Shown here piece after piece: positions 1 through 64,000 of a stretch of 64,000 nt of DNA (its first letter is position 1; each line of letters begins with the position of its first letter). The notes under the pieces are model-generated. The model did no database searches. It was not told the origin of the DNA and saw only the letters and a program-made list of their open reading frames with translations. The translations under genes were made by a program, and so were the position numbers. The stretch is from Herbiconiux solani NBRC 106740 (GTDB lineage: Bacteria; Actinomycetota; Actinomycetes; Actinomycetales; Microbacteriaceae), in assembly GCF_001571005.1 (NCBI RefSeq), contig NZ_BCST01000004.1:62001-126000 (forward strand). The letters run 5' to 3'.

Positions 1-444
1 CAGACGGAAGTCTTCGGGGATCGACTGCAGCGCCTCTTTGACATCGCTGTCAGGCAGGTGGTCGATCGCCTCCGCCTCGGCGGAGCGGCTCGACAGCGAC
101 GCGGTGACCGACTCGGCCGTGCCGAGCTGCCAGTCCTCCATGTCGCTCGTCGACCCCTGGTAGGGATCGCGCTGCTTCTTGCGGTACGTGTTGATGAACG
201 TGTTCGTCAGGATCCGGTAGAGCCACGCCTTGAGGTTCGTGCCCTGCTCGAACTGCGCGAACGCCGAATAGGCCTTGACGAAGGTCTCCTGCACGAGGTC
301 TTGGGCGTCGCTCGGGTTCCGCGTCATGCGGAGGGCGGCGCCGTAGAGCTGATCCAGGAACGGGATCGCCTGCTCCTCGAAGAGGGCGCGCGGATCGGGC
401 GCGACAGGGTCGGGCGAGACGGGGTCGGGCGTGGGAGTGCTCAT
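1..444 (-). CDS. sigH: ECF sigma factor SigH/SigR type (C-terminus beyond left edge)
   Basis: Group IV RNA polymerase sigma factor of the redox/heat stress SigH (SigR, RpoE) branch. The 148 visible codons start at ATG 444 and run off the left edge. Region 2 is clear: [20 protein letters not shown] is the helix that contacts core polymerase, and [20 protein letters not shown] is the -10 recognition part. The missing end would carry region 4. In actinobacteria this factor is normally held by a zinc anti-sigma factor (RsrA/RshA) encoded just downstream, here outside the window. Its place next to aroA and rsgA matches the Mycobacterium order. A -10 box 8 nt before the ATG suggests an almost leaderless mRNA. 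Confidence 0.9.
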
Positions 445-452
445 CAGCGCCC

Positions 453-458
453 AGTCTA
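453..458 (-). promoter_or_regulatory. -10 box of sigH
   Basis: TAGACT on the minus strand, 8 nt before the sigH ATG. No typical SigR autoregulatory -35 (GGGAAT) is visible at the right distance, so this looks like a housekeeping promoter. Confidence 0.45.
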
Positions 459-539
459 CGACCGGCTCGGTCAGCAGTGCGGTTGCCATCTGCGTGCTCC
501 ACCTCCCAGTGATCCCTCGTCCATGATCCTTCGTCCGAC

Positions 540-545
540 TATTCT
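540..545 (+). promoter_or_regulatory. -10 box of aroA
   Basis: TATTCT 8 nt before the aroA ATG. No Shine-Dalgarno lies between, which fits transcription starting at or within about two bases of the start codon. Confidence 0.45.
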
Positions 546-553
546 CATAACCG

Positions 554-1912
554 ATGCCCGTTTCCAGATATTCCACTCCGCAGTTCAATCCTTACGGCGA
601 CGACAGTCCGATCGTCACGGAGGAGCACTGGCCCGCGCCCCGAGCCGAGGCGCCGATCGACGCCGTCCTCACGCTGCCGGGGTCGAAGTCGCTGACCAAT
701 CGCGAGCTCGTCCTGTCGGCTCTGGCCTCCGGTCCCTCCCTGCTCCGCGCCCCCCTGCACTCGCGCGACTCCGACCTCATGGTCGAGGCGCTGCGGTCAC
801 TCGGCACGGTCATCACCCCGGTCACCGGCGACGGCGCCTACGGGTCCGACCTCGCGATCACGCCCGCCGACGAGCTGCTCGGCAGCACGACGATCGACTG
901 CGGACTGGCCGGCACCGTCATGCGCTTCCTGCCCCCGGTCGCCGCGCTCGCGCTCGGCCCGACCACCTTCGACGGCGACGAGGGCGCCCGGCGGCGGCCG
1001 ATGGCCACGACCATCAGCTCGCTCCGCGAACTGGGTGTCGACATCGGCGACGACGGGCGCGCGGCGCTCCCCTTCACCGTGCACGGCAGCGGCCGTGTGG
1101 CCGGCGGGGCGCTCACGATCGACGCCTCCTCCTCGAGCCAGTTCGTCAGCGGACTCCTGCTGACCGCGGCCCGGTTCGACGACGGCCTGCAGCTCCGCCA
1201 TGAGGGCGCCCGGCTGCCGAGCCAGCCCCACATCGACATGACGGTCGCGGCGCTGAAGGCGCGCGGCGTGACCGCGAGCTCGGACGGCGACGGCCATTGG
1301 AGCGTCGCCCCGGGCCCCATCGCCGGCCGTGAGGTCGACATCGAGCCCGACCTCTCGAACGCGGCGCCGTTCCTGGCGGCCGCGCTGGTCGCCGGCGGCA
1401 GCGTCACAATCAGCGGCTGGCCGAGCGACACGACCCAGGTCGGCGCCGACCTCGCGACGATCCTGCCGCTGCTCGGCGCGACCGTGACGCAGGACGGGGA
1501 TCGCCTGACGGTCACCGGCACCGGCGTCATCCGCGGCATCTCGATCGACCTGTCGACCGGCGGCGAGCTCGCCCCCGCCATCGTCGCGCTCGCGGCGCTG
1601 GCCGAGGAGCCGAGCGAGATCATCGGCATCGGCCACATCCGGCACCACGAGACCGACCGGCTCGCCGCCCTGGCGACCGAGATCAACAACCTCGGCGGCG
1701 AGGTGACCGAGCTGCCCGACGGTCTCGCGATCACGCCGAGGCCGCTGCACGGCGGGGTCTGGTCCAGCTACGCCGACCACCGGATGGCGACGGCCGGCGC
1801 GATCATCGGCCTCGCGGTCGACGGCGTGCTGATCGACGACATCGCCACCACCTCGAAGACCCTCCCCCAGTTCCCGGAGCTGTGGAAGAGCATCCTGCCG
1901 GCGCGCGCATGA
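554..1912 (+). CDS. aroA: 3-phosphoshikimate 1-carboxyvinyltransferase (EPSP synthase)
   Basis: Joins phosphoenolpyruvate to shikimate-3-phosphate in the cytoplasmic shikimate pathway to aromatic amino acids. The 452-residue product has the expected length and motifs: [20 protein letters not shown] near residue 45 (substrate-binding Lys-Ser), GLAGTVMRF with the PEP loop near 115, [18 protein letters not shown] (S3P-binding serines) and [12 protein letters not shown] near the C-terminus. Its stop overlaps the start of rsgA by 4 nt (ATGA), so the two are translationally coupled. Divergent from sigH, as in many actinobacteria. The start ATG 554 is set by the -10 box just upstream. Confidence 0.97.
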
Positions 1913-2958
1913 GCTGGTGGACCGACGGCGACGCCGACGACGAGGACGAGTTCGACGCCTTCGACGAATCGACGATCCGGGTGCGCCCGAATCCGAAGGG
2001 CAACCGCCCACGCACCAAGACCCGTCCGGCGCACGAGGATGCGGTGCCGGGCCGAATCATGACGGTCGACCGTGGGCGGTTCTCGGTGCTGGTCGGGGAG
2101 GACACCCCCGACGAACGCGAGATCACCGCCTCCCGCGCGCGCGAGCTCGGCCGCACCCCGATCGTCACGGGCGACTGGGTCGACCTGGTCGGCGACTCAT
2201 CGGGCGAGGTCGGCACCCTGGCGAGGGTCGTGCGGGTGCACGAGCGCAGCACGCTGCTGCGGCGCTCGGCCGACGACTCGGACGCGGTGGAGCGGGTGAT
2301 CGTGGCGAACGCCGACCAGATGCTGATCGTCGTCGCGGCCGCGAACCCCGAGCCCCGGGCGCGCTTGATCGACCGGTACCTGGTGGCCGCGTTCGATGCC
2401 GGCATCACGCCCATCCTCTGCATCACGAAGACCGACCTCGCCGACCCCTCGCAGCTGCTCGCGGAGTTCGCCTGCCTCGACATCCGAGTGGTCACGCTCT
2501 CGCGCGACGAGGTGCCGATCGAGGAGCTCACCGAGCTGCTGGTCGGGCACACGACGGTCACGGTGGGGCACTCGGGTGTCGGCAAGTCGACCTTGGTGAA
2601 CCAGCTCGTGCCAGGGGCCGACCGCGCGACCGGCGTCGTCAACACGGTCACCGGGCGCGGGCGGCACACCTCGTCGTCCACGATCTGCCTGCGGTTGCGG
2701 GCCGCCGACGGCCGTTCGGGCTGGATCATCGACACCCCGGGTGTGCGGTCGTTCGGGCTCGGGCACGTCGACCCGGCGAACATCCTCAAGTCGTTCGCGG
2801 CGACCGCGCGCATCCCGGACGGGCCGCCGCCGGGAGGCATCCCGCTCACCGAGGCCCACGACTGGGAGATCGTCGACCGGGTCGAGGCCGGCGAGCTCGG
2901 CGACAGCGGGCGGGCGCGCCTGGAGTCGCTGCAGAAGCTGATCGCGCACACGGCCTGA
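1909..2958 (+). CDS. rsgA: Ribosome small-subunit-dependent GTPase RsgA, zinc finger absent
   Basis: Circularly permuted GTPase that checks maturation of the 30S subunit. An OB-fold occupies roughly residues 45-110; the GTPase motifs come in permuted order: TKTD (G4), then GHSGVGKST (G1), then DTPG (G3) followed by VRSFGL. I chose ATG 1909 because it makes a 4-nt overlap with the aroA stop; an in-frame ATG at 1882 inside aroA is less likely. The C-terminal region, where RsgA usually has a Cys/His zinc-binding site, reads ARIPDGPPPGGIPLTEAHDW and contains no cysteine, so the zinc site appears lost. 349 residues. Confidence 0.93.
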   Translation: MSWWTDGDADDEDEFDAFDESTIRVRPNPKGNRPRTKTRPAHEDAVPGRIMTVDRGRFSVLVGEDTPDEREITASRARELGRTPIVTGDWVDLVGDSSGEVGTLARVVRVHERSTLLRRSADDSDAVERVIVANADQMLIVVAAANPEPRARLIDRYLVAAFDAGITPILCITKTDLADPSQLLAEFACLDIRVVTLSRDEVPIEELTELLVGHTTVTVGHSGVGKSTLVNQLVPGADRATGVVNTVTGRGRHTSSSTICLRLRAADGRSGWIIDTPGVRSFGLGHVDPANILKSFAATARIPDGPPPGGIPLTEAHDWEIVDRVEAGELGDSGRARLESLQKLIAHTA

Positions 2959-2971
2959 GCGGCGGCTGCTC

Positions 2972-2977
2972 TAGCCT
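2972..2977 (+). promoter_or_regulatory. -10 box of hisN (leaderless)
   Basis: TAGCCT, then exactly 6 nt, then the hisN GTG. There is no room for a ribosome binding site. Confidence 0.55.
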
Positions 2978-2983
2978 GGACGG

Positions 2984-3817
2984 GTGACCGACTCGACCTC
3001 TGCTGCTTTTGCTGCTTCTGCTCCCTCACTCGCGGACGATCTGTCGCTGGCCCTCCGGCTGGCCGACCTGGCCGACGCGGTGTCGCGCGACCGGTTCCGG
3101 TCGAACGATCTCGAGGTGACGACGAAGCCCGACATGACGCCGGTGTCGGATGCCGACAAGGCGGTCGAACAGGCGATCCGCGCCGGGCTCGCGAGCGAGC
3201 GCCCCGGCGACTCGGTCTTCGGCGAAGAGTTCGGCACCGAGGGCGAGTCCGATCGGCAGTGGATCATCGACCCGATCGACGGCACCGCCAACTACGTGCG
3301 GGGCGTTCCCGTCTGGGCGACCCTGATCGCACTGGTCGTCGACGGCGTGCCGCTCGTCGGCGTCGTCAGCTCGCCGGCCCTCGGCCGGCGCTGGTGGGGC
3401 GCGCGGGGCCTCGGCGCCTTCACGACCGACGCCCTCGACGGCGGTACGGATGCGGTGCGCGCGATCCGTGCATCCGGGATCGCCGACCTTGCCGACGCCT
3501 CGATCAGCTACAACAGCTTCAAGGGCTGGGACGAGGAGGGGCGGCTGCCCGAGCTCACCGCCCTGGCCCGGGCGGTCTGGCGCACGCGGGCCTACGGCGA
3601 GATGTGGTCGTACATGATGGTCGCCGAGGGTCAGCTCGAGGTGGCGGCGGAGTTCGACCTGCAGCCGTACGACATGGCGGCGCTCATCCCGATCATCGAG
3701 GAGGCGGGCGGGCGCTTCAGCTCGGCCGAGGGGTCGCCGGGCCCGTGGGGCGGGAGCGCGCTCGCGACCAACGGACTGCTGCACGAGGCCGTGCTGGGGA
3801 TCATCCGGCCCGCGTGA
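2984..3817 (+). CDS. hisN: Histidinol-phosphatase, inositol monophosphatase family
   Basis: Mg-dependent phosphatase of the IMPase fold; the actinobacterial members next to aroA/rsgA are HisN and remove phosphate from histidinol phosphate. The metal-binding motifs are GEEFG near residue 75 and DPIDGTANYVRG near 97; the C-terminal part has FDLQPYDMAALIPIIEEAGG, the family's second signature with the third metal aspartate. Start is GTG 2984, 25 nt after rsgA; a short gap plus its own -10 suggests it can be transcribed separately. Other IMPase-family substrates (inositol-1-phosphate) cannot be excluded from sequence. 277 residues. Confidence 0.85.
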   Translation: MTDSTSAAFAASAPSLADDLSLALRLADLADAVSRDRFRSNDLEVTTKPDMTPVSDADKAVEQAIRAGLASERPGDSVFGEEFGTEGESDRQWIIDPIDGTANYVRGVPVWATLIALVVDGVPLVGVVSSPALGRRWWGARGLGAFTTDALDGGTDAVRAIRASGIADLADASISYNSFKGWDEEGRLPELTALARAVWRTRAYGEMWSYMMVAEGQLEVAAEFDLQPYDMAALIPIIEEAGGRFSSAEGSPGPWGGSALATNGLLHEAVLGIIRPA

Positions 3818-3830
3818 CGGGGTCAGCCCT

Positions 3831-4238
3831 CTAGCGGTGGAGGGTTCCCAGCTCGGTCCCGGCCTGATCGGCGACCGTGGCGACCCCATCGGCGATCGTG
3901 AGGGTGGCGGCGCCTGTGAGCCAGGTGTCGACGCCCTCGCAGAACATCTCGGTCGCGGAGAGTTCGGCAAGCGTGATCACGCCCTTCTGACCCGCCGACC
4001 ACGTGCCCGAGAGGCTGTTGCAGCCGTCGGAGCCGGTGACCTTCCCGTCGGGCCCGAGGGTGAGTTCGGCGCCAGGCGGCTGGTCGGACGACCAGGTGCC
4101 CGTGACCACGGCCGCAGCGTCTTCGGCGTAGGTGGAGCACCCGCTGAGCGACAGTGCCGCGAGGAGGCCCAGCGCGGCGAACCCCGAGCGGATGGCGGTC
4201 GTGGCGGCGCCGTGCGCCGTCGGGTGGAGCGTGGTCAT
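3831..4238 (-). CDS. META-domain lipoprotein
   Basis: Small secreted lipoprotein of 135 residues. The signal peptide ends in a lipobox (LSLSGC, lipidated Cys34). The rest is one META domain of the HslJ type: GTWSSDQPPGAELTLG, then GSDGCNSLSGTWSAG, the conserved GCN-x-G-x-Y/W core, and a LAELSATEMFCEG strand whose Cys probably pairs with the Cys of GCN. ATG 4238 follows a strong GAGGAGG ribosome binding site. META domains occur in stress-related envelope proteins, but the function is not settled. Convergent with hisN (13 nt apart) and oriented like the protease lipoprotein behind it, 62 nt upstream. Confidence 0.85.
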   Translation of the reverse strand: MTTLHPTAHGAATTAIRSGFAALGLLAALSLSGCSTYAEDAAAVVTGTWSSDQPPGAELTLGPDGKVTGSDGCNSLSGTWSAGQKGVITLAELSATEMFCEGVDTWLTGAATLTIADGVATVADQAGTELGTLHR

Positions 4239-4300
4239 GGGGTTCCCTCCTCGTTGCGACCACGCTAACAGCGGGTGCCCGCCCGCTCCTGCGGAGAGGC

Positions 4301-5803
4301 TCAGATGTTCGCGGCGAAGCTGCCCATGACGTGTTCGATGGCGGGCAGGTCGGCCGGATCCGCGATGGCCACCGAGACGACGATCACGTAGCTCGCGTCG
4401 CTGGGCTGGGCGACGACGATCACGTAGTCGCTCTGGCCGCCGCAGCCGCTGAAGTACCGGTACTGTCCCTCGTAGACGCCGTCGGAATAGGCATCCGCAC
4501 TGACCGGGGTGCATTGGGCGGTGAGGCCAGCGAAGGTCTCGAAGATCGCGTCGGGGGTCAGGTCCGGTGCCGCCTCGGCGGCTGAGATGGTGACTCCCGA
4601 GGTGCCCCAGGATTCCTCGAACGCCTGGAGGTTCGTGCTCGCCCGCACGTCGAGGAACTCGTGACCGCCCGGGCCGGCGAACGAGGCACCGTCGACGTCG
4701 GCCCAGTCGACTGGAACGTCGACGCTGAGAACGCCCGTGTCGTCGGTGATCGTGGTGTACTCGCGCCCGTCGTCGCCGCCGGCCGCGGAGGCGCCGATGC
4801 CGGGAACCGTGACCTGCTCGAGCGCCGACCCGTTGAACTGCCCGCGGTAGAACGCGTCCTCCGAGGGGCGGTAGACGTCGACGTCGATGGTGCCGTCGTC
4901 GCCCTGGGTCTGGATCACGTCGCAGTACTCCTCGAGCGTGCCGTCGGCGGCCAGCGTCGTGCCGGCCATTCGCAGCAGGACGTCACCCGGCACGATGCCC
5001 GCCTCGTCCGCCGGCGACCCCGCCTTCACCGAGCTGACCCAGACGCCGACCGGGCTGCCGTCGTCGTCGGTGGGCAGGGCCTGCGCATTGACGCCGAGGC
5101 TCTGCACGTCCTCCCCCGCGATCAGCTTGTCGAGCACCTCGCGGGTCTCGTCGCGGTGGATCGCGAAGTTCGAGTCGAGCTCGCCGACGCTGGCGTAGTT
5201 GACGCCGACCACCTGCCCTTGAGCGTTGACCAGCGGCCCGCCGGAGTTGCCGGGCCGGATCTTGGCGTCGTGCTCGATGATGTGGTCGATCGAGGCCCAG
5301 GCCGTGCGGCCGGTCGTGTCGTTCTTCGAGACGATGCCCTCGGTGAGGGTGAACGCGGGGTCGCCGAGCGGATAGCCGGCCGCGTAGACCTTCTCGCCCG
5401 TCGTGATGTCGTCCTTCTGCCAGGTGAGGAACGGGAGGCCGCCGCCCTCGACCTTGACCACGGCCAGGTCGAGGCACTCGGACGACCCGAGCAGGCGAGC
5501 GTTGTGCTCGTCGCCGCCTCCGCCGATCGTGACCTTAGTGGTGCCGGCCCCAGCGACCACGTGGTTGTTCGTGACGATCAGACCGTCGGCCGAGATGAGG
5601 AACCCGGATCCGAGACCGGCCTGCTCGGCCGTCTGCCCGTCCTCCGGGTTCGCGAAGCTGCCCTCCGACTCGATCTGCACGGTCGCCGACTGCACGGCGT
5701 CGAATCCGCCACCGGACCCTCCGCCGGAACAGGCGGCGAGCGTTCCCACGGTCACCAGCACGGCGGCGGCAGCCAGGGGGCGAAGGGCAGAGGTGGCGAT
5801 CAT
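4301..5803 (-). CDS. Secreted trypsin-like serine protease with PDZ domain, lipoprotein
   Basis: HtrA-like protease anchored outside the membrane. In the 500-residue product a lipobox TLAAC gives lipidated Cys25; the catalytic triad is visible as His81 (VTNNHVV), Asp112 (CLDLAVVK) and Ser187 (RPGNSGGP). A PDZ domain follows (about 235-310, with GSPADEAGIVPGDVLL). The last about 160 residues form an extra domain with several cysteines (AQCTPV, FSGCGG) that I do not recognise. ATG 5803 is preferred over an upstream ATG at 5848 because it has GGGAG upstream and begins the signal peptide. Likely cell-envelope quality control; no partner gene is linked. Confidence 0.85.
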   Translation of the reverse strand: MIATSALRPLAAAAVLVTVGTLAACSGGGSGGGFDAVQSATVQIESEGSFANPEDGQTAEQAGLGSGFLISADGLIVTNNHVVAGAGTTKVTIGGGGDEHNARLLGSSECLDLAVVKVEGGGLPFLTWQKDDITTGEKVYAAGYPLGDPAFTLTEGIVSKNDTTGRTAWASIDHIIEHDAKIRPGNSGGPLVNAQGQVVGVNYASVGELDSNFAIHRDETREVLDKLIAGEDVQSLGVNAQALPTDDDGSPVGVWVSSVKAGSPADEAGIVPGDVLLRMAGTTLAADGTLEEYCDVIQTQGDDGTIDVDVYRPSEDAFYRGQFNGSALEQVTVPGIGASAAGGDDGREYTTITDDTGVLSVDVPVDWADVDGASFAGPGGHEFLDVRASTNLQAFEESWGTSGVTISAAEAAPDLTPDAIFETFAGLTAQCTPVSADAYSDGVYEGQYRYFSGCGGQSDYVIVVAQPSDASYVIVVSVAIADPADLPAIEHVMGSFAANI

Positions 5804-5897
5804 GGCGGGCTCCCGGTCGTGAGGATTTCTCTGGTGTCGGATCAGCATAGCGGTAACGAGACATCCTCACCTCCAGGAATTCGATCGAACCGGGATC

Positions 5898-5903
5898 TAG
5901 ACT
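5898..5903 (+). promoter_or_regulatory. -10 box of the histidine phosphatase gene
   Basis: TAGACT, 8 nt before ATG 5912; near-leaderless. Confidence 0.45.
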
Positions 5904-5911
5904 TGAGAGCG

Positions 5912-6568
5912 ATGAGACTCCTCCTGATCCGCCACGGCCAGACGATCGACAACGTCCGAGGGGAGCTGGGCACCGCGATCCCCGGGCCCGGACTCACGGC
6001 GCTCGGGCGTGCCCAGGCCGCCGCCATCCCCCAGGCGCTCGAGGGCGTGCCGATCGACGCGATCTTCGCCTCGGTCATGGTGCGCACCCAGGAGACGGCC
6101 GCTCCCCTCGCCGCCGCCCGCGGGCTCACGCCCGTCGTGCTCGACGGCCTGCAGGAGATCACGGCCGGCGACCTGGAGGGCCGCTCCGACAAGGAGGCGG
6201 TCCGCACCTACCTGACCACGCTCTTCGCGTGGTGGACCGACTTCTCCGCGCGCATCCCCGGCGGGGAGGACGGCACGGAGTTCTACGCGCGGTACGACCG
6301 GGCGGTGGCCGCGATCCGCGAGCTGCACCCGGACGCGACGGTCGCGATCTTCAGCCACGGCGCCGCGATCCGCACCTGGGCCGCGTGGTCGTCGGAGAAC
6401 GTCGACGCCGAGTTCAGCCGCACCCACGGGCTCGAGAACACCGGCATGGTGACGCTGGAGTCGACCGAGACCGGGTGGGTCATGGTCGACTGGCACGAGG
6501 ATCCGCTGGGCGGCGACGCGCTGGAGGACGAGAGCGCGCCGGATCCCACCGGCGAGCCCGTGGCCTAA
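5912..6568 (+). CDS. Histidine phosphatase family protein (phosphoglycerate mutase-like)
   Basis: 218-residue member of the branch 1 histidine phosphatases. The phospho-accepting histidine is in LLLIRHGQTIDN (His9), the second histidine in FSHGAAIR near residue 150, and the ASVMVRTQETAAPLA arginine motif near 55 completes the phosphate pocket. Such proteins act on small phosphometabolites (phosphoglycerate, fructose phosphates, alpha-ribazole phosphate); the substrate cannot be told from sequence. The TAA stop is also part of the promoter of the MarR gene that follows 9 nt downstream. Confidence 0.88.
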   Translation: MRLLLIRHGQTIDNVRGELGTAIPGPGLTALGRAQAAAIPQALEGVPIDAIFASVMVRTQETAAPLAAARGLTPVVLDGLQEITAGDLEGRSDKEAVRTYLTTLFAWWTDFSARIPGGEDGTEFYARYDRAVAAIRELHPDATVAIFSHGAAIRTWAAWSSENVDAEFSRTHGLENTGMVTLESTETGWVMVDWHEDPLGGDALEDESAPDPTGEPVA

Positions 6569-6571
6569 CAT
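6566..6571 (+). promoter_or_regulatory. -10 box of the MarR gene, overlapping the upstream stop codon
   Basis: TAACAT; its first three bases are the stop codon of the phosphatase gene. Six nt separate it from ATG 6578, so the MarR transcript would be leaderless. Confidence 0.5.
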
Positions 6572-6577
6572 CGGAGC

Positions 6578-7075
6578 ATGACCACCCCGACGCCTCCGCT
6601 GGACACCGCGCATTTCGAGGTCTGGGCCGATTTCGTGCTCGGCTACACGCGCGTCATGCGCCTGATCGAGAAACGGCTCCGAGCCACCGCGGGGCTCACC
6701 TGGGCGCAGTACGACGTGCTCTACAACCTCAACAACGGCCCGGGCGAGGGCCTGTCGGTGACCGGCCTGTCCCGCACCCTGCTCTACAGCAGCGGATCGG
6801 CGAGCAATCTGGTCGGCAGCATGGAGAAGGCCGGCCTGGTCGATCGTGAGCAGTCCTCCAGCGACCGGCGGGTGAGCCTCATCCGCACGACGGAAAAGGG
6901 CCGCTCGGCGTTCGAGGCGGCCACGGTCGCTGTGCTCGAGGTCGTGCGAGACGAGTTCGCGGCGCCCCTCACCGACGCCGAGCTGCCGGCCGTCGCCGCG
7001 TTCCTCCGCCGAATCCGCGAGGCCGACCCGAACCTCGCCCGCCCCCCGTACAACCTCCCCGTCACCCTCCCCTGA
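6578..7075 (+). CDS. MarR-family transcriptional regulator
   Basis: 165-residue winged-helix repressor. N-terminal helices form the dimer interface; the DNA-binding core is LSVTGLSRTLLYSSGSASNL (helix-turn-helix) followed by the wing VDREQSSSDRRVSLIRTTEKG with the conserved DRR. C-terminal helix includes PAVAAFLRRIREADPN. MarR proteins usually respond to phenolic or oxidative signals; here no divergent target gene is adjacent, so the regulon is unknown. It lies 9 nt after the histidine phosphatase gene but has its own leaderless start. Confidence 0.88.
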   Translation: MTTPTPPLDTAHFEVWADFVLGYTRVMRLIEKRLRATAGLTWAQYDVLYNLNNGPGEGLSVTGLSRTLLYSSGSASNLVGSMEKAGLVDREQSSSDRRVSLIRTTEKGRSAFEAATVAVLEVVRDEFAAPLTDAELPAVAAFLRRIREADPNLARPPYNLPVTLP

Positions 7076-7087
7076 GTGTTCCCCGCC

Positions 7088-7464
7088 TTACGGCCGGGTG
7101 ACGAGAGCGACCAGGAGCACGACCACCATCGGCGACACCATGAATGCGCCGACGATGACCCACCACGACGACACGGATGCAGCCGCGACCACCCGCACGT
7201 GGGTGCGCGCCGACACCGACAGGCCCTCCCCGAGCCGGTGGACGATGTCGTCACGACGAGCCATCCGGCGAAGGACGTGCCGAAGACCGCGGCGGTCGCG
7301 AGTGCGAACTTCGCGAACCCCACCGCTCGCCGACCCAGCACCGACACCTCGGCGACCGGTCTCAAGGGCGGATGTACGGCACAGATCGCGGCCCCGATCA
7401 GCGCGATGACGAAAGCAGCGGCGAGAACAAGAGCGAGCACGACGACGACGGTGATTTCGATCAT
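7088..7464 (-). pseudogene. Small membrane protein gene with apparent frameshift
   Basis: Two pieces in different frames read as one small membrane protein. From ATG 7464 the first piece has a strong transmembrane helix (ITVVVVLALVLAAAFVIALI) and a second (FAKFALATAAVFGTSFAGWL); near 7255-7265 that frame turns into Arg/Ser/Cys-rich nonsense without a stop. From about 7264 a second frame, which happens to open with ATG, continues plausibly: DDIVHRLGEGLSVSARTHVR, then a hydrophobic helix (WWVIVGAFMVSPMVVVLLVA) and TAA at 7088. Either a single-base indel broke a three-helix protein of about 125 residues, or this is a sequencing error, or two small genes overlap. No family recognised. Confidence 0.45.
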
Positions 7465-7483
7465 GCCGCCACGTTAGGAGCCA

Positions 7484-7498
7484 CCTCCGACACGGAGG
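7484..7498 (-). terminator. Short hairpin downstream of tmRNA
   Basis: CCTCCG-ACA-CGGAGG, a perfect 6-bp stem about 40 nt after the tmRNA 3' end; no U tract, so a weak terminator at best. Confidence 0.25.
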
Positions 7499-7536
7499 AA
7501 CGGGAGGGGGATCAACGGCGTGCGACAGCGGCCGGG

Positions 7537-7935
7537 TGGTGGAGATGGGGGGAATTGAACCCCCGTCCATCGCTGTGATTCTGCGCCTTCTACGGGCGTA
7601 GCCTGTTGAGGCGTTCTACTCGGCTCCGACCTTTGCTACAGGCATCTAGGTCGACGAGCCCAGTCACAGTGCAAGTCCCGCATGACCCTGAGACACGATC
7701 ATGCAGCAATCTCTCTAGATAATGCCGGAACCCGGGTAGAGAGCATTCCCGGACCGACAGTTGCTATTTAGCTAGGAAGGAAGACCTAGGCCGCGAGGGC
7801 GAAGGTGGCCTTCTTGGCCGCAACAGTGCTGTTTGAATTGGCACTTATAGTTTGCGGAGGGCGTTAACGAGATAACCCCGCATCCTCGACCCGCTTCTCG
7901 CAGTTTCGCAGGCAATGTCGAAACCGATCATCCCC
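7537..7935 (-). ncRNA. ssrA: Transfer-messenger RNA (tmRNA)
   Basis: Rescues stalled ribosomes together with SmpB. Reading the minus strand, the 5' end GGGGATGATCGGTTTCGACA is the canonical tmRNA start and the 3' end carries the TTCAAT T-loop and an encoded CCA (7539-7537). The acceptor stem pairs GGGGAUG with CAUCUCC with one G-U. The tag reading frame is at 7842-7786: resume codon GCC, peptide ANSNSTVAAKKATFALAA, then TAG. The FALAA-type ending is the ClpXP/ClpAP recognition signal seen in actinobacteria. About 399 nt. smpB is 1.8 kb away on the same strand. Confidence 0.96.
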
Positions 7936-8020
7936 GCGGTGGGTCGCTGTCGCACGCTGTTGAGTTTCCAATCGCTGCCCGGGACGAATCCCGCGCAGCC
8001 TTCAACTATACCGCATGGAA

Positions 8021-8026
8021 TATCGT
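8021..8026 (+). promoter_or_regulatory. -10 box of the SIMPL gene (leaderless)
   Basis: TATCGT, 6 nt before ATG 8033. Confidence 0.5.
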
Positions 8027-8032
8027 TGAAGC

Positions 8033-8713
8033 ATGTCTGAGACCATCATCACCGTCGCCGGTCACGGCCGTCTGCGACGGAACCCGGAACGAGCCCGCGT
8101 GCGCATCGGCGTCGGCTTCGAGGGATCCAAGCGCGACAGCGTCCTGGCCGCCACCCGCGCGGCCCACGAATCGCTGACGGGCTCGCTCGAGTCCATCCTC
8201 GACGAGGTGAACGGACCGGTGGTCAACTGGCACTCCGAGCAGATTCGGGTCTGGGGTCAGCGCCCCTGGAGCCAGGACGGCACCCGCCTCCCGGTCGAGT
8301 TCCACAGCGCCGTCTTCGTCGACGCCGAGTTCGACGACTTCGAGGCGCTCTCCGAGTGGATCGACGTGGTCGCCATCCGCGAGGGCGTCGCCATCGACGG
8401 CATCGAGTGGCTCCTCTCCCGCGAGACCGAGGCCGTGCTGCACACCGAGGCCCGGCACGAGGCGATCGCGGATGCGCTGACCAAGGCCCGCGAGTACGCC
8501 GACGCCCTCGGGCTCGGAGAGCTCGCGGCACTCTCGATCTCCGACCCGGGCCTGCTCGACGACCCGGTCGCAGCCGGCGGTGGCCGGCCGATGGCGATGA
8601 TGGCCTCGGCCAAGTCCGTGCCGGGCGGCGGCGGGATGGAGCTCCGGCCCAGCGCGATCGAGATCGAGGCGGCCGTGCACGCGCGCTTCCGCGCCGAGAG
8701 CGGTCTCGTCTGA
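8033..8713 (+). CDS. SIMPL-domain (DUF541) protein
   Basis: 226 residues with the SIMPL pattern: an N-terminal ITVAGHGRLRRNPERARVRI strand pair, a long helical middle and a conserved alternation of strands (EYADALGLGELAALSISDPG). Unlike many SIMPL proteins it has no signal peptide, so it is probably cytoplasmic. Known relatives include IRAK1BP1 and oxidative-stress-associated bacterial proteins, but the biochemical role is undefined. The stop overlaps the start of the following SDR gene by one base (TGATG), so the two are co-translated. Confidence 0.8.
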   Translation: MSETIITVAGHGRLRRNPERARVRIGVGFEGSKRDSVLAATRAAHESLTGSLESILDEVNGPVVNWHSEQIRVWGQRPWSQDGTRLPVEFHSAVFVDAEFDDFEALSEWIDVVAIREGVAIDGIEWLLSRETEAVLHTEARHEAIADALTKAREYADALGLGELAALSISDPGLLDDPVAAGGGRPMAMMASAKSVPGGGGMELRPSAIEIEAAVHARFRAESGLV

Positions 8714-9648
8714 TGGCCGCCGTCTCCAACGCCCCCGCCCTGCCCGAGCTCTCCGGCCGCACCTACGTCGTCACCGGCGGCACGGGCGGCCTCGGCTACT
8801 GGGCCTCCGAGCAGCTCGCGGCCGCCGGAGCCACCGTGGTGGTCGCCGCCCGCAGCGCCGAGAAGGGCGCGGCCGCACTCGCGTCCCTCGAGCGCAACGT
8901 GCCGGGAGCCGACGCCCGGTTCGTTCGGGTGGATCTCGCCGATCTCGCGTCGGTCGAGGAAGGCGCCGCCGAACTCGCCGCGCTCCCCCGCATCGACGCC
9001 CTGATCGCCAACGCGGGCATCCTCTCGACCGGCGGCGGCCGCACCGAGACGGTCGACGGCTTCGAGACAATGATCGGTACCAACCTGCTCGGCCACTTCG
9101 CCCTGATCGGCCGGCTCCTCCCCGCCCTGCAGGCCAACGAGGGCGCCCGGGTCGTCAGTCTCGGCAGCATCAGCCACGAGTTCAATCAGCTCGACCTCGA
9201 CGACCTGCAGAGCGACCACGGCCGGTTCAAGCAGTTCGCCAGCTACGGCCGGTCGAAGCTCGCCGTGATGACCTTCGCGTTCGAGCTCGACCGGCGGCTG
9301 CGCGCGGCCGGCTCCACCCTGGCGAGCCTGGTCGCGCATCCCGGGTTCGCTCTCGACGAGCTCTCCCCGCACCGCGACATCCTGCCCGAACCGAAGACCG
9401 CCGGCACCCTGAAGCGCACGGCCTACCAGGTGGTCGCCCAGGGCAAGGATGCGGGCGCCTGGCCGATCGTCGCCGCCGCGACCGACCCGCAGGCGGCTGG
9501 GGGCCAGTACTGGGGCCCGGACGGCTGGCGGCAGCTGAAGGGCCGGCCTGCCGTGGTGACGGCGAAACCCTACTCCCGCGATCCCGCCGTCGGCCGCCCG
9601 CTGTGGGACGAGGCGGAGCGCCTCACCGGGGTGAGCTACGCGCTCTGA
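8713..9648 (+). CDS. Short-chain dehydrogenase/reductase
   Basis: 311-residue NAD(P)-dependent oxidoreductase resembling the retinol dehydrogenase/protochlorophyllide reductase-like SDRs. Cofactor motif VTGGTGGLGYWASEQL (about residues 18-33), NAGIL near 100, and the catalytic SYGRSKLAVM (Tyr-x3-Lys) near 177. The C-terminal part QYWGPDGWRQLKGRPAVV is shared with these larger SDRs. Start ATG 8713 overlaps the SIMPL stop. Substrate unknown. A second SDR of the same broad type lies at 32153. Confidence 0.88.
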   Translation: MAAVSNAPALPELSGRTYVVTGGTGGLGYWASEQLAAAGATVVVAARSAEKGAAALASLERNVPGADARFVRVDLADLASVEEGAAELAALPRIDALIANAGILSTGGGRTETVDGFETMIGTNLLGHFALIGRLLPALQANEGARVVSLGSISHEFNQLDLDDLQSDHGRFKQFASYGRSKLAVMTFAFELDRRLRAAGSTLASLVAHPGFALDELSPHRDILPEPKTAGTLKRTAYQVVAQGKDAGAWPIVAAATDPQAAGGQYWGPDGWRQLKGRPAVVTAKPYSRDPAVGRPLWDEAERLTGVSYAL

Positions 9649-9655
9649 GGCCTAG

Positions 9656-9710
9656 GCCCAGGCCGGGCCGACCCCGAGGTGGAGACCCTGGCTGGCGCCC
9701 AGGCCGAGCC
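9656..9710. repeat. Imperfect 14-bp direct repeat in convergent intergenic DNA
   Basis: GCCCAGGCCGGGCC at 9656-9669 and GCCCAGGCCGAGCC at 9697-9710, one mismatch, between the SDR stop and the smpB stop. No other element is visible in this 68-bp gap. Confidence 0.5.
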
Positions 9711-9716
9711 TTCGGG

Positions 9717-10193
9717 CTAGTCGCCCAGATTCCGGCGCCCCGAGATCGCCCGGTCGGCCTCGCGCTTGTCCTGCCGCTCCCGCAGCGCCTGACGCTTGTC
9801 GTACTCGCGCTTGCCCTTGGCGACCGCGAGCTCGACCTTGGCGCGCCCGTCGCTGAAGTAGAGCTTCAGCGGCACGAGCGTGTAGCCGCCCTCTTTGGTC
9901 TTGTTGTGGATCTTGAGGATCTGCTCCTTGTGCAGCAGCAGCTTGCGCTTACGCCGAGGCGGGTGGTTGTTCCACGTGCCCTGGTTGTACTCCGGGATGT
10001 GCACGGCATCCAGCCACGCCTCGCCCCCGTCGATGAAGGCATAGCCGTCGACCAGCGACGCCCGGCCCTCGCGCAGCGACTTCACCTCGGTGCCGGTGAG
10101 CACGAGGCCCGCCTCGTAGGTGTCTTCGATCGTGTAGTCGTGTCGCGCCTTGCGGTTGGTCGCGACGACCTTCTCTCCGCGTTCGCGTGGCAC
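9717..10193 (-). CDS. smpB: SsrA-binding protein SmpB
   Basis: 158-residue partner of tmRNA that places it in the ribosomal A site. The core is [20 protein letters not shown], then [15 protein letters not shown], and the C-terminal tail rich in Lys/Arg ([20 protein letters not shown]) that enters the mRNA channel. GTG 10193 is preceded by AGGAG. It follows ftsX on the same strand but a hairpin in the 77-nt gap suggests partly separate expression. The ssrA gene is 1.8 kb further on. Confidence 0.97.
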
Positions 10194-10225
10194 GGTTCAC
10201 TCCTGGGGTCGGGGGCGGGAAACAG

Positions 10226-10258
10226 ATGATGGGCCGCCGGCATGCGGCAGCCCATCAT
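10226..10258 (-). terminator. Hairpin between ftsX and smpB
   Basis: ATGATGGGC (10226-10234) pairs with GCCCATCAT (10250-10258), with an inner CCG/CGG pair and a GCATG loop. It begins 12 nt after the ftsX stop and is followed on the minus strand by CTGTTTCCC, a weak U run. Confidence 0.55.
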
Positions 10259-10270
10259 TCTATGCCTGGT

Positions 10271-11185
10271 CTAGACCTTCAGGTAGCGCGTGATCGCGAA
10301 CTTCGCCGAGAGCGCAGCGAGCAGAGCTCCCATCACGATCAGCACCGGCGCCACCAGGAACGCGTCGCTCAGATCGACGAAGGAGGTGAACGGCAGGTTC
10401 ACGACGAGGTAGTCGCGCACGAAGAACTTGACGATCGCGACCATCGCGGCACCGGCGAGCACCGAGCCGATCAGCGACGCGATGATTCCCTCGAGGATGA
10501 ACGGGGTCTGGATGAACCGGTTCGACGCGCCCACCAGGCGCATGATCCCGATCTCCCGTCTCCTCGAGAACGCCGAGAGCCGGATCGTCGTGGCGATCAG
10601 CAGGACGGCGGCCACGAGCATGAGCGACGCGATGCCGATCGCCGTGTAGCTGGCGGCGTTCAGGATGGAGAAGATCTGCTCGAGGTAGCTCCGCTGATCG
10701 GTCACGCTGTCGACGCCCGGGAACCCTGAGAGGCTCTCGACCAGCACGTCGGACTGCGTCGGGTCCTTGAGGTTGACCCAGAAGGTCTCGTTCAGCAGGT
10801 CGGAGGTGACGTACTCGGTGACCGGATTGCCGGCGAACTGCTTCTGGAAGTTCTCGAACGCCTGCTGGTGATCCTCGAAGTAGAACTTGTCGATGAACGG
10901 GGAGAGCGTCGAGCCCTGGAGCTGCGCCTCCACGGCGTCCTTCTGGTCTTGATTGGCCTCGCCGCCGGCGCAGTTCTCGCCGCCGGAGGTCGCGGTGCAC
11001 ATGTAGACGGCGACCTGGGCCTTGTCGTACCAGAAGTTCTTCATCTGGCCGATCTGCATCTGCAGCAGGATCGCGGCGCCCACGAAGGTGAGCGAGATGA
11101 AGGTGACGAGGACGACGGAGACCACCATCGACACGTTGCGACGGAGGCCGGTGCCGACCTCGCCGAGGATCAGTGCGAATCTCAC
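10271..11185 (-). CDS. ftsX: Cell division ABC transporter permease FtsX
   Basis: 304-residue inner partner of FtsE; the complex activates peptidoglycan hydrolases (RipC-type NlpC/P60 in actinobacteria) at the septum. One N-terminal transmembrane helix ([20 protein letters not shown]), a large extracellular loop (about 50-170, with two cysteines in [16 protein letters not shown] probably forming a disulfide), then three C-terminal helices typical of FtsX. GTG start overlaps the ftsE stop by 4 nt (GTGA). Confidence 0.96.
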
Positions 11186-12264
11186 GTCGTCGGCCCCACG
11201 TTCTGGTCGTTGTCGCGGGCGGCAGGGGCGCCGGGCGCGCGCAGGCCGAGCTTCTCGGCCAGGGTGAGCGACTCGGTGGCCGGGTCGCGAGGATCGGGTT
11301 GCTGCTGCTGCGGCGGCATCAGCGGGGCGACGGGCTGCGGCTGCGCGGGCTGCTGCTGGGGCGCGGATGCGGGCTGCTGATACTGCGGCACGGTCACCGG
11401 CTCTCGCACCTGCTCGGTCTCGGCCGGGTACTGCACCGGGGTCGAGGTGGTGACCGGCGGCAGCGGAGGAGCACTGCGCGGGGGCGTCACGTGGGGCTGG
11501 GCGGGCCCGGCCGGACGGACGAGACCCTCGGAGAGGGCGATCTCGGCGGTCAGCCCGGAGTCCTGCAGAGCGATCTCCGCGGTCATCCCGTAGCCGCCCT
11601 GGTCTTCGTCACGCACGATCTGCCCGCTGACGAGCTCGATCACGCGGCGCTTCATGTGGTCGACGATCGCGTTGTCGTGGGTTGCCATGACGACGGTCGT
11701 GCCGCCGGCGTTGATGCGCTCGAGCACGGTCATGATGCCCGCGCTGGTCGAGGGGTCGAGGTTTCCGGTCGGCTCGTCGGCCAGCAGGACGGCGGGCTTG
11801 TTGACCACCGCGCGGGCGATCGCCACGCGCTGCTGCTCGCCTCCCGAGAGCTCGTGCGGCAGCCGGTTCGCCTTCTCGGCGAGACCGACCATCTGCAGCA
11901 CGTCCGGGACGGCCTCCTGGATGAATCCGCGCGACTTTCCGATGACCTGCAGCGTGAACGCGACGTTGTCGAAGACGTTCTTGCCGGGCAGCAGGCGGAA
12001 GTCCTGGAAGACGACTCCGAGGTTGCGCCGGAAGTAGGGGACCTTGCGATTCGAGATCGCGTTCAGATCCTGCCCGAGCACGTGGATGTTGCCGGCGGTC
12101 GGCCTGTCCTCCTTGAGGATCAGGCGGAGGAAGCTCGACTTGCCCGAGCCCGAGGCGCCGACGAGGAAGACGAACTCCCCGCGGAGGATCTCGAGGTCGA
12201 CCGAGTTGAGTGCGGGCCGCTTCGTGCCCTTGTAGGTCTTGGTTACCTGATCAAACCGAATCAT
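11182..12264 (-). CDS. ftsE: Cell division ATP-binding protein FtsE with long Pro/Gln-rich tail
   Basis: ABC ATPase of the FtsEX complex. Walker [12 protein letters not shown] near residue 38, signature [14 protein letters not shown] near 140, Walker [13 protein letters not shown] near 160, switch His in TTVVMATHD near 195. The ATPase ends near residue 225, the normal length of FtsE (about 229); the remaining about 130 residues are a low-complexity tail rich in Pro, Gln, Val and Thr ([20 protein letters not shown]), not part of the fold. Transcribed from a -10 TAGAGT at 12274-12279, 9 nt before ATG 12264. Confidence 0.95.
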
Positions 12265-12273
12265 GACGTGATG

Positions 12274-12279
12274 ACTCTA
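12274..12279 (-). promoter_or_regulatory. -10 box of ftsE
   Basis: TAGAGT on the minus strand, 9 nt before the ftsE ATG; would give a leader of only a few bases. Confidence 0.4.
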
Positions 12280-12353
12280 AGCAGGGCCCCGGCTAATCGA
12301 CCGCGCGACTCGCTGGACTCGCCGATTCATAGGATTCTTACGATCCGTCGGTG

Positions 12354-12368
12354 GGGGCGGCTCGCCCC
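12354..12368 (-). terminator. GC hairpin after prfB
   Basis: GGGGCG-GCT-CGCCCC, 6-bp stem with 3-nt loop, 8 nt after the prfB stop and upstream of the ftsE promoter; no clear U tract. Confidence 0.4.
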
Positions 12369-12375
12369 GCGAACC

Positions 12376-13482
12376 TCAGTCCTGCTTGCGCTTGCGCCAC
12401 TTGATCCCGGCGGCGATGAACCCGTCGAGGTCGCCGTCGAACACCGCGGAGGGGTTGTTGACCTCGAAATCCGTGCGCAGGTCTTTGACCATCTGGTACG
12501 GCGCCAGCACATAGCTGCGCATCTGGTCTCCCCAGCTGGCCGTGATCACGCCCGCGAGCTCCTTCTTCTGAGCCGCCTCCTGCTCACGCTGGATGATCAT
12601 CAGCCGCGACTGCAACACCCGGAGGGCTGCGGCGCGGTTCTGGATCTGGCTCTTCTCGTTCTGCATCGACACCACGGTGCCGGTGGGGAGGTGCGTGATG
12701 CGCACCGCGGAGTCGGTGGTGTTCACCGACTGGCCGCCGGGGCCGCTCGAGCGGAAGACGTCGACCCGGATGTCGCTCTCCGGGATCTCGATCACGCCCG
12801 CCTCCTCGATCAGCGGGATGACCTCGACGGCGGCGAAGCTGGTCTGGCGCTTACCGGCCGCCCCGAACGGGCTCATCCGCACCAGACGGTGGGTGCCGGC
12901 CTCGACGCTCAGGGTGCCGAAGGCGTAGGGGGCGTCGATCTCGAAGGTGGCGGACTTGATGCCCGCCTCCTCCGCGTAGCTCGTGTCCATCACCGTGGTG
13001 GAGTAGTTGTGCTTCTCGGCCCAGCGCAGGTACATCCGCATCAGCATCTCGGCGAAGTCGGCCGCGTCGACCCCGCCGGCACCCGAGCGGATGGTGATCA
13101 CGGCGGGCCTCGGATCGAACTCGCCGTTCAGCAGGGTCTGCACCTCGAGCTCGCCGAGCACCTTCTGGATGGCGGTCAGCTCGACCCGCGCCTCCTCGGC
13201 CGATTCCTCGTCGCCCGCCTCGTTCGCGAGCTCGACCAGCACCTCGAGATCGTCGAGCCGGCTCTGGATGCTCTCGATCTTCGCCAGCTCGCCCTGCCGG
13301 TGGCTGAGGGCGCTCGTGACCTTCTGCGCCTTCGCCGTGTCGTCCCACAGGTCGGGGACGCCGGCCTCCTCGCTGAGCCGCGCGATCTCGGCGGTCAGTG
13401 CGTCGACGTCGACCACCGATCGGATGTCGTCGAAGGTGCTTCGCAGCTGTGCGATCTGTTCTGAGAGGTCAATGTCCAACAT
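12376..13482 (-). CDS. prfB: Peptide chain release factor 2
   Basis: 368-residue RF2 that ends translation at UGA and UAA. It has the stop-recognition tripeptide SPF ([17 protein letters not shown]) and the catalytic GGQ ([20 protein letters not shown]). There is no in-frame TGA and no Shine-Dalgarno-like slip site near codon 25, so the autoregulatory +1 frameshift of enteric prfB is absent, as usual in actinobacteria. First gene of the conserved prfB-ftsE-ftsX-smpB block. Confidence 0.97.
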
Positions 13483-13491
13483 CGTGCGCCC

Positions 13492-13497
13492 AGTCTA
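13492..13497 (-). promoter_or_regulatory. -10 box of prfB
   Basis: TAGACT on the minus strand, 9 nt before ATG 13482. Confidence 0.4.
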
Positions 13498-13522
13498 GCG
13501 GCGGGAAGGTAATTCACAGGCG

Positions 13523-13528
13523 TAAAGT
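13523..13528 (+). promoter_or_regulatory. -10 box of the MFS gene (leaderless)
   Basis: TAAAGT, 7 nt before ATG 13536; back to back with the prfB promoter in a 53-bp gap. Confidence 0.5.
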
Positions 13529-13535
13529 AGTTCAG

Positions 13536-14765
13536 ATGACGACCGTGACCGACGACTTCCGCTTCCGGTCGATCGCGCTCCCCGCACTGCTCCCGTCGCT
13601 CCTGTTCGGGATCGGCGAGGGAGCGGTCATCCCGGTCATCCCCGCCGTCGCCTCCTCGCTCGGTGCGGGCCTGGCCGGAGCCGGCCTGATCGCGGCGATG
13701 ATCGTCGTGGGGCAGCTGGCCGGCGACATCCCGAGCGGCTGGGTCGTCTCGAAGATCGGCGAACGGCGCTCGATGATCGCCGCCGCCATCCTGTCGATCG
13801 GCGCCGTGACGCTCGCCCTGTTCGCCGTGAACGCGGCGATGTTCGGGATCGCCATCTTCCTGCTCGGCCTGTCGGCGGCGGTCTTCGCCCTCGCCCGGCA
13901 GGCGTTCATGACCACCTTCGTGCCCGTCCGCATCCGGGCCCGCGCCCTCTCGACCCTCGGCGGCTCGTTTCGCGCGGGCTGGTTCATCGGGCCGTTTCTC
14001 GGTGCGCTGCTGATCGGGGTGACCGGGTCGGTGGAGACCGCGTTCCTCCTGCACATCCTCTGCGCCGTGATCGTGCTGGTCGTGCTCCTGGTGATGAACG
14101 ACCCGACCGAGACCATGACGCGGCCCGACACCGGGCAGCAGTTCGTGCAGGAGGAGTCCAGCGGACTGTTCCGCACCATCTGGGAGAACCGCGGAGTGCT
14201 GGTGCGCGTCGGGTCGGGTGCCGGCGTCGTGGGAGGTCTCCGTGCGAGCCGGCTCGCCATCCTGCCGCTCTGGGCCGTCAGCATCGGGCTGTCGGAGCAG
14301 ACCACCGCCCTCATCGTGGGCGTCGGTGCCGCCGCCGACTTCGCGCTCTTCTACACCAGTGGCCAGATCATGGACCGGTTCGGCCGGCTGTGGAGTGTCG
14401 TGCCCTCGATGATCGGGATGGGGCTGGCGCTCCTCACGCTCTCGTTCACGCACGATCTGCCCGGAGCGGTGCAGTGGTTCATCGTCGTCGCGATCGTCAT
14501 GGGCGTGGCGAACGGGGTCGGCAGCGGGATCATCATGACCCTCTCGGCCGATCTCGCCCCGAAGCGGGATCCCGCCCCCTTCCTCGGCGCGTTCCGGTTC
14601 ACGGCCGACGCGGGAGCAGCCCTCGCTCCGCTCGCCGTCTCGGCGATCGTCGCGGTCGCCTCCCTCTCGCTCGCGACCGGGATCGTGGGCGTCGTGGGGA
14701 TCGCGGGCGCCGGCATCCTCGCCCGCAACATCCCCCGTTATGTGCCCCACCGGAAGGCCGCCTGA
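13536..14765 (+). CDS. MFS transporter
   Basis: 409-residue major facilitator protein with about 12 hydrophobic segments. The loop 2-3 signature is recognisable as GWVVSKIGERRSMIAAAILS (G-x3-D/S-x2-G-x-R-R variant), with the internal repeat around YTSGQIMDRFGRLWSVVPSM. The type resembles small-drug/arabinose-efflux MFS members; no substrate can be assigned. Divergent from prfB, with its own leaderless promoter; downstream is the tRNA-Leu gene. Confidence 0.88.
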   Translation: MTTVTDDFRFRSIALPALLPSLLFGIGEGAVIPVIPAVASSLGAGLAGAGLIAAMIVVGQLAGDIPSGWVVSKIGERRSMIAAAILSIGAVTLALFAVNAAMFGIAIFLLGLSAAVFALARQAFMTTFVPVRIRARALSTLGGSFRAGWFIGPFLGALLIGVTGSVETAFLLHILCAVIVLVVLLVMNDPTETMTRPDTGQQFVQEESSGLFRTIWENRGVLVRVGSGAGVVGGLRASRLAILPLWAVSIGLSEQTTALIVGVGAAADFALFYTSGQIMDRFGRLWSVVPSMIGMGLALLTLSFTHDLPGAVQWFIVVAIVMGVANGVGSGIIMTLSADLAPKRDPAPFLGAFRFTADAGAALAPLAVSAIVAVASLSLATGIVGVVGIAGAGILARNIPRYVPHRKAA

Positions 14766-14839
14766 CCCGCCCACGGGTCGGTGCAGACGCGGCGGGACAC
14801 GCTCGGGAGTCTGCTGAAAAGCTGCCGAGGCCCAGCCCC

Positions 14840-14845
14840 TACACT
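14840..14845 (+). promoter_or_regulatory. -10 box of the tRNA-Leu gene
   Basis: TACACT 12 nt before the tRNA 5' end. Confidence 0.45.
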
Positions 14846-14857
14846 GGAATCCAGCGT

Positions 14858-14939
14858 GCGGGAGTGGTGAAATTGGCAGACACGCAGGATTTAGGTTCCT
14901 GTGCTTTCGAGCGTGAGGGTTCAAGTCCCTTCTCCCGCA
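14858..14939 (+). tRNA. tRNA-Leu (anticodon UAG)
   Basis: Class II tRNA of 82 nt. Acceptor GCGGGAG pairs with CTCCCGC; discriminator A at 14939; CCA is not encoded. The anticodon stem CAGGA/TCCTG encloses the loop TTTAGGT, giving anticodon TAG, which reads CUN leucine codons. A variable arm (TGCTTTCGAGCG) and the GGTTCAAGT T-arm complete it. Confidence 0.96.
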
Positions 14940-14964
14940 CTCCCCGACGACTGGAGAACCGACC

Positions 14965-15732
14965 GTGATCGCCGCTGCAGCACCTGCCGCCCTCATCCCC
15001 TGGCTCGACCCCAACACCCTGCTCGGCGGCGTGTTCGGGCCGGTGGCCCTCTTGATCGTGTGCGCGATCGTCTTCGCCGAGACGGGCCTGCTCGTCGGGT
15101 TCCTCCTCCCCGGCGACACCCTCCTGTTCTTCACGGGCGTGCTCGCCGTCAGCGGCAAGTTCGGCGTCGACATCTGGTGGGTCTGCCTCGGCATCTCGCT
15201 GGCCGCCTTCCTGGGCGGTGAGGTCGGGTATCTGATCGGTCACAAGTTCGGCCCGCGGGTGTTCGAACGCAAGGAGTCGGGGCTGTTCAGCGTGCGCAAC
15301 GTCGAGCGCACCAACGAGTTCTTCGAGCGCTTCGGCGGCTTCGCCGTGATCGTGGCGCGCTTCGTGCCGATCGTGCGCACCTTTGCCCCGATCGCCGCCG
15401 GCATCGGGCACATGAGCTACCGCCGCTACTCGCTCTACAACGCCATCGGCGCGCTGATCTGGGGCTCGGGCATCACGATGCTCGGCTTCGGGCTCGGCCA
15501 GATCCCGCTGGTCAAGGAGTTCGCCGAGAAGTACCTCGACCTGGTGCTCATCGCCGTGGTCGTGCTCACCGTGATCCCGACCGTGTTCCACTACGTGCGC
15601 ACCTCGCGCGAGGCCAAGCGCAACGCGCTGGCCGCCGACGCCGAAGAGGTCGAGGTGACCGGGGCCGCCGAGAAGCTCACCCTCGAGCCCGAGGTGTTCG
15701 GCAACGACCTCGACACGAACCCGCGCCCGTAA
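14965..15732 (+). CDS. DedA-family membrane protein
   Basis: 255-residue VTT/DedA protein. Hydrophobic segments are at about 20-45, 60-80, 135-165 and 185-205. The re-entrant regions contain FAETGLLVGFLLPGDTLLFF (Glu and Asp typical of DedA) and FGGFAVIVARFVPIVRTFAP (FxRxxPxxR motif, essential arginines). DedA proteins are involved in undecaprenyl phosphate recycling/membrane lipid flipping. The start is GTG 14965, 12 nt after a GGAG. It lies immediately behind the tRNA and may be co-transcribed with it. Confidence 0.93.
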   Translation: MIAAAAPAALIPWLDPNTLLGGVFGPVALLIVCAIVFAETGLLVGFLLPGDTLLFFTGVLAVSGKFGVDIWWVCLGISLAAFLGGEVGYLIGHKFGPRVFERKESGLFSVRNVERTNEFFERFGGFAVIVARFVPIVRTFAPIAAGIGHMSYRRYSLYNAIGALIWGSGITMLGFGLGQIPLVKEFAEKYLDLVLIAVVVLTVIPTVFHYVRTSREAKRNALAADAEEVEVTGAAEKLTLEPEVFGNDLDTNPRP

Positions 15733-15790
15733 CGTCACGAGCCGCGGGCGGGCAGGCGCGCTGGCTGTCGTCGCTCTGGACCGCCGCGCT

Positions 15791-16831
15791 CTAGAGGTGC
15801 GGCCGCTCCTCGTGCCGGGCGTGCTCGGCGGGTTCGAGCTGGAAGGTCGAGTGCTCGACGTCGAAGTGGGATGACAGGCACGCGCCCAGCGAGTCGAGCA
15901 GCGGCCCGGTCGCGCCTCGCTCGAACACCTGGCGCTCCACCACGACGTGCGACGAGAAGACGTACCGTCCCGAGGTGATGGCCCAGACGTGCACGTCGTG
16001 CACCTCGACCACGCCCGGCTCCTCCAGGATGTGCGAGCGGATGCCCTGCACGTCCATGTCGGACGGCGTCGACTGGTTGAGCACCGACACCACGTCCTTC
16101 AGCAGCGACACCGCGCGGGGCACGATCATGGCGGCGATCAGGAGCGACGCGATCGCATCCGCCCGCTCGAAGCCGGTGGTGAGGATGACGACGGCCGCGA
16201 TGATGACCGCGATCGACCCGAGAAGGTCGCCGAGCACCTCGAGGTAGGCGCCGCGCATGTTGATGGAGGTCTTGGCGCCACCACGGAGGATCATCAGGGA
16301 CGCGAAGTTGGCGACCAGACCGATCCCGGCGACGGCCAGCATGAGCCCGCCCTGCACCTCCCCCGGCTCGGAGGAGATCAGGCGCCCGACCGCCTCGAAG
16401 GTCACGAACGCCGCGACGACGATCAGGATGAGGCTGTTGATCAGGGCCCCGAACACCTCGGCGCGCTGGTAGCCGTAGCTGTGCCGCTCGTTCGCCGGGC
16501 GGGCCGCGACGATCGTGGCGATTAGGGCGATGATCAGGCCGATCAGATCGGAGAGCATGTGCCCGGCGTCGGCGAACAGCGACAGCGATCCCGAGAGCAG
16601 GGCACCGGCGGCCTCGACGACCAGGACGGTCGCGACGATCGCTATCGCGACGGTCAGGCGCCGGCGGTTCGCGCCCGAGCCGTGCGAGTGCGCGTGCGAG
16701 TGCGAATGCGATTGACCCGAGGTCGACGCTTTCGAGGATGCGGCGGGCGCGCCCGCGCGCGCGACATGCCCCGACGCCGGGCCGCAGCCGGCCGGGACGC
16801 CGTGCTCGTGCCGAGGGGTGTCGTCGCTCAT
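15791..16831 (-). CDS. Cation diffusion facilitator (zinc/cadmium exporter type)
   Basis: 346-residue CDF transporter. A histidine-rich N-terminal stretch (GQSHSHSHAHSHGSG, near residues 39-53) is followed by six transmembrane helices; the metal site shows in LFADAGHMLSDLIGL (HxxxD, helix 2) and LEVLGDLLGSIAVIIAA (helix 5 Asp). The cytoplasmic C-terminal domain has VHDVHVWAITSGRYVFSSH, the metal-sensing ferredoxin-like fold. Likely exports Zn2+/Cd2+/Co2+ in exchange for protons. I prefer ATG 16831 to GTG 16834 because it lies 7 nt from the -10 box. Confidence 0.93.
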   Translation of the reverse strand: MSDDTPRHEHGVPAGCGPASGHVARAGAPAASSKASTSGQSHSHSHAHSHGSGANRRRLTVAIAIVATVLVVEAAGALLSGSLSLFADAGHMLSDLIGLIIALIATIVAARPANERHSYGYQRAEVFGALINSLILIVVAAFVTFEAVGRLISSEPGEVQGGLMLAVAGIGLVANFASLMILRGGAKTSINMRGAYLEVLGDLLGSIAVIIAAVVILTTGFERADAIASLLIAAMIVPRAVSLLKDVVSVLNQSTPSDMDVQGIRSHILEEPGVVEVHDVHVWAITSGRYVFSSHVVVERQVFERGATGPLLDSLGACLSSHFDVEHSTFQLEPAEHARHEERPHL

Positions 16832-16838
16832 CACGACA

Positions 16839-16844
16839 ACGATA
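16839..16844 (-). promoter_or_regulatory. -10 box of the CDF gene (leaderless)
   Basis: TATCGT on the minus strand, 7 nt before ATG 16831. No metal-regulator palindrome is evident. Confidence 0.5.
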
Positions 16845-16877
16845 ACCGCCGGAAACCCGCCCCCGGCCGGTTCTCGC

Positions 16878-17474
16878 CTAGTCGGGAATGAGGCTCGTTC
16901 TCAGCACGGGGATTGCCTCGGCGAAGGCGCGGGCCCGATGGCTCACCGCGTTCTTCTCGTCGGCGGTCAGCTCGGCAGCGGTGATCTCGGAGCCCTCCGG
17001 GATGAACAAGGGGTCGTAGCCGAAGCCCCCGCCCCCGTGTGGGGTTCTGGCCAGCCGGCCGCGCCAGGTGCCCGCGACGACGGTCTCGAATCCCGTCTCT
17101 GGCACGACGATGGCGATGTGGCAGGCGAACTCGGCTCCGCGGTCGCCCTCGTGCACGTCGGCCAGCTGGTCGACGAGCAGCGCGAGGTTCGCATCCGAGC
17201 CGCGGCCGTGCCCGGCCCAGCGGGCCGAGAAGATGCCCGGGGCGCCGCCCATCACGTCCACGCAGATGCCCGAGTCGTCGGCGAGGGCCGGGAGCCCGGT
17301 GTGGGCCGCGGCCGTCCGCGCCTTGATCAGCGCGTTCTCGGCGAAGGTCGTGCCGTCCTCCACCGGCTCGGGGCCGTCGTAGGCGACGATCTCGAGCTCG
17401 GGGAGCTCGGTGCCGAGGATGGCCTGGAACTCGGCCACCTTGTGGGCGTTGTGCGTGGCGAGGACGACGCGCAT
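16878..17474 (-). CDS. rdgB: XTP/dITP diphosphatase (non-canonical purine NTP pyrophosphatase)
   Basis: 198-residue house-cleaning enzyme that hydrolyses ITP, XTP and dITP to monophosphates. N-terminal VVLATHNAHKVAEFQAIL (nucleotide-binding SxNxxK-like motif), catalytic ALADDSGICVDVMGGAPG (DDSG with acidic metal ligands) and GGFGYDPLFIPEG are all present. ATG 17474 has a GGAGGG 5 nt upstream. Third gene of murI-rph-rdgB, 13 nt after rph. Confidence 0.96.
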   Translation of the reverse strand: MRVVLATHNAHKVAEFQAILGTELPELEIVAYDGPEPVEDGTTFAENALIKARTAAAHTGLPALADDSGICVDVMGGAPGIFSARWAGHGRGSDANLALLVDQLADVHEGDRGAEFACHIAIVVPETGFETVVAGTWRGRLARTPHGGGGFGYDPLFIPEGSEITAAELTADEKNAVSHRARAFAEAIPVLRTSLIPD

Positions 17475-17487
17475 CCGGATCCCTCCG

Positions 17488-18249
17488 TTACTCGGCGTCG
17501 GTGCCGGACGCGAGGATCGCGGCCTGCAGGGTCGTGAGCTCGGTGGTGCCGAGGAGGGCGAGATCCAGCAGCGAATCGAGTTCACGGCGGTCGAAGGGGG
17601 CGCCCTCGGCCGTGCCCTGCACCTCGACGAACAGTCCCCGGCCCGTGACGACGACGTTCATGTCGGTCTCGGCCCGGACGTCCTCGACGTAGGCGAGGTC
17701 GAGCATGGGCGCGCCGTCGATGATCCCGACCGACACCGCCGCGACGCTGTCGAGCAGCGGCTTCGACTTCTGGCCGATGAACTTCTTGGTGCGGGCCCAC
17801 TCGATCGCGTCGGCCATCGCCACGTAGGCGCCGGTGATCGCGGCGGTGCGGGTTCCGCCGTCGGCCTGCAGCACGTCGCAGTCGATCACGATCGTGTTCT
17901 CGCCGAGTGCCTTCATGTCGACGACGGCACGCAGCGATCGGCCGATCAGGCGGGAGATCTCGTGGGTGCGGCCGCCGATGCGGCCCTTGACCGACTCGCG
18001 GTCCATCCGGTCGTTCGTCGAGCGCGGCAGCATCGAGTACTCGGCGGTGACCCAGCCCTTGCCCGATCCGGACTTCCAGCGTGGGACGCCGTTCGTGAAC
18101 GAGGCGGTGCAGAGCACACGCGTCTTGCCGAACGAGATCAGCGCCGAGCCCTCGGCCTGATCGCTCCAGCCGCGCTCGATGGTCACCGGGCGGAGCTGGT
18201 CGGCGGTGCGGCCGTCTTTGCGGACGGCGGATGCCTGGGGGTCGGTCAC
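17488..18249 (-). CDS. rph: Ribonuclease PH
   Basis: 253-residue phosphorolytic 3' exoribonuclease that trims tRNA precursors. Family sequences include [18 protein letters not shown] at the N-terminus, [17 protein letters not shown] with the substrate-binding arginines, [19 protein letters not shown], and [20 protein letters not shown] (phosphate/metal site). GTG 18249 overlaps the murI stop by 4 nt (GTGA). Full length, so unlike the E. coli K-12 frameshifted copy it should be active. Confidence 0.97.
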
Positions 18250-19079
18250 GGTGTTCTCCTCTGATGGGGGATGGTGATGGTGCCGGTCTCGACGAGCTCG
18301 ACGGTCGAGACCTCGGGGCCGAGGAACTTCTCGGCGAGGCGGAGGAACTCCTCGGCACTCGTGCCGGTGGCCTCGTAGCGGTAGGTGGGCGGGGCCGAGG
18401 AGGTGCGCTCGATCCCCGCGCGGACAAGCGTGCGGTAGACGTCGTTCGCGGTCTCGGTGTCGCTGGAGACCAGGCGGACGCCGTCGCCGACGACGTAGGA
18501 GATGGCGCCCTTGAGGAACGGATAGTGCGTGCAGCCGAGCACGAGGGTGTCGATCCCCTCGTCGAGCAGGGGCTGCAGATAGCCCTCGGCGAGGGACACC
18601 AGCTCGCGGCTGGTCGTGTCGCCGGCCTCGACGTAGCGCACGAACTCCGGGCAGGCCTGCGTGAACAGCTCGAGGTGCGGGGCGGCGGCGAAGGCGTCGT
18701 TGTAGGCGCGCGAGGTGATCGTGGCCGTGGTGCCGATCACACCGACCCGGTTGTTGCGGGTGACGGTCACCGCCGTGCGGACAGCGGGCTGGATGACCTC
18801 GATCACGGGGACGCTGTAGCGCTCACGTGCATCCCGGAGCATGGCCGCCGAGGCCGTGTTGCAGGCGATGACGAGCATCTTCACGTCTTGGGCGACGAGG
18901 TCGTCGAGCACGTCGAGCGCGTAGCGGCGCACGTCGGCCAGTGGCTTGGGGCCGTAGGGCGAGTGGGCGGTGTCGCCGACGTAGAGGATCGACTCCCGCG
19001 GCAGCTGGTCGCGCACCGAACGGGCGACCGTGAGGCCCCCCACCCCGGAGTCGAAGATCCCGATCGGTGCATCACTCAC
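18246..19079 (-). CDS. murI: Glutamate racemase
   Basis: 277-residue enzyme making D-glutamate for peptidoglycan. [17 protein letters not shown] opens the protein; the two catalytic cysteines are in [12 protein letters not shown] and [13 protein letters not shown]. The start is taken as GTG 19079, which lies 8 nt after a -10-like TAGGCT; a TTG in frame at 19088 is the alternative. Heads the murI-rph-rdgB unit and is divergent from the nicotinate phosphoribosyltransferase gene. Confidence 0.96.
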
Positions 19080-19087
19080 GGTGCACA

Positions 19088-19093
19088 AGCCTA
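19088..19093 (-). promoter_or_regulatory. -10 box of murI
   Basis: TAGGCT on the minus strand, 8 nt before GTG 19079. Confidence 0.4.
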
Positions 19094-19116
19094 GCCCGCC
19101 ATCCTGGGTGGCCCTT

Positions 19117-19122
19117 TATGCT
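19117..19122 (+). promoter_or_regulatory. -10 box of pncB (leaderless)
   Basis: TATGCT, 6 nt before GTG 19129; fixes this GTG as the start. Confidence 0.55.
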
Positions 19123-19128
19123 CGGACT

Positions 19129-20472
19129 GTGACCACCTCCACCGGATCAACAGGGTCGGCCGGACCCGCGGGATCGACCGCGCTGCTCACCGATCGCTAC
19201 GAGCTCACCATGATCGACGCGGCCATCAAGGCCGGGACCCACGACCGGCCGAGCGTCTTCGAGGCGTTCGGGCGCAGCCTCCCCCGCGGCCGGCGCTACG
19301 GGGTCGTGGCGGGGACGGGGCGGCTGCTGCAGCTGATCGCCGACTTCCGGTTCGGCGACGCCGAACTTCAGTTCCTGCGCGCGAACCGGGTGGTCGGCCC
19401 CGCCACCCTCGACTGGCTCGCCGACTACCGCTTCTCGGGGACGATCACGGGGTACCGCGAGGGCGAGATCTACTTCCCGAACTCCCCGCTGCTGGTCGTC
19501 GAGTCGAGCTTCGCCGAGGGCGTGCTGCTCGAGACCCTCGTCCTGAGCGTGCTCAACTACGACTCCTCGGTGGCGGGGGCGGCGGCCCGGATGGTGTCCG
19601 CGGCCCGCGGACGGCCGCTCGCCGAGATGGGCTCCCGGCGCACCGGGGAGCGTTCGGCGGTCGCCGCCGCGCGCGCCGCCTACATCGCGGGCTTCGGCGC
19701 GACCTCGAACCTCGAGGCCGGGCGCAGCTGGGGTGTGCCGACGATGGGCACCGCCGCGCACGCCTTCACGATGCTGCACGACAGCGAGGAGGAGGCCTTC
19801 CGTGCTCAGGTCGACGCCCTCGGGCCCTCGACGACGCTGCTCGTCGACACCTACGACGTTCCCACCGGGGTCGAGACCGCGGTGCGCGTCGCCGGACCGT
19901 CGCTCGGCGCGGTGCGGCTCGACTCCGGCGACCTGCTCACCCTCGTGGGCTCGGTGCGCGACCAGCTCGACGGGCTCGGCAACACCGGCACGAAGATCAC
20001 GGTCACCAACGATCTTGACGAGTTCGCGATCGCGGCTCTCGCCGCCACCCCGGTCGACTCCTACGGCGTCGGCACCTCGGTCGTGACCGGTTCGGGCTCC
20101 CCCGCGGCGGGCATGGTCTACAAGCTCGTCGCCCGGCAGGGCGCCGACGGCGAGTGGGTGGCCGTGGCGAAGAAGTCGGCCGACAAGGCGACGCGCGGGG
20201 GGCGGAAGCATCCCGTGCGGCTGCAGGACGCCTCCGGGACCGCTGTCTCCGAGACCGTGTACGTCGGCGACGCGGCGCCGGCGGATGCCCGGGGGCGCGC
20301 ACTGCACGTGCCCCTCGTCGTCGACGGGGTCGCGCTGCCCGAGCACCTCGGGGCCGCGGGCGTCGAGGCCGCGCGGGAGCACTGCCGGTCGGCACTCGCT
20401 GAGCTGCCGGACGAGGCGTTTCGGCTTGCGGCCGGGGATCCGGTCATCCCGACGGTGTACCGGGAGGTCTAG
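19129..20472 (+). CDS. pncB: Nicotinate phosphoribosyltransferase
   Basis: 447-residue enzyme of the NAD salvage pathway joining nicotinate to PRPP. LLTDRYELTMIDAAIKAG opens the catalytic domain; the active-site regions SNLEAGRSWGVPTMGTAAHA (with the phospho-accepting His), RLDSGDLLTL and YGVGTSVVTGSGSPAAGM (phosphate loop) are intact. The first about 18 residues are Ser/Thr/Gly-rich and outside the fold. Some actinobacterial genomes have two paralogues; which one this is cannot be told. Divergent from murI. Confidence 0.95.
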   Translation: MTTSTGSTGSAGPAGSTALLTDRYELTMIDAAIKAGTHDRPSVFEAFGRSLPRGRRYGVVAGTGRLLQLIADFRFGDAELQFLRANRVVGPATLDWLADYRFSGTITGYREGEIYFPNSPLLVVESSFAEGVLLETLVLSVLNYDSSVAGAAARMVSAARGRPLAEMGSRRTGERSAVAAARAAYIAGFGATSNLEAGRSWGVPTMGTAAHAFTMLHDSEEEAFRAQVDALGPSTTLLVDTYDVPTGVETAVRVAGPSLGAVRLDSGDLLTLVGSVRDQLDGLGNTGTKITVTNDLDEFAIAALAATPVDSYGVGTSVVTGSGSPAAGMVYKLVARQGADGEWVAVAKKSADKATRGGRKHPVRLQDASGTAVSETVYVGDAAPADARGRALHVPLVVDGVALPEHLGAAGVEAAREHCRSALAELPDEAFRLAAGDPVIPTVYREV

Positions 20473-20534
20473 GGCCGGTCACCTGGCCGGGGGCAAGCTC
20501 GCCCGCTCGCCCGCGCGCGCTAGTCGCTTGCTCG

Positions 20535-20581
20535 CTCGACGAGCAGGCGCGTGACGACCTCGCTACTCGTCGAGCAGGCGC
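20535..20581. repeat. 16-bp direct repeat: end of DUF3039 gene copied downstream of its stop
   Basis: CTCGACGAGCAGGCGC (20535-20550) repeats CTCGTCGAGCAGGCGC (20566-20581), the last codons of the DUF3039 gene, with one mismatch and 31-bp offset. Confidence 0.55.
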
Positions 20582-20859
20582 TCGTAGATCTCTTTGCAGG
20601 TGGGGCAGATCGGGAACTTCTCGGGGTCGCGCCCCGGGGTCCACTTCTTGCCGCAGAGGGCCTTCACGGGCTTCCCGGTCATCGCCGACTCGAGGATCTT
20701 GTCCTTCTCCACGTAGTGCGAGAAGCGCTCGTGGTCACCCGGATCGATGTTCTCGGTGTTGAGGAGGTCTTCGAGCTCGCGGTCGAGCGTGGTGGTGCCG
20801 CCTCCGCCGTCGGGGAGACCGCCGGGTTCGTCGACCCGTGCGAATGCCGGAGTGTTCAT
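20563..20859 (-). CDS. DUF3039 protein
   Basis: 98-residue protein of a family nearly confined to actinobacteria. It has two CxxC-like pairs: VKALCGKKWTPGRDPEKFPI followed by CPTCKEIYERLLDE, which could bind a metal with the Cys of ALCGKKW. The middle HERFSHYVEKDKILESAM is the conserved stretch. Function unknown. ATG 20859 is placed by a -10 box 7 nt upstream. Confidence 0.88.
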   Translation of the reverse strand: MNTPAFARVDEPGGLPDGGGGTTTLDRELEDLLNTENIDPGDHERFSHYVEKDKILESAMTGKPVKALCGKKWTPGRDPEKFPICPTCKEIYERLLDE

Positions 20860-20866
20860 GGAGACG

Positions 20867-20872
20867 ATTCTA
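20867..20872 (-). promoter_or_regulatory. -10 box of the DUF3039 gene (leaderless)
   Basis: TAGAAT on the minus strand, 7 nt before ATG 20859. Confidence 0.5.
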
Positions 20873-20881
20873 GATCGGGTT

Positions 20882-22450
20882 TCAGTTGCGCTGGGCGGCG
20901 GCGAGGATCTCGGGCCCCCGGCGGTTGAAGATGGCTGCTCCCGCCGCGACCCCGCCGACGAGGACGACGAAGCCGACGCCGAGGCCGGTCCAGAGCGACA
21001 TCCAGTAGTACTCGGGGTCGACGAAGACGCCGAGCACGCCGTAGATGATCGACGGCAGCGACAGCAGCACGGTTCCGACGAAGGAGAACGCCGGGGCGAT
21101 CACCGAGGTGGCCCCGGTGGACTGGGGCTGGCTGAACGCGCTGTCACCCGGTCGCGCCGCCGCGTAGGGGAAGCGCGCGGAGAAGATGCTGCCGAGGCCG
21201 AGGCCGCTGAGCACGAGGCAGGTGCTCGCACCGAGCACCGCCGGGAGGGCGTCGAAGTCGTTCGCGAAGAAGACGCTGAGGAACGAGCCGATGCCGATCA
21301 GCGGGATCGCGATGAACACGGCCGGGAACATCCGGCCGATCCGGTCGGCCAGGCCCACCCTGCCGGCGACCACGTGGAGCCACACGGCGGTGTTGTCGAA
21401 GGCGACGTCGTTGTGCACGACCCAGCCGATGAACACGGCCATGACCGGAACCGGGAGGAGCGCCGTGTACTCGATCGGCACGCCCACGAAGGCGAGCACC
21501 GCCACCGCGACGATGGGCACCACCGGGACGATCAGGAGCTGCGCGTAGTAGCGGGCGTCGCGAGCCCAGTAGGTGAGCGAGCGTGCCGCGACGGCACCGG
21601 TCGCGGTCGTCGGCGTGCGGCCGAACCAGCCGAGGCCGGCGTGGTCGCGCTCGGGCTGCTCGCGGCCGGGGGTGACGAGCATCAGCGAGACGAGCCCGCG
21701 CCAGGCCAGCCAGAGCAGCGCGACGGTCGCGACGGCGATCAGCAGCTTCAGCACCGCGAACACCCATTGGCCGTTCGCCGCGTCGGCGGGCACGGCCCAG
21801 ACGGCGCCGAACGGGGTCCAGCTGAGCACGCTCTCGAGCGAGACGAAGAACCCGTTGCCCGAGGAGCCGCCCACGATCATCACGAGGGCGATGCCGGGGA
21901 CGATGACGAGGATGGCGAGCACCCCGATGGTGGCCCCGATCTCCCGCGCGCGGCGGGTGTTCAGGGCGAAGGAGGCGATCGAGACGGACAAGCGACCGCC
22001 GAGGATGCAGGTCACCGAGGCCACCACGGCTGAGACCACCGCGAGCAGGGCAGACCCGGGCGAACGCGACCACGTCACGATCGCCGCGAAGGCGACGACC
22101 GTCACCACGAGCGACGGAACGCTGAACAGCGACGCGACGGCCAGGCCTCGCGCGATCTTCGCATCCGTGACCCCGAAGAGCGAGAACGACCTAGGGTCCA
22201 TCGAATCGCGCACCCCGAAGACGAGGGGCAGGAAGAAGAAACCGGCGACCACCAGGGATCCGCCGATGACGACGATCGTGCGGGCGAGCACGGGCTCGGC
22301 GTCACGCAGGGAGACCAGGGCGATCACGAGTGCGACGGCCATCGCCAGACCGTAGAGCACCCCGATCAGGATGCCCACCAGCTGGGACGGGCGACGCGCG
22401 AACACGTTGCCGATCAGCCGGAACTTCAGTCGGAGGAACTCAGCAACCAT
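20882..22450 (-). CDS. ABC transporter permease (large ABC-2-like)
   Basis: 522-residue integral membrane protein with at least ten hydrophobic segments in two halves, e.g. LVGILIGVLYGLAMAVALVI, IGVLAILVIVPGIALVMIVG and the C-terminal VGFVVLVGGVAAGAAIF. It pairs with the ATPase encoded just upstream; ATG 22450 lies 25 nt inside the ATPase gene, so the two are translationally coupled. The long ABC-2-like permease and the single ATPase suggest export or lipid handling; no substrate is recognisable. Ends 23 nt before the DUF3039 start on the same strand. Confidence 0.85.
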   Translation of the reverse strand: MVAEFLRLKFRLIGNVFARRPSQLVGILIGVLYGLAMAVALVIALVSLRDAEPVLARTIVVIGGSLVVAGFFFLPLVFGVRDSMDPRSFSLFGVTDAKIARGLAVASLFSVPSLVVTVVAFAAIVTWSRSPGSALLAVVSAVVASVTCILGGRLSVSIASFALNTRRAREIGATIGVLAILVIVPGIALVMIVGGSSGNGFFVSLESVLSWTPFGAVWAVPADAANGQWVFAVLKLLIAVATVALLWLAWRGLVSLMLVTPGREQPERDHAGLGWFGRTPTTATGAVAARSLTYWARDARYYAQLLIVPVVPIVAVAVLAFVGVPIEYTALLPVPVMAVFIGWVVHNDVAFDNTAVWLHVVAGRVGLADRIGRMFPAVFIAIPLIGIGSFLSVFFANDFDALPAVLGASTCLVLSGLGLGSIFSARFPYAAARPGDSAFSQPQSTGATSVIAPAFSFVGTVLLSLPSIIYGVLGVFVDPEYYWMSLWTGLGVGFVVLVGGVAAGAAIFNRRGPEILAAAQRN

Positions 22451-23883
22451 TCCATGCCTTCTGCGCTCTTGCGGCCGCCCGCGAGTTCGACGAAACGACG
22501 CTCGAGCGAGCCGCCTTCGCGCACCTCGTCGACGGTGCCCTTGGCGAGCACGCGGCCTTCGACGATGATGGCGACGCGGTCGCAGACGCGCTGGATCATG
22601 TCCATGCTGTGGCTGGAGAGCACGACCGTGCCCCCGCCCTCGACGTACTTCTGCAGGATGTCGACGACGTTGGCCGCCGAGACCGGGTCGACCGACTCGA
22701 ACGGCTCGTCGAGCACCAGGATGCGCGGCGAGTGGATCATCGAGCAGGCGAGCGCGATCTTCTTCGTCATGCCCGCGGAGTAGTCGGTGACCAGGCGGCC
22801 GAGGGCCTCCTCGAGCCCGAAGGCGGCGGCGAGGTCGTCGCTGCGCTGGGCGACCGTAGCCGAGTCGAGGCCGCGGAGGGTGCCGGAGTAGTACAGGAGC
22901 TGGCGACCGGTCAGGCGGTCGAACAGGCGCAGGCGGTCGGGCAGCACGCCGATCAGGCGCTTCGCGGCCACCGGGTCGCGCCACACGTCGTTGCCGTGCA
23001 CGGTGATGGAGCCGCCGTCGGGACGGAGGAGCCCGGTGACCATCGAGAGGGTCGTCGTCTTGCCGGCGCCGTTCGGGCCGACGATGCCGTAGAACGACCC
23101 CTGTGGCACGTCGATGTCGATGCCGGCGACGGCGGTGGTGCTGCCGAACTTCTTCACGAGCCCCGAGATCGACAACACGATGTTCGTGGGGTCGATGTCG
23201 CGGACGACGGAGGGGATCGACTTCGCAGTGATGCGGGGGCGGGCCGGGGTTCTCGGCGTGCGCGGGGCGCGGGCGGGCTGGGAGGCGTCGGCGCGCTGGA
23301 CGGGCTTGCGCGGGGCGGCGGGACGCTTGGGGGCGGGTGCGGTGACGGCGGCTTCGGTGTCGGCCGCGGTGTCGGTGTCGGTGGCGTCGGCTTCGTCGAT
23401 CAGGGCTTCTAGGTCGGCGAGGGAGTCGGTCTCGATGACGAGCTCGGTGTCGGGTGCGACGTTCGTCTCGGTTTCGGCCGCCGGGGACTCGGTCGCCGCG
23501 GACTCGGCCGCCGGGATCTCGGTCAGAGCGGTCTCGGTCTCGGGGAGATCGGTCGCCGGCTCCTCGGCCGGAGCCTTCACGACGGGAGCCTTGGCTGCGG
23601 CTGCCTTCGCCGCAGCGGTCTTCGCGGCGGTGGTCTTGGCGGCGGCGGGCCGACGTGCGGCAGCGGGCTTCGCCGGGGTCGCCGACTTCGCGGCGGTCGC
23701 CGGCTTCGACGCGGTGGTCGATTTGGGGGTGGCCGCGGACTTCTGCGCGGGTGCACGCTTCACCGGGGCACGACCCGTCGCCGACGCCGAGGACGTCGCC
23801 GACTTCGCGGGGGCACGGCGCGGGGCACGGGCACCGCCCGACGGTGCTCCCCCGGCGTCCGGCGTGTCTGACTCTGAGCTCAC
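22426..23883 (-). CDS. ABC transporter ATPase with long Ala/Lys/Pro-rich N-terminal extension
   Basis: 485 residues. The ABC ATPase itself starts near residue 233: Walker A GPNGAGKTT (269-277), signature DYSAGMTKKIALACSMI, Walker B ILVLDEPFES, and switch VVLSSHSMD. It resembles CcmA/multidrug-type single-domain ATPases. The first about 225 residues are unusual: residues 20-107 are nearly all Ala, Lys, Pro, Ser and Thr with repeated AAK/PAK units like a histone H1 tail; 108-180 are acidic (ETETALTEIPAAES); 181-225 are basic again. No signal peptide, so the tail is cytoplasmic. Start ATG 23883 has no better alternative before residue 230. Confidence 0.88.
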   Translation of the reverse strand: MSSESDTPDAGGAPSGGARAPRRAPAKSATSSASATGRAPVKRAPAQKSAATPKSTTASKPATAAKSATPAKPAAARRPAAAKTTAAKTAAAKAAAAKAPVVKAPAEEPATDLPETETALTEIPAAESAATESPAAETETNVAPDTELVIETDSLADLEALIDEADATDTDTAADTEAAVTAPAPKRPAAPRKPVQRADASQPARAPRTPRTPARPRITAKSIPSVVRDIDPTNIVLSISGLVKKFGSTTAVAGIDIDVPQGSFYGIVGPNGAGKTTTLSMVTGLLRPDGGSITVHGNDVWRDPVAAKRLIGVLPDRLRLFDRLTGRQLLYYSGTLRGLDSATVAQRSDDLAAAFGLEEALGRLVTDYSAGMTKKIALACSMIHSPRILVLDEPFESVDPVSAANVVDILQKYVEGGGTVVLSSHSMDMIQRVCDRVAIIVEGRVLAKGTVDEVREGGSLERRFVELAGGRKSAEGMEWLLSSSD

Positions 23884-24118
23884 CGCACCAACCTATCAAT
23901 CCCGATCCGGCCACGCACGAGGCCTCCACGCGCGTTCACGAAGTTCCTAGTCTGACACCTCCGGAGGGGTGGTGACGCATCGCGAAACAGAAACGATACA
24001 CATCCGACGTGAACGCCCCTCCACCACAGACGCCCTCACCGCCCGAGTTGTCCACATCCGCCCGACCCCACCCCGCCACCGGCCCCGATCGTCGGTAGCC
24101 CGCACTACTACTACCCTC

Positions 24119-24424
24119 ATGGCACGCACTCACCTCACACCTCTCGACACCCCGTCCGCCGCCTACGCCGTGCCGCTGCAGCTCGATCGTCGCGACGCTC
24201 CGCACAGCTATTGGCTCACCAACATCAGCCGCGAAACCCTCCGCGGGCTCGCGTTCACCCTGCACGGAGCCGGGCTCATGCGGGCGACCCCGCCGCTCCT
24301 GCTGCATCCCGGTCAGCAGGTGCGATTGCGCATCCACGGTTCGACGCTCGAGGTGTCGGCCATCCTGATCATCCGCTGGTTCCGGCCGAACGGCGACGAG
24401 TACCTGTGGCGGGTGAGCTTCTGA
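24119..24424 (+). CDS. Hypothetical protein, small beta-rich domain
   Basis: 101 residues, not recognised. The pattern YWLTNISRETLRGLAFTLHG, then LLHPGQQVRLRIHG and ILIIRWFRPNGDEYLWRVSF suggests a single all-beta domain: an N-x-S strand, a PGQ turn and a final W-x-V-x-F strand. This could be an Ig-like sandwich or a divergent PilZ-type barrel; the PilZ RxxxR motif is absent. No signal peptide. Convergent with an XRE regulator 29 nt away. The 235 bp before it (23884-24118) hold only divergent promoter DNA. Confidence 0.6.
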   Translation: MARTHLTPLDTPSAAYAVPLQLDRRDAPHSYWLTNISRETLRGLAFTLHGAGLMRATPPLLLHPGQQVRLRIHGSTLEVSAILIIRWFRPNGDEYLWRVSF

Positions 24425-24453
24425 GCGCGCCCACCGCGGGCGGCGCGGCGCGG

Positions 24454-24759
24454 TCAGCGCTTCTCGGCCTCTTCGCGGGCCCGGATCAGGTCGGCCACGG
24501 TCACCTTGTGCGGGCGGTCCGGCAGCAGGTCAGCGGTCATCCCCTCGAGCAGCCTGCCCGGGTTCATGTTGAGGGCCGTCGCGATCCGGAGGATGGTGTG
24601 CAACGAGGGGTTCGCCTGGCCGCGTTCGATCTTGCCGAGATTGGTGAAGTGGAGTCCGGCCAGCTCGGCCAGCTCCATCTGATTGATCGAGAAGCGCTGC
24701 CGTTCTTCGCGGATGCGGGTGCCGAGCAGTCGGGCGGCATCGGAATGAACGGTGGTCAC
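24454..24759 (-). CDS. XRE-family helix-turn-helix regulator
   Basis: 101-residue Cro/CI-type DNA-binding protein. The helix-turn-helix is NQMELAELAGLHFTNLGKIE followed by RGQANPSLHTILRIATALNM, a textbook HTH_3 domain at about residues 15-70; the C-terminal 30 residues (HKVTVADLIRAREEAEKR) are a charged helix. GTG 24759. Such stand-alone regulators often control a neighbouring gene, but the promoter of the beta-rich protein gene is on its far side, so a link is only a guess. Confidence 0.85.
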   Translation of the reverse strand: MTTVHSDAARLLGTRIREERQRFSINQMELAELAGLHFTNLGKIERGQANPSLHTILRIATALNMNPGRLLEGMTADLLPDRPHKVTVADLIRAREEAEKR

Positions 24760-24847
24760 CCATCATGCCTACCTGCCGCATGCTCGTGCAGCCAGAGCGC
24801 ACAGGATGCATGCGTTTGTACCTATATCGTCCGAGCCACGCGCGCCA

Positions 24848-27352
24848 TCAGAGACCGGCCCGGAGTACCGCCGGTGCCGCCACCCGCGAGACGAGGAGGT
24901 CGAGGGCCGCCCAGGCAGCACGGCGCCCGATCCCGAGGTGCCGGGCGTAGACGGCGAAGTACTCCAGCTCGGGCTCCGCCCCACGATGGCGTTTGAAGTC
25001 GGCGACGCCGCTCGAGGCGTGCAGGTCGGCGCTCTCGTCGTGCGCGGTGCGGGCGATCAGGTAGCTCAGCATCCGGTACAGCCCCGCCTCCTGCGGCAGG
25101 GTCGTGTCGTACCCGACGACGGGAGCGGCCAGCAGGCCGTGCGCGACCGTGTACCCGATGACGCCGTCGATCCGTCCGTCCCGCTCGAGGAGGAGGAAGC
25201 TGAGGAGACCCGAGCGCTGGGCGAGCGCAATGAACTCGGGCGAGTAATCGGGGTTCAGGCGGGAGTACTTGCCGAGGTAGAGCATGCCGTAGAGCTCGGC
25301 GATCCGCTCGAGCGTCGCGCGACCCGAGACCCCCGTCTCCGGGTCGATCTCAGCGGGGCGCACGGCGTAGCCCGATCCCTCGAGCAGGGCGCGGTCGCGC
25401 CCGACGTCGCGGAGGCTCTCCCACTCGGCGTCCCGCGTCGGCGCGAAGAGCACGCTCCGCGACGGGATGAGGCGGTACCCGTTCTGTCGCAGCGACTCCG
25501 GGAGGCGGCTGCCGCGACCGTGCACGCTTCGCCAGGCGATTGCGAGCTCCGGATGCGCGGCGGCGAGCCGCCCGGTCACGTCGGCGACGGCGGCCTCCCC
25601 CAGGTCCGGCAGCAGGTTGGTCGAGACGAGCGCGTTCCCCACGATCGCGACGTCGTCGGCGCGCCCGGCGCGGAGCACCCGCTCGAGCACCGCCAACGCC
25701 GCGCTGCCGGCGACCCGGGCGGCCCTCGACTCGACCAGCCGCAACTCTTCGCGGGCGTAGTGCACGTAGTGGGTGATCGGCGAGACGACGTAGCTCGCGG
25801 GGATCGTGACGGGATGGTCGGTGGAAGTTGAGCGGGGACGAGTGAGAGGGAGCAGGATTCCCGCCGCCTCGATCCCCTCCACGACGACGTCCGCGTTCTC
25901 GACCAGCGGGTGGCATCCGGGGGCCGTGGCAGCTTCCGTGAAGCCGGCGACGAATTCGCCCGCCCGCGGTGCCACCGGGGCCCGATCGGCCAGGAGGGGT
26001 TCGCCGTTCCACTCGATGTCGTGGGTAGAGGCGGCGAGCAAGGGAACCCGCGCGCGGAACGCGGTGGACAGCTGCACGGCGAGCGAACGCGCGAGGATGA
26101 CCGGCGGTACCGCGTCGCCCGGAGACCGAAGGACGTCCGGCGACCGCAGCTGCCGGGCGAAGCGCCGCACGTCGGCCACCGAACGCAGGGCGGGGAGGCC
26201 GTAGAGCACGTGGGGAAGACCGAGTCGCGCCGACGCCCGTCCACCTTCGACGACAGGGCCGGGCCGAGACGGATCGATGGGACGCACGAAGGCCGCGGGG
26301 AGGTCGTCGGCGGGCGTGAAGAGGTGCAGCCCGCTCGTCGCACGGGGATTGCACTCGAGCACGACCACCTGCCCAGGCCGGCCCGCCGGCTCGGGCCGGC
26401 CGGCCTGCCCGAGCCGGGAGTCGTCGGGTCCGGGGCGAGCCTCGGTCCGCTCGATCAGGTCGAGACCGAACTGACCGGTGAGGTCGAGTTCGGCGGCGAG
26501 CAGCGAAGCGATGCGACGGGCCTCGACCGCGGCCGGACCACGCGGGTCGAGTCGCTCGAACGCGACCCCGGCACCCGCGCCGGCCCGCGACACCGACCGG
26601 TACGACACGAAGGCCGTCAGCTGCCCCGCCACCGCAACCGCGTGGGCGCTGAACTCGTCGCCGACGACCCGCTCCTGCACGACCCACTGCTCGTCGCGCG
26701 TCACACGACCCGGATCGGGCAGTTCCTCCCCCGTCCCGACGAACAGTGTCCGCGCGCCGAAACGGGAGAACGCCGGCTTCACGACGAGCGCCCCTGACAC
26801 CACCGCCCCTGTCGCACGCCCCGAGCCGGCCGCTCGGGCCGCCCGGGCCGCCCGTCGCCGCTTCTCGGACAACCGGCGCCACTGCAGGCGGGAGGCGACG
26901 ATCGTGGTGTCCGGCTGCGGGATGCCGAGTGTGCCCAACAGCTCCGAGAACGCCGCCTTGTCGTGCACTCTGCGCAGTGTGTCGGGTGGAGGCGCGAACA
27001 GAGGCATCCCGGCGATGACGGACGTCTCTGCCCCGAGCGGCGAACCGGCGTCACCGCGGGCGCGGCGTTCGCGGGCCTCGGCGACGACCGCGGCCAGCCA
27101 GAAGATCTCCTCGTTGCACGGGATCACCAGGTCGACTGCATGGCGCCGGGCGATGCCCGCAATCGCCGCCGCGAACTCCCGCGGGCGGAAGCGTGCCGAC
27201 GGCACCCGGTAGGCCTTCCCGACCGACTTCGACCCCGACGCGAGCGCCGGCTGCGAGTCGGCCACGACGACGAACGCACCCGAAGCCGCGAACTGCCGGG
27301 CCAGTTCGAGCGTCGCCGGGGCGCGCGAGCCCGTCAGGAGGACTGCGGTCAC
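24848..27352 (-). CDS. ATP-grasp ligase fused to a GNAT/BioF2-like acyltransferase
   Basis: 834-residue two-domain protein. N-terminal ATP-grasp: Rossmann-like start (AVLLTGSRAPATLELARQFA), HDKAAFSELLGTLGIPQPDT near 130-148, ATP lysine in LVVKPAFSRFG (Lys192), hinge QERVVGDEF (about 227), and the metal site DLIER (Asp298) with VLECNPRATSGLHLF (Glu333, Asn335). This layout is that of carboxylate-amine ligases related to carbamoyl-phosphate synthetase. C-terminal part (about 640-810) has a GNAT-like fold of the BioF2/FemAB sort, with LYLGKYSRLNPDYS and ADFKRHRGAEPELEYF. The middle (about 400-600) is unassigned. GTG 27352 overlaps the SRPBCC stop by 4 nt. The product is unknown; an amide-forming step followed by acyl transfer is an inference. 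Confidence 0.75.
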   Translation of the reverse strand: MTAVLLTGSRAPATLELARQFAASGAFVVVADSQPALASGSKSVGKAYRVPSARFRPREFAAAIAGIARRHAVDLVIPCNEEIFWLAAVVAEARERRARGDAGSPLGAETSVIAGMPLFAPPPDTLRRVHDKAAFSELLGTLGIPQPDTTIVASRLQWRRLSEKRRRAARAARAAGSGRATGAVVSGALVVKPAFSRFGARTLFVGTGEELPDPGRVTRDEQWVVQERVVGDEFSAHAVAVAGQLTAFVSYRSVSRAGAGAGVAFERLDPRGPAAVEARRIASLLAAELDLTGQFGLDLIERTEARPGPDDSRLGQAGRPEPAGRPGQVVVLECNPRATSGLHLFTPADDLPAAFVRPIDPSRPGPVVEGGRASARLGLPHVLYGLPALRSVADVRRFARQLRSPDVLRSPGDAVPPVILARSLAVQLSTAFRARVPLLAASTHDIEWNGEPLLADRAPVAPRAGEFVAGFTEAATAPGCHPLVENADVVVEGIEAAGILLPLTRPRSTSTDHPVTIPASYVVSPITHYVHYAREELRLVESRAARVAGSAALAVLERVLRAGRADDVAIVGNALVSTNLLPDLGEAAVADVTGRLAAAHPELAIAWRSVHGRGSRLPESLRQNGYRLIPSRSVLFAPTRDAEWESLRDVGRDRALLEGSGYAVRPAEIDPETGVSGRATLERIAELYGMLYLGKYSRLNPDYSPEFIALAQRSGLLSFLLLERDGRIDGVIGYTVAHGLLAAPVVGYDTTLPQEAGLYRMLSYLIARTAHDESADLHASSGVADFKRHRGAEPELEYFAVYARHLGIGRRAAWAALDLLVSRVAAPAVLRAGL

Positions 27353-27840
27353 GCTCCGCCCTCGGCGACGCGGATGCACTCGGCGAGACCCCGGCGCATG
27401 TACGCCATCCAAATCGGCCCGATCACGCGTGCAACGAGCGCACGCCGGCGCGGGAGCGGCCGGAAGCCGTAGCTCCAGCGGATGGTCGACCCGCCCGCCG
27501 CCGGCGCGAACTCCCAGCGCGCCCGGGCGTCCGAGACCAGGCGACCGAGCACTTTCGTGTAGTCGGTGACGTCGTAGTCGAAGCGGCCCCGAGCATCCGG
27601 AGCCGGAGGCCGGTCGTAGCGCACCAGGTGCTCACGGAACCTGCTGCCGTCGGACAGGTGCACGGTGCGCTGCTCGCCGGGCCGCGTCCACGGGCCGGTC
27701 TGCTCCGAGACGCCCGTGACGGCGGGGATGACGAGGAACCGGTGGAAGAGCGTACTGTCGTCGCGCGGCACGACCCGGTCGAACGCCCGCTGCGCGTCGA
27801 CCGCGGTGTCGCCGATGACCGAGAACTCCACGAATTCCAT
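27349..27840 (-). CDS. SRPBCC (START-like) family protein
   Basis: 163-residue protein with the helix-grip pattern: MEFVEFSVIGDTAVDAQRAF (strand, then helix), a central set of strands (RFREHLVRYDRPPAPDARGR, FDYDVTDYTKVLGRLVSDAR) and the long C-terminal helix (RRALVARVIGPIWMAYMRRG) that closes the hydrophobic pocket. SRPBCC proteins bind or transform hydrophobic ligands such as polyketides and lipids. Its ligand is unknown. It is the first gene of a two-gene operon with the ATP-grasp fusion. ATG 27840 is chosen over GTG 27846 because it is 6 nt from the -10 box. Confidence 0.7.
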   Translation of the reverse strand: MEFVEFSVIGDTAVDAQRAFDRVVPRDDSTLFHRFLVIPAVTGVSEQTGPWTRPGEQRTVHLSDGSRFREHLVRYDRPPAPDARGRFDYDVTDYTKVLGRLVSDARARWEFAPAAGGSTIRWSYGFRPLPRRRALVARVIGPIWMAYMRRGLAECIRVAEGGA

Positions 27841-27846
27841 CTGCAC

Positions 27847-27852
27847 ACCGTA
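27847..27852 (-). promoter_or_regulatory. -10 box of the SRPBCC/ATP-grasp operon (leaderless)
   Basis: TACGGT on the minus strand, 6 nt before ATG 27840. Confidence 0.5.
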
Positions 27853-27898
27853 GCGCGCCGGGTCGTCGCGCTGCCCTGGCCCAGCACCTTCCCTCCCC

Positions 27899-27904
27899 TA
27901 CGCT
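27899..27904 (+). promoter_or_regulatory. -10 box of the 96-residue protein gene (leaderless)
   Basis: TACGCT, 6 nt before ATG 27911. Confidence 0.5.
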
Positions 27905-27910
27905 GGAGCC

Positions 27911-28201
27911 ATGCCCTCCTACCGCGTGACCATGATCGTCGGCCCCCTCGAGATGGGAGTGCGCCCCGAGGACGTGCTGCCGACCCTCACCCAGGCGATC
28001 GCCGACTACACCACCGTCGAGGCCTCCGACATCGCGATCTCGGCCGGGGCGCCGCGGGTGACCGTGCGCTTCACCGCCGACGACGACCGGGCCGCCTTCC
28101 TGATCGCCGAGCAGGGCATCGACGGCACCCGCGTGTCGATGGACCCGATCGCCTGGCAGGTCACCCGCCAGGTCAAGGGGCGCTGGGAGCCCCTGCCGTG
28201 A
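27911..28201 (+). CDS. Hypothetical 96-residue protein
   Basis: Not recognised. It reads as a small alpha/beta protein: YRVTMIVGPLEMGVRPEDVL, a helix, then IAISAGAPRVTVRFTADDDR, AAFLIAEQGI and a final strand QVTRQVKGRWEPLP; the alternation would suit a ferredoxin-like fold. Divergent from the SRPBCC/ATP-grasp operon across 70 bp, so the two could share regulation. Its last 29 nt overlap the 3' end of the convergent nuclease-helicase gene. Confidence 0.65.
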   Translation: MPSYRVTMIVGPLEMGVRPEDVLPTLTQAIADYTTVEASDIAISAGAPRVTVRFTADDDRAAFLIAEQGIDGTRVSMDPIAWQVTRQVKGRWEPLP

Positions 28202-31200
28202 GCCGGAGGAACGCCGACAGGGTCGCCAGCTCACCGGTGTTCGCCGGCAGATGGTCGGTCAGCGCCGGCGAATAGACCAGGTGCGCCACCCACTTCGCGC
28301 GCGAGATCGCGACGTTGAGCCGGTTCTTCATCAGCAAGAACGCGATGCCACGGGGCACTTCCGCCGCCGATGATGCGGCGAGCGACACGATCGCGACCGG
28401 CGCCTCCCGACCCTGGAACTTGTCGACCGTGCCGACGGCAGCGCCCTCGAACCCGGCCGCCGACAGGTGCGCCCGGAGGCACTCGACCTGAGCGTTGTAC
28501 GGGGCGACGACGATCACGTCCGAGGCCTCGAGCGCGCGCGGGCCGTTCTCGTCGCCCGGGTCGGTCCAGAGCCGGCCGACCGCGTCCCGCACGATCGCCA
28601 CCACCCGCTCGGCCTCCTCGATCGACTCGGTCGCATTGCCGTGATGGGCGACGGGATGCCGCACCAGGCCGGGCTCGACCCCGTCGAGGTGGCGGGCGGT
28701 CGTCGCGTGCGGTTCGGAGTGCAGCTCGCCCTCGTACGAGAGCGCGCTGACCGGGGCGCAGACGGCGGGATGCATCCGCCAGCTGACGTCGAGGAAGTAG
28801 CCGAGCTCGTGCGGCAGCACGTCGTGCCCCTCAGTCAACCAGCCGAGGGCCGAGGCGTCGACGGGCTCCGGATGCGTGCCCTGGGTCACCTGAGGCAGCT
28901 GCTGCGGGTCGCCGAGCAGCAGCAGGTTGCGCGCGGCGACGCTCACCGCGATCGTGTTCGCGAGCGAGTACTGCCCGGCCTCGTCGATCACCAGCAGGTC
29001 GAGCTGCTTGCGGCCGACGCGGCCGAGGTTCGTCGCATCCCACGCCGTGCCGCCGATGACGGCACCGCGTCCGCGCGCCGCGGCCCCGGCCAGAAACCGG
29101 GCGAGCCCATTCGTGCCGAGCACGGTGAACCGCGCCCCGGGATCGGAACTGACCTTGCCCACCTGCGCCTGGTCGACCCCCGCCGCCACGATGGCGTCGA
29201 GCATGTTCTCGACCACGGCGTGCGACTGCGCGACGACGCCCACGGTCCAACCGTGACGGTTGACCAGATCGGCGACCACCCTCGCCCCGGTGTAGGTCTT
29301 GCCGGTTCCCGGCGGGCCCTGCACGGCGAGGTACGAGTCGTCGAGGGCGAGCAGCGAGTCGCGGATGGCGTCGATCGCGCCCCGCGCTCCCTCTCCCACC
29401 GTCTCGAGCGCACGCCCGTCGCGCCTCCGCGGTGCGGCCCGGCGCAGGATGTCGACGGCCGGGTCGGCGGGGAAGGACGGCAGGGCGTCGGCGAGCTGCT
29501 GCCCCCATTCGGCGATCGCCACCTGCAGCGACGCCGTCTTCGGCGGGGCCGACGGGGTCACCGCGACCGGCACCGCCGAGTACGGCTCCCCCGTCATCGG
29601 CAGCGACTCCTCGAAGTCGTACTGGGTGATGCCGTTCGGGAGCTCCACCACCTCGCGAAGCGTGGTGCGGTCGTGCGCCACCCGGTCGGTGCGACGCGAG
29701 CGGGGAGCGGGCCACGGATGCGGCGGGTCGTAGACGAAGAACCGCCCGCGCGCGCCCTCCTCCAGCCGACTGCCCGGTGCGAGCTCGCCCCGGACCCGGA
29801 ACCGGCGGCGGAGCGCCCGCTGCCCCGGGTCGCGGTACCACTCACGGTCGACGACCGAGGCCTCGACCGTCAGCACGTCCCTCGTGTCGGCCCACTCCTC
29901 GAGGGGCTGCTCGAGGCGGTTGTAGTGCTCCCACCAGAACGACTTGTCCTCGCGCCGGTGGTAGTCGATCGCGGCCGCGGCGAGGGCGACGGCGAGCCGG
30001 TCGGCCGGGCGCTCGACGAGAGCCGGATGCGCGGCCCATGCGGCGAGCGACCGGTGCAGCGCGCTCGGCTCCAGATCGAGCTCGTCCGGCGCTGCGGCTG
30101 GCGCGTCGGCTGATCCGGAAGCCGGAGTGGTGCCGCCGCCGCCACCGGCCAGCCCGGATCCATCCTCCGTGAGCAGTCCGCCGCCGAAGGCCTCACCGAC
30201 GCCGTCTCCGTCAGCATCACGGTCAGCAGCACGGTCACCGGCAACGGCCAGCCGTGCCCGTTCCTGCGCGTGGAACTCGACGGCGCGGCCGAGCAGCCAG
30301 TTCCGCAGCTCCAGCGTCGACACGCAGTCGTACTCGTTGTAGTCGGCGATTTCCTGGAGCCGGTGCCGGGCGGCCTCGGCGGCCACCGGATCGGTCTCCC
30401 CCGCCTCCCGCAGCGCGACGTACTCGGCGTAGGCCGTGATCGAGTCGGCCGCGTTCGTCACCTCGCTGGCGCGGTACCGGTCGCCCATGTAGAGCGGCTC
30501 GAGCTTCTTGAGGCTGTACGACGGCGAGCTGACCCGCACGCTCTTCTTGACCACCGGGTACAGGTCGACGAGCACGCCAGCTCGGAGCAGTGCGTCGAGC
30601 TGCTCTTCGCCCACTCCGTGCCGGGCGCAGAGCGACTGCAGGTGAGCCCGCTCGTAATCGGCGTAGTGGTAGATGTGCATCCCCGGGTGCTCGCGGAGCC
30701 GTCGGGTGGCGTGATCGAGGAAGCCCTGGAGCGCCACGGCCTCCTCGGCGTAGGAGTGCGCCCAGAACGGCAGGAACACCGTCGCCCCCGCCTTCGCCGG
30801 GCCGTGCTCGACGAGGCCGAACAGGTAGTCGAGGCCCCACTCGGCGCGCGTGCCGTCCGGCCCCGGCTCGGAGTAGAGCGGATCGCCCTCGAAGTCGAAG
30901 AAGATGTCGCCGGGATCAGGCGGCGGCAGCGCATCGAGCGCCGCCGGATCGAAGACCCGGTAGGTCAGGGCGCGCCGGCCGTCGCGCTGCAGCCGCGCCT
31001 GGTCTCGGAGCGCCTCCAGGGTCGCGGCGCCGACCCCCGGCACCTCGCCCGACGAGTCGGCCAGCTCGTCGAGCGTCGCGATGCCGGCCGCACGCAGGCG
31101 CGACCGCTGGGTCAGCCGCATCCCGGCAACCAGGAGCAGATCGCGGTGCGCGGCCACCTCCGGCGTGCAGACGTCGCAGCGCCCGCACGCGGTGTACCGC

Positions 31201-31898
31201 TCGTCGCCCCACTCGACCGGGGTCACGTCGGCGCCGATCCGCCCGTCGAGCAGTTCCTCGAGGCGCCGACGCCGATCGAGATACACCGGCAGGATGTCGC
31301 GGAGGAGGTGCGTCGATCGCGTGCCGTCGCCCAGCAGGAGGTGCACCTCCTCGCCGAGCGGGACCCCGAGCCGGCTGAGCTGCTCGGAGTAGGCGGCCAG
31401 CTGCAGGAGCGCGGTGATCTTGGCGTGTCGCGCGAGCTTCGTGTCGTAGACCTCGTAGACCGGCTCACCGGCCTCCGTGTCGTCTCCCGTCCGGACGATG
31501 AAGTCGGCGAAGCCGAGGAAACGGCCGTCGAAGAAGGTCGCCTGGAACACGACGTCGGCCCCCGCGCGGAGCGCCTCGAGCGTCAGCGCCTCGGCCCGGG
31601 CGAGTTCGTCGGGAGCGGTGCGCGGCGGGCGCTCGATCTCGGCGACGCCCCGCCCGCGGTCGGGATCGAAGGGGCCGTAGCGGAGCCGGTAGGCCTCGAG
31701 CGTGCGCAGCTCGTGGACGTCGCCGAGGCGGGCGGCGCGCTCCAGCATGTCGTCGACGACCTCCGGGAGCGGATCGATCCGCCCCAGCTTGGCATCGAGC
31801 CGACGCACGAGCGCGAACTCGCAGCTGGCCGCCGCCGTGAGATCGGTGGCGCTGTAGAGCACGGTCGTGGGGGTGCCCGCTTCGCCGACGACGATCAT
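28173..31898 (-). CDS. RecB-like nuclease - RNase H-like - superfamily 1 helicase fusion (TM0106 type)
   Basis: 1241 residues in three parts. 1: Cas4/AddB-type nuclease with Asp132 (GFADFIV), Asp152 and Lys154 (EVYDTKL), and a 1+3 cysteine set for an iron-sulfur cluster (Cys26, then CGRCDVC at 238-244). A helix-hairpin-helix-like piece (SSGEVPGVGAATLEALRDQA) follows. 2: YprB-like RNase H fold with DIFFDFEGDPLYSEPG and YNEYDCVSTLELRNWLL. 3: DNA2/Upf1-like SF1 helicase with VQGPPGTGKTYTGARVV, LLVIDEAGQYSLAN, LLLGDPQQLPQVTQ and NVAISRAKWVAHL. Annotated in databases as a TM0106-family RecB-like putative nuclease; probably DNA or R-loop processing, but not well characterised. ATG 31898 after GGGAGA. 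Single gene, convergent with the small gene behind it. Confidence 0.88.
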   Translation of the reverse strand: MIVVGEAGTPTTVLYSATDLTAAASCEFALVRRLDAKLGRIDPLPEVVDDMLERAARLGDVHELRTLEAYRLRYGPFDPDRGRGVAEIERPPRTAPDELARAEALTLEALRAGADVVFQATFFDGRFLGFADFIVRTGDDTEAGEPVYEVYDTKLARHAKITALLQLAAYSEQLSRLGVPLGEEVHLLLGDGTRSTHLLRDILPVYLDRRRRLEELLDGRIGADVTPVEWGDERYTACGRCDVCTPEVAAHRDLLLVAGMRLTQRSRLRAAGIATLDELADSSGEVPGVGAATLEALRDQARLQRDGRRALTYRVFDPAALDALPPPDPGDIFFDFEGDPLYSEPGPDGTRAEWGLDYLFGLVEHGPAKAGATVFLPFWAHSYAEEAVALQGFLDHATRRLREHPGMHIYHYADYERAHLQSLCARHGVGEEQLDALLRAGVLVDLYPVVKKSVRVSSPSYSLKKLEPLYMGDRYRASEVTNAADSITAYAEYVALREAGETDPVAAEAARHRLQEIADYNEYDCVSTLELRNWLLGRAVEFHAQERARLAVAGDRAADRDADGDGVGEAFGGGLLTEDGSGLAGGGGGTTPASGSADAPAAAPDELDLEPSALHRSLAAWAAHPALVERPADRLAVALAAAAIDYHRREDKSFWWEHYNRLEQPLEEWADTRDVLTVEASVVDREWYRDPGQRALRRRFRVRGELAPGSRLEEGARGRFFVYDPPHPWPAPRSRRTDRVAHDRTTLREVVELPNGITQYDFEESLPMTGEPYSAVPVAVTPSAPPKTASLQVAIAEWGQQLADALPSFPADPAVDILRRAAPRRRDGRALETVGEGARGAIDAIRDSLLALDDSYLAVQGPPGTGKTYTGARVVADLVNRHGWTVGVVAQSHAVVENMLDAIVAAGVDQAQVGKVSSDPGARFTVLGTNGLARFLAGAAARGRGAVIGGTAWDATNLGRVGRKQLDLLVIDEAGQYSLANTIAVSVAARNLLLLGDPQQLPQVTQGTHPEPVDASALGWLTEGHDVLPHELGYFLDVSWRMHPAVCAPVSALSYEGELHSEPHATTARHLDGVEPGLVRHPVAHHGNATESIEEAERVVAIVRDAVGRLWTDPGDENGPRALEASDVIVVAPYNAQVECLRAHLSAAGFEGAAVGTVDKFQGREAPVAIVSLAASSAAEVPRGIAFLLMKNRLNVAISRAKWVAHLVYSPALTDHLPANTGELATLSAFLRLTAGAPSAP

Positions 31899-32152
31899 CC
31901 GCTCTCCCTGTGCTCAGGCCTGTGCTGGTGCCCGTACTCGTGCTCGGACTCCTGCGGCCGACCGGGATGTAGAACCCCGGGGCCGCCGCCAGACTAACCG
32001 GGACCGCCGACATCGCCGTGCCCAGGCCGGCGCACCAGCACCAACACCAGCACCAAAACACAGGCCTCCGCGCCGGCCGCCCGGCACGGGCTGCGGACAG
32101 CCGGGCGGATTAGGATCCGAGCGAAGCAATCTCAAGGGGATCGGAGCGGGCG
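31899..32152. promoter_or_regulatory. Divergent intergenic region with short tandem repeats
   Basis: 254 bp between the nuclease-helicase gene and an SDR gene. It holds an exact tandem 12-mer (CACCAGCACCAA at 32033-32044 and 32045-32056) and a candidate -10 TAGGAT at 32111-32116 for the SDR gene, followed by about 30 nt of leader. No coding potential is convincing. Confidence 0.5.
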
Positions 32153-33016
32153 ATGACAGCACGGACAGTGGTCATCACGGGCGCGAGCGACGGGATCGGC
32201 GCGGCGGCCGCACGCACCCTCGCGGCCCAGGGCGACGAGGTGGTCGTGGTCGGGCGGTCGCGGGAGAAGACCGCGGCGGTCGCGGCCGGTCTCGGTCCGG
32301 ACGGCCGGGACGCGGCCTGGTTCACCGCCGACTTCGCCCGGCTCGAGGACGTGCGCGACCTGGCCGACCTGCTGCGCGACCGCTATCCGCGGATCGACGT
32401 ACTCGCGAACAACGCGGGCGGGCTCATGGGCCCTCGCACCGAGACCGTCGACGGCCACGAGCTCACCTTCCAGGTGAACCACCTCGCCCCGTTCCTCCTG
32501 ACGACGCTGCTGCTGGACCGCCTCACGGCCGGCCGCGCCACGGTCATCCAGACCTCGAGCGTCGCCCACCGGCTGTACAGCGATTTCGACATCGACGACC
32601 TCGAGCTGCGCGGCAAATACAGCTCGGAACTGGCCTACGGGAACGCCAAGCTCGAGAACATCCTCTTCACCCGAGAGCTGCACCGCCGCTATCACGACCA
32701 GGGCATCTCGGCCGCCGCGTTCCACCCCGGCGTCGTGGCGACGGGGTTCTCGCAGGGATCGAAGAGCACTCTGCGACTGCTCTACCGCACGCCGCTCAAG
32801 CACCTCATCCGCACCCCGGACCAGGGCGCGGACACCCTGGTCTGGCTCGCGAGCACCCCGCCCGATGGCGGGATCGAGGACGCCGGCGAGGAGAACGGTG
32901 GCTGGCGGAGCGGCGGCTACTACGCGAAGCGCAAGCCGGCCGCCCTGAAGAAGGGTGCGGACGATCCCGCCCTCGCCGCCGCCCTGTGGGACCGCAGCTC
33001 GGCGCTCGTGCGCTGA
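32153..33016 (+). CDS. Short-chain dehydrogenase/reductase
   Basis: 287-residue NAD(P)-dependent oxidoreductase. VVITGASDGIGAAAARTLAA is the cofactor loop, LANNAGGLMG near residue 88 and the catalytic LAYGNAKLENILFTREL (Tyr-x3-Lys) near 160 are intact; the C-terminus GYYAKRKPAALKKGADDPAL matches retinol-dehydrogenase-like SDRs. Substrate unknown. ATG 32153 with GGAGCGGG upstream. Not in an operon with its neighbours. Confidence 0.9.
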   Translation: MTARTVVITGASDGIGAAAARTLAAQGDEVVVVGRSREKTAAVAAGLGPDGRDAAWFTADFARLEDVRDLADLLRDRYPRIDVLANNAGGLMGPRTETVDGHELTFQVNHLAPFLLTTLLLDRLTAGRATVIQTSSVAHRLYSDFDIDDLELRGKYSSELAYGNAKLENILFTRELHRRYHDQGISAAAFHPGVVATGFSQGSKSTLRLLYRTPLKHLIRTPDQGADTLVWLASTPPDGGIEDAGEENGGWRSGGYYAKRKPAALKKGADDPALAAALWDRSSALVR

Positions 33017-33098
33017 CCGCGGCTGATTTCGCGGGAAGGGGCTCGTTCGCTGAAACGCGCGTGACCGCTGAACCGGAGCGTGAGCCCCGAACCGCGGC

Positions 33099-33821
33099 TC
33101 AGGCCTCGGCCGTCTTCCCGCCCGGGAGTCCGACCGCCGGCAGCACGATCCCGTCGATGACCGAGATCAGGAAGTCGCGGTCGACCGGCAGCTGCCGGAC
33201 CAGTGAACGGTAGGCGGCCATGGAGGGCGCGATCAACGCGATCGCCTCGATGTCGATGGTCTCAGCGATCTCGCCCCGTTCGACGGCCCGGCGGAGCAGG
33301 ATGCGGTTGACCTGCGCGCGCGGCTCGACGATGGCGGCGTCGATCGTGCTCGCGAGCTCCGGCGAACGGCTCAGCACCGACATCAGGCCGGCCATGATCT
33401 GGAGCTTCCGCCCCGCATCCACGATCGTGCGAGGCTTCACCATCGCCAGGAGGTCGCCCCGCAAAGTCCCCGTGTCAGGCAGGTTGTCGAGGTCGAGATC
33501 GCCTCGCTTCATGCACGCGACGGCGTCGACCACGAGCTCGCCCTTGGAGGGCCAGCGGCGGTAGAGGGTCGCCTTTCCGGCCTTGGCGCGGGCGGCCACC
33601 ATGTCGATCGTCATCCCGTCGTAGCCCTCTTCGGCCAGCACATCGAGGGCGGCGTCGAGGATCTCCGGGTCGCGGGAGTGGTCGCGCTTGCGGCCCAGCT
33701 TGCGGGGGCCGGGGGTCTCGGCGACGTCGTCGCCCGTGGTCTCGATCTCGGCCGCGGCATCGGGGTCGGTGGAGAGGTCGGGCGGCGTCGTCGCAGCCTT
33801 CTCCTCGGTCTGAGTGTTCAC
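33099..33821 (-). CDS. TetR-family repressor, divergent from DHA2 exporter
   Basis: 240-residue regulator. After an unusual about 45-residue acidic, disordered N-terminal stretch (TGDDVAETPGPRKLGRKRDH) comes the HTH: ILDAALDVLAEEGYDGMTID, MVAARAKAGKATLYRRWPSK. The C-terminal ligand domain resembles the TetR_C_16/AefR-like class (RTIVDAGRKLQIMAGLMSVL). It is divergently transcribed from an MFS drug exporter with 72 bp between starts and a palindrome in that gap, so it most likely represses the exporter and itself. The start is GTG 33821, leaderless. Confidence 0.9.
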   Translation of the reverse strand: MNTQTEEKAATTPPDLSTDPDAAAEIETTGDDVAETPGPRKLGRKRDHSRDPEILDAALDVLAEEGYDGMTIDMVAARAKAGKATLYRRWPSKGELVVDAVACMKRGDLDLDNLPDTGTLRGDLLAMVKPRTIVDAGRKLQIMAGLMSVLSRSPELASTIDAAIVEPRAQVNRILLRRAVERGEIAETIDIEAIALIAPSMAAYRSLVRQLPVDRDFLISVIDGIVLPAVGLPGGKTAEA

Positions 33822-33827
33822 GCCTCC

Positions 33828-33833
33828 AGTGTA
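33828..33833 (-). promoter_or_regulatory. -10 box of the tetR gene (leaderless)
   Basis: TACACT on the minus strand, 6 nt before GTG 33821. A GGAGG lies in these 6 nt but is too close to act as a ribosome binding site. Confidence 0.5.
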
Positions 33834-33860
33834 TGTCGCTTTAACGGAACCGGGTGTATC

Positions 33861-33878
33861 CGAAACTACTCAGTTCCG
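33861..33878. promoter_or_regulatory. Candidate TetR operator
   Basis: CGAAACT-ACTC-AGTTCCG, an 18-bp palindrome with one mismatch between its 7-bp arms, placed just upstream of the exporter -10 box. A further ACGGAAC at 33844-33850 mirrors GTTCCGT at 33873-33879 and might be a second half-site. Confidence 0.5.
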
Positions 33879-33880
33879 TA

Positions 33881-33886
33881 TATAGT
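33881..33886 (+). promoter_or_regulatory. -10 box of the DHA2 exporter gene (leaderless)
   Basis: TATAGT, 7 nt before ATG 33894. Confidence 0.5.
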
Positions 33887-33893
33887 TCTCGTC

Positions 33894-35420
33894 ATGTCCT
33901 CGTTGAACCCCGCACCCGCTGCCGTCGCACCGCATCGCTGGTGGACGCTGACCACGGTCGCCCTCGCCCAGCTGATGGTCGTGCTCGACGCCACCGTCGT
34001 GAACATCGCGCTCCCCTCGGCCCAGGCCGACCTCGGCTTCTCCGACGGCGATCGCCAGTGGATCGTCACCGCCTATTCCCTCGCCTTCGGCAGCCTGCTG
34101 CTGCTCGGCGGCCGCCTCTCCGACCTGATCGGCCGGAAGCGCGCCTTCATCATCGGCCTGATCGGCTTCGCCGCCGCCTCCGCCCTGGGCGGTGCCGCCG
34201 ACAGCTTCGGAACGCTGGTCGCGGCCCGCGCGCTCCAGGGCGCGTTCGGAGCCCTCCTGGCCCCGACGGCCCTCGCCGTGCTCACCACGACCTTCACGAT
34301 CCCGAGGGAGCGCGCCCGCGCCTTCGGCGTCTTCGGCGCCATCGCCGGAGCCGGCGGCGCGATCGGCCTGCTGCTCGGCGGCGTGCTGACCCAGAGCTTC
34401 GACTGGCGCTGGAACCTCTACATCAACGTCGTGATCGCCGTCGTGGCCGTCGTCGGCGCGGCCCTGTTCGTGCGCACCATCCCGCGCACCGGACCGCGTC
34501 CGAAGCTCGACCTCCCCGGCACCCTCCTCGTCTCGGCGGGCCTGTTCGCCCTCGTCTACGGCTTCTCGAACGCCGAGACCGACGGGTGGGACTCGCCGCT
34601 GTCGTGGGGCCTCCTCGTCGCCAGCGCCGTGCTGCTCGTGGCGTTCGTGATCTGGCAGCGCCGCGCCGCGCATCCGCTGCTCCCCCTCTCGATCGTGCTC
34701 GACCGCAACCGCGGGGCCGCGTACAGCTCGGTGCTCATCGCCGGGGTCGGGATGTTCGCGATCTTCCTCTTCGTCACCTACTACCTGCAGACCACGCTGC
34801 ACTACACGCCGATCCAGACCGGGCTCTCCTTCCTGCCCATGATCGGGATGCTCGTGGTGATGGCCCAGCTGTCGACGAACATCTTCGTGCCGCGCTTCGG
34901 GCCGAAGATCATGGTGCCGATCGGCATGTCGATCGCCGCGATCGGCATGGTGCTGCTCACGAACCTCGACGTCGGGAGCAGCTACGCGGCCAACGTGCTC
35001 GCGCCGCTGATGATCCTGGGTGCGGCGATGGGCACGATCATGCCCGCCTCCATCCAGACCGCCACGCTAGGCGTCGACCGCGAGTTCGCCGGGGTCGCCT
35101 CGGCGATGGTCAACACGAGCCAGCAGGTCGGCGGATCGATCGGCACCGCGCTGCTCAACACGCTGGCCGCGACGGCCGCCGCCGACTACGTGGCGTCGCA
35201 TATGCCGCCGACCGGCGAGGTGCTCGCCGAGGCCGCGGTGCACAGCTACTCGACCGCGTACTGGTGGGCCGCCGGCTTCTTCGCCTTCGGCGCGGTGCTC
35301 TCGGCGCTGCTGTTCCGCCGCCGCGGGCAGGGGCTGTCGTTGTCGCAGGGTGCTCCGGCGGGTGCCGGGGAGACCCCGGCGTCGGCCGATGAGAACCCTG
35401 AGCCGGTCATCGCTCACTGA
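33894..35420 (+). CDS. MFS transporter, DHA2 family (14-helix drug:H+ antiporter)
   Basis: 508-residue exporter of the EmrB/QacA type. The helix 1 motif LAQLMVVLDATVVNIALPSA (motif D1 LDxTVxNVALP), motif A GGRLSDLIGRKRAFIIG, motif C GAIAGAGGAIGLLLGG and about 14 hydrophobic segments are present. It probably expels hydrophobic or cationic compounds using the proton gradient. Controlled by the divergent TetR repressor. ATG 33894 defined by the promoter. Its 3' end meets a long hairpin shared with the convergent PhzF gene. Confidence 0.94.
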   Translation: MSSLNPAPAAVAPHRWWTLTTVALAQLMVVLDATVVNIALPSAQADLGFSDGDRQWIVTAYSLAFGSLLLLGGRLSDLIGRKRAFIIGLIGFAAASALGGAADSFGTLVAARALQGAFGALLAPTALAVLTTTFTIPRERARAFGVFGAIAGAGGAIGLLLGGVLTQSFDWRWNLYINVVIAVVAVVGAALFVRTIPRTGPRPKLDLPGTLLVSAGLFALVYGFSNAETDGWDSPLSWGLLVASAVLLVAFVIWQRRAAHPLLPLSIVLDRNRGAAYSSVLIAGVGMFAIFLFVTYYLQTTLHYTPIQTGLSFLPMIGMLVVMAQLSTNIFVPRFGPKIMVPIGMSIAAIGMVLLTNLDVGSSYAANVLAPLMILGAAMGTIMPASIQTATLGVDREFAGVASAMVNTSQQVGGSIGTALLNTLAATAAADYVASHMPPTGEVLAEAAVHSYSTAYWWAAGFFAFGAVLSALLFRRRGQGLSLSQGAPAGAGETPASADENPEPVIAH

Positions 35421-35440
35421 TCCCGCTGGGAGAGAACGGC

Positions 35441-35486
35441 CCGAAGGGACCGGTGGGGCTTCAGGAAGCCGCACCGGTCCCTTCGG
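35441..35486. terminator. Long bidirectional hairpin overlapping the PhzF stop
   Basis: CCGAAGGGACCGGTG (35441-35455) pairs perfectly with CACCGGTCCCTTCGG (35472-35486); the inner GGCTTC-AG-GAAGCC pairs too, so all 46 nt fold with only a G-G mismatch. It lies 20 nt after the exporter stop, and its right half is the last coding part of the PhzF gene. Confidence 0.7.
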
Positions 35487-36261
35487 CGTCGGTGTCGGCG
35501 TCGGGCTCGTGGTCGGCCTCGGCGTCGGACTCGGCCTCGACGTCGACGGAATCCGACCGCACGGTCCGGCCGCCGACCTCGATGAGGCCGCCGGAGAGGC
35601 GCCGGGTGAGCAGCCGGGATCCCTCGCCCTGGTCGATCAGCAGGTCACGGCCGAGCAGGTCGGTCAGGCGCACGGCGGCCGCTCCGGTGGCCTCGTCCTC
35701 CGCGACGCCGATCGTGGGGGCGAACATGCGGGACCGCACGTGACCCGCCTGCTCGTCGACCCAGGCCCAGGCATAGTGGTTGCCCTCGGTGAAGGACTCC
35801 GCCTCGAGCGCGTCGACGTCGGCCGGCGAGCCGAGCTCGTGCCAGGTGAACACCGGCGCCCAGTCGGCCCGGCCCGTGATCCAGGTCAGGCCGCCGTCGT
35901 AGCGCACGGCGACCTCCCCCGCCGCGACCCGGAGCGCGGTGACCGGGCTGCCCTGCTCGGCGAGCCACCACGCCGTTCCGACGCAGGGGTGGCCGGCGAA
36001 GGGAAGCTCGCGCGCGGGCGTGAAGATGCGGATGACGGCGGTACGAGGATGCGGCGTCGACCCCCCGTGCCCGCCCGAGCCGCCGCCCGGCTCCACGATC
36101 TCGTCGACGAACACGGTCTCGCTGAAGTCGAGCTCGGTGGCGATGCGCTGCTCCTGACCGCGCGTGGCCGCCGAACTGCGGATCAGACCGAGCGGGTTGC
36201 CGAAGCGGCCCTCGGAATCGGTGAACACGGACACGACCTCGACGGGGATGCGGGAACTCAT
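35461..36261 (-). CDS. PhzF-family isomerase/epimerase-like protein
   Basis: 266-residue PhzF-like protein. VSVFTDSEGRFGNPLGLI opens domain 1, the catalytic glutamate is in ELDFSETVFVDE, and ELPFAGHPCVGTAWWLAEQG is the family's GHPxxGxA signature; the second half has DEATGAAAVRLTDLLG. PhzF isomerises a phenazine precursor, but most homologues outside phenazine clusters have unknown substrates, and no phz genes are here. The last about 35 residues are an acidic Asp/Glu repeat tail (ESDAEADHEPDADTDAEG). ATG 36261 sits 6 nt after CAGACT, a weak -10 match. Confidence 0.88.
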   Translation of the reverse strand: MSSRIPVEVVSVFTDSEGRFGNPLGLIRSSAATRGQEQRIATELDFSETVFVDEIVEPGGGSGGHGGSTPHPRTAVIRIFTPARELPFAGHPCVGTAWWLAEQGSPVTALRVAAGEVAVRYDGGLTWITGRADWAPVFTWHELGSPADVDALEAESFTEGNHYAWAWVDEQAGHVRSRMFAPTIGVAEDEATGAAAVRLTDLLGRDLLIDQGEGSRLLTRRLSGGLIEVGGRTVRSDSVDVEAESDAEADHEPDADTDAEGTGAAS

Positions 36262-36356
36262 CCCCCGAGTCTGGCCGGGAGGAGTGGGCGGCTCAAGGGG
36301 CCGATCGACGCTCGGTGGCCCGCCGCCGTCTCGCCGCGATCGTCCCTGCGACGGCG

Positions 36357-36944
36357 TCAGTCGTGCACCGCGATGTTCTGCGAGATCGACGTCCACTGCG
36401 GCGGGATCGTCATGTACTCGGTGTGCAGCCAGAACCGCTCGGATCCGCCACCCGGGGTCAGGTAGGCGCCGTGGATGCCGAAGGTCTCCGGGTCGAGGCA
36501 GCGCGCCTCCTCGCTCGAGATGGTCTCGACCGTGGAGGCGGCAGGGCTCGTCGGGGCCGTCGTCGCGGCAGGGGTGCCGATCGTCGCAGTCGCGGGATCC
36601 GTGGCCGTCGAAGGCGACGTCGACGCGGCGGCCACCGGGATGTCGGCGATGAAGCAGACCTGGTCGGCACGGGTCACGCCGACCCAGAACTCGGTTCCCT
36701 CGTATTCGGTGAGGAGGCGCATGCTCGACGGGATGAGGTCGGAGTCGACCCCGGCGAGAATCGGAGGGGTCTGACCGGAGGCCAGCAGCGTGCCGTCGTC
36801 GAGGTGCGCGAGCTTCGCCAGGGCGTCCGTCGGATGGGCGTTGGAGCAGCCGGAGAGCAGCAGCACGGCGGCGCCGGCCAGCACGAGGCCGAGGGCGGCC
36901 GGCAGGGCGGAACGCCGGGGCGACGGAACGGGATGCGTACCCAT
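36357..36944 (-). CDS. Putative lipoprotein, unknown function
   Basis: 195-residue exported protein. The N-terminal hydrophobic stretch ends in a lipobox VLLLSGC (Cys near 33). The mature part includes a Thr/Ala/Pro-rich linker near residues 105-140 and two cysteines (QVCFIAD and EARCLDPE) that may pair. The C-terminal half (YLTPGGGSERFWLHTEYMTI) is not recognised. ATG 36944 follows AAAGGA. The other in-frame ATG at 37070 is upstream of the signal peptide and unlikely. Single gene between PhzF and the aminopeptidase. Confidence 0.75.
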   Translation of the reverse strand: MGTHPVPSPRRSALPAALGLVLAGAAVLLLSGCSNAHPTDALAKLAHLDDGTLLASGQTPPILAGVDSDLIPSSMRLLTEYEGTEFWVGVTRADQVCFIADIPVAAASTSPSTATDPATATIGTPAATTAPTSPAASTVETISSEEARCLDPETFGIHGAYLTPGGGSERFWLHTEYMTIPPQWTSISQNIAVHD

Positions 36945-37110
36945 GCGGTCCTTTCGCGACGGATTGCCGGAGCGGCATACGACTTCGCTTCGACGATAGG
37001 GCACGAAAATGACCGTCTGCTCTGAGCGCTGTGTCCCTTGACAGCGACCCGCGGCAGCTACGCACGACACCGAACAGAGGACTGTCTGGGGTCAGTGGTT
37101 GGATGGAGGC

Positions 37111-38406
37111 ATGAGCAGCCACTCGATCGACACCGCGACCTACATCGACGACCTCGCCGCGTTCATCCAGGCCTCGCCGTCGTCGTACCACGCCGCGGCC
37201 GAAGCGTCTCGGCGCCTGGAGGAGGCCGGGTCGACGCGGCTCGTCGAGACCGACGCCTGGCCCGCGGAGGCGGGCCGGTTCCACGTCGTGCGCGACGGCG
37301 CCGTGGTCGCGTGGGCGGTGCCGGCCGGGGCCACGGCGACGACGCCTTTCCGCATCCTGGGCGCACACACCGACTCCCCCGGGTTCAAGCTCAAGCCGAA
37401 GCCGACCATCGGCGGCAGCGGGTGGCTGCAGGCCGGGGTCGAGGTCTACGGCGGGCCGCTGCTCAACTCGTGGCTCGATCGCGAGCTCGAGCTCGCCGGG
37501 CGCATCGTGACGACCTCGGGCGACGAAGTGCTCGTGCGCACCGGGCCCTTCCTTCGCATCCCGCAGCTCGCCGTGCACCTCGACCGGCAGGTGAACGACG
37601 GGCTCACGCTCGACCGGCAGCGGCACACGGCGCCGGTGTTCGGGGTGGGCGAGGTGTCGCAGAACGATCTCGTGGGCATCCTCGCCGGGTTCGCGGGGCT
37701 CGGGGGCGGTGACGAGGTCGCCGGCTACGACATCCTGACCGCCGACACCAACCCGCCCGCGCGCTTCGGCCTCGACGAGAGCCTGTTCGCCGCGGGGCGG
37801 ATGGACAATCTCACCTCGGTGCACGCCGGGTTGCTCGCCCTGATCGGTGCCGACGTGACGGGGTCTCACATCCCCGTCTTCGCGGCCTTCGATCACGAGG
37901 AGCTCGGGTCGGAGTCGCGTTCGGGTGCCAGCGGACCGTTCCTGGAAGAGGTGCTGACGCGGATCGCGTCGGGCCTCGGCGCGAGTACCGAGGAGCGGGC
38001 ACGTGCGCTGGCGGCGTCGTGGTGCGTCTCGTCGGATGCGGGCCATTCGGTGCATCCGAACTACCCCGAGCGGCACGACCCCGCGAACCAGCCTCTGGCC
38101 GGACGCGGACCGCTGCTCAAGATCAACGCGAATCAGCGCTACACGACGGATGCGCACGGGGCCGCGCTCTGGGCTCGCGTCTGCGCGCTGGCCGGGGTGC
38201 CGTACCAGGAGTTCGTGTCGAACAACACGGTTCCCTGCGGCTCGACGATCGGGCCGCTCACGGCGACGCGGCTCGGCATTCGCACGGTCGACGTCGGGGC
38301 GACCCTGCTGTCGATGCACTCGGCCCGGGAGCTTGCGCACGTCGATGACCTCGTGGCGCTGTCGGCCGCGATCGGGGCGTTCTACTCGCCCGAGCTGAAG
38401 CTGTAG
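37111..38406 (+). CDS. M18-family aminopeptidase
   Basis: 431-residue cytoplasmic metallo-aminopeptidase of the aspartyl aminopeptidase family. Metal and catalytic residues appear in order: LGAHTDSPGFKLKPKP (His), FAAGRMDNLTS (Asp bridging), FDHEELGSESRSGA (Glu-Glu), SSDAGHSVHPNYPERH (Asp) and LSMHSARELAHVDD (last His). It removes N-terminal acidic residues from peptides. ATG 37111 has GGATGGAGG upstream, making it a rare gene here with a classical leader. Convergent with the GIY-YIG gene, 13 nt apart. Confidence 0.95.
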   Translation: MSSHSIDTATYIDDLAAFIQASPSSYHAAAEASRRLEEAGSTRLVETDAWPAEAGRFHVVRDGAVVAWAVPAGATATTPFRILGAHTDSPGFKLKPKPTIGGSGWLQAGVEVYGGPLLNSWLDRELELAGRIVTTSGDEVLVRTGPFLRIPQLAVHLDRQVNDGLTLDRQRHTAPVFGVGEVSQNDLVGILAGFAGLGGGDEVAGYDILTADTNPPARFGLDESLFAAGRMDNLTSVHAGLLALIGADVTGSHIPVFAAFDHEELGSESRSGASGPFLEEVLTRIASGLGASTEERARALAASWCVSSDAGHSVHPNYPERHDPANQPLAGRGPLLKINANQRYTTDAHGAALWARVCALAGVPYQEFVSNNTVPCGSTIGPLTATRLGIRTVDVGATLLSMHSARELAHVDDLVALSAAIGAFYSPELKL

Positions 38407-38419
38407 GAACTCGGGAACG

Positions 38420-39103
38420 TCAGCGGAACTCATCCGCGCTGCGGGCCAGGGCGGCAGCAGCACTGCGCCATCGCGCGTGCAGGAGCCAGGGGTCGTCGCC
38501 GCTCTCCTGCAGCCGGGCGACGTGCTCGAGCAGCTCGCCCTCGGCCGAGAACCACTCGCCGCCGAGGCGCAGTGTCGCGAACTCGGCGTGCCGGGCCTGT
38601 TCGAGGGTGCGACCGCCCCGCTCGAACGCGAGAAGCTCTTCGTGCCGCAGTTGCGCGAGCCGTGACCGCGGGTTCGACGACGTGCCGATCTTGATGCGGT
38701 CGCGCCAGCGCAGGTAGTAGACGACGTCGACCCGGCCGAGACCGGGTGTGCTGCTGTTGACCGTGACATCGCGGGCGGATGCTCGGTTGCGGCCCCGCTC
38801 GCCGGGCACGTCCCACACGCTGTCGCCCGGATCCGGATGCTCGCCGTGCCGCCACTCGCACACCGCGCACAGCCATCCCGACGGGTACTGCACCCCGAGC
38901 CTGGAACCGCAGGCGGGGCACGGCGACGGCAGCACGTCCGTGACGCCGACCTCCCCCACCATCCACTCGTACGCGGCCACGAGATGCTCCCGGCACAACC
39001 CCACCCCGGCTGCCGCCTCGACCTCCAGGCCGCACCGCCCGCTGCCGCCCGCGCCCGCCGCCCCGCACCCCTCGCGTCCGTCGCGTCCCTGACGATCACC
39101 CAT
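38420..39103 (-). CDS. GIY-YIG/T5orf172-like nuclease domain protein with zinc ribbon
   Basis: 227 residues. N-terminal part has CGLEVEAAAGVGLCREHLV (Cys/His) and a zinc ribbon with CPAC (62-65) and CAVC (79-82). The C-terminal part (about 125-200) fits the T5orf172/MUG113 branch of GIY-YIG nucleases: VDVVYYLRWRDRIKIGTSSN, PRSRLAQLRHE, and HAEFATLRLGGEWFSAEGEL with the catalytic Glu position. ATG 39103 is the best start though its ribosome binding site is weak. Relatives occur in phages and bacterial accessory genes. It is divergent from a second nuclease-like gene across a 232-bp gap that contains a 17-bp inverted repeat. Confidence 0.75.
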   Translation of the reverse strand: MGDRQGRDGREGCGAAGAGGSGRCGLEVEAAAGVGLCREHLVAAYEWMVGEVGVTDVLPSPCPACGSRLGVQYPSGWLCAVCEWRHGEHPDPGDSVWDVPGERGRNRASARDVTVNSSTPGLGRVDVVYYLRWRDRIKIGTSSNPRSRLAQLRHEELLAFERGGRTLEQARHAEFATLRLGGEWFSAEGELLEHVARLQESGDDPWLLHARWRSAAAALARSADEFR

Positions 39104-39173
39104 CCGCTGCCGCCCTTCTCCCGTCCGCCACACGCTAATCGCGCCCACCGACACCCGGCCGCGCCAGACGGCC

Positions 39174-39234
39174 CTCGAGACGTCACTTGTGGTCGCTAAA
39201 CCCCCTCTGAAGAGACAACAAGTGACGGCTCGAG
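39174..39234. repeat. 17-bp inverted repeat between two divergent nuclease genes
   Basis: CTCGAGACGTCACTTGT (39174-39190) and ACAAGTGACGGCTCGAG (39218-39234) pair in 16 of 17 positions, with a 27-nt spacer. It sits between divergent starts, so it is unlikely to be a terminator; an operator or protein target site is possible. Confidence 0.8.
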
Positions 39235-39240
39235 GACCTT

Positions 39241-39293
39241 GGGAGGCGGGCGGGCGGGGGCGGGGGCGGGGGCGGGTGTCGGGGGTGGGAGGT
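39241..39293 (+). repeat. G-run tract, candidate G-quadruplex
   Basis: A 53-bp stretch on the + strand has at least seven runs of three or more G separated by single C or short gaps, easily meeting the four-run quadruplex pattern. It lies in the leader of the gene starting at 39336. Confidence 0.65.
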
Positions 39294-39335
39294 AGCGTCG
39301 GGACGACGGTGGGAGGTGCGGAAGGAGGTGCCGGC

Positions 39336-40433
39336 GTGGCCGAGAACATCGGGGCGTGGTGGGAGCGGCGGCAGCGGTCGAAGGGGCGGGAGGTTCCGTA
39401 TGCGGTGGGGACGTTCCGCGAGGAGTGGGCGTCGTTCCCGATGCTGATCCGCCAGTACCACCCCGACTTCAACCGCGGGATCACACTGACCCAGATCCCT
39501 CCCGCGGCCGAGGTCTACCTCGTCTGGCAGTGCGACACGGGCCACATCTTCGTCGCGACCCCCGAGGAGCAGCGGGCACGCCCTGCCGGACGCCGTCGCC
39601 GATCGGTGTGGTGTCCGGTCTGCCGCGACCTCGCCAACCCGCCCCGCATCCGCCCCGCGCCGCTCTCGCCCGTGCCCGCCGAGGCCCGTGTGCCTGCCGA
39701 AACTCGTGACCCTGACGAATCGCCGCGTTCCACCGAAGCTCGGCGCCCAGCCTCCACCCCCACCGCCCTGCAACTTCCGGGGCCTGTCGATGGCATGGCG
39801 CTCGACAGCGGGCCGATGGGTGCACAGCGCATCCGTCGCCCCGAATCGACACCCAGCGCGCCGCGCCGGCCTGCACGGGGACGGTCTGCATCCTCACGGA
39901 GCTCGGCGGCCGGCGAGGGCGGCCGGGCGGTGGGGACCGCGTTCTGGAGCGCGGTGGCACCGAAGCCGGCCTCGGCCGCCGAGGCTCTGCTGCGGCACAA
40001 GCTGGGGGAACGGCTCGAGGTCGACCTGCGTCCGAACGCCGTCGCGGTGGGGCGCCCGTTCCACGATCGACGCGAGGTCTGGCCCGATTTCGTGATCGAC
40101 GAGCTGCGGGTGGCCGTGGAGTACGACACGGTGGGCCGGTTCGGGCTCGAGCACGTCGGCCCCCGGGAGGACTCCGATCGCGCGAAGGACAGGCTGTTGC
40201 GGGAGGCGGGGTGGGAGGTCGTGCGCATCCGGTGCCGGCCGCTCCGGCCGCTCGGGCGGTGGGACCTCGAGGCGCCCGGCTCCGGGGTGAACGACAAGCT
40301 GGTCGAGCGCCTGATCGAGCGTCTCGGTGAGATCCGGGGTGACCTCCTCGTGGCCGCCTACCGCCGTCCGCCCGGCCAGAGCCAGGAGTCGGTGCCGGCC
40401 GGACGGGGTGGCGGCGCGAGCGAGGCGTTTTAG
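39336..40433 (+). CDS. Zinc-ribbon protein with Vsr/DUF559-like endonuclease domain
   Basis: 365 residues. N-terminal about 100 residues form a treble-clef or zinc ribbon: VWQCDTGHIFVATPEE (Cys66, His70) and SVWCPVCRDLANP (Cys93, Cys96). Residues 105-215 are a Pro/Ala/Arg-rich linker. Residues 235-325 have the restriction-like fold of Vsr/DUF559 proteins: RREVWPDFVIDELRVAVEYD (PD...ExD) then SDRAKDRLLREAGWEVVRIR. GTG 39336 has a perfect AAGGAGGT 8 nt upstream; translation could open earlier at 39189 but the extra residues are only Gly/Arg-rich. Likely DNA endonuclease; target unknown. Divergent partner: the GIY-YIG gene. Confidence 0.78.
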   Translation: MAENIGAWWERRQRSKGREVPYAVGTFREEWASFPMLIRQYHPDFNRGITLTQIPPAAEVYLVWQCDTGHIFVATPEEQRARPAGRRRRSVWCPVCRDLANPPRIRPAPLSPVPAEARVPAETRDPDESPRSTEARRPASTPTALQLPGPVDGMALDSGPMGAQRIRRPESTPSAPRRPARGRSASSRSSAAGEGGRAVGTAFWSAVAPKPASAAEALLRHKLGERLEVDLRPNAVAVGRPFHDRREVWPDFVIDELRVAVEYDTVGRFGLEHVGPREDSDRAKDRLLREAGWEVVRIRCRPLRPLGRWDLEAPGSGVNDKLVERLIERLGEIRGDLLVAAYRRPPGQSQESVPAGRGGGASEAF

Positions 40434-40436
40434 GGT
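40431..40436 (+). promoter_or_regulatory. -10 box of the DUF1992 gene, overlapping the upstream stop
   Basis: TAGGGT; its TAG is the stop codon of the Vsr-like gene. Six nt to GTG 40443. Confidence 0.5.
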
Positions 40437-40442
40437 GGAAGG

Positions 40443-41063
40443 GTGGCGAAGAAGGAAGAATACGACCCGCGACTCGCCGCCGCGCGCTACCGCACGGGCG
40501 GCGACACCGGCGGCACCGGTGGCACGGATGACAACGAGACCGACGCCGGCGCCCCCACGATGGAGCAGCGGGCGCAGTTCGTCGAGATCCAGATCAGCCA
40601 GGCCATCCGCCGCGGCGACTTCGACGACCTGCCGGGCGCGGGCAAGCCCCTGCGCGATCTCGGGCGCACGCACGACCCGAACTGGTGGATCCGCCAGAAG
40701 ATCGAACGCGAACGCCTCACCGGTCTCGGCCCGCCGGCCCTGACGCTCCGCACCGAGCACGTCGAGCTCGAGGGCAGGCTCGACAGCCTGCACACCGAGC
40801 AGGAGGTGCGCCAGACGCTCGACGACTTCAACCGCCGCGTCATCGAAGCCCGGCGTCAGCTGCAGGGCGGGCCGCCGGTGGTGACCCCGACCCGGGATGT
40901 CGACGCCGAGGTCGAAGGATGGCGCGACCGACGCGCGGCTCGCGCCCGCGCCGCCGCCGCAGAACGCGAGCGGGAGGCCGCCGCCCTCGCCGCGATGTCC
41001 CGCCGCGACCGCCGCCGCCTCCGCCGCGAGCAGGCCCGCGACCTCCGCGACCCCCGCCGCTGA
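40443..41063 (+). CDS. DUF1992 (DnaJ homolog subfamily C member 28-like) protein
   Basis: 206 residues. The DUF1992 core is QRAQFVEIQISQAIRRGDFD, DLPGAGKPLRDLGRTHDPNW and WIRQKIERERLTGLGPPALT (about residues 40-115). The flanks are low complexity: a Gly/Thr/Asp-rich N-terminus and a C-terminal Arg/Ala/Glu helix (RARAAAAEREREAAALAAMS) that looks like a basic coiled coil. No J domain. Function unknown. The last 34 bp of the gene including the stop are repeated 69 bp downstream. Confidence 0.85.
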   Translation: MAKKEEYDPRLAAARYRTGGDTGGTGGTDDNETDAGAPTMEQRAQFVEIQISQAIRRGDFDDLPGAGKPLRDLGRTHDPNWWIRQKIERERLTGLGPPALTLRTEHVELEGRLDSLHTEQEVRQTLDDFNRRVIEARRQLQGGPPVVTPTRDVDAEVEGWRDRRAARARAAAAEREREAAALAAMSRRDRRRLRREQARDLRDPRR

Positions 41064-41132
41064 GCGGGACGCGCCCTCGCATGCACCCCTAACGGGAAGC
41101 AGGCGCGCGACCTCCGCGACCCCCGCCGCTGA
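41030..41132 (+). repeat. 34-bp direct repeat: 3' end of DUF1992 gene duplicated
   Basis: 41030-41063 (last codons and TGA) and 41099-41132 match in 33 of 34 bases, offset 69 bp. The second copy again ends in TGA but lacks a start. Confidence 0.8.
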
Positions 41133-41143
41133 CCGGCGAACGC

Positions 41144-43375
41144 CTACATCAACCCCTGCGCCGCCAGCTCCCACCGCAGCGCCGGCGCGATGTGCTTGGA
41201 GTACTCCGGCGTCATGTGCACCTGGTCGTATTTGACCGGCAGCGTCCCCGCGAAGGCCGGGCAGTACCCGCCGGCGCAGCTGAAGCCGAGCGACGAGACG
41301 AAGTGGTCACCGGACCCCGTGTTCTGGATGCCGAGCTGCGTGGCACCGGCGAAGTCGTTCCAGGCGCCGTCGACCGCGGCGTTGCAGTTCTGCGGGCTCG
41401 TCACCGGCGAGTAGCACGCACCGAGGTTGGCACCGAGGGGCGGCGGCGCGAGGTACACGATCCGGCCGCCGGCGTTGTACTTCGCGGTCTCCGCGAACGT
41501 CGAGGCGACGATGCTCGACGCCGAGAGCGGCCGCCGGTCGACCGCGTTGCCGAGCGCGAACGCGTTCGAGACCACCACCAGCTGCGGCGAGTCCGACGCG
41601 ATGCGGGCCGCGATGTCGGCCTTCCGCTGCGGGCACGCATCCATCACGCCGTCGCCGTCGTTCTGGATGAGCGTGTCGGTGAACCGGCAGCCGTAGAGGC
41701 CGATGGTCGTCACCTTCCACTGCCCGCCGCTGGACTCGGCCAGCTCCTTGAAGGCCGGCGCGTAGGCCATGGCCGTGGAGTCGCCGACGAGGTACATGTG
41801 GTTGGGGGCGTCTCCGCTCCCCCAGGTGCAGCGCCCGAAGTCGGGCGTCGAGCCGACCTCGAAGCAGTCCTTCGCGGGATTGTGGCTCGAGGTGTCCGAG
41901 ATGGCGGAATCCATCGAGGGCGAGAGGTTGCCGGGCCACGCGGTCGCCGAGGCCGCGGCCCAGAGATCGGCCTGCATCTGGTCCTCGGGATTGACCGGAG
42001 CACCGCCCGACCCGTCACCGCCCGACCCATCAGTACCACTCGAACCACCGGACCCGTCAGGAGCACCCCCCGACCCCGGCCCGTTCCCCGCCGCGACCGC
42101 CGCCGAATCCCCCGGCACCTGCAGCGCCAGCGGCCCGTCGCCGCGCAGCGAGATCTGCACGGTCACGACCGAGACGACGACGATCACCACGAGCCCCAGC
42201 CCCGAGAGCATGAACTGCGCGCCGAACCGGTCGCGCCAACCCTGCCACGCCTCCTGGCGAGCCGTTCGGTCGGCCTCCTGATCGCCCGTCTTCACCACGT
42301 GCGGGGTGCGGTGAAGCGGCTGCTCGATCAAGAAGTACGACACCAGCGACAGCGCCAGGGTGAGGCCCAGCACGATCAGGATCGACTGCAGCCCCTGATC
42401 CGGCAGCAGCACGGCCAGGAACACCAGAACCGGGAAGTGCCAGAGGTAGAGCGAGTACGAGATGTCGCCGACGAAGCTCGTCACGGGGTTCGCGATCGGC
42501 AGCAGGTAGCGCTGCGGCCCGCCCACCCCCGCCGCGACGACGAACGCGGTCGCGATCACCGGCAGCGCCGCCCACGGCCCGGGGAAGGACATCGTGTCGT
42601 CGATCAAGAAGAACGACCCGATGATGCCGGCGAGCCCCACCCAGCCGAGCACGACCCTGAGCCCGAACGGGATGCGCGCCAGCAGCGGTACCGCGGTCGC
42701 GAGCAGCGCCCCGAGCCCCAGCTCCCAGGCCCGGGTGAGGGTGGAGAAGTAGGCGACGGTCGGGCTGGTCTGGCTCTGCCACATCGCGAACCCGAACGAG
42801 GCCACGACGATCACGCCCATCACGATCGCGATGGCCGTGCGCCGGCGCTTCTCGCTCGCCTTCAGCCCTCCGACGGCGAGCAGCACGATCACGATCAGCG
42901 CCGGCCAGACCAGGTAGAACTGCTCCTCGACCGACAGCGACCAGAAGTGCTGCAGCGGCGACACCGCGTCGCCGGCGTGGAAGTAATCGGTCCCCTCGGC
43001 CGCGAACCGCCAGTTCGAGACCAGGAGGAAGGAGGCGATCGCGTCCTGCAGCGTCGACCAGAACCGCGGCTGGTTGAACACGAACCAGCCGGCGACCCCG
43101 ACCGCGATCAGCACGGTGATCGACGCGGGGGCGATGCGGCGGATGCGGCGGCCGTAGAACGCACGCATCGAGGGACGGCCGTCGCGCGAACCGTCGCGCA
43201 GCAGCAGACCGGTGATCAGGAAGCCCGAGATCACGAAGAACACGTCGACCCCGACGAAGCCGCCCGAGGGCCAGCCGATCACGTGGTTGAGGATGACGGC
43301 GACCACCGCGACGGCCCGGAGACCCTGGATGTCGGCACGGGGGGCGGGTCGGAGAGCGGTGTCCGTCGTGTTCAT
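41144..43375 (-). CDS. Acyltransferase 3 / SGNH-hydrolase fusion (OafA type)
   Basis: 743-residue membrane protein. N-terminal half: about 10 transmembrane helices of the acyltransferase-3 family, with IQGLRAVAVVAVILNHVIGW (catalytic His), VFFVISGFLITGLLLRDGSR and LQHFWSLSVEEQFYLVWPAL. After a Gly/Ser/Asp-rich linker (about 420-470) comes an extracellular SGNH domain: MYLVGDSTAMAYAPAFKELA (Ser nucleophile block) and DQVHMTPEYSKHIAPAL (Asp-x2-His). Such proteins O-acylate surface polysaccharides or peptidoglycan. Last gene of the SipW operon; ATG 43375 overlaps the signal peptidase stop by 4 nt. Confidence 0.92.
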   Translation of the reverse strand: MNTTDTALRPAPRADIQGLRAVAVVAVILNHVIGWPSGGFVGVDVFFVISGFLITGLLLRDGSRDGRPSMRAFYGRRIRRIAPASITVLIAVGVAGWFVFNQPRFWSTLQDAIASFLLVSNWRFAAEGTDYFHAGDAVSPLQHFWSLSVEEQFYLVWPALIVIVLLAVGGLKASEKRRRTAIAIVMGVIVVASFGFAMWQSQTSPTVAYFSTLTRAWELGLGALLATAVPLLARIPFGLRVVLGWVGLAGIIGSFFLIDDTMSFPGPWAALPVIATAFVVAAGVGGPQRYLLPIANPVTSFVGDISYSLYLWHFPVLVFLAVLLPDQGLQSILIVLGLTLALSLVSYFLIEQPLHRTPHVVKTGDQEADRTARQEAWQGWRDRFGAQFMLSGLGLVVIVVVSVVTVQISLRGDGPLALQVPGDSAAVAAGNGPGSGGAPDGSGGSSGTDGSGGDGSGGAPVNPEDQMQADLWAAASATAWPGNLSPSMDSAISDTSSHNPAKDCFEVGSTPDFGRCTWGSGDAPNHMYLVGDSTAMAYAPAFKELAESSGGQWKVTTIGLYGCRFTDTLIQNDGDGVMDACPQRKADIAARIASDSPQLVVVSNAFALGNAVDRRPLSASSIVASTFAETAKYNAGGRIVYLAPPPLGANLGACYSPVTSPQNCNAAVDGAWNDFAGATQLGIQNTGSGDHFVSSLGFSCAGGYCPAFAGTLPVKYDQVHMTPEYSKHIAPALRWELAAQGLM

Positions 43376-44013
43376 GGCCTGGAGAGCTTAGCGCCCCCAG
43401 ACGACATCCGTTGACGACGACGGGCGTCCCGGATGCCGGTCACGAGCATCCACCCCGCGTACCCGAACAGCAGCACCGCCGCGATCGGCACGATCACCCC
43501 GCGGGCGTCGCCGTTGACGGCCGAATTCACCCAGCCGAGCAGCGGCACGCTGTACCAGAGCGTGCCCACGATCTGCGGTTCGAGCACCGGCTTCTCGTCG
43601 GCGACCGCGTTGTTGTCGCCCTTGGTGACGAAGGTCACGCCGCCGTCGGCCGCCATCGTCTTCTCGATCACCCGGTGGCTGACCACCCCGGGCCGGCCGG
43701 ACTCGAGCTGGTAGGTGAGCACATCGCCGATCCTGATGTCCTGGATAGCCGTCGGCTTCACGACCACGAGCGTGCCCGGCGGCAGACCGGGCTCCATCGA
43801 CTGCGTCAGCACGGTGAGCGGCCGCCCGCCCACGAGCGCCGGCAGCACGATCGTGACCACGGCGAGGGCGAGGACGAGGACGAGCACGGCCGCGCTCGTC
43901 GCGATGCCGAGGTAGTGCCGCAGCGTCTTCTCGCCGGGCGTCGGCGCCTCGGATGCACGGGGTCGCCCCGCCGCCGCCCGGTGCCGTGCGGGCGTCTCGA
44001 GCGAGGCCGTCAT
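43372..44013 (-). CDS. sipW: Signal peptidase I, SipW/ER type
   Basis: 213-residue membrane peptidase. The catalytic Ser72 is in VLTQSMEPGLPPGTLV; the general base is His113 (GVVSHRVIEKTM) rather than Lys, as in SipW and the ER signal peptidase. KGDNNAVAD is the conserved region after it. One N-terminal transmembrane helix (AAVLVLVLALAVVTIVLPAL) and one C-terminal (VIVPIAAVLLFGYAGWMLVT). SipW-type peptidases process TasA-like secreted subunits, and the four genes before it encode such proteins. It is linked by 4-nt ATGA overlaps on both sides. Confidence 0.92.
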   Translation of the reverse strand: MTASLETPARHRAAAGRPRASEAPTPGEKTLRHYLGIATSAAVLVLVLALAVVTIVLPALVGGRPLTVLTQSMEPGLPPGTLVVVKPTAIQDIRIGDVLTYQLESGRPGVVSHRVIEKTMAADGGVTFVTKGDNNAVADEKPVLEPQIVGTLWYSVPLLGWVNSAVNGDARGVIVPIAAVLLFGYAGWMLVTGIRDARRRQRMSSGGAKLSRP

Positions 44014-44798
44014 CGCGTCCCCCTCCGCAGTCGCACGCCGGCAAGGGCCGAGAACCCGGCGACCAGGAGCACCGCGGCGCCCATCGAGATCAGCACCGCG
44101 GGAAGGCCGGTCGCCGCCATCCGCTCAGCTCGGCCGACCGTCGGGCCGGCCGTCTCCGGGAAGACCGGGAGCACGGATCCTCCCGAGCAATCCGCCGCCG
44201 GACCCGCGGATTCACCGGGATCGCGGAGGCCGGCGACGAGGTCGAAGCCGGCCACCGCATCCTGAGCGTCGAGTCCGCTCGCTGCCGGATCGAAGTAGAC
44301 CGTGACCGTGAGCGCCATCGTCGCCCCGGGCTGCAGCACGGGCCCCGCGAACAGGAGGGCGCAGTCGGCGGCCTGCCCGATCGGAAGCGGCGCAGCCGCG
44401 ATAGGCACCGACACGGTCGAGGTGCCCTCTCCCCCGTCGTCGCGCGCTCCGGCCGACACCAGCAGCCGGTCGGCGAAGACCGGGCTGGACGACCAGGCGT
44501 CGGTGCCGCTCAGCCGGAGGACCGCCGGGGTCTCCCCCGCATTCTTCACCCAGAGGGTCGAGGAGATCGTGTCGCCCGGCACGATCACCGGCGGGTGATC
44601 GAACAGCGGCTGGTCGAGCCCGTCGGCGAACCGGAACCCGTCGACGCTGACCTCGGCGCCGCCGGGCATCGGGGTCGCTGCGGTCGCCGTAGCGGGAACG
44701 CCGAGCACGCCGAACCCGATCGCACCCGCGACGACCGCACCTACGACGACCGCAGAGCCGAGGACAGCTGTCAGGCGCCCCGCGCCCCGGCCCCTCAC
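44010..44798 (-). CDS. Exported membrane-anchored protein of the SipW operon
   Basis: 262 residues. An N-terminal signal anchor (LTAVLGSAVVVGAVVAGAIG) is followed by a beta-rich ectodomain (VDGFRFADGLDQPLFDHPPV; ISSTLWVKNAGETPAVLRLS) with two cysteines (ADCALLF, AADCSGG). The C-terminus is RMAATGLP, a hydrophobic helix (AVLISMGAAVLLVAGFSALA) and RLRRGTR, the layout of a sortase signal in which MAATG would stand for LAxTG. GTG 44798 gives a 4-nt GTGA overlap with the upstream stop, matching the rest of the operon; GTG 44807 is the alternative. Family not recognised. Confidence 0.72.
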   Translation of the reverse strand: MRGRGAGRLTAVLGSAVVVGAVVAGAIGFGVLGVPATATAATPMPGGAEVSVDGFRFADGLDQPLFDHPPVIVPGDTISSTLWVKNAGETPAVLRLSGTDAWSSSPVFADRLLVSAGARDDGGEGTSTVSVPIAAAPLPIGQAADCALLFAGPVLQPGATMALTVTVYFDPAASGLDAQDAVAGFDLVAGLRDPGESAGPAADCSGGSVLPVFPETAGPTVGRAERMAATGLPAVLISMGAAVLLVAGFSALAGVRLRRGTR

Positions 44799-45751
44799 GC
44801 CGGGCACCGCACGCTGAGCAGTGGGAGCAGGGCGGTCCGCAGATTCACCGTCACCCCGGGCGACGAGGTGCCCGAGAACGTCTCCTCGCTGGCGACGACC
44901 ACCGGCACCGACGACAGAACTCCGGTCAGGCCCAGATCACCCGCCCCGATGGTGGTCGACACGGTCGGGGTCGCCTGATTCACGGTGCGGAACTTCGCCG
45001 TGGCCTTGGACCCCAGGTGCAATGTGTACGAGTTCGCATCGGCGACGGGTGCCCAGCTGAGGGTCACCGTGCCGGCGATCGTCAGGGTGCCGGGGTTCTC
45101 CGTGCAGGTGATGGTGCCCACATTCGGCACCTGGTACACCTTCTGCACGAAGGGCGCGGAGTCACCGCTCGTGACCCAGGCCGTCCCGACGCGGCCGGTG
45201 ATGCGGATGACCGGCGACACGCTGAGCCCCTGCTGCGCCGCGACCGTCGTGTCGAGAGTGGTCGCCGCGCACACGGTGACCGAGCTCTGCGGCGCGACCG
45301 AGGTGAGCGTCGGCGGCAGCGGCAGGGCGGACGCCGAGAGCTTGACGGGTGCGGTGACCCCGGCCGACGGAGTCTGGGCGCAGCCCTGGCCCGCGCCGTC
45401 CCACAGCACGATCGAGATGTTTGCCGCCACCGGGGCGGTGTTGGCGGTCAGCGAGGCGGTGAGGGTGAGCGGCGTCGTGCCGGTGTTCGCGAAGATCATG
45501 CTGCCGCGCGCGATGTTCTGGGTCGAGGTCGCCGCGCCGGCGAACCGGTACGTGGTGGCGAGCCCGGTCTGCGACGCGGTGATCGAGGTGGTCGCGGAGG
45601 TGACGGTCGCGGTGAGCGGCTGGGCCGTCGCGGTCCAGTAGGCGGCCGCCCCCGCCGAGGAGGTGGCCGCGACGAACACGATCGTGAAGGCGGCCACGAA
45701 GGCGGCGAGCGGACCGCGGGATCGCTTACCGGCACGGTCGTCCCTGGTCAC
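44795..45751 (-). CDS. SipW-dependent-type secreted protein
   Basis: 318 residues. The signal peptide AAFVAAFTIVFVAATSSAGA runs into AAAYWTATAQ, the A-x-W type junction of SipW/TasA substrates. The mature part is Thr/Ser/Val-rich and beta-stranded (SMIFANTGTTPLTLTASLTA), with cysteines in GQGCAQTP, VTVCAATTL, TITCTENPG and the C-terminal SVRCPA, probably two disulfides. Near 240-275, GTVTLSWAPVADANSYTLHL is fibronectin-III-like. Likely a surface or fibre subunit. GTG 45751 overlaps the preceding stop by 4 nt. Confidence 0.75.
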   Translation of the reverse strand: MTRDDRAGKRSRGPLAAFVAAFTIVFVAATSSAGAAAYWTATAQPLTATVTSATTSITASQTGLATTYRFAGAATSTQNIARGSMIFANTGTTPLTLTASLTANTAPVAANISIVLWDGAGQGCAQTPSAGVTAPVKLSASALPLPPTLTSVAPQSSVTVCAATTLDTTVAAQQGLSVSPVIRITGRVGTAWVTSGDSAPFVQKVYQVPNVGTITCTENPGTLTIAGTVTLSWAPVADANSYTLHLGSKATAKFRTVNQATPTVSTTIGAGDLGLTGVLSSVPVVVASEETFSGTSSPGVTVNLRTALLPLLSVRCPA

Positions 45752-46287
45752 AACTGTCTCCCGTCGATCGTGAGGGTGAAGGCGGCGCTCCGGCCCTTCG
45801 CGGGATCCGGGGCGGTGGTCGGGATGGTCAGGCTCACGCAGACCACGGCCGTCGATCCCGCGGCCACCGTGACCGGCAGCTCACCAGCTGCCGCGGCGGA
45901 GACGAAGGTCCCGCTCCACGACGGCGTGAAGGGCGCGGCGCAGGTGGCCGCCGTGACAGCGGGGCCGGAGGTGACACCGACGGTGATCACGTTCGAGAGG
46001 GCATCCGCGGTGCCCGTGAGGGCGAGGCCGGTGACCCGCAGGCGGAGCGGGATCGACCCGGTGTTGGTGATCACCGCCGATCCGCGCGTGGTGCTGCCCG
46101 GGTACAGCGGCGAGGAGGCCAGCACGAGCCCGGAGGTCACGGCGATCGAGGCGCTGCCCGCCCGCAGTACGGCGGCGCCCCTCGCGGTGGCCTGTGAGTT
46201 GAGGGAGGCGTAGGTGCCTCCGGCCGCCGCGACGGCGAGCACGATTCCCGCGCCCGCCGCCGCAGCGGCCATCAGCAGTCGGCGCAC
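45748..46287 (-). CDS. SipW-dependent-type secreted protein, small
   Basis: 179 residues. RRLLMAAAAAGAGIVLAVAA is the signal peptide, followed by GGTYASLNSQATARG, the G-T-Y/F-A pattern of SipW substrates. The mature part has repeated Gly/Ser/Thr-rich strands (RGSAVITNTGSIPLRLRVTG) and two cysteines (AATCAAPF, AVVCVSLTI). GTG 46287, 8 nt after the TasA-like stop, gives a basic N-terminus; ATG 46272 is the alternative. It resembles the next protein downstream in composition, suggesting paralogy. Confidence 0.72.
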   Translation of the reverse strand: MRRLLMAAAAAGAGIVLAVAAAGGTYASLNSQATARGAAVLRAGSASIAVTSGLVLASSPLYPGSTTRGSAVITNTGSIPLRLRVTGLALTGTADALSNVITVGVTSGPAVTAATCAAPFTPSWSGTFVSAAAAGELPVTVAAGSTAVVCVSLTIPTTAPDPAKGRSAAFTLTIDGRQL

Positions 46288-46295
46288 GACGCCGG

Positions 46296-46871
46296 TCAGG
46301 GCTGGGCGGGGAAGGTCTGCGCCAGCGTCACGTTCATGTTGCTGAGGTTGACCGACCCGAGCTTGGCGTCGTTGTACTCGCCCTCGGCGCCGCGCGGGAA
46401 CGCGATCGTCGCGGTGACCGTGACGACGCTCGTCACGCCGGTCGCGCCTGCCGTGATCGTGTACGGGCCGGTCCCGGTGACACCGGTGCCGCTCGCGGCG
46501 AGCACGGCGTTCTTGGTGAGGTACGACGCCAGACGCGTGTCCGCGGTCGCGGAGGTGCTGCCGGCGATCGACTGCGCGCCGAGCCCGAGCGTCGCCGTCA
46601 GGTGGTTGCCGACCGCGGTGACGGTGAGGTCGTCGGTGTAGGTGAGGGTGTCGCCGGGCACGATCTTGTAGGTGGCGATATTGATCGCAGACCCGGTCTG
46701 GTCCTTCCACACGCCTGCGGTGCCGTCGTTGACGACCTGCAGGTTGCCGGCCACGATGGTGCCACCGGAGACCTGTGCCTGGTCGTTCCAGTAAGCGAAG
46801 GTGCCGGCTCCTCCGAGCAGGAGGGCGATTCCGGCGGCCCCGGCGATGGCGCCCTTGGCGAGCTTGTTCAT
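46296..46871 (-). CDS. TasA/camelysin-like surface protein
   Basis: 191-residue first product of the operon. The signal peptide AKGAIAGAAGIALLLGGAGT leads into FAYWNDQAQVSGG, the TasA/CalY-type junction expected by a SipW peptidase. The mature protein has a TasA-like layout: AGNLQVVNDG, YKIVPGDTLTYTDDLTVTAV, LGLGAQSIAG and a final strand VNLSNMNVTLAQTFPAQP. No cysteine. In Bacillus, TasA-type subunits form extracellular fibres; the same role here is an inference. ATG 46871 follows AAAGGA. The strongest signal to call the operon a surface-fibre system. Confidence 0.8.
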   Translation of the reverse strand: MNKLAKGAIAGAAGIALLLGGAGTFAYWNDQAQVSGGTIVAGNLQVVNDGTAGVWKDQTGSAINIATYKIVPGDTLTYTDDLTVTAVGNHLTATLGLGAQSIAGSTSATADTRLASYLTKNAVLAASGTGVTGTGPYTITAGATGVTSVVTVTATIAFPRGAEGEYNDAKLGSVNLSNMNVTLAQTFPAQP

Positions 46872-47221
46872 TCGTGTTCCTTTCGCGCCGGCGACCGGCG
46901 CAGTCCTGGCGACGACCGTCGCATGAGTGATGAACCGAGTGTCGCCAACCGGCCCCGCGGTGCGCCAGGATGCGCGGGCCGCTTGTCGCGCGGGTGACGG
47001 AAGGTGTCGCAACGGTGACGACGGCGACTACCGACACCTGCATCCGCGGCCCCGTTCATCCACGGCCGGCCCGCTCGGTAGTGCCTGCGGAGGGAGTACC
47101 GGAGCAGTACCGGGAACCCCGCCGCGCGGGCGGATGGCGACCTAGCGTGGTGACCAGATCACGCGGGCGGGCGGGGTCGGACAGGCGCACCGGTGGGTGT
47201 CGGGTCTCGGAGGTGGTGGGC
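46872..47221. promoter_or_regulatory. Divergent control region between SipW operon and AraC gene
   Basis: 350 bp without a gene. It holds an 8-bp inverted repeat AGGTGTCG/CGACACCT (47002-47009 and 47032-47039), two AGTACCGG copies 12 bp apart (about 47095-47115), and a -10-like TAGCGT at 47143-47148 for the AraC gene. No clear -10 was found for the operon itself. Confidence 0.5.
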
Positions 47222-48097
47222 ATGGCCGGTCAGGATGCGGTGCTCACCCGCGGCCAGCTGATGGACCGTTTCGGAACCCGCTCGGCCTCGATCGGGTCGG
47301 TGACCGTCTCGATGACGGCGCTGCCGGCCGGTCCGCTGCTCCTGGCTCCGGCACCGGCTTCCGAGCCACGAGCGCTCGACCTCGTGCTGCCCGTCGACGC
47401 GCCCCTGGTCGTCCGTGACCGCACCGGGAACCAGCACCTCGTCGGGCGCCGTTCGCTCACCTGGCTGCCCGGGTGGCTGCCGGCCGGCCTCTACACCGCC
47501 TGCCCGGGCGAGGTGGCGTGGGTGCGGGTGCCGGACGTGCTGCTGGATGAGCGGACTGCTCTCGCGGCGCCCCTGCCGCCGGCTCCGGCGCCGGCGTCGG
47601 CGCTGATCGACCCGGTGCGCGCCTTCGTGCAGACCGCGGTCGCCGACGAGCTCGCGCTCGAGCCGATCGCCGCGCGACTGTTCGACGAGCTGCTGGTGGG
47701 GATGCTCGAGGCGCTCGTGCTCGAGGCCCGCGGGGTCGCGCCGCTCACCGGCGGGGTCCGGCCGCCGCTCCGCATGCAAGCCATCGCCCACATCTCGGCC
47801 TTCCGGGACAGCCCGGCCCTGTCACCGCAGCAGATCGCCCGAAGCCTCCGGATCTCGGTGCGGCAACTGCAGCGGGCGTTCGAGGAGGCCGGGACGACGG
47901 TGGCGGCCGAGATCCGGAGGCAACGGCTGGAGGCAGCGGTCGAGATGCTCACCGACGACCGCTTCGACGCGCTGTCGATCGCGGACGTCGCCGGACGGGC
48001 GGGCTTCCGCAACGACGCCGAGCTGCGCCGGGCCCTGGGTGCGGACGGCGGCACGACACCGTCGCAGTTGCGCGGGCGGCGCGTCCAGGTGGCCTGA
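47222..48097 (+). CDS. AraC-type transcriptional regulator
   Basis: 291 residues. N-terminal about 160 residues form a cupin-like sensor (LLLAPAPASEPRALDLVLPV; NQHLVGRRSLTWLPGWLPAG). The C-terminal DNA-binding part has SPQQIARSLRISVRQLQRAF and a second, weaker HTH (SIADVAGRAGFRNDAELRRA). ATG 47222 has GGAGGT 7 nt upstream; several in-frame GTG codons upstream are less likely. Sitting divergently beside the SipW operon it is the natural candidate for its regulator, though the distance of 350 bp leaves room for doubt. Confidence 0.85.
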   Translation: MAGQDAVLTRGQLMDRFGTRSASIGSVTVSMTALPAGPLLLAPAPASEPRALDLVLPVDAPLVVRDRTGNQHLVGRRSLTWLPGWLPAGLYTACPGEVAWVRVPDVLLDERTALAAPLPPAPAPASALIDPVRAFVQTAVADELALEPIAARLFDELLVGMLEALVLEARGVAPLTGGVRPPLRMQAIAHISAFRDSPALSPQQIARSLRISVRQLQRAFEEAGTTVAAEIRRQRLEAAVEMLTDDRFDALSIADVAGRAGFRNDAELRRALGADGGTTPSQLRGRRVQVA

Positions 48098-48120
48098 GAA
48101 GCGGGGCGGTCAGGGGGGCA

Positions 48121-48156
48121 GGATGCCCGCCTGAGGCCGCGGGCCGCGGGCATTCC
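48121..48156. terminator. Hairpin between convergent AraC and CYTH-CHAD genes
   Basis: ATGCCCGC (48123-48130) pairs with GCGGGCAT (48146-48153); flanked by GG and TCC that extend the stem with one bulge. It could end both transcripts. Confidence 0.5.
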
Positions 48157-48162
48157 GTCGTC

Positions 48163-49986
48163 TCAGACCGTCTTCTTCAGCGCGCGCCGGGCGTCGTCCG
48201 CCAGCGAGAGCGCCCGGCGGGCCTGGTCGAGCGCCCGCTGGTAGAGCACGCCGTAGGTGAAGCCGCCCTCGCCGGCCGCTTCCGCGCGCGGAGCGGTGAG
48301 GAGCAGGTACTCGGCGAACAGCGCCGCATCGCGGTGCATGCCGAGCGCATCCTGCAGCTCCTCGGCGGTGTCGCCGAGCTCCTCCGCCCGGCCTCCGAGC
48401 ACGGCGGCGGGGCCGTCGGTCGCGAACTCGGCCGCGTGTCGGAGGCGGCGGGCCGCCTTGCGCGACTCGTGCAGCGCACCGAGGGCCGTCGCCGCCTGCA
48501 CGAGGTCGCCGCTCTCGCCCTCCTCGTCGCGGGCGGGACGGGCCCGGCCGGGCGCGACGGTGCGGGCGAGGGCACGGCGGGCGGTCTTGCGCAGGGTGCG
48601 CTCGGCCTCCTTCTTGGCGGCCTTGCGGGCGCTCGCCACCGCATCCTTCTTCGCGTTCTTCGCCTTCTTCGCGTTCTTGCCGGAGCTCTTCGCGCCCTTC
48701 TTGGGGCTCTTGCCGCTCTTCTGGCCGCTCGCGTCGCCCGCTCCTCCGCCCTCAGAGGCTCCGGCCCCGCCGGCCGCCGCCGGCGCCACGAACTCCTCGA
48801 GCGCGTCCAGCAACCGGAAGTACTGCGACCCGGACAGCACACCCACGAGCCGGGCGTGGGCCTCGTCGTGCTCCCGGGTCGGATCCTCGACCAGCCGGCG
48901 CCGCGCCGCCTCGTCGTCGACACCCCGCTCGGCCGCCAGCTCGTCCAGCGCGATCCGGGCCCAGTCGGCCCGCACCTCAAGGTCGCGCACCTCGCCGAGC
49001 ACCGACCCGAGCAGCCCGAGGGCGTCACGCAGGTGCGCGACCTTCTCGGGGTCGAACAGCTTCCGGTGCACCGCGAGCAGGTTCTTCATTCGCCGCACGG
49101 TGGTGCGGGCGCGGTGCACCGCATCCGCCGCGTCGGCCCGCACGTCGGGATCGAGGGCGATCAGCCGCTCGACCAGCTCCGCGATGCCGGCCAGCACGAT
49201 CCGGGTGCTCTCGGGCACGGCGCTGACATCAGCCGACCCCGCATCCACGGTCCCAGCACCCGCATCCGCCGCTCCCGCATCCCCCGCTCCCGCATCCGCT
49301 GACCCTGCCGGCACCGTGTCCGCACCCAACCCCGTGCGCCCGAGCGCCTGCGCGAGCTTCGACACGCTCGGTGAGACCGCGGCCCCGGCCGCGAGCAACT
49401 GCGTCTCCACCTCGTCGAGCAGCTGGGCCCGCTTCTCGGCGGTCTCGGGGGCGCCCGAACCGAGCTCGGCCTCCCACTCACGCCAGAGCGTCACGCGGCC
49501 GTGGCGGGCGTCGCTGCCCTCGACCGTGTCGTCCGAGAGCTCGACCACCACGGCCCCGTCGGCGTTCCGCAGCTCGGTCACCCTCCGGGTGGTGCGGATG
49601 CGCGCCAGCGGCGTGAGCGGACGGTCGCGCACGAGCACGCGAACCGCGTCGGCGACCTCGGTCGGCACCGAATCGCTCTCGCCGCCCTCGCCGAGCGGCC
49701 ACTGCAGTTCGGTCCGACCCTCGTCGGCCGGCAGCTTGATGTGCCAGCCCTCGTCGTGACCGCCGCGGCGCCGCCGGAGCGCGATCCGGTGCCGCGCCAG
49801 TGCGAGCGTGTCGGTGTCGTAGTAGGTCGCCTCGAGCTCGAACGGCTCGAGGGGTGCGACCTCGGTCACGGGCGTCCCGGCGTCCACGCCGATCCCGCTG
49901 AGCGGCGGCAGCGCATGCCCGTCCTCGACGGCGTACTTGCGCTCGATCTCGACCTGGGACGTGTGACTGGGCTCGGTGGTCGTCAT
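48163..49986 (-). CDS. CYTH-CHAD domain protein with lysine-rich insertion
   Basis: 607 residues. CYTH triphosphate tunnel domain at about 11-205 with ExExK (EIERK, 13-17). A Gly/Asp/Ala repeat linker (about 228-252, four DAG units) leads to the CHAD domain (about 262-600), with VHRARTTVRRMKNLLAVHRK carrying the conserved His and basic residues. Inside CHAD, residues 421-470 are an insertion of nearly pure Lys/Ala/Ser (KSGKSPKKGAKSSGKNAKKA). CHAD domains bind inorganic polyphosphate; the lysine patch would strengthen this. ATG 49986 after GGAGGAG. No operon partner. Confidence 0.9.
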   Translation of the reverse strand: MTTTEPSHTSQVEIERKYAVEDGHALPPLSGIGVDAGTPVTEVAPLEPFELEATYYDTDTLALARHRIALRRRRGGHDEGWHIKLPADEGRTELQWPLGEGGESDSVPTEVADAVRVLVRDRPLTPLARIRTTRRVTELRNADGAVVVELSDDTVEGSDARHGRVTLWREWEAELGSGAPETAEKRAQLLDEVETQLLAAGAAVSPSVSKLAQALGRTGLGADTVPAGSADAGAGDAGAADAGAGTVDAGSADVSAVPESTRIVLAGIAELVERLIALDPDVRADAADAVHRARTTVRRMKNLLAVHRKLFDPEKVAHLRDALGLLGSVLGEVRDLEVRADWARIALDELAAERGVDDEAARRRLVEDPTREHDEAHARLVGVLSGSQYFRLLDALEEFVAPAAAGGAGASEGGGAGDASGQKSGKSPKKGAKSSGKNAKKAKNAKKDAVASARKAAKKEAERTLRKTARRALARTVAPGRARPARDEEGESGDLVQAATALGALHESRKAARRLRHAAEFATDGPAAVLGGRAEELGDTAEELQDALGMHRDAALFAEYLLLTAPRAEAAGEGGFTYGVLYQRALDQARRALSLADDARRALKKTV

Positions 49987-50054
49987 CGGTCCACTCTCCT
50001 CCTTACCGGCGCGTTCCGCTTCCCCACCGCGTGTCGGCGGAGGACACTGGGGCG

Positions 50055-50942
50055 ATGTCTCCTCCTGTTCTCATTCTGGTCAGCCGGCCCGTCGTCGGCA
50101 TGTCCGACGGGCGAACGGATGGCGACGACGGGTTCCGGCTCGCGGATGCAGGCGCCCCGCAGCTGAGCGTCTTCGACCTCGGCGTCACCCGCGGCGACGG
50201 CGTGTTCGAGACCGTGCTGGTCGAGGGCGGTCGCGCCACCGACGTCGACGCGCACCTGGCCCGCTTCGCCCGCTCGGCCCACCAGGTCGACCTGCCCGAA
50301 CCCGACCACACCGTGTGGCGCGACGCGGTCGCCGCGGCCGTCGCCGCGCATCCACCGGTCGGTTCGCTGTCGGTCAAGCTCGTCCTCACCCGCGGCATCG
50401 AGGGCACCGGCGTGCCCACCGGCTGGGTCACGGCTCGCGAGGCGCCGGACTTCGCGGCGCTCCGCGTCGAGGGCGTGCGCGCGATCGTGCTCGACCGCGG
50501 CTACCGGCACGACGCGCCGGCGACCTCGCCCTGGCTCCTCCTCGGGGCGAAGACGCTCTCGTACCAGGTGAACGCCGCCGCCCTCCGCGAGGCCGCGCGC
50601 CGCGGAGCGGAGGAGGTCGTCTTCACCAGCTCGGACGGGTTCGTGCTCGAGGCCCCCACCTCGAGCGTCCTCATCCGCGAGGGCGGCCACATCAGCACCC
50701 CCTCGGCCGAGCTCGGGATCGTGCCGGGCACCACGCAGCGGCGCGCGTTCGAGTTCTTCCGGGACGAGGGCTTCGAGACCGAGGCGGTGCGGCTGCGCAC
50801 CAGTTCGCTGCTCCGGGCCGACGCGATCTGGCTGGTCTCCAGCGTGCGGCAGGCCGTCCCGGTGACGGCGCTCGACGGCGAGCCGCTGACGGTCGACGCG
50901 CCGCTGACCGCACGGCTGAACCGCTTTCTGTCAGGCCGCTGA
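50055..50942 (+). CDS. pabC: Aminotransferase class IV, aminodeoxychorismate lyase-like
   Basis: 295-residue fold-type IV PLP enzyme. VFDLGVTRGDGVFETVLVEG is the N-terminal signature; the PLP lysine lies in LLLGAKTLSYQVNAAALREA; EEVVFTSSDGFVLEAPTSSV and the phosphate loop GIVPGTTQRRAFEFF follow. Best match is 4-amino-4-deoxychorismate lyase for 4-aminobenzoate in folate synthesis; a D-amino acid or branched-chain aminotransferase is less likely. Only a weak GACACT is seen 6 nt before ATG 50055. It ends inside the 3' end of the convergent hxlR gene (12-nt overlap). Confidence 0.82.
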   Translation: MSPPVLILVSRPVVGMSDGRTDGDDGFRLADAGAPQLSVFDLGVTRGDGVFETVLVEGGRATDVDAHLARFARSAHQVDLPEPDHTVWRDAVAAAVAAHPPVGSLSVKLVLTRGIEGTGVPTGWVTAREAPDFAALRVEGVRAIVLDRGYRHDAPATSPWLLLGAKTLSYQVNAAALREAARRGAEEVVFTSSDGFVLEAPTSSVLIREGGHISTPSAELGIVPGTTQRRAFEFFRDEGFETEAVRLRTSSLLRADAIWLVSSVRQAVPVTALDGEPLTVDAPLTARLNRFLSGR

Positions 50943-51311
50943 GCCGGCCTGATCCGCGACGCCGGTGCGCGTCACGTTCTTTCCCACCCAGTGGACGAGC
51001 GGGATGAGCACCTCGGCAAGCTCTCGGCCGAGCGGCGTCAGACTGTAGTCGACGCGCGGCGGCACCGTGCCCTTCGAGTCGCGCAGCACGAAGCCGTCGG
51101 CCTCGAAGGTCCGCAGGGTCTGCGCGAGCATCTTCTCGCTGATGCCATCGATGTAGCGGTGCAGCTGACCCCACCGCATCGGCTCCTCGGCGAGGGCGAC
51201 CAGCACGAGGACTCCCCACTTGCTCGTCACGTGATCCAGCACCACGCGGCTCAGGCAGTTCGCCGCGAAGGGGTCGGGATCGGGCAGGAGTTCCCAGATA
51301 CGATCAGCCAT
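50931..51311 (-). CDS. HxlR-family regulator
   Basis: 126-residue winged-helix regulator. It starts NCLSRVVLDHVTSKWGVLVL after a short lead including Cys19, which in related QorR/HypR proteins senses oxidants; the recognition part is GISEKMLAQTLRTFEADGFV and the wing is VPPRVDYSLTPLGRELAEVL. Divergent from the quinone oxidoreductase gene with a palindrome in the gap, as in known qorR-qorA type pairs, so it probably represses that gene until a quinone or thiol-stress signal arrives. Leaderless ATG 51311. Confidence 0.9.
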   Translation of the reverse strand: MADRIWELLPDPDPFAANCLSRVVLDHVTSKWGVLVLVALAEEPMRWGQLHRYIDGISEKMLAQTLRTFEADGFVLRDSKGTVPPRVDYSLTPLGRELAEVLIPLVHWVGKNVTRTGVADQAGSAA

Positions 51312-51317
51312 GCATCT

Positions 51318-51323
51318 AACTTA
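51318..51323 (-). promoter_or_regulatory. -10 box of the hxlR gene (leaderless)
   Basis: TAAGTT on the minus strand, 6 nt before ATG 51311. Confidence 0.5.
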
Positions 51324-51335
51324 CCAAAAAGTGGG

Positions 51336-51354
51336 TACCTCCCGTCGGGAAGTA
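51336..51354. promoter_or_regulatory. Candidate HxlR operator
   Basis: TACCTCCCG-T-CGGGAAGTA, a 19-bp palindrome with one mismatch between its 9-bp arms, in the gap between hxlR and qorB. It overlaps TATGGT (51353-51358), a likely -10 of qorB. Confidence 0.6.
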
Positions 51355-51422
51355 TGGTGAGAGCGTCCGTGTTCACCCATTCCGACGGTCCGTGAGCGCG
51401 GGCCCGTGAAAGGAAACCCACC

Positions 51423-52280
51423 ATGACCATCGTCATCACCGGAGCCACCGGCCACCTGGGCCGACTCACCGTCGACCACCTGCTCGCCCGCGGCATGCCC
51501 GCCTCCGACATCCTCGCCACCGGCCGCAACGCCGAGAAGCTCGCCGAGCTGGCCGATGCCGGCGTCCGCACCGCGGTCGTCGACTTCTCCGACCCGGCGA
51601 CGCTCGACGCCGCCTTCACCGGCGCGGACGCGATCGCGTTCATCTCGAGCAGCGAGGTGGGCAGCCGCCAGCCGCAGCACGCGAACGTCGTCGCCGCGGC
51701 CGCTCGTGCCAAGGTCGGGCTGCTCGTCTACACGAGCGCGCCGAAGGCGACGGACACCGCGCTCATCCTCGCCCCCGACCACAAGTTCACCGAGGAGGCG
51801 ATCGCCGAGGCCGGCATCCCGTCGGTGATCCTCCGCAACGGCTGGTACCACGAGAACTACGGCCAGTCGTTCGCGCAGGCCGCCGCGACGGGCCACTACG
51901 TCGCGAGCACCGGCGAGGGCCGGGTCGCCAGCGCCGCCCGCAGCGACTACGCCGAGGCGATCGCGGTCGCCCTCACCGAGGACGGCCACGCCGGTTCGGT
52001 CTACGAACTCTCCGGCGACACCGCCTGGGACGGCACGGAGTTCGCCGCCCTCGCCTCCGAGGTCGTCGGGCGCGAGATCGTCTTCGACTCCGTCTCGCCC
52101 GAGGAGCACCTCGCGATCCTCACCGCCGCGGGTCTGGACGAGGGCACCGCCGGGTTCGTCGTCGCGCTGGACGGCAACATCCGCGACGGCCTCCTCGGCG
52201 AGACCTCCGGTGACCTCGGACGGCTGATCGGCCACCCGACGCAGCCGCTGGTCGACTACTTCCGCAGCATCGCGGAGTAA
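51423..52280 (+). CDS. qorB: NAD(P)H:quinone oxidoreductase (NmrA-like SDR)
   Basis: 285-residue atypical SDR of the QorB/NmrA group. TIVITGATGHLGRLTVDHLL is the cofactor-binding loop; LLVYTSAPKATDTALILAPD and SVILRNGWYHENYG are typical of QOR2-type quinone reductases, and there is no Tyr-x3-Lys. It would reduce quinones with NAD(P)H as a detoxifying step. ATG 51423 follows AAAGGA. Paired with the divergent HxlR regulator; the two likely form an oxidant-responsive unit. Confidence 0.88.
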   Translation: MTIVITGATGHLGRLTVDHLLARGMPASDILATGRNAEKLAELADAGVRTAVVDFSDPATLDAAFTGADAIAFISSSEVGSRQPQHANVVAAAARAKVGLLVYTSAPKATDTALILAPDHKFTEEAIAEAGIPSVILRNGWYHENYGQSFAQAAATGHYVASTGEGRVASAARSDYAEAIAVALTEDGHAGSVYELSGDTAWDGTEFAALASEVVGREIVFDSVSPEEHLAILTAAGLDEGTAGFVVALDGNIRDGLLGETSGDLGRLIGHPTQPLVDYFRSIAE

Positions 52281-52299
52281 CCGACCGGCGCGGGGTGGA

Positions 52300-52335
52300 G
52301 CAGGCGACCGACGGCACGGCCCGCCGGTCGCCTGC
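52300..52335. terminator. Bidirectional terminator hairpin
   Basis: GCAGGCGACCG (52300-52310) pairs perfectly with CGGTCGCCTGC (52325-52335), between the convergent qorB and oxidoreductase genes. Confidence 0.7.
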
Positions 52336-52347
52336 CTAACCGCTTCG

Positions 52348-53325
52348 TCAGCGGAGCGCGCGGAGCTTCTCCAGCAGGGGCTCCGCCGCTTCGGCGAGGA
52401 AGCGGTCCTGCCCCTCGTCGCCCACCTGCACGAGGGCGATGTCGGTGAACCCGGCCTCGAGGTAGGGGCGGACGCTCTCGGCGATCTCGTCGAGGTCCGG
52501 CCCGCAGGCGATCGACTCGGCGACGTCCTCCGGGCGCACGAACTGGCTCGCCGCAGCGAATCCGGCCGGCGTCGGCAGATCGGCGTTCACCGACCAGCCG
52601 CCGCCGAACCAGCGGAACTGCGAGTGCGCCTTCTCGATCGCGGCCTCCTTCGACGACGGATCCCAGCAGATCGGGATCTGGCCGATCGAGCGGGAGGCCG
52701 CCCCCGAGCCGGAGTGCTCGGCCCAGCCCTTCACCAGGTCGCCGTCCGGCTCGACCGCGATCAGGTGGTCGCCGAGCGGGGCGAAGCGCTCGATCGACTT
52801 CTCGCCCGAGACGGCGAGGCCGATGGGGACGCCGCCGTCCGGCAGGTCCCAGATCCGCGCACTGTCGACGCGGAAGTAGTCGCCCTCCCAGGTGACCAGG
52901 TCGCCCTCGTGAAGGGCGCGGATGATCGTGACGGCCTCCTCGAGCATGTCCTGCCGGGCGGCGACGGCGGGCCAGCCCTCGCCTACGACGTGCTCGTTGA
53001 GGTTCTCGCCGGAGCCGAGCCCCAGGATGAACCGGCCGTCCGAGAGCAGCTGCAAGGTCGCCGCCTTCTGGGCGATCACGGCCGGGTGGTAGCGCACGGT
53101 CGGGCAGGTCACGTAGGTGGCCAGCTCGACCCGCGAGGTGGCCTGGGCGACCGCGCCGAGCACGGTCCAGGCGTAGGGCGCGTGCCCCTGCTCGGTGAGC
53201 CAGGGCGAGTAGTGGTCGCTCGAGACCTCGAAGTCGAAGCCGGCATCCTCGGCGGCCACCGCGTACCGCACCAGGTCCTTGGGGCCGCTCTGCTCGGTCA
53301 TCAGGGTGTAGCCGAAGCGGGTCAT
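52348..53325 (-). CDS. LLM-class F420-dependent oxidoreductase
   Basis: 325-residue luciferase-like TIM-barrel enzyme. FGYTLMTEQSGPKDLVRYAV, FEVSSDHYSPWLTEQGHAPY (substrate/F420 pocket), VELATYVTCPTVRYHPAVIA and RFILGLGSGENLNEHVVGEG match the F420-dependent glucose-6-phosphate dehydrogenase-like group (TIGR03557 type). The exact substrate is not clear. ATG 53325 is preferred over ATG 53331 because GGGAG lies 6 nt upstream. It implies this organism makes or imports cofactor F420, whose synthesis genes are not in the window. Confidence 0.88.
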   Translation of the reverse strand: MTRFGYTLMTEQSGPKDLVRYAVAAEDAGFDFEVSSDHYSPWLTEQGHAPYAWTVLGAVAQATSRVELATYVTCPTVRYHPAVIAQKAATLQLLSDGRFILGLGSGENLNEHVVGEGWPAVAARQDMLEEAVTIIRALHEGDLVTWEGDYFRVDSARIWDLPDGGVPIGLAVSGEKSIERFAPLGDHLIAVEPDGDLVKGWAEHSGSGAASRSIGQIPICWDPSSKEAAIEKAHSQFRWFGGGWSVNADLPTPAGFAAASQFVRPEDVAESIACGPDLDEIAESVRPYLEAGFTDIALVQVGDEGQDRFLAEAAEPLLEKLRALR

Positions 53326-53431
53326 CCGCATCTCCCGTCGTCAGGGCGGCCGCTCTCGTACGACCGCATCCCTCTCGACCGTGGCACTCCCCGGCGGATG
53401 CCGCATGGGGTAGCCGTGCCGGAAGTGGGGG

Positions 53432-53980
53432 TCAGACCAGCGTCGGCTCCCGCACCAGCTCGGCGTCGGCGCGCAGCACCGCCGGCCCGAGCCGGAGGAC
53501 CCCGTCGGTCAGCGGTTCGCACCGGATGCCGCCCCGGCCGCGCAGGGCCTTGTGCGCACCGGGGGCCAGCACCACGTTCATCCAGGCGCACGGATTCGCG
53601 GGCCGATGCCCCTGGAAGACGACCGGCCCGTCCCCCGAATCGAGACTGAACCGCTGCCCGGCCAGAGCGTCGACGTCGACCCCGCGCAGCACGATGTTGC
53701 GGCGGGCGGCGACCGGGTCGAACGGATGCGCGACGCCGAGCAAGGTGGCGACATCCTCCAGCGACTCCGCCGCCATGACGGTCACCGCCGCGGTGCGGTG
53801 AGCGAGGTGACCGTAGAAGCGGTCGCCGACGATCCCGCGGCCGGCACGGACCTCGATGCGCTGACGGGACTCCTCCTCGCCGGCCACCACGGGCAGCGGG
53901 CCGTCCGCCGGCCGGCCCTCGTAGCGGTGCCGCGACGACACGACGAGGTGCTCGATCCGCACCTCGTACACCCGCTCCAT
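53432..53980 (-). CDS. MOSC-domain protein
   Basis: 182-residue molybdenum-cofactor-sulfurase C-terminal-like domain. AGRGIVGDRFYGHLAHRTAA, AARRNIVLRGVDVDALAGQR and the conserved cysteine segment RPANPCAWMNVVLAPGAHKA are the family core. Related YiiM/YuaD proteins handle N-hydroxylated compounds or moco; partner unknown. ATG 53980 is 6 nt after a -10 box. Confidence 0.85.
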   Translation of the reverse strand: MERVYEVRIEHLVVSSRHRYEGRPADGPLPVVAGEEESRQRIEVRAGRGIVGDRFYGHLAHRTAAVTVMAAESLEDVATLLGVAHPFDPVAARRNIVLRGVDVDALAGQRFSLDSGDGPVVFQGHRPANPCAWMNVVLAPGAHKALRGRGGIRCEPLTDGVLRLGPAVLRADAELVREPTLV

Positions 53981-53986
53981 CCCCCC

Positions 53987-53992
53987 ACGCTA
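53987..53992 (-). promoter_or_regulatory. -10 box of the MOSC gene (leaderless)
   Basis: TAGCGT on the minus strand, then a run of six G, then ATG 53980. Confidence 0.5.
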
Positions 53993-54017
53993 GCCGACCC
54001 CGCGGGCCTCCCCGGCG

Positions 54018-54770
54018 TCAGCGCTGGTGGTCGGACTCGGCGTGCCGGATCGCGCGGTCGGCCTCCGTCGCCTCGAGGTCGAGATCGGCTTCGAGGTAGT
54101 CGAGCGAATGCGGCAGCCGCACGGTGACGGCCGAATAGGTCTCGAGCTGCAGCTCGCCGTTGGCCTCCGTGAGCCCGAGCACGTGGCCGCCGATCTGCCC
54201 GGTGACATCGACGAAGTGGAAGTGCGCGCCCGCCACGGTGACGCCCTGGAACACGGTCGGCGCGACGAAGCCGAGGAGCGTGCCGGCCACGTCCTCCACG
54301 ACGACCTCGCGCTGATCGTGCACCGCCTCGGCCAGCGGCAGGTACGGCTTCGACTGCCGCTTCGCCTCGCGGAGCGACACACTGCCCAGATGGCAGTCGA
54401 AGCGCACCGCGTGGAACAGGTTCGCGCTCGGCACCCGGCCCCGCACCTCGTCCAGGAGCGTCTCGAGATCGGGCACGGCCTCCAAGAGCGCCGTGCTCTC
54501 GGGCTCGAAGTCGACCACCTCGGCGAAGGCCAGCTCGGCGTCCGGCGGCAGGAGCGTCATGCTGCCGTCGCCGTGGAAGAGCCGGAAGTCGTCACCGAGC
54601 ACCACGAGCTCGCCGTCCATGTGGTCGCCGCAGCCGAGCCCGAGCGTGCCCCGCTTCCGGATGGCGGAGACCGGGAACACCCCGTCGAACAGACCGGCGA
54701 GCAGGGCGTCGACCAGGGAGAACTGCTCGATGGCCTTCTCGGCCCGCATTCGACGTCGCATGTGCTGCAT
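54018..54770 (-). CDS. budA: Alpha-acetolactate decarboxylase
   Basis: 250 residues. The zinc ligands are seen in TVAGAHFHFVDVTGQIGGHV (HxH and the later His) preceded by APTVFQGV; DHMDGELVVLGDDFRLFHGD carries the conserved glutamate and SANLFHAVRFDCHLGSVSLR the arginine region. It turns acetolactate into acetoin. No acetolactate synthase or butanediol dehydrogenase gene is adjacent, so it may drain excess acetolactate instead of forming a fermentation operon. The start is taken as ATG 54770 with AAGGA upstream; ATG 54761 and 54749 are possible. Confidence 0.85.
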   Translation of the reverse strand: MQHMRRRMRAEKAIEQFSLVDALLAGLFDGVFPVSAIRKRGTLGLGCGDHMDGELVVLGDDFRLFHGDGSMTLLPPDAELAFAEVVDFEPESTALLEAVPDLETLLDEVRGRVPSANLFHAVRFDCHLGSVSLREAKRQSKPYLPLAEAVHDQREVVVEDVAGTLLGFVAPTVFQGVTVAGAHFHFVDVTGQIGGHVLGLTEANGELQLETYSAVTVRLPHSLDYLEADLDLEATEADRAIRHAESDHQR

Positions 54771-54809
54771 TCTCGCGCATCCTTCAGCAGAACACACCAG
54801 AGTAGAAGG

Positions 54810-55682
54810 ATGGCCTCCCGACTCGACCGCAACATCGACCGCGTGCTGAGCGTTCAGCGCCCGGTCGTCCTCGCTCATCTGCGGGGCATCCGCCGGCTGC
54901 ACCCGAACGCCTCGCCCGAGCAGCTGCTCGTCATCCTCGAGCGTCGCTACGTCGCCGCCGTCACGACCGGCGGCGCGGCGGTCGGGGCGAGCGCCATGCT
55001 GCCATTCGTGGGCACCGGGATCTCGCTCGGACTGAGCGCGGTCGAGACCGCCGGGTTCCTCGAGACGACGGCCCTGTTCGCCCAGTCGGTCACCGAGGTG
55101 CACGGCATCGCCGTCACCGATCCGGATCGCGCGCGGGCGCTGGTCATGACGATGCTGATGGGCAAGGCCGGGAGCGACCTGCTGCGTCAGATCGCCGGCC
55201 AGGCCACGGGCGGGGCCACCCGCAACGCCTACTGGGGCCAGGTCGTCACCTCGAGCCTGCCGGGATTCGTCGTGGGGCCGGTCGCCGACCAGCTGAAGAA
55301 GTCGTTCCTCCGGCACTTCGCGGTGGGCCAGGGTGCGAGCGCCGTGGGCCGGGCGATCCCCTTCGGCATCGGCGCCGCGATCGGCGGGGTCGGCAACCTC
55401 GTGCTCGGGCGCACCGTCATCCAGAGTGCCCGGAGCGCCTTCGGTCCGGCGCCGTTCAGTTACCCCGAGGATCTCGCGATCACCGTGAAGCCCTCGACGT
55501 CGAAGGCGCCGAAGCTCACGGAGGGGTCTCGCGGGACCCGCGGGACGAAGGAGAAGACCCCGAAGGTCAAGACGGTCCGGCTGTCGAGGCGGTCACGAGC
55601 CGCCCTGGGTCCTGGCGGGATCGTCGAGGCGCCGGGTCCACGCGGGCAGGATACGGCAGAGGTTCCTGACATCCGCATCTGA
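54810..55682 (+). CDS. Hypothetical protein, possible EcsC-like
   Basis: 290 residues. Hydrophobic, Gly/Ala-rich regions alternate with amphipathic helices: AAVTTGGAAVGASAMLPFVG, TGISLGLSAVETAGFLETTA, and GRAIPFGIGAAIGGVGNLVL (a glycine-zipper-like stretch). The C-terminal about 60 residues are Lys/Arg/Thr-rich and probably disordered (RGTRGTKEKTPKVKTVRLSR). The pattern recalls EcsC-family proteins, but I am not certain. Divergent from budA across 39 bp, so the two promoters overlap. ATG 54810. Confidence 0.6.
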   Translation: MASRLDRNIDRVLSVQRPVVLAHLRGIRRLHPNASPEQLLVILERRYVAAVTTGGAAVGASAMLPFVGTGISLGLSAVETAGFLETTALFAQSVTEVHGIAVTDPDRARALVMTMLMGKAGSDLLRQIAGQATGGATRNAYWGQVVTSSLPGFVVGPVADQLKKSFLRHFAVGQGASAVGRAIPFGIGAAIGGVGNLVLGRTVIQSARSAFGPAPFSYPEDLAITVKPSTSKAPKLTEGSRGTRGTKEKTPKVKTVRLSRRSRAALGPGGIVEAPGPRGQDTAEVPDIRI

Positions 55683-55783
55683 ATCCCGCCGATTCACAGC
55701 GGAGTGGTAGCCTGGAAGCACCGCGGGGTATGTGCCCGGCGGAGCCGGCCGGGGCATCCGGCCCGTTCCTGGAGGGGGCAGCC

Positions 55784-56023
55784 GTGAGACGACGCATCGT
55801 CAGCGCCTCCGCCGTCCTCGTCGGAGCTTTCTTCGCGATCCTCGGTCTCGGGGTGTCCGCCGCATCGGCCGCGACCGCCGACGGGGCGGATGCACAGCCC
55901 ACGCTGGCCGAGACCGGCTACGACTTCACCCCGATGCTGGTCACCGCCGCCGTGGTGCTCGTGATCGCGGGAGTCACCGTGATCCTGGCGAAGTACGCGC
56001 TCGCCCGCTCCAGCCACAGCTGA
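55784..56023 (+). CDS. 79-residue wall-anchored protein with LAETG sorting signal
   Basis: Very short sortase substrate. Signal peptide: RRRIVSASAVLVGAFFAILG to SAASA; then only about 15 residues (ADGADAQP); then LAETG, a hydrophobic helix (PMLVTAAVVLVIAGVTVILA) and a short basic tail. LAxTG is the class E sortase recognition motif of high-GC actinobacteria. After processing almost nothing would remain on the wall, perhaps a peptide of about 15-20 residues. GTG 55784 follows GGAGGGGGC. A promoter-like TAGCCT lies at 55709-55714. Confidence 0.75.
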   Translation: MRRRIVSASAVLVGAFFAILGLGVSAASAATADGADAQPTLAETGYDFTPMLVTAAVVLVIAGVTVILAKYALARSSHS

Positions 56024-56106
56024 GCACCAGCCCCTGACGCCGGCCTCGCGCGTCTGTGTTGCCCTGCGCAGCCTCGCGCGTCTGCGCTGCGCTGCGCACC
56101 GGCCCG

Positions 56107-57348
56107 TCAGACCAGGTCGACCTGCTCGTCGTGGGCCTCGCGCGCGGCCCGTCGCTCCCAGTCGGTGAGCAACTGGTCGATCGCCGCGTGGAAGCGCCGG
56201 GTCGCCGCGCCCGGGCGCGTGTCGCCGAAGTGGTAGGTCACCCAGCGGCCGAGCCGCACCGCGGCCGCCGAATCCTCGGAAAGCCCGGCCAGCCGGCGGC
56301 GGAGCGCCGGTGCCTCGTCAGCGGTCAGCCATTCGCAGTCCGAGAGGTAGCCCGCGGTGTCGACCACCGCATCCGGGGCCACCGGCCGGGTGACCAGGAG
56401 CGGCTTGCCCGTCGCCAGCCGGTCGTAGACCATGGCCGAGACGTCGACGATCGCGACATCGGCCGCGACGAGCTGCCAGCCGAGCTCGGGAGCCGTGTCG
56501 TGCACGTGGCGTGCCGCCGGGTCGGCGCGGTTGGCGGCGGCGATCGCCTCGGCGATCTCGCGGTCGGCGGCAGCATAGTCGCGGTCGCGCGTTCCGGTGC
56601 GCGGATGCGGCCGGTAGATCACCCGGTGCTCGGGCGAGGCGAGCAGGTCGCGGATGAGGGCGGTGCCGTGGCTCGCGACCGAGCCGTAGGCGGTCGCGGG
56701 CCCGTCGCCCTCCCAGGTGGGTGCGTACAGCACGACCGTGCGGCCGTCGGGCTCGAAGGGGGCACGGCCCGCGGGGTGGTCGGCCTGGGGTCGCCCGATG
56801 CGGATGGCGCGCTGCCCCGCGTCGTAGCCCCAGAGCACGCGGCCGAGCCGGTCGACGGCTGCGTCGCCTGCGACGAGGCTCACGTCGTACGCTCGGATCT
56901 GGTTGGGCGTGCGGTCGCTCTCGCCGTGGTCGATGAGCACGTGCCAGCGGCGCCCGTGCCCCATCAGCTCGAAGGTCAGAGGGTGGTGGTCGACGTGCAG
57001 CACGATGCGGAGCGGCTGCACGGCGAGCAGCGCGTCGACGTCGGCGGGGGCGGGCACGAAGGCGACCGGGACGGGCGACTCCTCGATCAGGGCGAGGGCC
57101 GAGGCCGGGTCGCGGACGAGCAGCAGCACCGGATGGGTCTTCGCGAGCTCGGCGAGCGGCCCGTACCAGCGCCGCAGCTGGTAGAGGTTGAGCGGTCCGT
57201 CGGCGTAGTGCACGCCGATCTCGAACCGGCCGGCCGCGAGTGGCGCCCTAGCCTCGAGGGCCCGGTCGAGTCGGGCGCGGATCGAGCGGTCCCGGAGGTG
57301 CGTCCGAAGCGCTCCCCACGACCACGACAACCCGCTGAGCACGCCCAC
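56107..57348 (-). CDS. CDP-glycerol glycerophosphotransferase-family protein
   Basis: 413-residue cytoplasmic glycosyltransferase-fold protein of the TagB/TagF group. VLIDHGESDRTPNQIRAYDV (catalytic His region), VLYAPTWEGDGPATAYGS, VIYRPHPRTGTRDRDYAAAD and AADVAIVDVSAMVYDRLATG are the family motifs for polyglycerolphosphate or related teichoic-acid assembly. The acceptor is unknown. GTG 57348 is 6 nt after a -10 box. No other teichoic acid gene is near. Confidence 0.88.
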   Translation of the reverse strand: MGVLSGLSWSWGALRTHLRDRSIRARLDRALEARAPLAAGRFEIGVHYADGPLNLYQLRRWYGPLAELAKTHPVLLLVRDPASALALIEESPVPVAFVPAPADVDALLAVQPLRIVLHVDHHPLTFELMGHGRRWHVLIDHGESDRTPNQIRAYDVSLVAGDAAVDRLGRVLWGYDAGQRAIRIGRPQADHPAGRAPFEPDGRTVVLYAPTWEGDGPATAYGSVASHGTALIRDLLASPEHRVIYRPHPRTGTRDRDYAAADREIAEAIAAANRADPAARHVHDTAPELGWQLVAADVAIVDVSAMVYDRLATGKPLLVTRPVAPDAVVDTAGYLSDCEWLTADEAPALRRRLAGLSEDSAAAVRLGRWVTYHFGDTRPGAATRRFHAAIDQLLTDWERRAAREAHDEQVDLV

Positions 57349-57354
57349 CGCTCC

Positions 57355-57360
57355 AGGCTA
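57355..57360 (-). promoter_or_regulatory. -10 box of the glycerophosphotransferase gene (leaderless)
   Basis: TAGCCT on the minus strand, 6 nt before GTG 57348. Confidence 0.55.
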
Positions 57361-57457
57361 ACCAGCCGGATCGGGCGCCCTCGGCCGTTCGTGCTCCCCG
57401 GCCCTGTTCTTTAGGCAATCGTGACCTTGGACCTCCGCGACCGCACGCCGGGAACGG

Positions 57458-57497
57458 CGAAGGCCGGTGACCTCCCGGAGGGGGTCACCGGCCTTCG
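57458..57497 (-). terminator. Strong terminator hairpin after htrA
   Basis: CGAAGGCCGGTGACC (57458-57472) pairs perfectly with GGTCACCGGCCTTCG (57483-57497) around a 10-nt loop, 33 nt after the htrA stop. Confidence 0.75.
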
Positions 57498-57530
57498 TGG
57501 CGCGGAACGCAGGTCGTGGGGACGACCGGA

Positions 57531-59402
57531 TCAGCCGGCGAGCTGACCCAGGGTCACGTCCACCGTCTTCGAGCTGCCGCCACGAGTGTAGGTCAGCTTG
57601 GCGTCGCCGCCCGCGGGCTGCGTGCGGACGAGCGCGGTCAGGTCGATCGAGTCGGTCACCGGCAGGCCGTTGAACTCGGTCACGACGTCGCCGGCCTGGA
57701 GCCCGGCCTTCTCGGCCGGTCCTCCGGATGAGACGGACTGGATGACCGCACCGGCGGTCGTGCTGCCCTGGGCCGAGGCGGCGTCGCCGACCGTGGCTCC
57801 GAGGAGGCCGTGGGTGGCAGAGCCGTTCTTGATGATCTCGTCCGTGACGCGCTTCACCAGGTTCGCCGGGATGGAGAAGCCCACACCGATGTTGCCGGAC
57901 TGCGAGTCGCTCGAGGAGGCGCCAGCGCTCGCGATGGCGACGTTGATGCCGATCAGCTTGCCCTCGGAGTCCAGGAGCGCGCCACCGGAGTTGCCGGGGT
58001 TGATCGCCGCGTCGGTCTGGATGACCGAGAGCGAGATCGACGACTTCTGGGTGGGCTGCTGCTGCTGGGGCTGGCCCTGACCGCCCTGACCCGGGATGTC
58101 GAAGTTCCAGAAGTCGTACGGACCCTGGTTGCCGTTCCCGTTGCCGTCGTCCGGCGCCGGGTTGGTCTCGGTGTCGTCGGGAGCGGCCGAGGAGGCCACC
58201 GTGATGCTGCGGTTCAGCGCGCTCACGATGCCGTTGGTCACGGTTCCGGAGAGGCCGAGCGGAGCACCGATCGCGATCGCGACGTCACCGACGTTGAGGT
58301 TCGACGAGTCGCCGAACTCGATCGGGGTCATGCCGGAGGCATCCGTCAGCTTGATCACGGCGAGGTCGGCGACCGGGTCGGTGCCGACGACGGTGGCCTT
58401 GTAGATCTTGCCGTCGTTGGTCTGCACCTGGATGTCGGGGCTCGCGGTCGCGCCGTCGAGCGTCACCACGTGGGTGTTGGTCACGATGTAGCCGTCCGAG
58501 GTGAGGACGACGCCGGATCCGGTGCCCGCGGCCTGGTTGCTCGAGACCGAGATCGTGACCACCGAGGGCGAGGCCTTCGCGGCGACCGCGGTGATCAGGT
58601 TGGCGTCATCCGGGTTGTTGACCGTGATGCTGGTCGGGCTGGACGCGCTGGTGGAGGAGTTGCCGCCGTTCTGGTTGACGGCCCAGGCGGTGACCCCTGC
58701 ACCGGACGCGCCACCGATCAGGGCGCCGATGGCGAGGGCCGCGATCAGGGCGACTCCCCCGCGGCGCTTCCGCGGCTGCTTGGGGGCGCGGTTCTGGTCG
58801 GCGTAGGCGCCCGAGGCGGCGTACATGGCCGAGTTGAACGCGGGGTCGGGCACGGCGCCGTAGGGCGGGGTGCCGGCCGGAGGCGTTCCGAAGGAGCCGT
58901 TGCCGTAGTTCGCGGTCGGGGCGTTCTGGCCGACGTGCTGCTGGCCCGCGTGCTGCGGCTGCTGGGGCTGGCCGGCGTGCTGCTGCGCGTGCTGGGGCTG
59001 CTGCGGCTGGCCGGAGTGCTGCTGGGGCTGCTGCGGCTGCTGGCCGTAGGGCTGGGGGTAGGAGGCCTGCTGGCCGTAGGGCTGACCGTACGGCTGGGTC
59101 GGCGCGGTGTGCGCGGGCTGCATCGGCGCGGCGGGCGTCGCCGGCGCGGTGTGCGCGGGCTGGGCCGGAGCCTGGTAGCCACCGGCCGGAAGCGGTGTGG
59201 TGGGCTGCGTGGCCGGCGACTGCGCCGGCGCGGCGACCGGCGGCACGGCCGCGGTCTCGCCCTGGTGGGGGTAGGCGGGGGTCTCCGCGGCGGGCGCGGG
59301 GGTGACGGCCTCGGCGGGGGTCGACTCCGAGGACTGGGCGTCGTGCTGCGGGCCCGCGGTGCCGGCCGGGATGCCGTCGTGGTTCTCGGTGTTGTCTGAC
59401 AT
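57531..59402 (-). CDS. htrA: HtrA/DegP-type serine protease with Gln/Pro-rich N-terminus
   Basis: 623 residues. The first about 210 are cytoplasmic and low complexity: Thr/Pro/Ala, then QPYGQPYGQQ-like repeats and Gln/His-rich runs (PQQPQQHSGQPQQPQHAQQH). One transmembrane helix at 217-242 (VALIAALAIGALIGGASGAG). Outside is the protease: His311 (IVTNTHVV), Asp346 (DPVADLAVIKL) and Ser472 (NPGNSGGALL). Residues 405-455 are an Asp/Gly/Gln insertion not usual in HtrA. A PDZ domain (about 535-615) ends the protein: SGGPAEKAGLQAGDVVTEFN. Envelope quality control. ATG 59402 after GAAGGAG. Confidence 0.93.
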   Translation of the reverse strand: MSDNTENHDGIPAGTAGPQHDAQSSESTPAEAVTPAPAAETPAYPHQGETAAVPPVAAPAQSPATQPTTPLPAGGYQAPAQPAHTAPATPAAPMQPAHTAPTQPYGQPYGQQASYPQPYGQQPQQPQQHSGQPQQPQHAQQHAGQPQQPQHAGQQHVGQNAPTANYGNGSFGTPPAGTPPYGAVPDPAFNSAMYAASGAYADQNRAPKQPRKRRGGVALIAALAIGALIGGASGAGVTAWAVNQNGGNSSTSASSPTSITVNNPDDANLITAVAAKASPSVVTISVSSNQAAGTGSGVVLTSDGYIVTNTHVVTLDGATASPDIQVQTNDGKIYKATVVGTDPVADLAVIKLTDASGMTPIEFGDSSNLNVGDVAIAIGAPLGLSGTVTNGIVSALNRSITVASSAAPDDTETNPAPDDGNGNGNQGPYDFWNFDIPGQGGQGQPQQQQPTQKSSISLSVIQTDAAINPGNSGGALLDSEGKLIGINVAIASAGASSSDSQSGNIGVGFSIPANLVKRVTDEIIKNGSATHGLLGATVGDAASAQGSTTAGAVIQSVSSGGPAEKAGLQAGDVVTEFNGLPVTDSIDLTALVRTQPAGGDAKLTYTRGGSSKTVDVTLGQLAG

Positions 59403-59569
59403 GTGGTGCTCCTTCCAAGCACTCGCTAGCATCCTCACCCAAGCTGAGGGTTCTCTATGGACGGGCTGTGCGGCGACTGCCGTCTGGATAAGACTCCGCC
59501 AAGTGAGCCGGGATCGGCGGCTCTCCGCGGTCGCGCTAGGTTGGACGGACGGCGGAAGACGGAGTGCGA

Positions 59570-60766
59570 ATGACGATCGACGGATCCTGGCAGCGGGCGG
59601 CACGGGGAGCCGGACTCCTCTCCCCGGACGGACGGATCGCCTCGACGATCTTCGCCGAGATGAGCGGGCTGGCGCAGGCCACCGGAGCCATCAACCTGGG
59701 TCAGGGCTTCCCCGACGAGGACGGCCCCGCCGAGGTGCTCGAGGCCGCGCGGAAAGCGATCGCCGACGGGGTCAACCAGTACCCGCCGGGAACCGGGATG
59801 CCGGTGCTCCGCGCCGCCATCGCCTCCCACCAGCGCCGCTTCTACGGGCTGACCGTCGACCCCGACCGGGAGGTGCTCGTCACCGCGGGCGCGACCGAGG
59901 CGCTCGCCGCGACCATCCTGGCCCTCGTCGACGACGGTGACGAGGTCGTCACCTTCGAGCCGTTCTACGACGCCTACGGGGGCCTGATCTCGCTGGCCCG
60001 CGGCATCCACCGCACGGTCCCCCTCCGGCGGCCCGGCTTCCAGCCCGATCTCGACGAGCTGCGTGCCACGGTGACCGACCGCACCCGGATCATCCTGGTC
60101 AACAACCCGCACAACCCGACCGGGTCGGTGCTGTCGCGGGAGACGCTCGAGGTGATCGTCGAGCTGGCGCACCGCCACGACGCGATCATCGTGACCGACG
60201 AGGTCTACGAGCACCTGACCTTCGGGGTCACCCATGTGCCCGTGGCGACCCTCCCGGGGGCCCGCGAGCGGACCGTCACGATCTCCTCGGCCGGCAAGAC
60301 CTTCAGCACCACGGGGTGGAAGATCGGCTGGCTGATCTCGACGCCGGAGCTGGTGACCGCGATCCTGGCGGTCAAGCAGTTCCTCACCTTCGTGAACGGG
60401 GCGCCCTTCCAGCCGGCCGTGGCGGTGGGTCTCGAGCTGCCGGAGTCGTTCTTCCGGGGTATCGCCGAGACGCTGCAGGCCAAGCGCGACCTGCTCACCC
60501 GGGGACTGGTCGCGGCCGGGTTCGACGTGAGCTCGCCGCAGGCCACCTACTTCGTCGTCGCCGACGCGGCGCCGCTCGGCTACACGGATGCGGCGACGCT
60601 GTGCCGCGAACTGCCCGCGCTCGCCGGGGTGGTCGGCGTGCCGATCAGCGCGTTCTGCCACGAGGAACTCGGGGCCGAGTACGCGAGTCTCGTGCGGTTC
60701 GCGTTCTGCAAGAAGACCGACGTGCTCGAGCGCGCCTCGGCGCAGCTCGCGCGGCTCGGGCGCTGA
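59570..60766 (+). CDS. PLP-dependent aminotransferase, class I/II
   Basis: 398-residue fold-type I aminotransferase. INLGQGFPDEDGPAEVLEAA, LVNNPHNPTGSVLSRETLEV and the PLP lysine in TISSAGKTFSTTGWKIGWLI are diagnostic. The type is that of kynurenine-oxoglutarate transaminase or N-succinyldiaminopimelate aminotransferase DapC of actinobacteria; the two are hard to tell apart. ATG 59570 has ACGGAG 5 nt upstream and a TAGGTT promoter about 30 nt before it. Its TGA directly abuts the stop of the convergent nitrilase gene in the palindrome TGATCA. Confidence 0.88.
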   Translation: MTIDGSWQRAARGAGLLSPDGRIASTIFAEMSGLAQATGAINLGQGFPDEDGPAEVLEAARKAIADGVNQYPPGTGMPVLRAAIASHQRRFYGLTVDPDREVLVTAGATEALAATILALVDDGDEVVTFEPFYDAYGGLISLARGIHRTVPLRRPGFQPDLDELRATVTDRTRIILVNNPHNPTGSVLSRETLEVIVELAHRHDAIIVTDEVYEHLTFGVTHVPVATLPGARERTVTISSAGKTFSTTGWKIGWLISTPELVTAILAVKQFLTFVNGAPFQPAVAVGLELPESFFRGIAETLQAKRDLLTRGLVAAGFDVSSPQATYFVVADAAPLGYTDAATLCRELPALAGVVGVPISAFCHEELGAEYASLVRFAFCKKTDVLERASAQLARLGR

Positions 60767-61666
60767 TCAAGCCCCGGCGTCGTCCTGCTCGGGCCGCGGC
60801 ACCGTCGTGTACCGGCGCAGCGCCAGAGCCGGGTTCACCCGCCTGACCTCGTCGATCCGCCGCGGGTCGATCCACGCGACCGCGACGTCCTCCCGCTCGC
60901 CGAGCGAGGCGATCGTGACCCCCATCGGGTCGACGATGAGACTCGCCCCGACGCCGACGGGCGGCGTCTGGTCGGCGGCGGCCATGTAGATCGTGTTCTC
61001 CAGGGCCCGGGCGGTGACGAGGCTCCGCCAGTGGTGCTCCTTGAGCGGCCCGCGCACCCATTCGGCCGGGACCGCGACGAGGTCGGCGCCCGCATCCACC
61101 AGCCGGCGCGAGACCTCGGGGAAGCGGATGTCGTAACAGGTCTGCATCCCGATCGTCACGCCTTCGATCGAGAAGGTCTCGGGCGCGGTCAGCGCTCCCG
61201 CTTCGACCCAGTCGCTCTCGCGGCTGCCGAAGGCGTCGTAGAGGTGCTGCTTGCTGTAGGTCGCGACCAGCCCCTCACCCGGCGAGACCGCGACGAGTAC
61301 GTTCGCGAACCGGCCCGGGGTCGATGCCTCGGCGACGAGCCCGGCGATCAGGTGCACGTCGAGCTCGGTCGAGAGCGCGGCGAGGATCGTGACGAAGGGG
61401 CCGTCGAGCGCTTCGGCGTTCTCGACCAGGAGCTCGCCGAGCGGATCGACGAAGTACGAGGAGTACTCGGGGAAGACGACCAGCCGGGCGCCGCGCGCGA
61501 CGGCGAAGCGGGCGAGGCGGGCGATCGTCTCGAGGTTCCCGGCCTTGTCGGGCCCGGGTGCGAACTGGGCCACGGCGACGCCGAAGCCCAGGCCGCCGGG
61601 AGCTGCGACGTCGTAGTGGCGGGGGGCGGCGACGTCGGAGCCGCGGGGCACGCGTTGGCCGGTCAT
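60767..61666 (-). CDS. Carbon-nitrogen hydrolase (nitrilase family)
   Basis: 299-residue amidase-type member. The catalytic triad is seen as Glu in RLVVFPEYSSYFVDPL, Lys in VATYSKQHLYDAFGSRE and Cys in IGMQTCYDIRFPEVSRRLVD. The C-terminal WRSLVTARALENTIYMAAAD completes the sandwich fold. The substrate (an amide, nitrile or omega-amidate such as alpha-ketoglutaramate) is uncertain; the neighbouring aminotransferase would fit an omega-amidase but is on the other strand. ATG 61666 overlaps the alcohol dehydrogenase stop by 4 nt. Confidence 0.88.
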   Translation of the reverse strand: MTGQRVPRGSDVAAPRHYDVAAPGGLGFGVAVAQFAPGPDKAGNLETIARLARFAVARGARLVVFPEYSSYFVDPLGELLVENAEALDGPFVTILAALSTELDVHLIAGLVAEASTPGRFANVLVAVSPGEGLVATYSKQHLYDAFGSRESDWVEAGALTAPETFSIEGVTIGMQTCYDIRFPEVSRRLVDAGADLVAVPAEWVRGPLKEHHWRSLVTARALENTIYMAAADQTPPVGVGASLIVDPMGVTIASLGEREDVAVAWIDPRRIDEVRRVNPALALRRYTTVPRPEQDDAGA

Positions 61667-62700
61667 GACAGCCTCGCCATCGCCTTGACGGCCCGGCGTT
61701 CGTCCATCGCCGCGTAGCCCTCCGGCAGATCCTCGAACGCGACCTCGAGGTCGAAGACGAGGCCCGGCTCGATCACCCCGTCGAGCACCTCGGTGAGGAG
61801 TTCGGGCATCACCGCGCGCACCGGGGCGATTCCGCCGCCGAGGCCGACGTTGTTGCCGAAGGCGATGTTGAGCGGGAACTCGACGCCGTGCGGCATCCCG
61901 ACGAACCCGACCCGCGAGCCCGGGCGCGCGATGGCGAAGGCGGTGGTGAACGACTCGGCGGTGCCGACGCACTCGAGCGTCGCATCCGCCCCGATCCCAT
62001 CGGTGAGCTCGAGCACGGCCTCGACCGCGTCGGCGCCGCGCACCGCGACCAGGTCGGTGGCGCCGAACCGGGTCGCCAGGGCCTGCCGCTCGGGGTTGCG
62101 GCTGAGCGCGATGATCCGCTCGGCGCCCAGGCGCTTCGCCGCGAGCACACCGCTCAGGCCAACGGCGCCGTCGCCGACGACCGCGACGGTGGAGCCGGGC
62201 ACGACGGCGGCGCCGCGGGCGGCATGGAAGCCGGTGCCGTAGACGTCGGTGAGAGCGAGCAGATGCGGGATGAGGGCGTCGTCGGGCCGGCCGCCCGGCA
62301 CGACCACGAGGGTGCCGTCGGCCAGCGGCACGCGCACGAACTCGCCCTGCCCGCCGTCCACGCCCTTTGAGCCCCAGAAGCCGCCATGCACGCACGAGGT
62401 GGTGATGCCGGCGACGCAGTGCACGCAGGTGTTGTCGCTGTACTTGAAGGGCGCCACCACGAAGTCGCCGACGCGCACCTGCCCGACGTCGGTGCCGATG
62501 GCCTCGACCACGCCGATGAACTCGTGGCCGATGCGGGAGCCGGCCGCCTTCGGGGTCTCGCCGCGGTAGTACCAGAGGTCGCTGCCGCAGACGCAGGTCG
62601 CGACCACGCGGACGATGGCGTCCGTGGCGGCGACGATCTCGGGATCCGGAACCTCTTCGACGGCCACCGAGTAGGCGTCGTTGAACACGAGTGCGCGCAT
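61663..62700 (-). CDS. Zinc-dependent alcohol dehydrogenase family protein
   Basis: 345-residue MDR enzyme. Catalytic zinc ligands are in VATCVCGSDLWYYRG (Cys) and SRIGHEFIGVVEAIG (His-Glu); the structural-zinc loop has DNTCVHCVAGITTSCVHGGF. The cofactor motif is VAVVGDGAVGLSGVLAAKRL. It is close to threonine/sorbitol dehydrogenase-like members. First gene of an operon with the nitrilase. ATG 62700 is 6 nt after its -10 box. The 97 bp behind it toward the P450 gene are G-rich with GGCGGGTCGG-like repeats. Confidence 0.92.
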   Translation of the reverse strand: MRALVFNDAYSVAVEEVPDPEIVAATDAIVRVVATCVCGSDLWYYRGETPKAAGSRIGHEFIGVVEAIGTDVGQVRVGDFVVAPFKYSDNTCVHCVAGITTSCVHGGFWGSKGVDGGQGEFVRVPLADGTLVVVPGGRPDDALIPHLLALTDVYGTGFHAARGAAVVPGSTVAVVGDGAVGLSGVLAAKRLGAERIIALSRNPERQALATRFGATDLVAVRGADAVEAVLELTDGIGADATLECVGTAESFTTAFAIARPGSRVGFVGMPHGVEFPLNIAFGNNVGLGGGIAPVRAVMPELLTEVLDGVIEPGLVFDLEVAFEDLPEGYAAMDERRAVKAMARLS

Positions 62701-62706
62701 TTTCCG

Positions 62707-62712
62707 ACTCTA
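62707..62712 (-). promoter_or_regulatory. -10 box of the alcohol dehydrogenase gene (leaderless)
   Basis: TAGAGT on the minus strand, 6 nt before ATG 62700. Confidence 0.55.
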
Positions 62713-62797
62713 CCGGGATCCCGGGGTGGGGTCGGCGGTGGGCGGGTCGGCGGGTGGGGCGGGTCCTGGGGGTCTGCCCGGTCGGCGGGTCGGCCGG

Positions 62798-64000
62798 TCA
62801 GGCGGGCAGGCGCTGGAGCACGAGCTCGGCGTAGCCCGGGATCAGGGTGCCCCGCTGGGCGCGCCGGCGGGTGAGGGCGAGCGGCGCGGTCTCGGCCGCA
62901 TCCAGGACCGCCCCGACGGTCAGCCGGATCTGGGCCATGGCGAGCGGCGCCCCGAGACAGAAGTGCGCACCCGCCCCGAACCAGAGCTGGCGGAGGGATG
63001 CGGCGGGGTTGGCCACCGGGTCGAAGCCGCCCGCGCGACGATCGGCGAGGAAGGTCGCGAGCACCAGCCGGTCGCCTGGGTGCACCGCGACTCCCCCGAT
63101 CTCGGCGGACGCGGCGACGCTCCGGAGCATGACCGGCGACGGGGTGGTCACCCGGAGTCCCTCGGCGATCGCCTGGTCGAGCAGCGAGCGGTCGCGGGCG
63201 AGCACGTCGAGCCACCCGGTGTCGGCGAGCACGGCGACCAGGCGGGGCAGGTACGAGACGAGCGTCTCGGTGCCGGTGAGCACGAAGGCGCCGACCGCGC
63301 CGAGGGCCTCCTCCTCGCTGAGGCCGAGGCGGCGCATTCGGGCGGGGACGGTCTCGGGGTCGGTGGGGGCGGCGACGCGGTCGGATGGTGCGGTAGCCGA
63401 ATCGGCTGCGGCCTGCGCGGCCTCGGGGTCCGCATCCTCGCCACCCGCGGCGTAGGCCGAGCGGGCGTGGTCGGTCAGCTCGGCCAGCACCGCGCGCGCC
63501 CGCCGCACCTGCGACGGCGTGAAGCGGGGCCGGGCGAGAGACACGAACCCGGTGACCGACGAGATCCGGGCGAAGAGCTCCTCGCCCACGACGTCGCGGT
63601 CCAAGCCCACCAGGCGGCTGATCACCTGGCCCGCGTACTCGCGCACCTCGGTGACGAGATCCACCGGTTCACCGCGCGTCAAGCGCCGGGTCAGGGTCTC
63701 GGCCCGGCGCCCGATCGTCTGCTCGGTGAGTGCCTCGACGAACGCGGGCGCGAACAATGGCGCGAGCCGGCGGCGCAGGGCGTGGTGGTCGGCGCCCTCC
63801 ATGTTGAGCAGCACCGACGGGCCGAGCACGGGCGTCCAGAGGTCGGCGGGCGAGCCGGGCCCGGTCTTGGTGAAGCGCTCGGTGTCGAGGAGGATGCTCC
63901 GGAGCAGCCCCGCCTCGGTCACGATCACGCCCACTCCCGGCACCCGCACGACATCGCGACGGATGGCGCTCAGGGCGGGATAGGCGAGCGGATGCGCGGT
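62798..64000 (-). CDS. Cytochrome P450 (N-terminus beyond right edge)
   Basis: At least 400 residues visible. The reading frame stays open to position 64000 with typical P450 sequence (HPLAYPALSAIRRDVVRVPG), so the start lies outside; the GTG at 63949 is internal. Helix I LGAVGAFVLTGTETLVSYLP, EGLRVTTPSPVMLR (ExxR) and the heme cysteine in FGAGAHFCLGAPLAMAQIRL are intact. Monooxygenase of unknown substrate; no ferredoxin or reductase gene is adjacent in the window. Confidence 0.93.
   Translation of the reverse strand, partial: TAHPLAYPALSAIRRDVVRVPGVGVIVTEAGLLRSILLDTERFTKTGPGSPADLWTPVLGPSVLLNMEGADHHALRRRLAPLFAPAFVEALTEQTIGRRAETLTRRLTRGEPVDLVTEVREYAGQVISRLVGLDRDVVGEELFARISSVTGFVSLARPRFTPSQVRRARAVLAELTDHARSAYAAGGEDADPEAAQAAADSATAPSDRVAAPTDPETVPARMRRLGLSEEEALGAVGAFVLTGTETLVSYLPRLVAVLADTGWLDVLARDRSLLDQAIAEGLRVTTPSPVMLRSVAASAEIGGVAVHPGDRLVLATFLADRRAGGFDPVANPAASLRQLWFGAGAHFCLGAPLAMAQIRLTVGAVLDAAETAPLALTRRRAQRGTLIPGYAELVLQRLPA

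Follow-up and report, generated by a model that had tools for sequence, protein, structure and literature searches.

An ATP-grasp/double-GNAT fusion protein of Herbiconiux as a probable tailoring enzyme of a KAS III/OleD-like/TIGR02304 pathway

The fusion gene and its locus

The window analysed here is a stretch of 64,000 nucleotides from the soil bacterium Herbiconiux solani NBRC 106740, and the genes given here with window coordinates lie on the reverse strand. A gene at 24848-27352 encodes an 834-residue protein in which an ATP-grasp half is fused to a double-GNAT half; the frame begins with GTG and contains no internal stop. Next to it is a gene for an SRPBCC (Polyketide_cyc2) protein at 27349-27840, which was assigned by Pfam PF10604 (41.8 bits against a cut-off of 27.4) and by alignment. 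The stop codon of the SRPBCC gene and the start codon of the fusion gene share four nucleotides, GTGA, at 27349-27352, and the same overlap is seen at other loci (L032-L035, L041-L043, and L045), so that about nine Herbiconiux genomes have it in all. A sequence-only reading of this DNA had described both the 4-nt overlap and an intact second gene of 834 residues, and both descriptions stand. It had placed the end of the region at 27852, which is about 12 nt too far, as the conserved ATG of the SRPBCC gene is at 27840; an alternative upstream GTG is possible at 27846.

Orthologues of the fusion occur in 15 of 15 other sampled Herbiconiux genomes, with 51-64% identity in the best segment, and the gene order pncB, ABC genes, small ORF, HTH gene, fusion, SRPBCC, 96-aa ORF, and helicase is kept in the genus. 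The fusion is a real gene and not a chance ORF because it is found in all of these genomes and its surroundings are conserved. Four genomes carry a 346-codon frame, resembling an aldo/keto reductase, between the SRPBCC and fusion genes. No relative of the fusion was found in the viral contigs searched. A phmmer search of the whole protein against the PDB gave no real match, and a comparison of folds was therefore needed. The full-length model (pLDDT 91.0, pTM 0.90) has an ATP-grasp fold at the N-terminus and a double-GNAT fold at the C-terminus, and it accounts for the segment of residues 400-600, previously left unassigned, as three parts: the C-terminal helices of the ATP-grasp half (to about residue 450), then a linker, and then the first of the two GNAT lobes.

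The ATP-grasp half

The ATP-grasp half, which is PylC/PurK-like, covers residues 1-450 (26003-27352). Lys192, Asp298, Glu333, and Asn335, named in the sequence-only reading as an intact ATP-grasp site, are invariant in 13 close orthologues, and they belong to a larger set (K132, K192, Q226, D298, E333, N335, and R337) that does not vary across 35 ATP-grasp proteins spanning about 12 phyla. T443 and D445, in the (T)xDIEWNG motif that closes this half, are invariant in the same 35 rows. The fold, the catalytic lysine, and the Asp/Glu/Asn metal ligands together place this half in the ATP-grasp superfamily. Family profiles are less specific: Pfam ATP-grasp_3 gives a sub-threshold 20.3 bits, and the NF005315/PRK06849 equivalog gives 187 bits against a cut-off of 406, a cut-off that the stand-alone ATP-grasp relatives, at only about 330 bits, also fail to reach. 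The nearest folds by VIA are 2pn1, a carbamoyl-phosphate-synthase-like structure (Z 23.7), and PylC, the D-ornithine-lysine ligase (4ffl; Z 23.3, 3.2 A over 289 residues). The ATP- and Mg-binding residues of PylC and other ATP-grasp amide ligases are shared with the fusion and invariant, whereas the identity to PylC is only about 17% and a GNAT half is attached here.

The double-GNAT half

The second half, residues ~484-834 (24851-25903), was modelled alone together with 52 relatives and is again a double GNAT (pLDDT 94.8), with two GNAT-like lobes in the arrangement of FemX, which assigns it to the FemX/MprF double-GNAT fold class. The invariant residues are E536, N573, T578, R632, Y759-R760, S780, G782, F786-K787, R790, and E797. 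By Foldseek and VIA, the nearest folds are those of MprF, FemX, and Sbb17, the last a streptothricin peptide synthase, with values of about 2e-9 for an MprF-like DUF2156 entry (Foldseek), Z 15.8 and 4.2 A over 244 residues for FemX, and Z 15.5 and 2.9 A over 217 residues for Sbb17 (both VIA). The fold is common to the whole C-terminal half (Z 14-16), while the identity to these transferases is 10-13% and the genomic context of the fusion is a fatty-acid-like cluster. The BioF2/FemAB-like acyltransferase end proposed earlier is thus upheld by the predicted fold, although Pfam Acetyltransf_6 (PF13480) scores 15.4 bits, below its cut-off of 22; a Paraburkholderia homologue reaches 24.8 bits. The individual lobes also resemble the CoA enzymes VipF and SSAT (Z 12-14).

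MprF, Sbb17, and FemX use aminoacyl-tRNA. A search for the pyrophosphate loop of CoA-dependent GNAT enzymes, [QR]xxGx[GA], gave QxxGLY as the best candidate, with tyrosine at the last position in 52 of 52 rows, and assignment to that class by motif was rejected. Since the nearest folds are aminoacyl-tRNA enzymes and the CoA loop is not conserved, the model and the alignment favour aminoacyl-tRNA as a candidate donor, although similarity in fold does not by itself identify one. FemX/MprF-type GNAT ligases that are active in secondary metabolism have been reviewed (PMC2922099).

A gene cluster conserved across phyla

A scan of genome contigs yielded 363 relatives. The 75 distant loci that were read are mostly the best-scoring part of these, together with seven plasmid loci, so that the following counts do not describe a random sample. 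A KAS III and an OleD-like protein lie within the flank in 62 of the 75 loci, TIGR02304 (an 'F390 synthetase-related' adenylate-forming enzyme) in 60, and an MBL hydrolase in 59; a Rieske protein is added in 28. The cluster is present in about 12 phyla, including Actinomycetota, Bacillota, Pseudomonadota, Deinococcota, Chloroflexota, Campylobacterota, and Planctomycetota, and on annotated plasmids its genes form tight operons, with the gene families checked by HMM. On one Rhizobium plasmid, a DUF3419 protein occupies the position expected for the ATP-grasp gene. The true partners of the fusion are the KAS III, the OleD-like reductase, TIGR02304, and often the MBL hydrolase, and the ATP-grasp/GNAT pair marks a compact and widely transferred gene set in which each part has a recognisable fold. 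No published description of this KAS III/OleD/MBL/TIGR02304/ATP-grasp/GNAT cluster was found in the open-access literature, which is not proof of novelty, nor was any mention of TIGR02304 or PRK06849.

The two halves are mostly separate genes among the relatives. A single open frame covering both is seen in Microbacteriaceae, in one bacterium each of the Deinococcales and the Cardiobacteriaceae, in a pair from Campylobacterota, and in one Pseudomonas. A tree of fused and separate halves needs four changes between the two states, at least two of which are required by its starred branches. Sister to the Microbacteriaceae fusions is the Deinococcales fusion (support 100/100), which is followed directly by OleD, MBL, TIGR02304, and KAS III genes, and the Microbacterium fusions branch from within the Herbiconiux ones.

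The KAS III of the canonical clusters lacks the OleA glutamate. Its best PDB matches are the chain-joining ketosynthases MxnB (4v2p) and CorB, at 222 and 217 bits. The KAS III of Herbiconiux is of a different type, closer to OleA and FabH.

The partner operon in Herbiconiux

An operon with the order TIGR02304, OleD-like reductase, KAS III, P450, and alcohol dehydrogenase (ADH) lies on the same contig as the fusion, about 35-40 kb away. Its tail, with the ADH gene and the greater part of the P450 gene, falls inside the window at 61663-64000, and the rest is just past the right end. The cytochrome P450 gene (62798-64000; L144:4798-6081) is cut by the window end and continues to about 64081, and the zinc alcohol dehydrogenase gene (61663-62700; L144:3663-4700) forms the 3' end of the operon. 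An ADH after the P450 is conserved in L145, L146, L148, and L160. The next gene (60767-61630; L144:2767-3630) encodes a carbon-nitrogen hydrolase resembling deaminated-glutathione amidase, which scores 235.6 bits against NF033621, below the cut-off of 355; its membership in the operon is uncertain. The adenylate-forming enzyme matches TIGR02304 at 355 bits (cut-off 252), and the reductase scores 138 bits, short of the OleD equivalog cut-off of 580.

Nearly all OleA proteins carry a Glu-Pro pair (PMC7064751). In the Herbiconiux KAS III, SQDLIEPATSHI aligns to SRDYLEPSTASI of OleA (3row) with the catalytic cysteine in register, and both this cysteine and the Glu117 followed by proline that define OleA are present; on these residues, the enzyme is assigned to the OleA type. 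No MBL gene was found beside the operon, and elsewhere in the H. solani genome there is only a weak match on another contig.

The operon is kept in the further Herbiconiux loci that were read and in genome G055; in one of them no ADH was found. KAS III, OleD-like, TIGR02304, ATP-grasp, and GNAT functions are thus all present in the H. solani genome, at two loci rather than as adjacent genes of a single operon. These loci do not form one operon because they are 35-94 kb apart in Herbiconiux (22 kb in G055), and the best explanation is a pathway divided between two loci of the same contig. Herbiconiux would then be an example of a pathway that is dispersed yet has kept its parts.

Co-occurrence with TIGR02304

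Each of the 16 Herbiconiux genomes carries TIGR02304. Among 400 Microbacteriaceae genomes, searched for the fusion with two candidates scored per genome, the fusion occurs in 13 and TIGR02304 above its cut-off in 18, and all 13 genomes with the fusion are among the 18. Fisher's test gives p ~1e-20 by genome and 4e-4 by genus, both uncorrected for phylogeny; the co-occurrence is not phylogenetically independent, as one genus dominates and the Microbacterium fusions nest within it. Because only two candidates per genome had been scored, the five genomes with TIGR02304 and no fusion were rechecked with profiles for divergent ATP-grasp/GNAT genes, and none was found.

Outside these 400 genomes, twelve loci with no TIGR02304 near the ATP-grasp/GNAT genes were followed up across their whole genomes. 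TIGR02304 turned up elsewhere in seven, and in all five of these that were read it is accompanied by OleD, MBL, and KAS III. In four Nonomuraea genomes with the ATP-grasp/GNAT pair, the only TIGR02304-like match is divergent (86-94 bits), and in the two that were read no KAS III or OleD gene lies beside it. A Chloroflexi bacterium is also among the exceptions, with only the ATP-grasp gene found in its locus. The ATP-grasp/GNAT pair thus nearly always implies the trio of KAS III, OleD-like reductase, and TIGR02304, and the trio does not imply the pair, since five genomes have the trio with no fusion, as expected for a downstream tailoring step.

Proposed function of the fusion protein

The link between the fusion and the KAS III/OleD-like/TIGR02304 pathway is well supported by these distributions. 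We consider the fusion to be probably a bifunctional tailoring enzyme of this pathway, which would lead to a fatty-acid-derived natural product. This reading is based on the sequence families and their invariant residues, on the predicted folds, on the conservation of the cluster and the co-occurrence of its genes, and on the OleA Glu-Pro pair in the Herbiconiux KAS III. The ATP-grasp domain fused to a FemAB/BioF2-like GNAT in the sequence-only reading is upheld, and an amide-linked, lipid-like metabolite is its probable product.

On the precedent of OleA/OleD and of lipstatin (PMC7064751), the trio would build a 2-alkyl-3-hydroxy acid and activate it. The OleA-type KAS III would carry out a Claisen condensation of two acyl chains, the OleD-like reductase would yield the 2-alkyl-3-hydroxy acid, and the TIGR02304 enzyme would adenylate it, taking the place of OleC in olefin synthesis or LstC in lipstatin synthesis. 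The ATP-grasp half may then couple the carboxylate, as an acyl phosphate, to an amino acid, another amine, or a hydroxyl, and the FemX/MprF-like half may attach an (amino)acyl group, for which aminoacyl-tRNA is a possible donor, so that these two steps would be held on one polypeptide. The P450 and the ADH would finally oxidise the product. The best reading is that the fusion acts on an Ole/lipstatin-like beta-hydroxy acid by amidation and (amino)acylation; donor, substrates, order of steps, and product in this scheme are all inferred. Several observations weigh against it: the two Herbiconiux loci are far apart, the Herbiconiux KAS III is OleA-like, unlike the canonical MxnB/CorB-like enzymes, no MBL gene was found beside it, the Nonomuraea genomes are exceptions, the co-occurrence within the family is not phylogenetically independent, and the OleD-like and PRK06849 matches stay below their equivalog cut-offs.

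Known systems share parts of this logic. The lipstatin operon (LstA-F) resembles the gene set described here in having homologues of OleA, a reductase like OleD, and an enzyme for acyl activation; acyl activation is followed there by amino-acid attachment and N-capping, and the ATP-grasp and double-GNAT halves would here take the place of the NRPS LstE and the formyltransferase LstF. The oleABCD/oleACD pathways to long-chain olefins and beta-lactones (PMC7064751) share the OleA Glu-Pro pair and an OleD-related reductase with Herbiconiux, and one actinobacterial ole region likewise has an adenylate-forming enzyme and a P450 in one operon (PMC7064751); they differ in that the adenylate-forming enzyme of Herbiconiux matches TIGR02304, and in that Herbiconiux has the ATP-grasp and double-GNAT domains in addition, and has a reductase below the OleD cut-off. 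In the cystargolide/belactosin beta-lactone pathways, an ATP-grasp enzyme couples amino acids to the warhead acid (PMC11427300), much like the role proposed for the fusion, whereas KAS III/OleD logic and a GNAT are not known from these pathways. The gene set thus follows an Ole/lipstatin-like logic with single-domain ligases instead of an NRPS, and therefore a product class can be predicted and a small expressible set of enzymes is available to test.

A variant of the same pathway, possible though on the unlikely side, differs in donor and order of steps: the GNAT half would be an acyl-CoA/ACP N-acyltransferase (FeeM-/OlsB-like) that N-acylates an amino acid, after which the ATP-grasp half would cap the carboxylate. 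The acyl chains supplied by the cluster context and the resemblance of the lobes to VipF and SSAT agree with it, and against it are the altered CoA loop and the closest whole-length matches, which are aminoacyl-tRNA enzymes. More tentatively, the fusion could act as the paired ligase in a hitherto undescribed family of aminoacyl lipids or beta-lactones, pan-bacterial and NRPS-free, in which the trio would deliver a branched beta-hydroxy acid, the ATP-grasp half would add one amino acid, and an aminoacyl-tRNA-dependent double GNAT would add a second.

The tailoring role would be misplaced if the fusion were a general amidoligase/aminoacyltransferase outside lipid pathways, acting on a peptide, cell-wall precursor, or phospholipid like FemX, MurM, or MprF, with its co-occurrence with TIGR02304 reflecting inherited synteny. 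The nearest solved folds of the C-terminal half and the Nonomuraea genomes, where the pair occurs with no clear trio, are consistent with such an enzyme, which we regard as improbable in view of the adjoining KAS III, OleD, MBL, and TIGR02304 genes in about 60 of 75 loci across about 12 phyla and of the same set found in trans where the pair stands alone.

The SRPBCC neighbour

The SRPBCC gene adjoins the fusion in every Herbiconiux genome that has the site on one contig. Relatives of it occur in 84 of 400 Microbacteriaceae genomes, in 21 of 85 genera, mostly with no fusion, and four loci from another genus show none of the neighbours of the Herbiconiux locus. G055 has the fusion at the corresponding position, flanked by the HTH and helicase genes, with no SRPBCC gene; an adjoining SRPBCC gene is likewise absent in G284 and two Microbacterium. 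Altogether, two fusion-bearing genera other than Herbiconiux lack it there, and no SRPBCC relative was found beside the distant ATP-grasp/GNAT genes. A core partnership with the fusion is rejected on this distribution. The sequence-only reading had seen the two genes as one biosynthetic unit, and the neighbourhood search that it proposed for Microbacteriaceae finds the pair confined to the genus, with other genes as the partners across phyla. A self-contained unit, in which the SRPBCC protein would carry a hydrophobic ligand for the fusion to amidate, is thus very improbable despite the overlap and the constant adjacency, given this distribution and the 346-codon frame that separates the genes in four genomes. 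The SRPBCC gene is a stable genus-level neighbour of the fusion, and its product may assist by binding a lipid intermediate.

Partner Genes in the Window and in Herbiconiux

The tail of an operon encoding an OleA-type KAS III, an OleD-like protein, a TIGR02304 protein, a P450 and an ADH occupies positions 60767-64000, leaves the window at its right end and runs onward in locus L144 of the same contig. This operon may, in its own right, direct the synthesis of a beta-hydroxy acid or a beta-lactone. In some Herbiconiux, the overlap between the SRPBCC gene and the ATP-grasp/GNAT fusion gene is interrupted by a 346-codon frame (L031:10643-11680, and also in loci L037, L039, and L046), the product of which, judged by eye from its sequence, looks like an aldo/keto reductase.

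Variation of the Cluster in Distant Genomes

At L139:10137-11126 and in 27 further loci, chiefly in Pseudomonadota, the KAS III/OleD-like/MBL/TIGR02304/ATP-grasp/GNAT cluster is accompanied by a Rieske 2Fe-2S protein that matches VanA_C weakly. In a Rhizobium plasmid cluster, the position of the ATP-grasp is taken by a DUF3419 protein (L138:7941-9014), which we take to be BtaA-like, that is, an aminocarboxypropyl transferase, and this replacement hints that the cluster product carries an amino-acid head group. The chief exception to the co-occurrence of ATP-grasp/GNAT with TIGR02304 is Nonomuraea (L087, L104, L112, and L124), whose genomes carry the ATP-grasp/GNAT pair without a clear set of TIGR02304, KAS III and OleD genes. 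The cluster on a contig labelled Campylobacter jejuni (L089) is almost identical to that of Helicobacter valdiviensis, which probably reflects a labelling or contamination problem.
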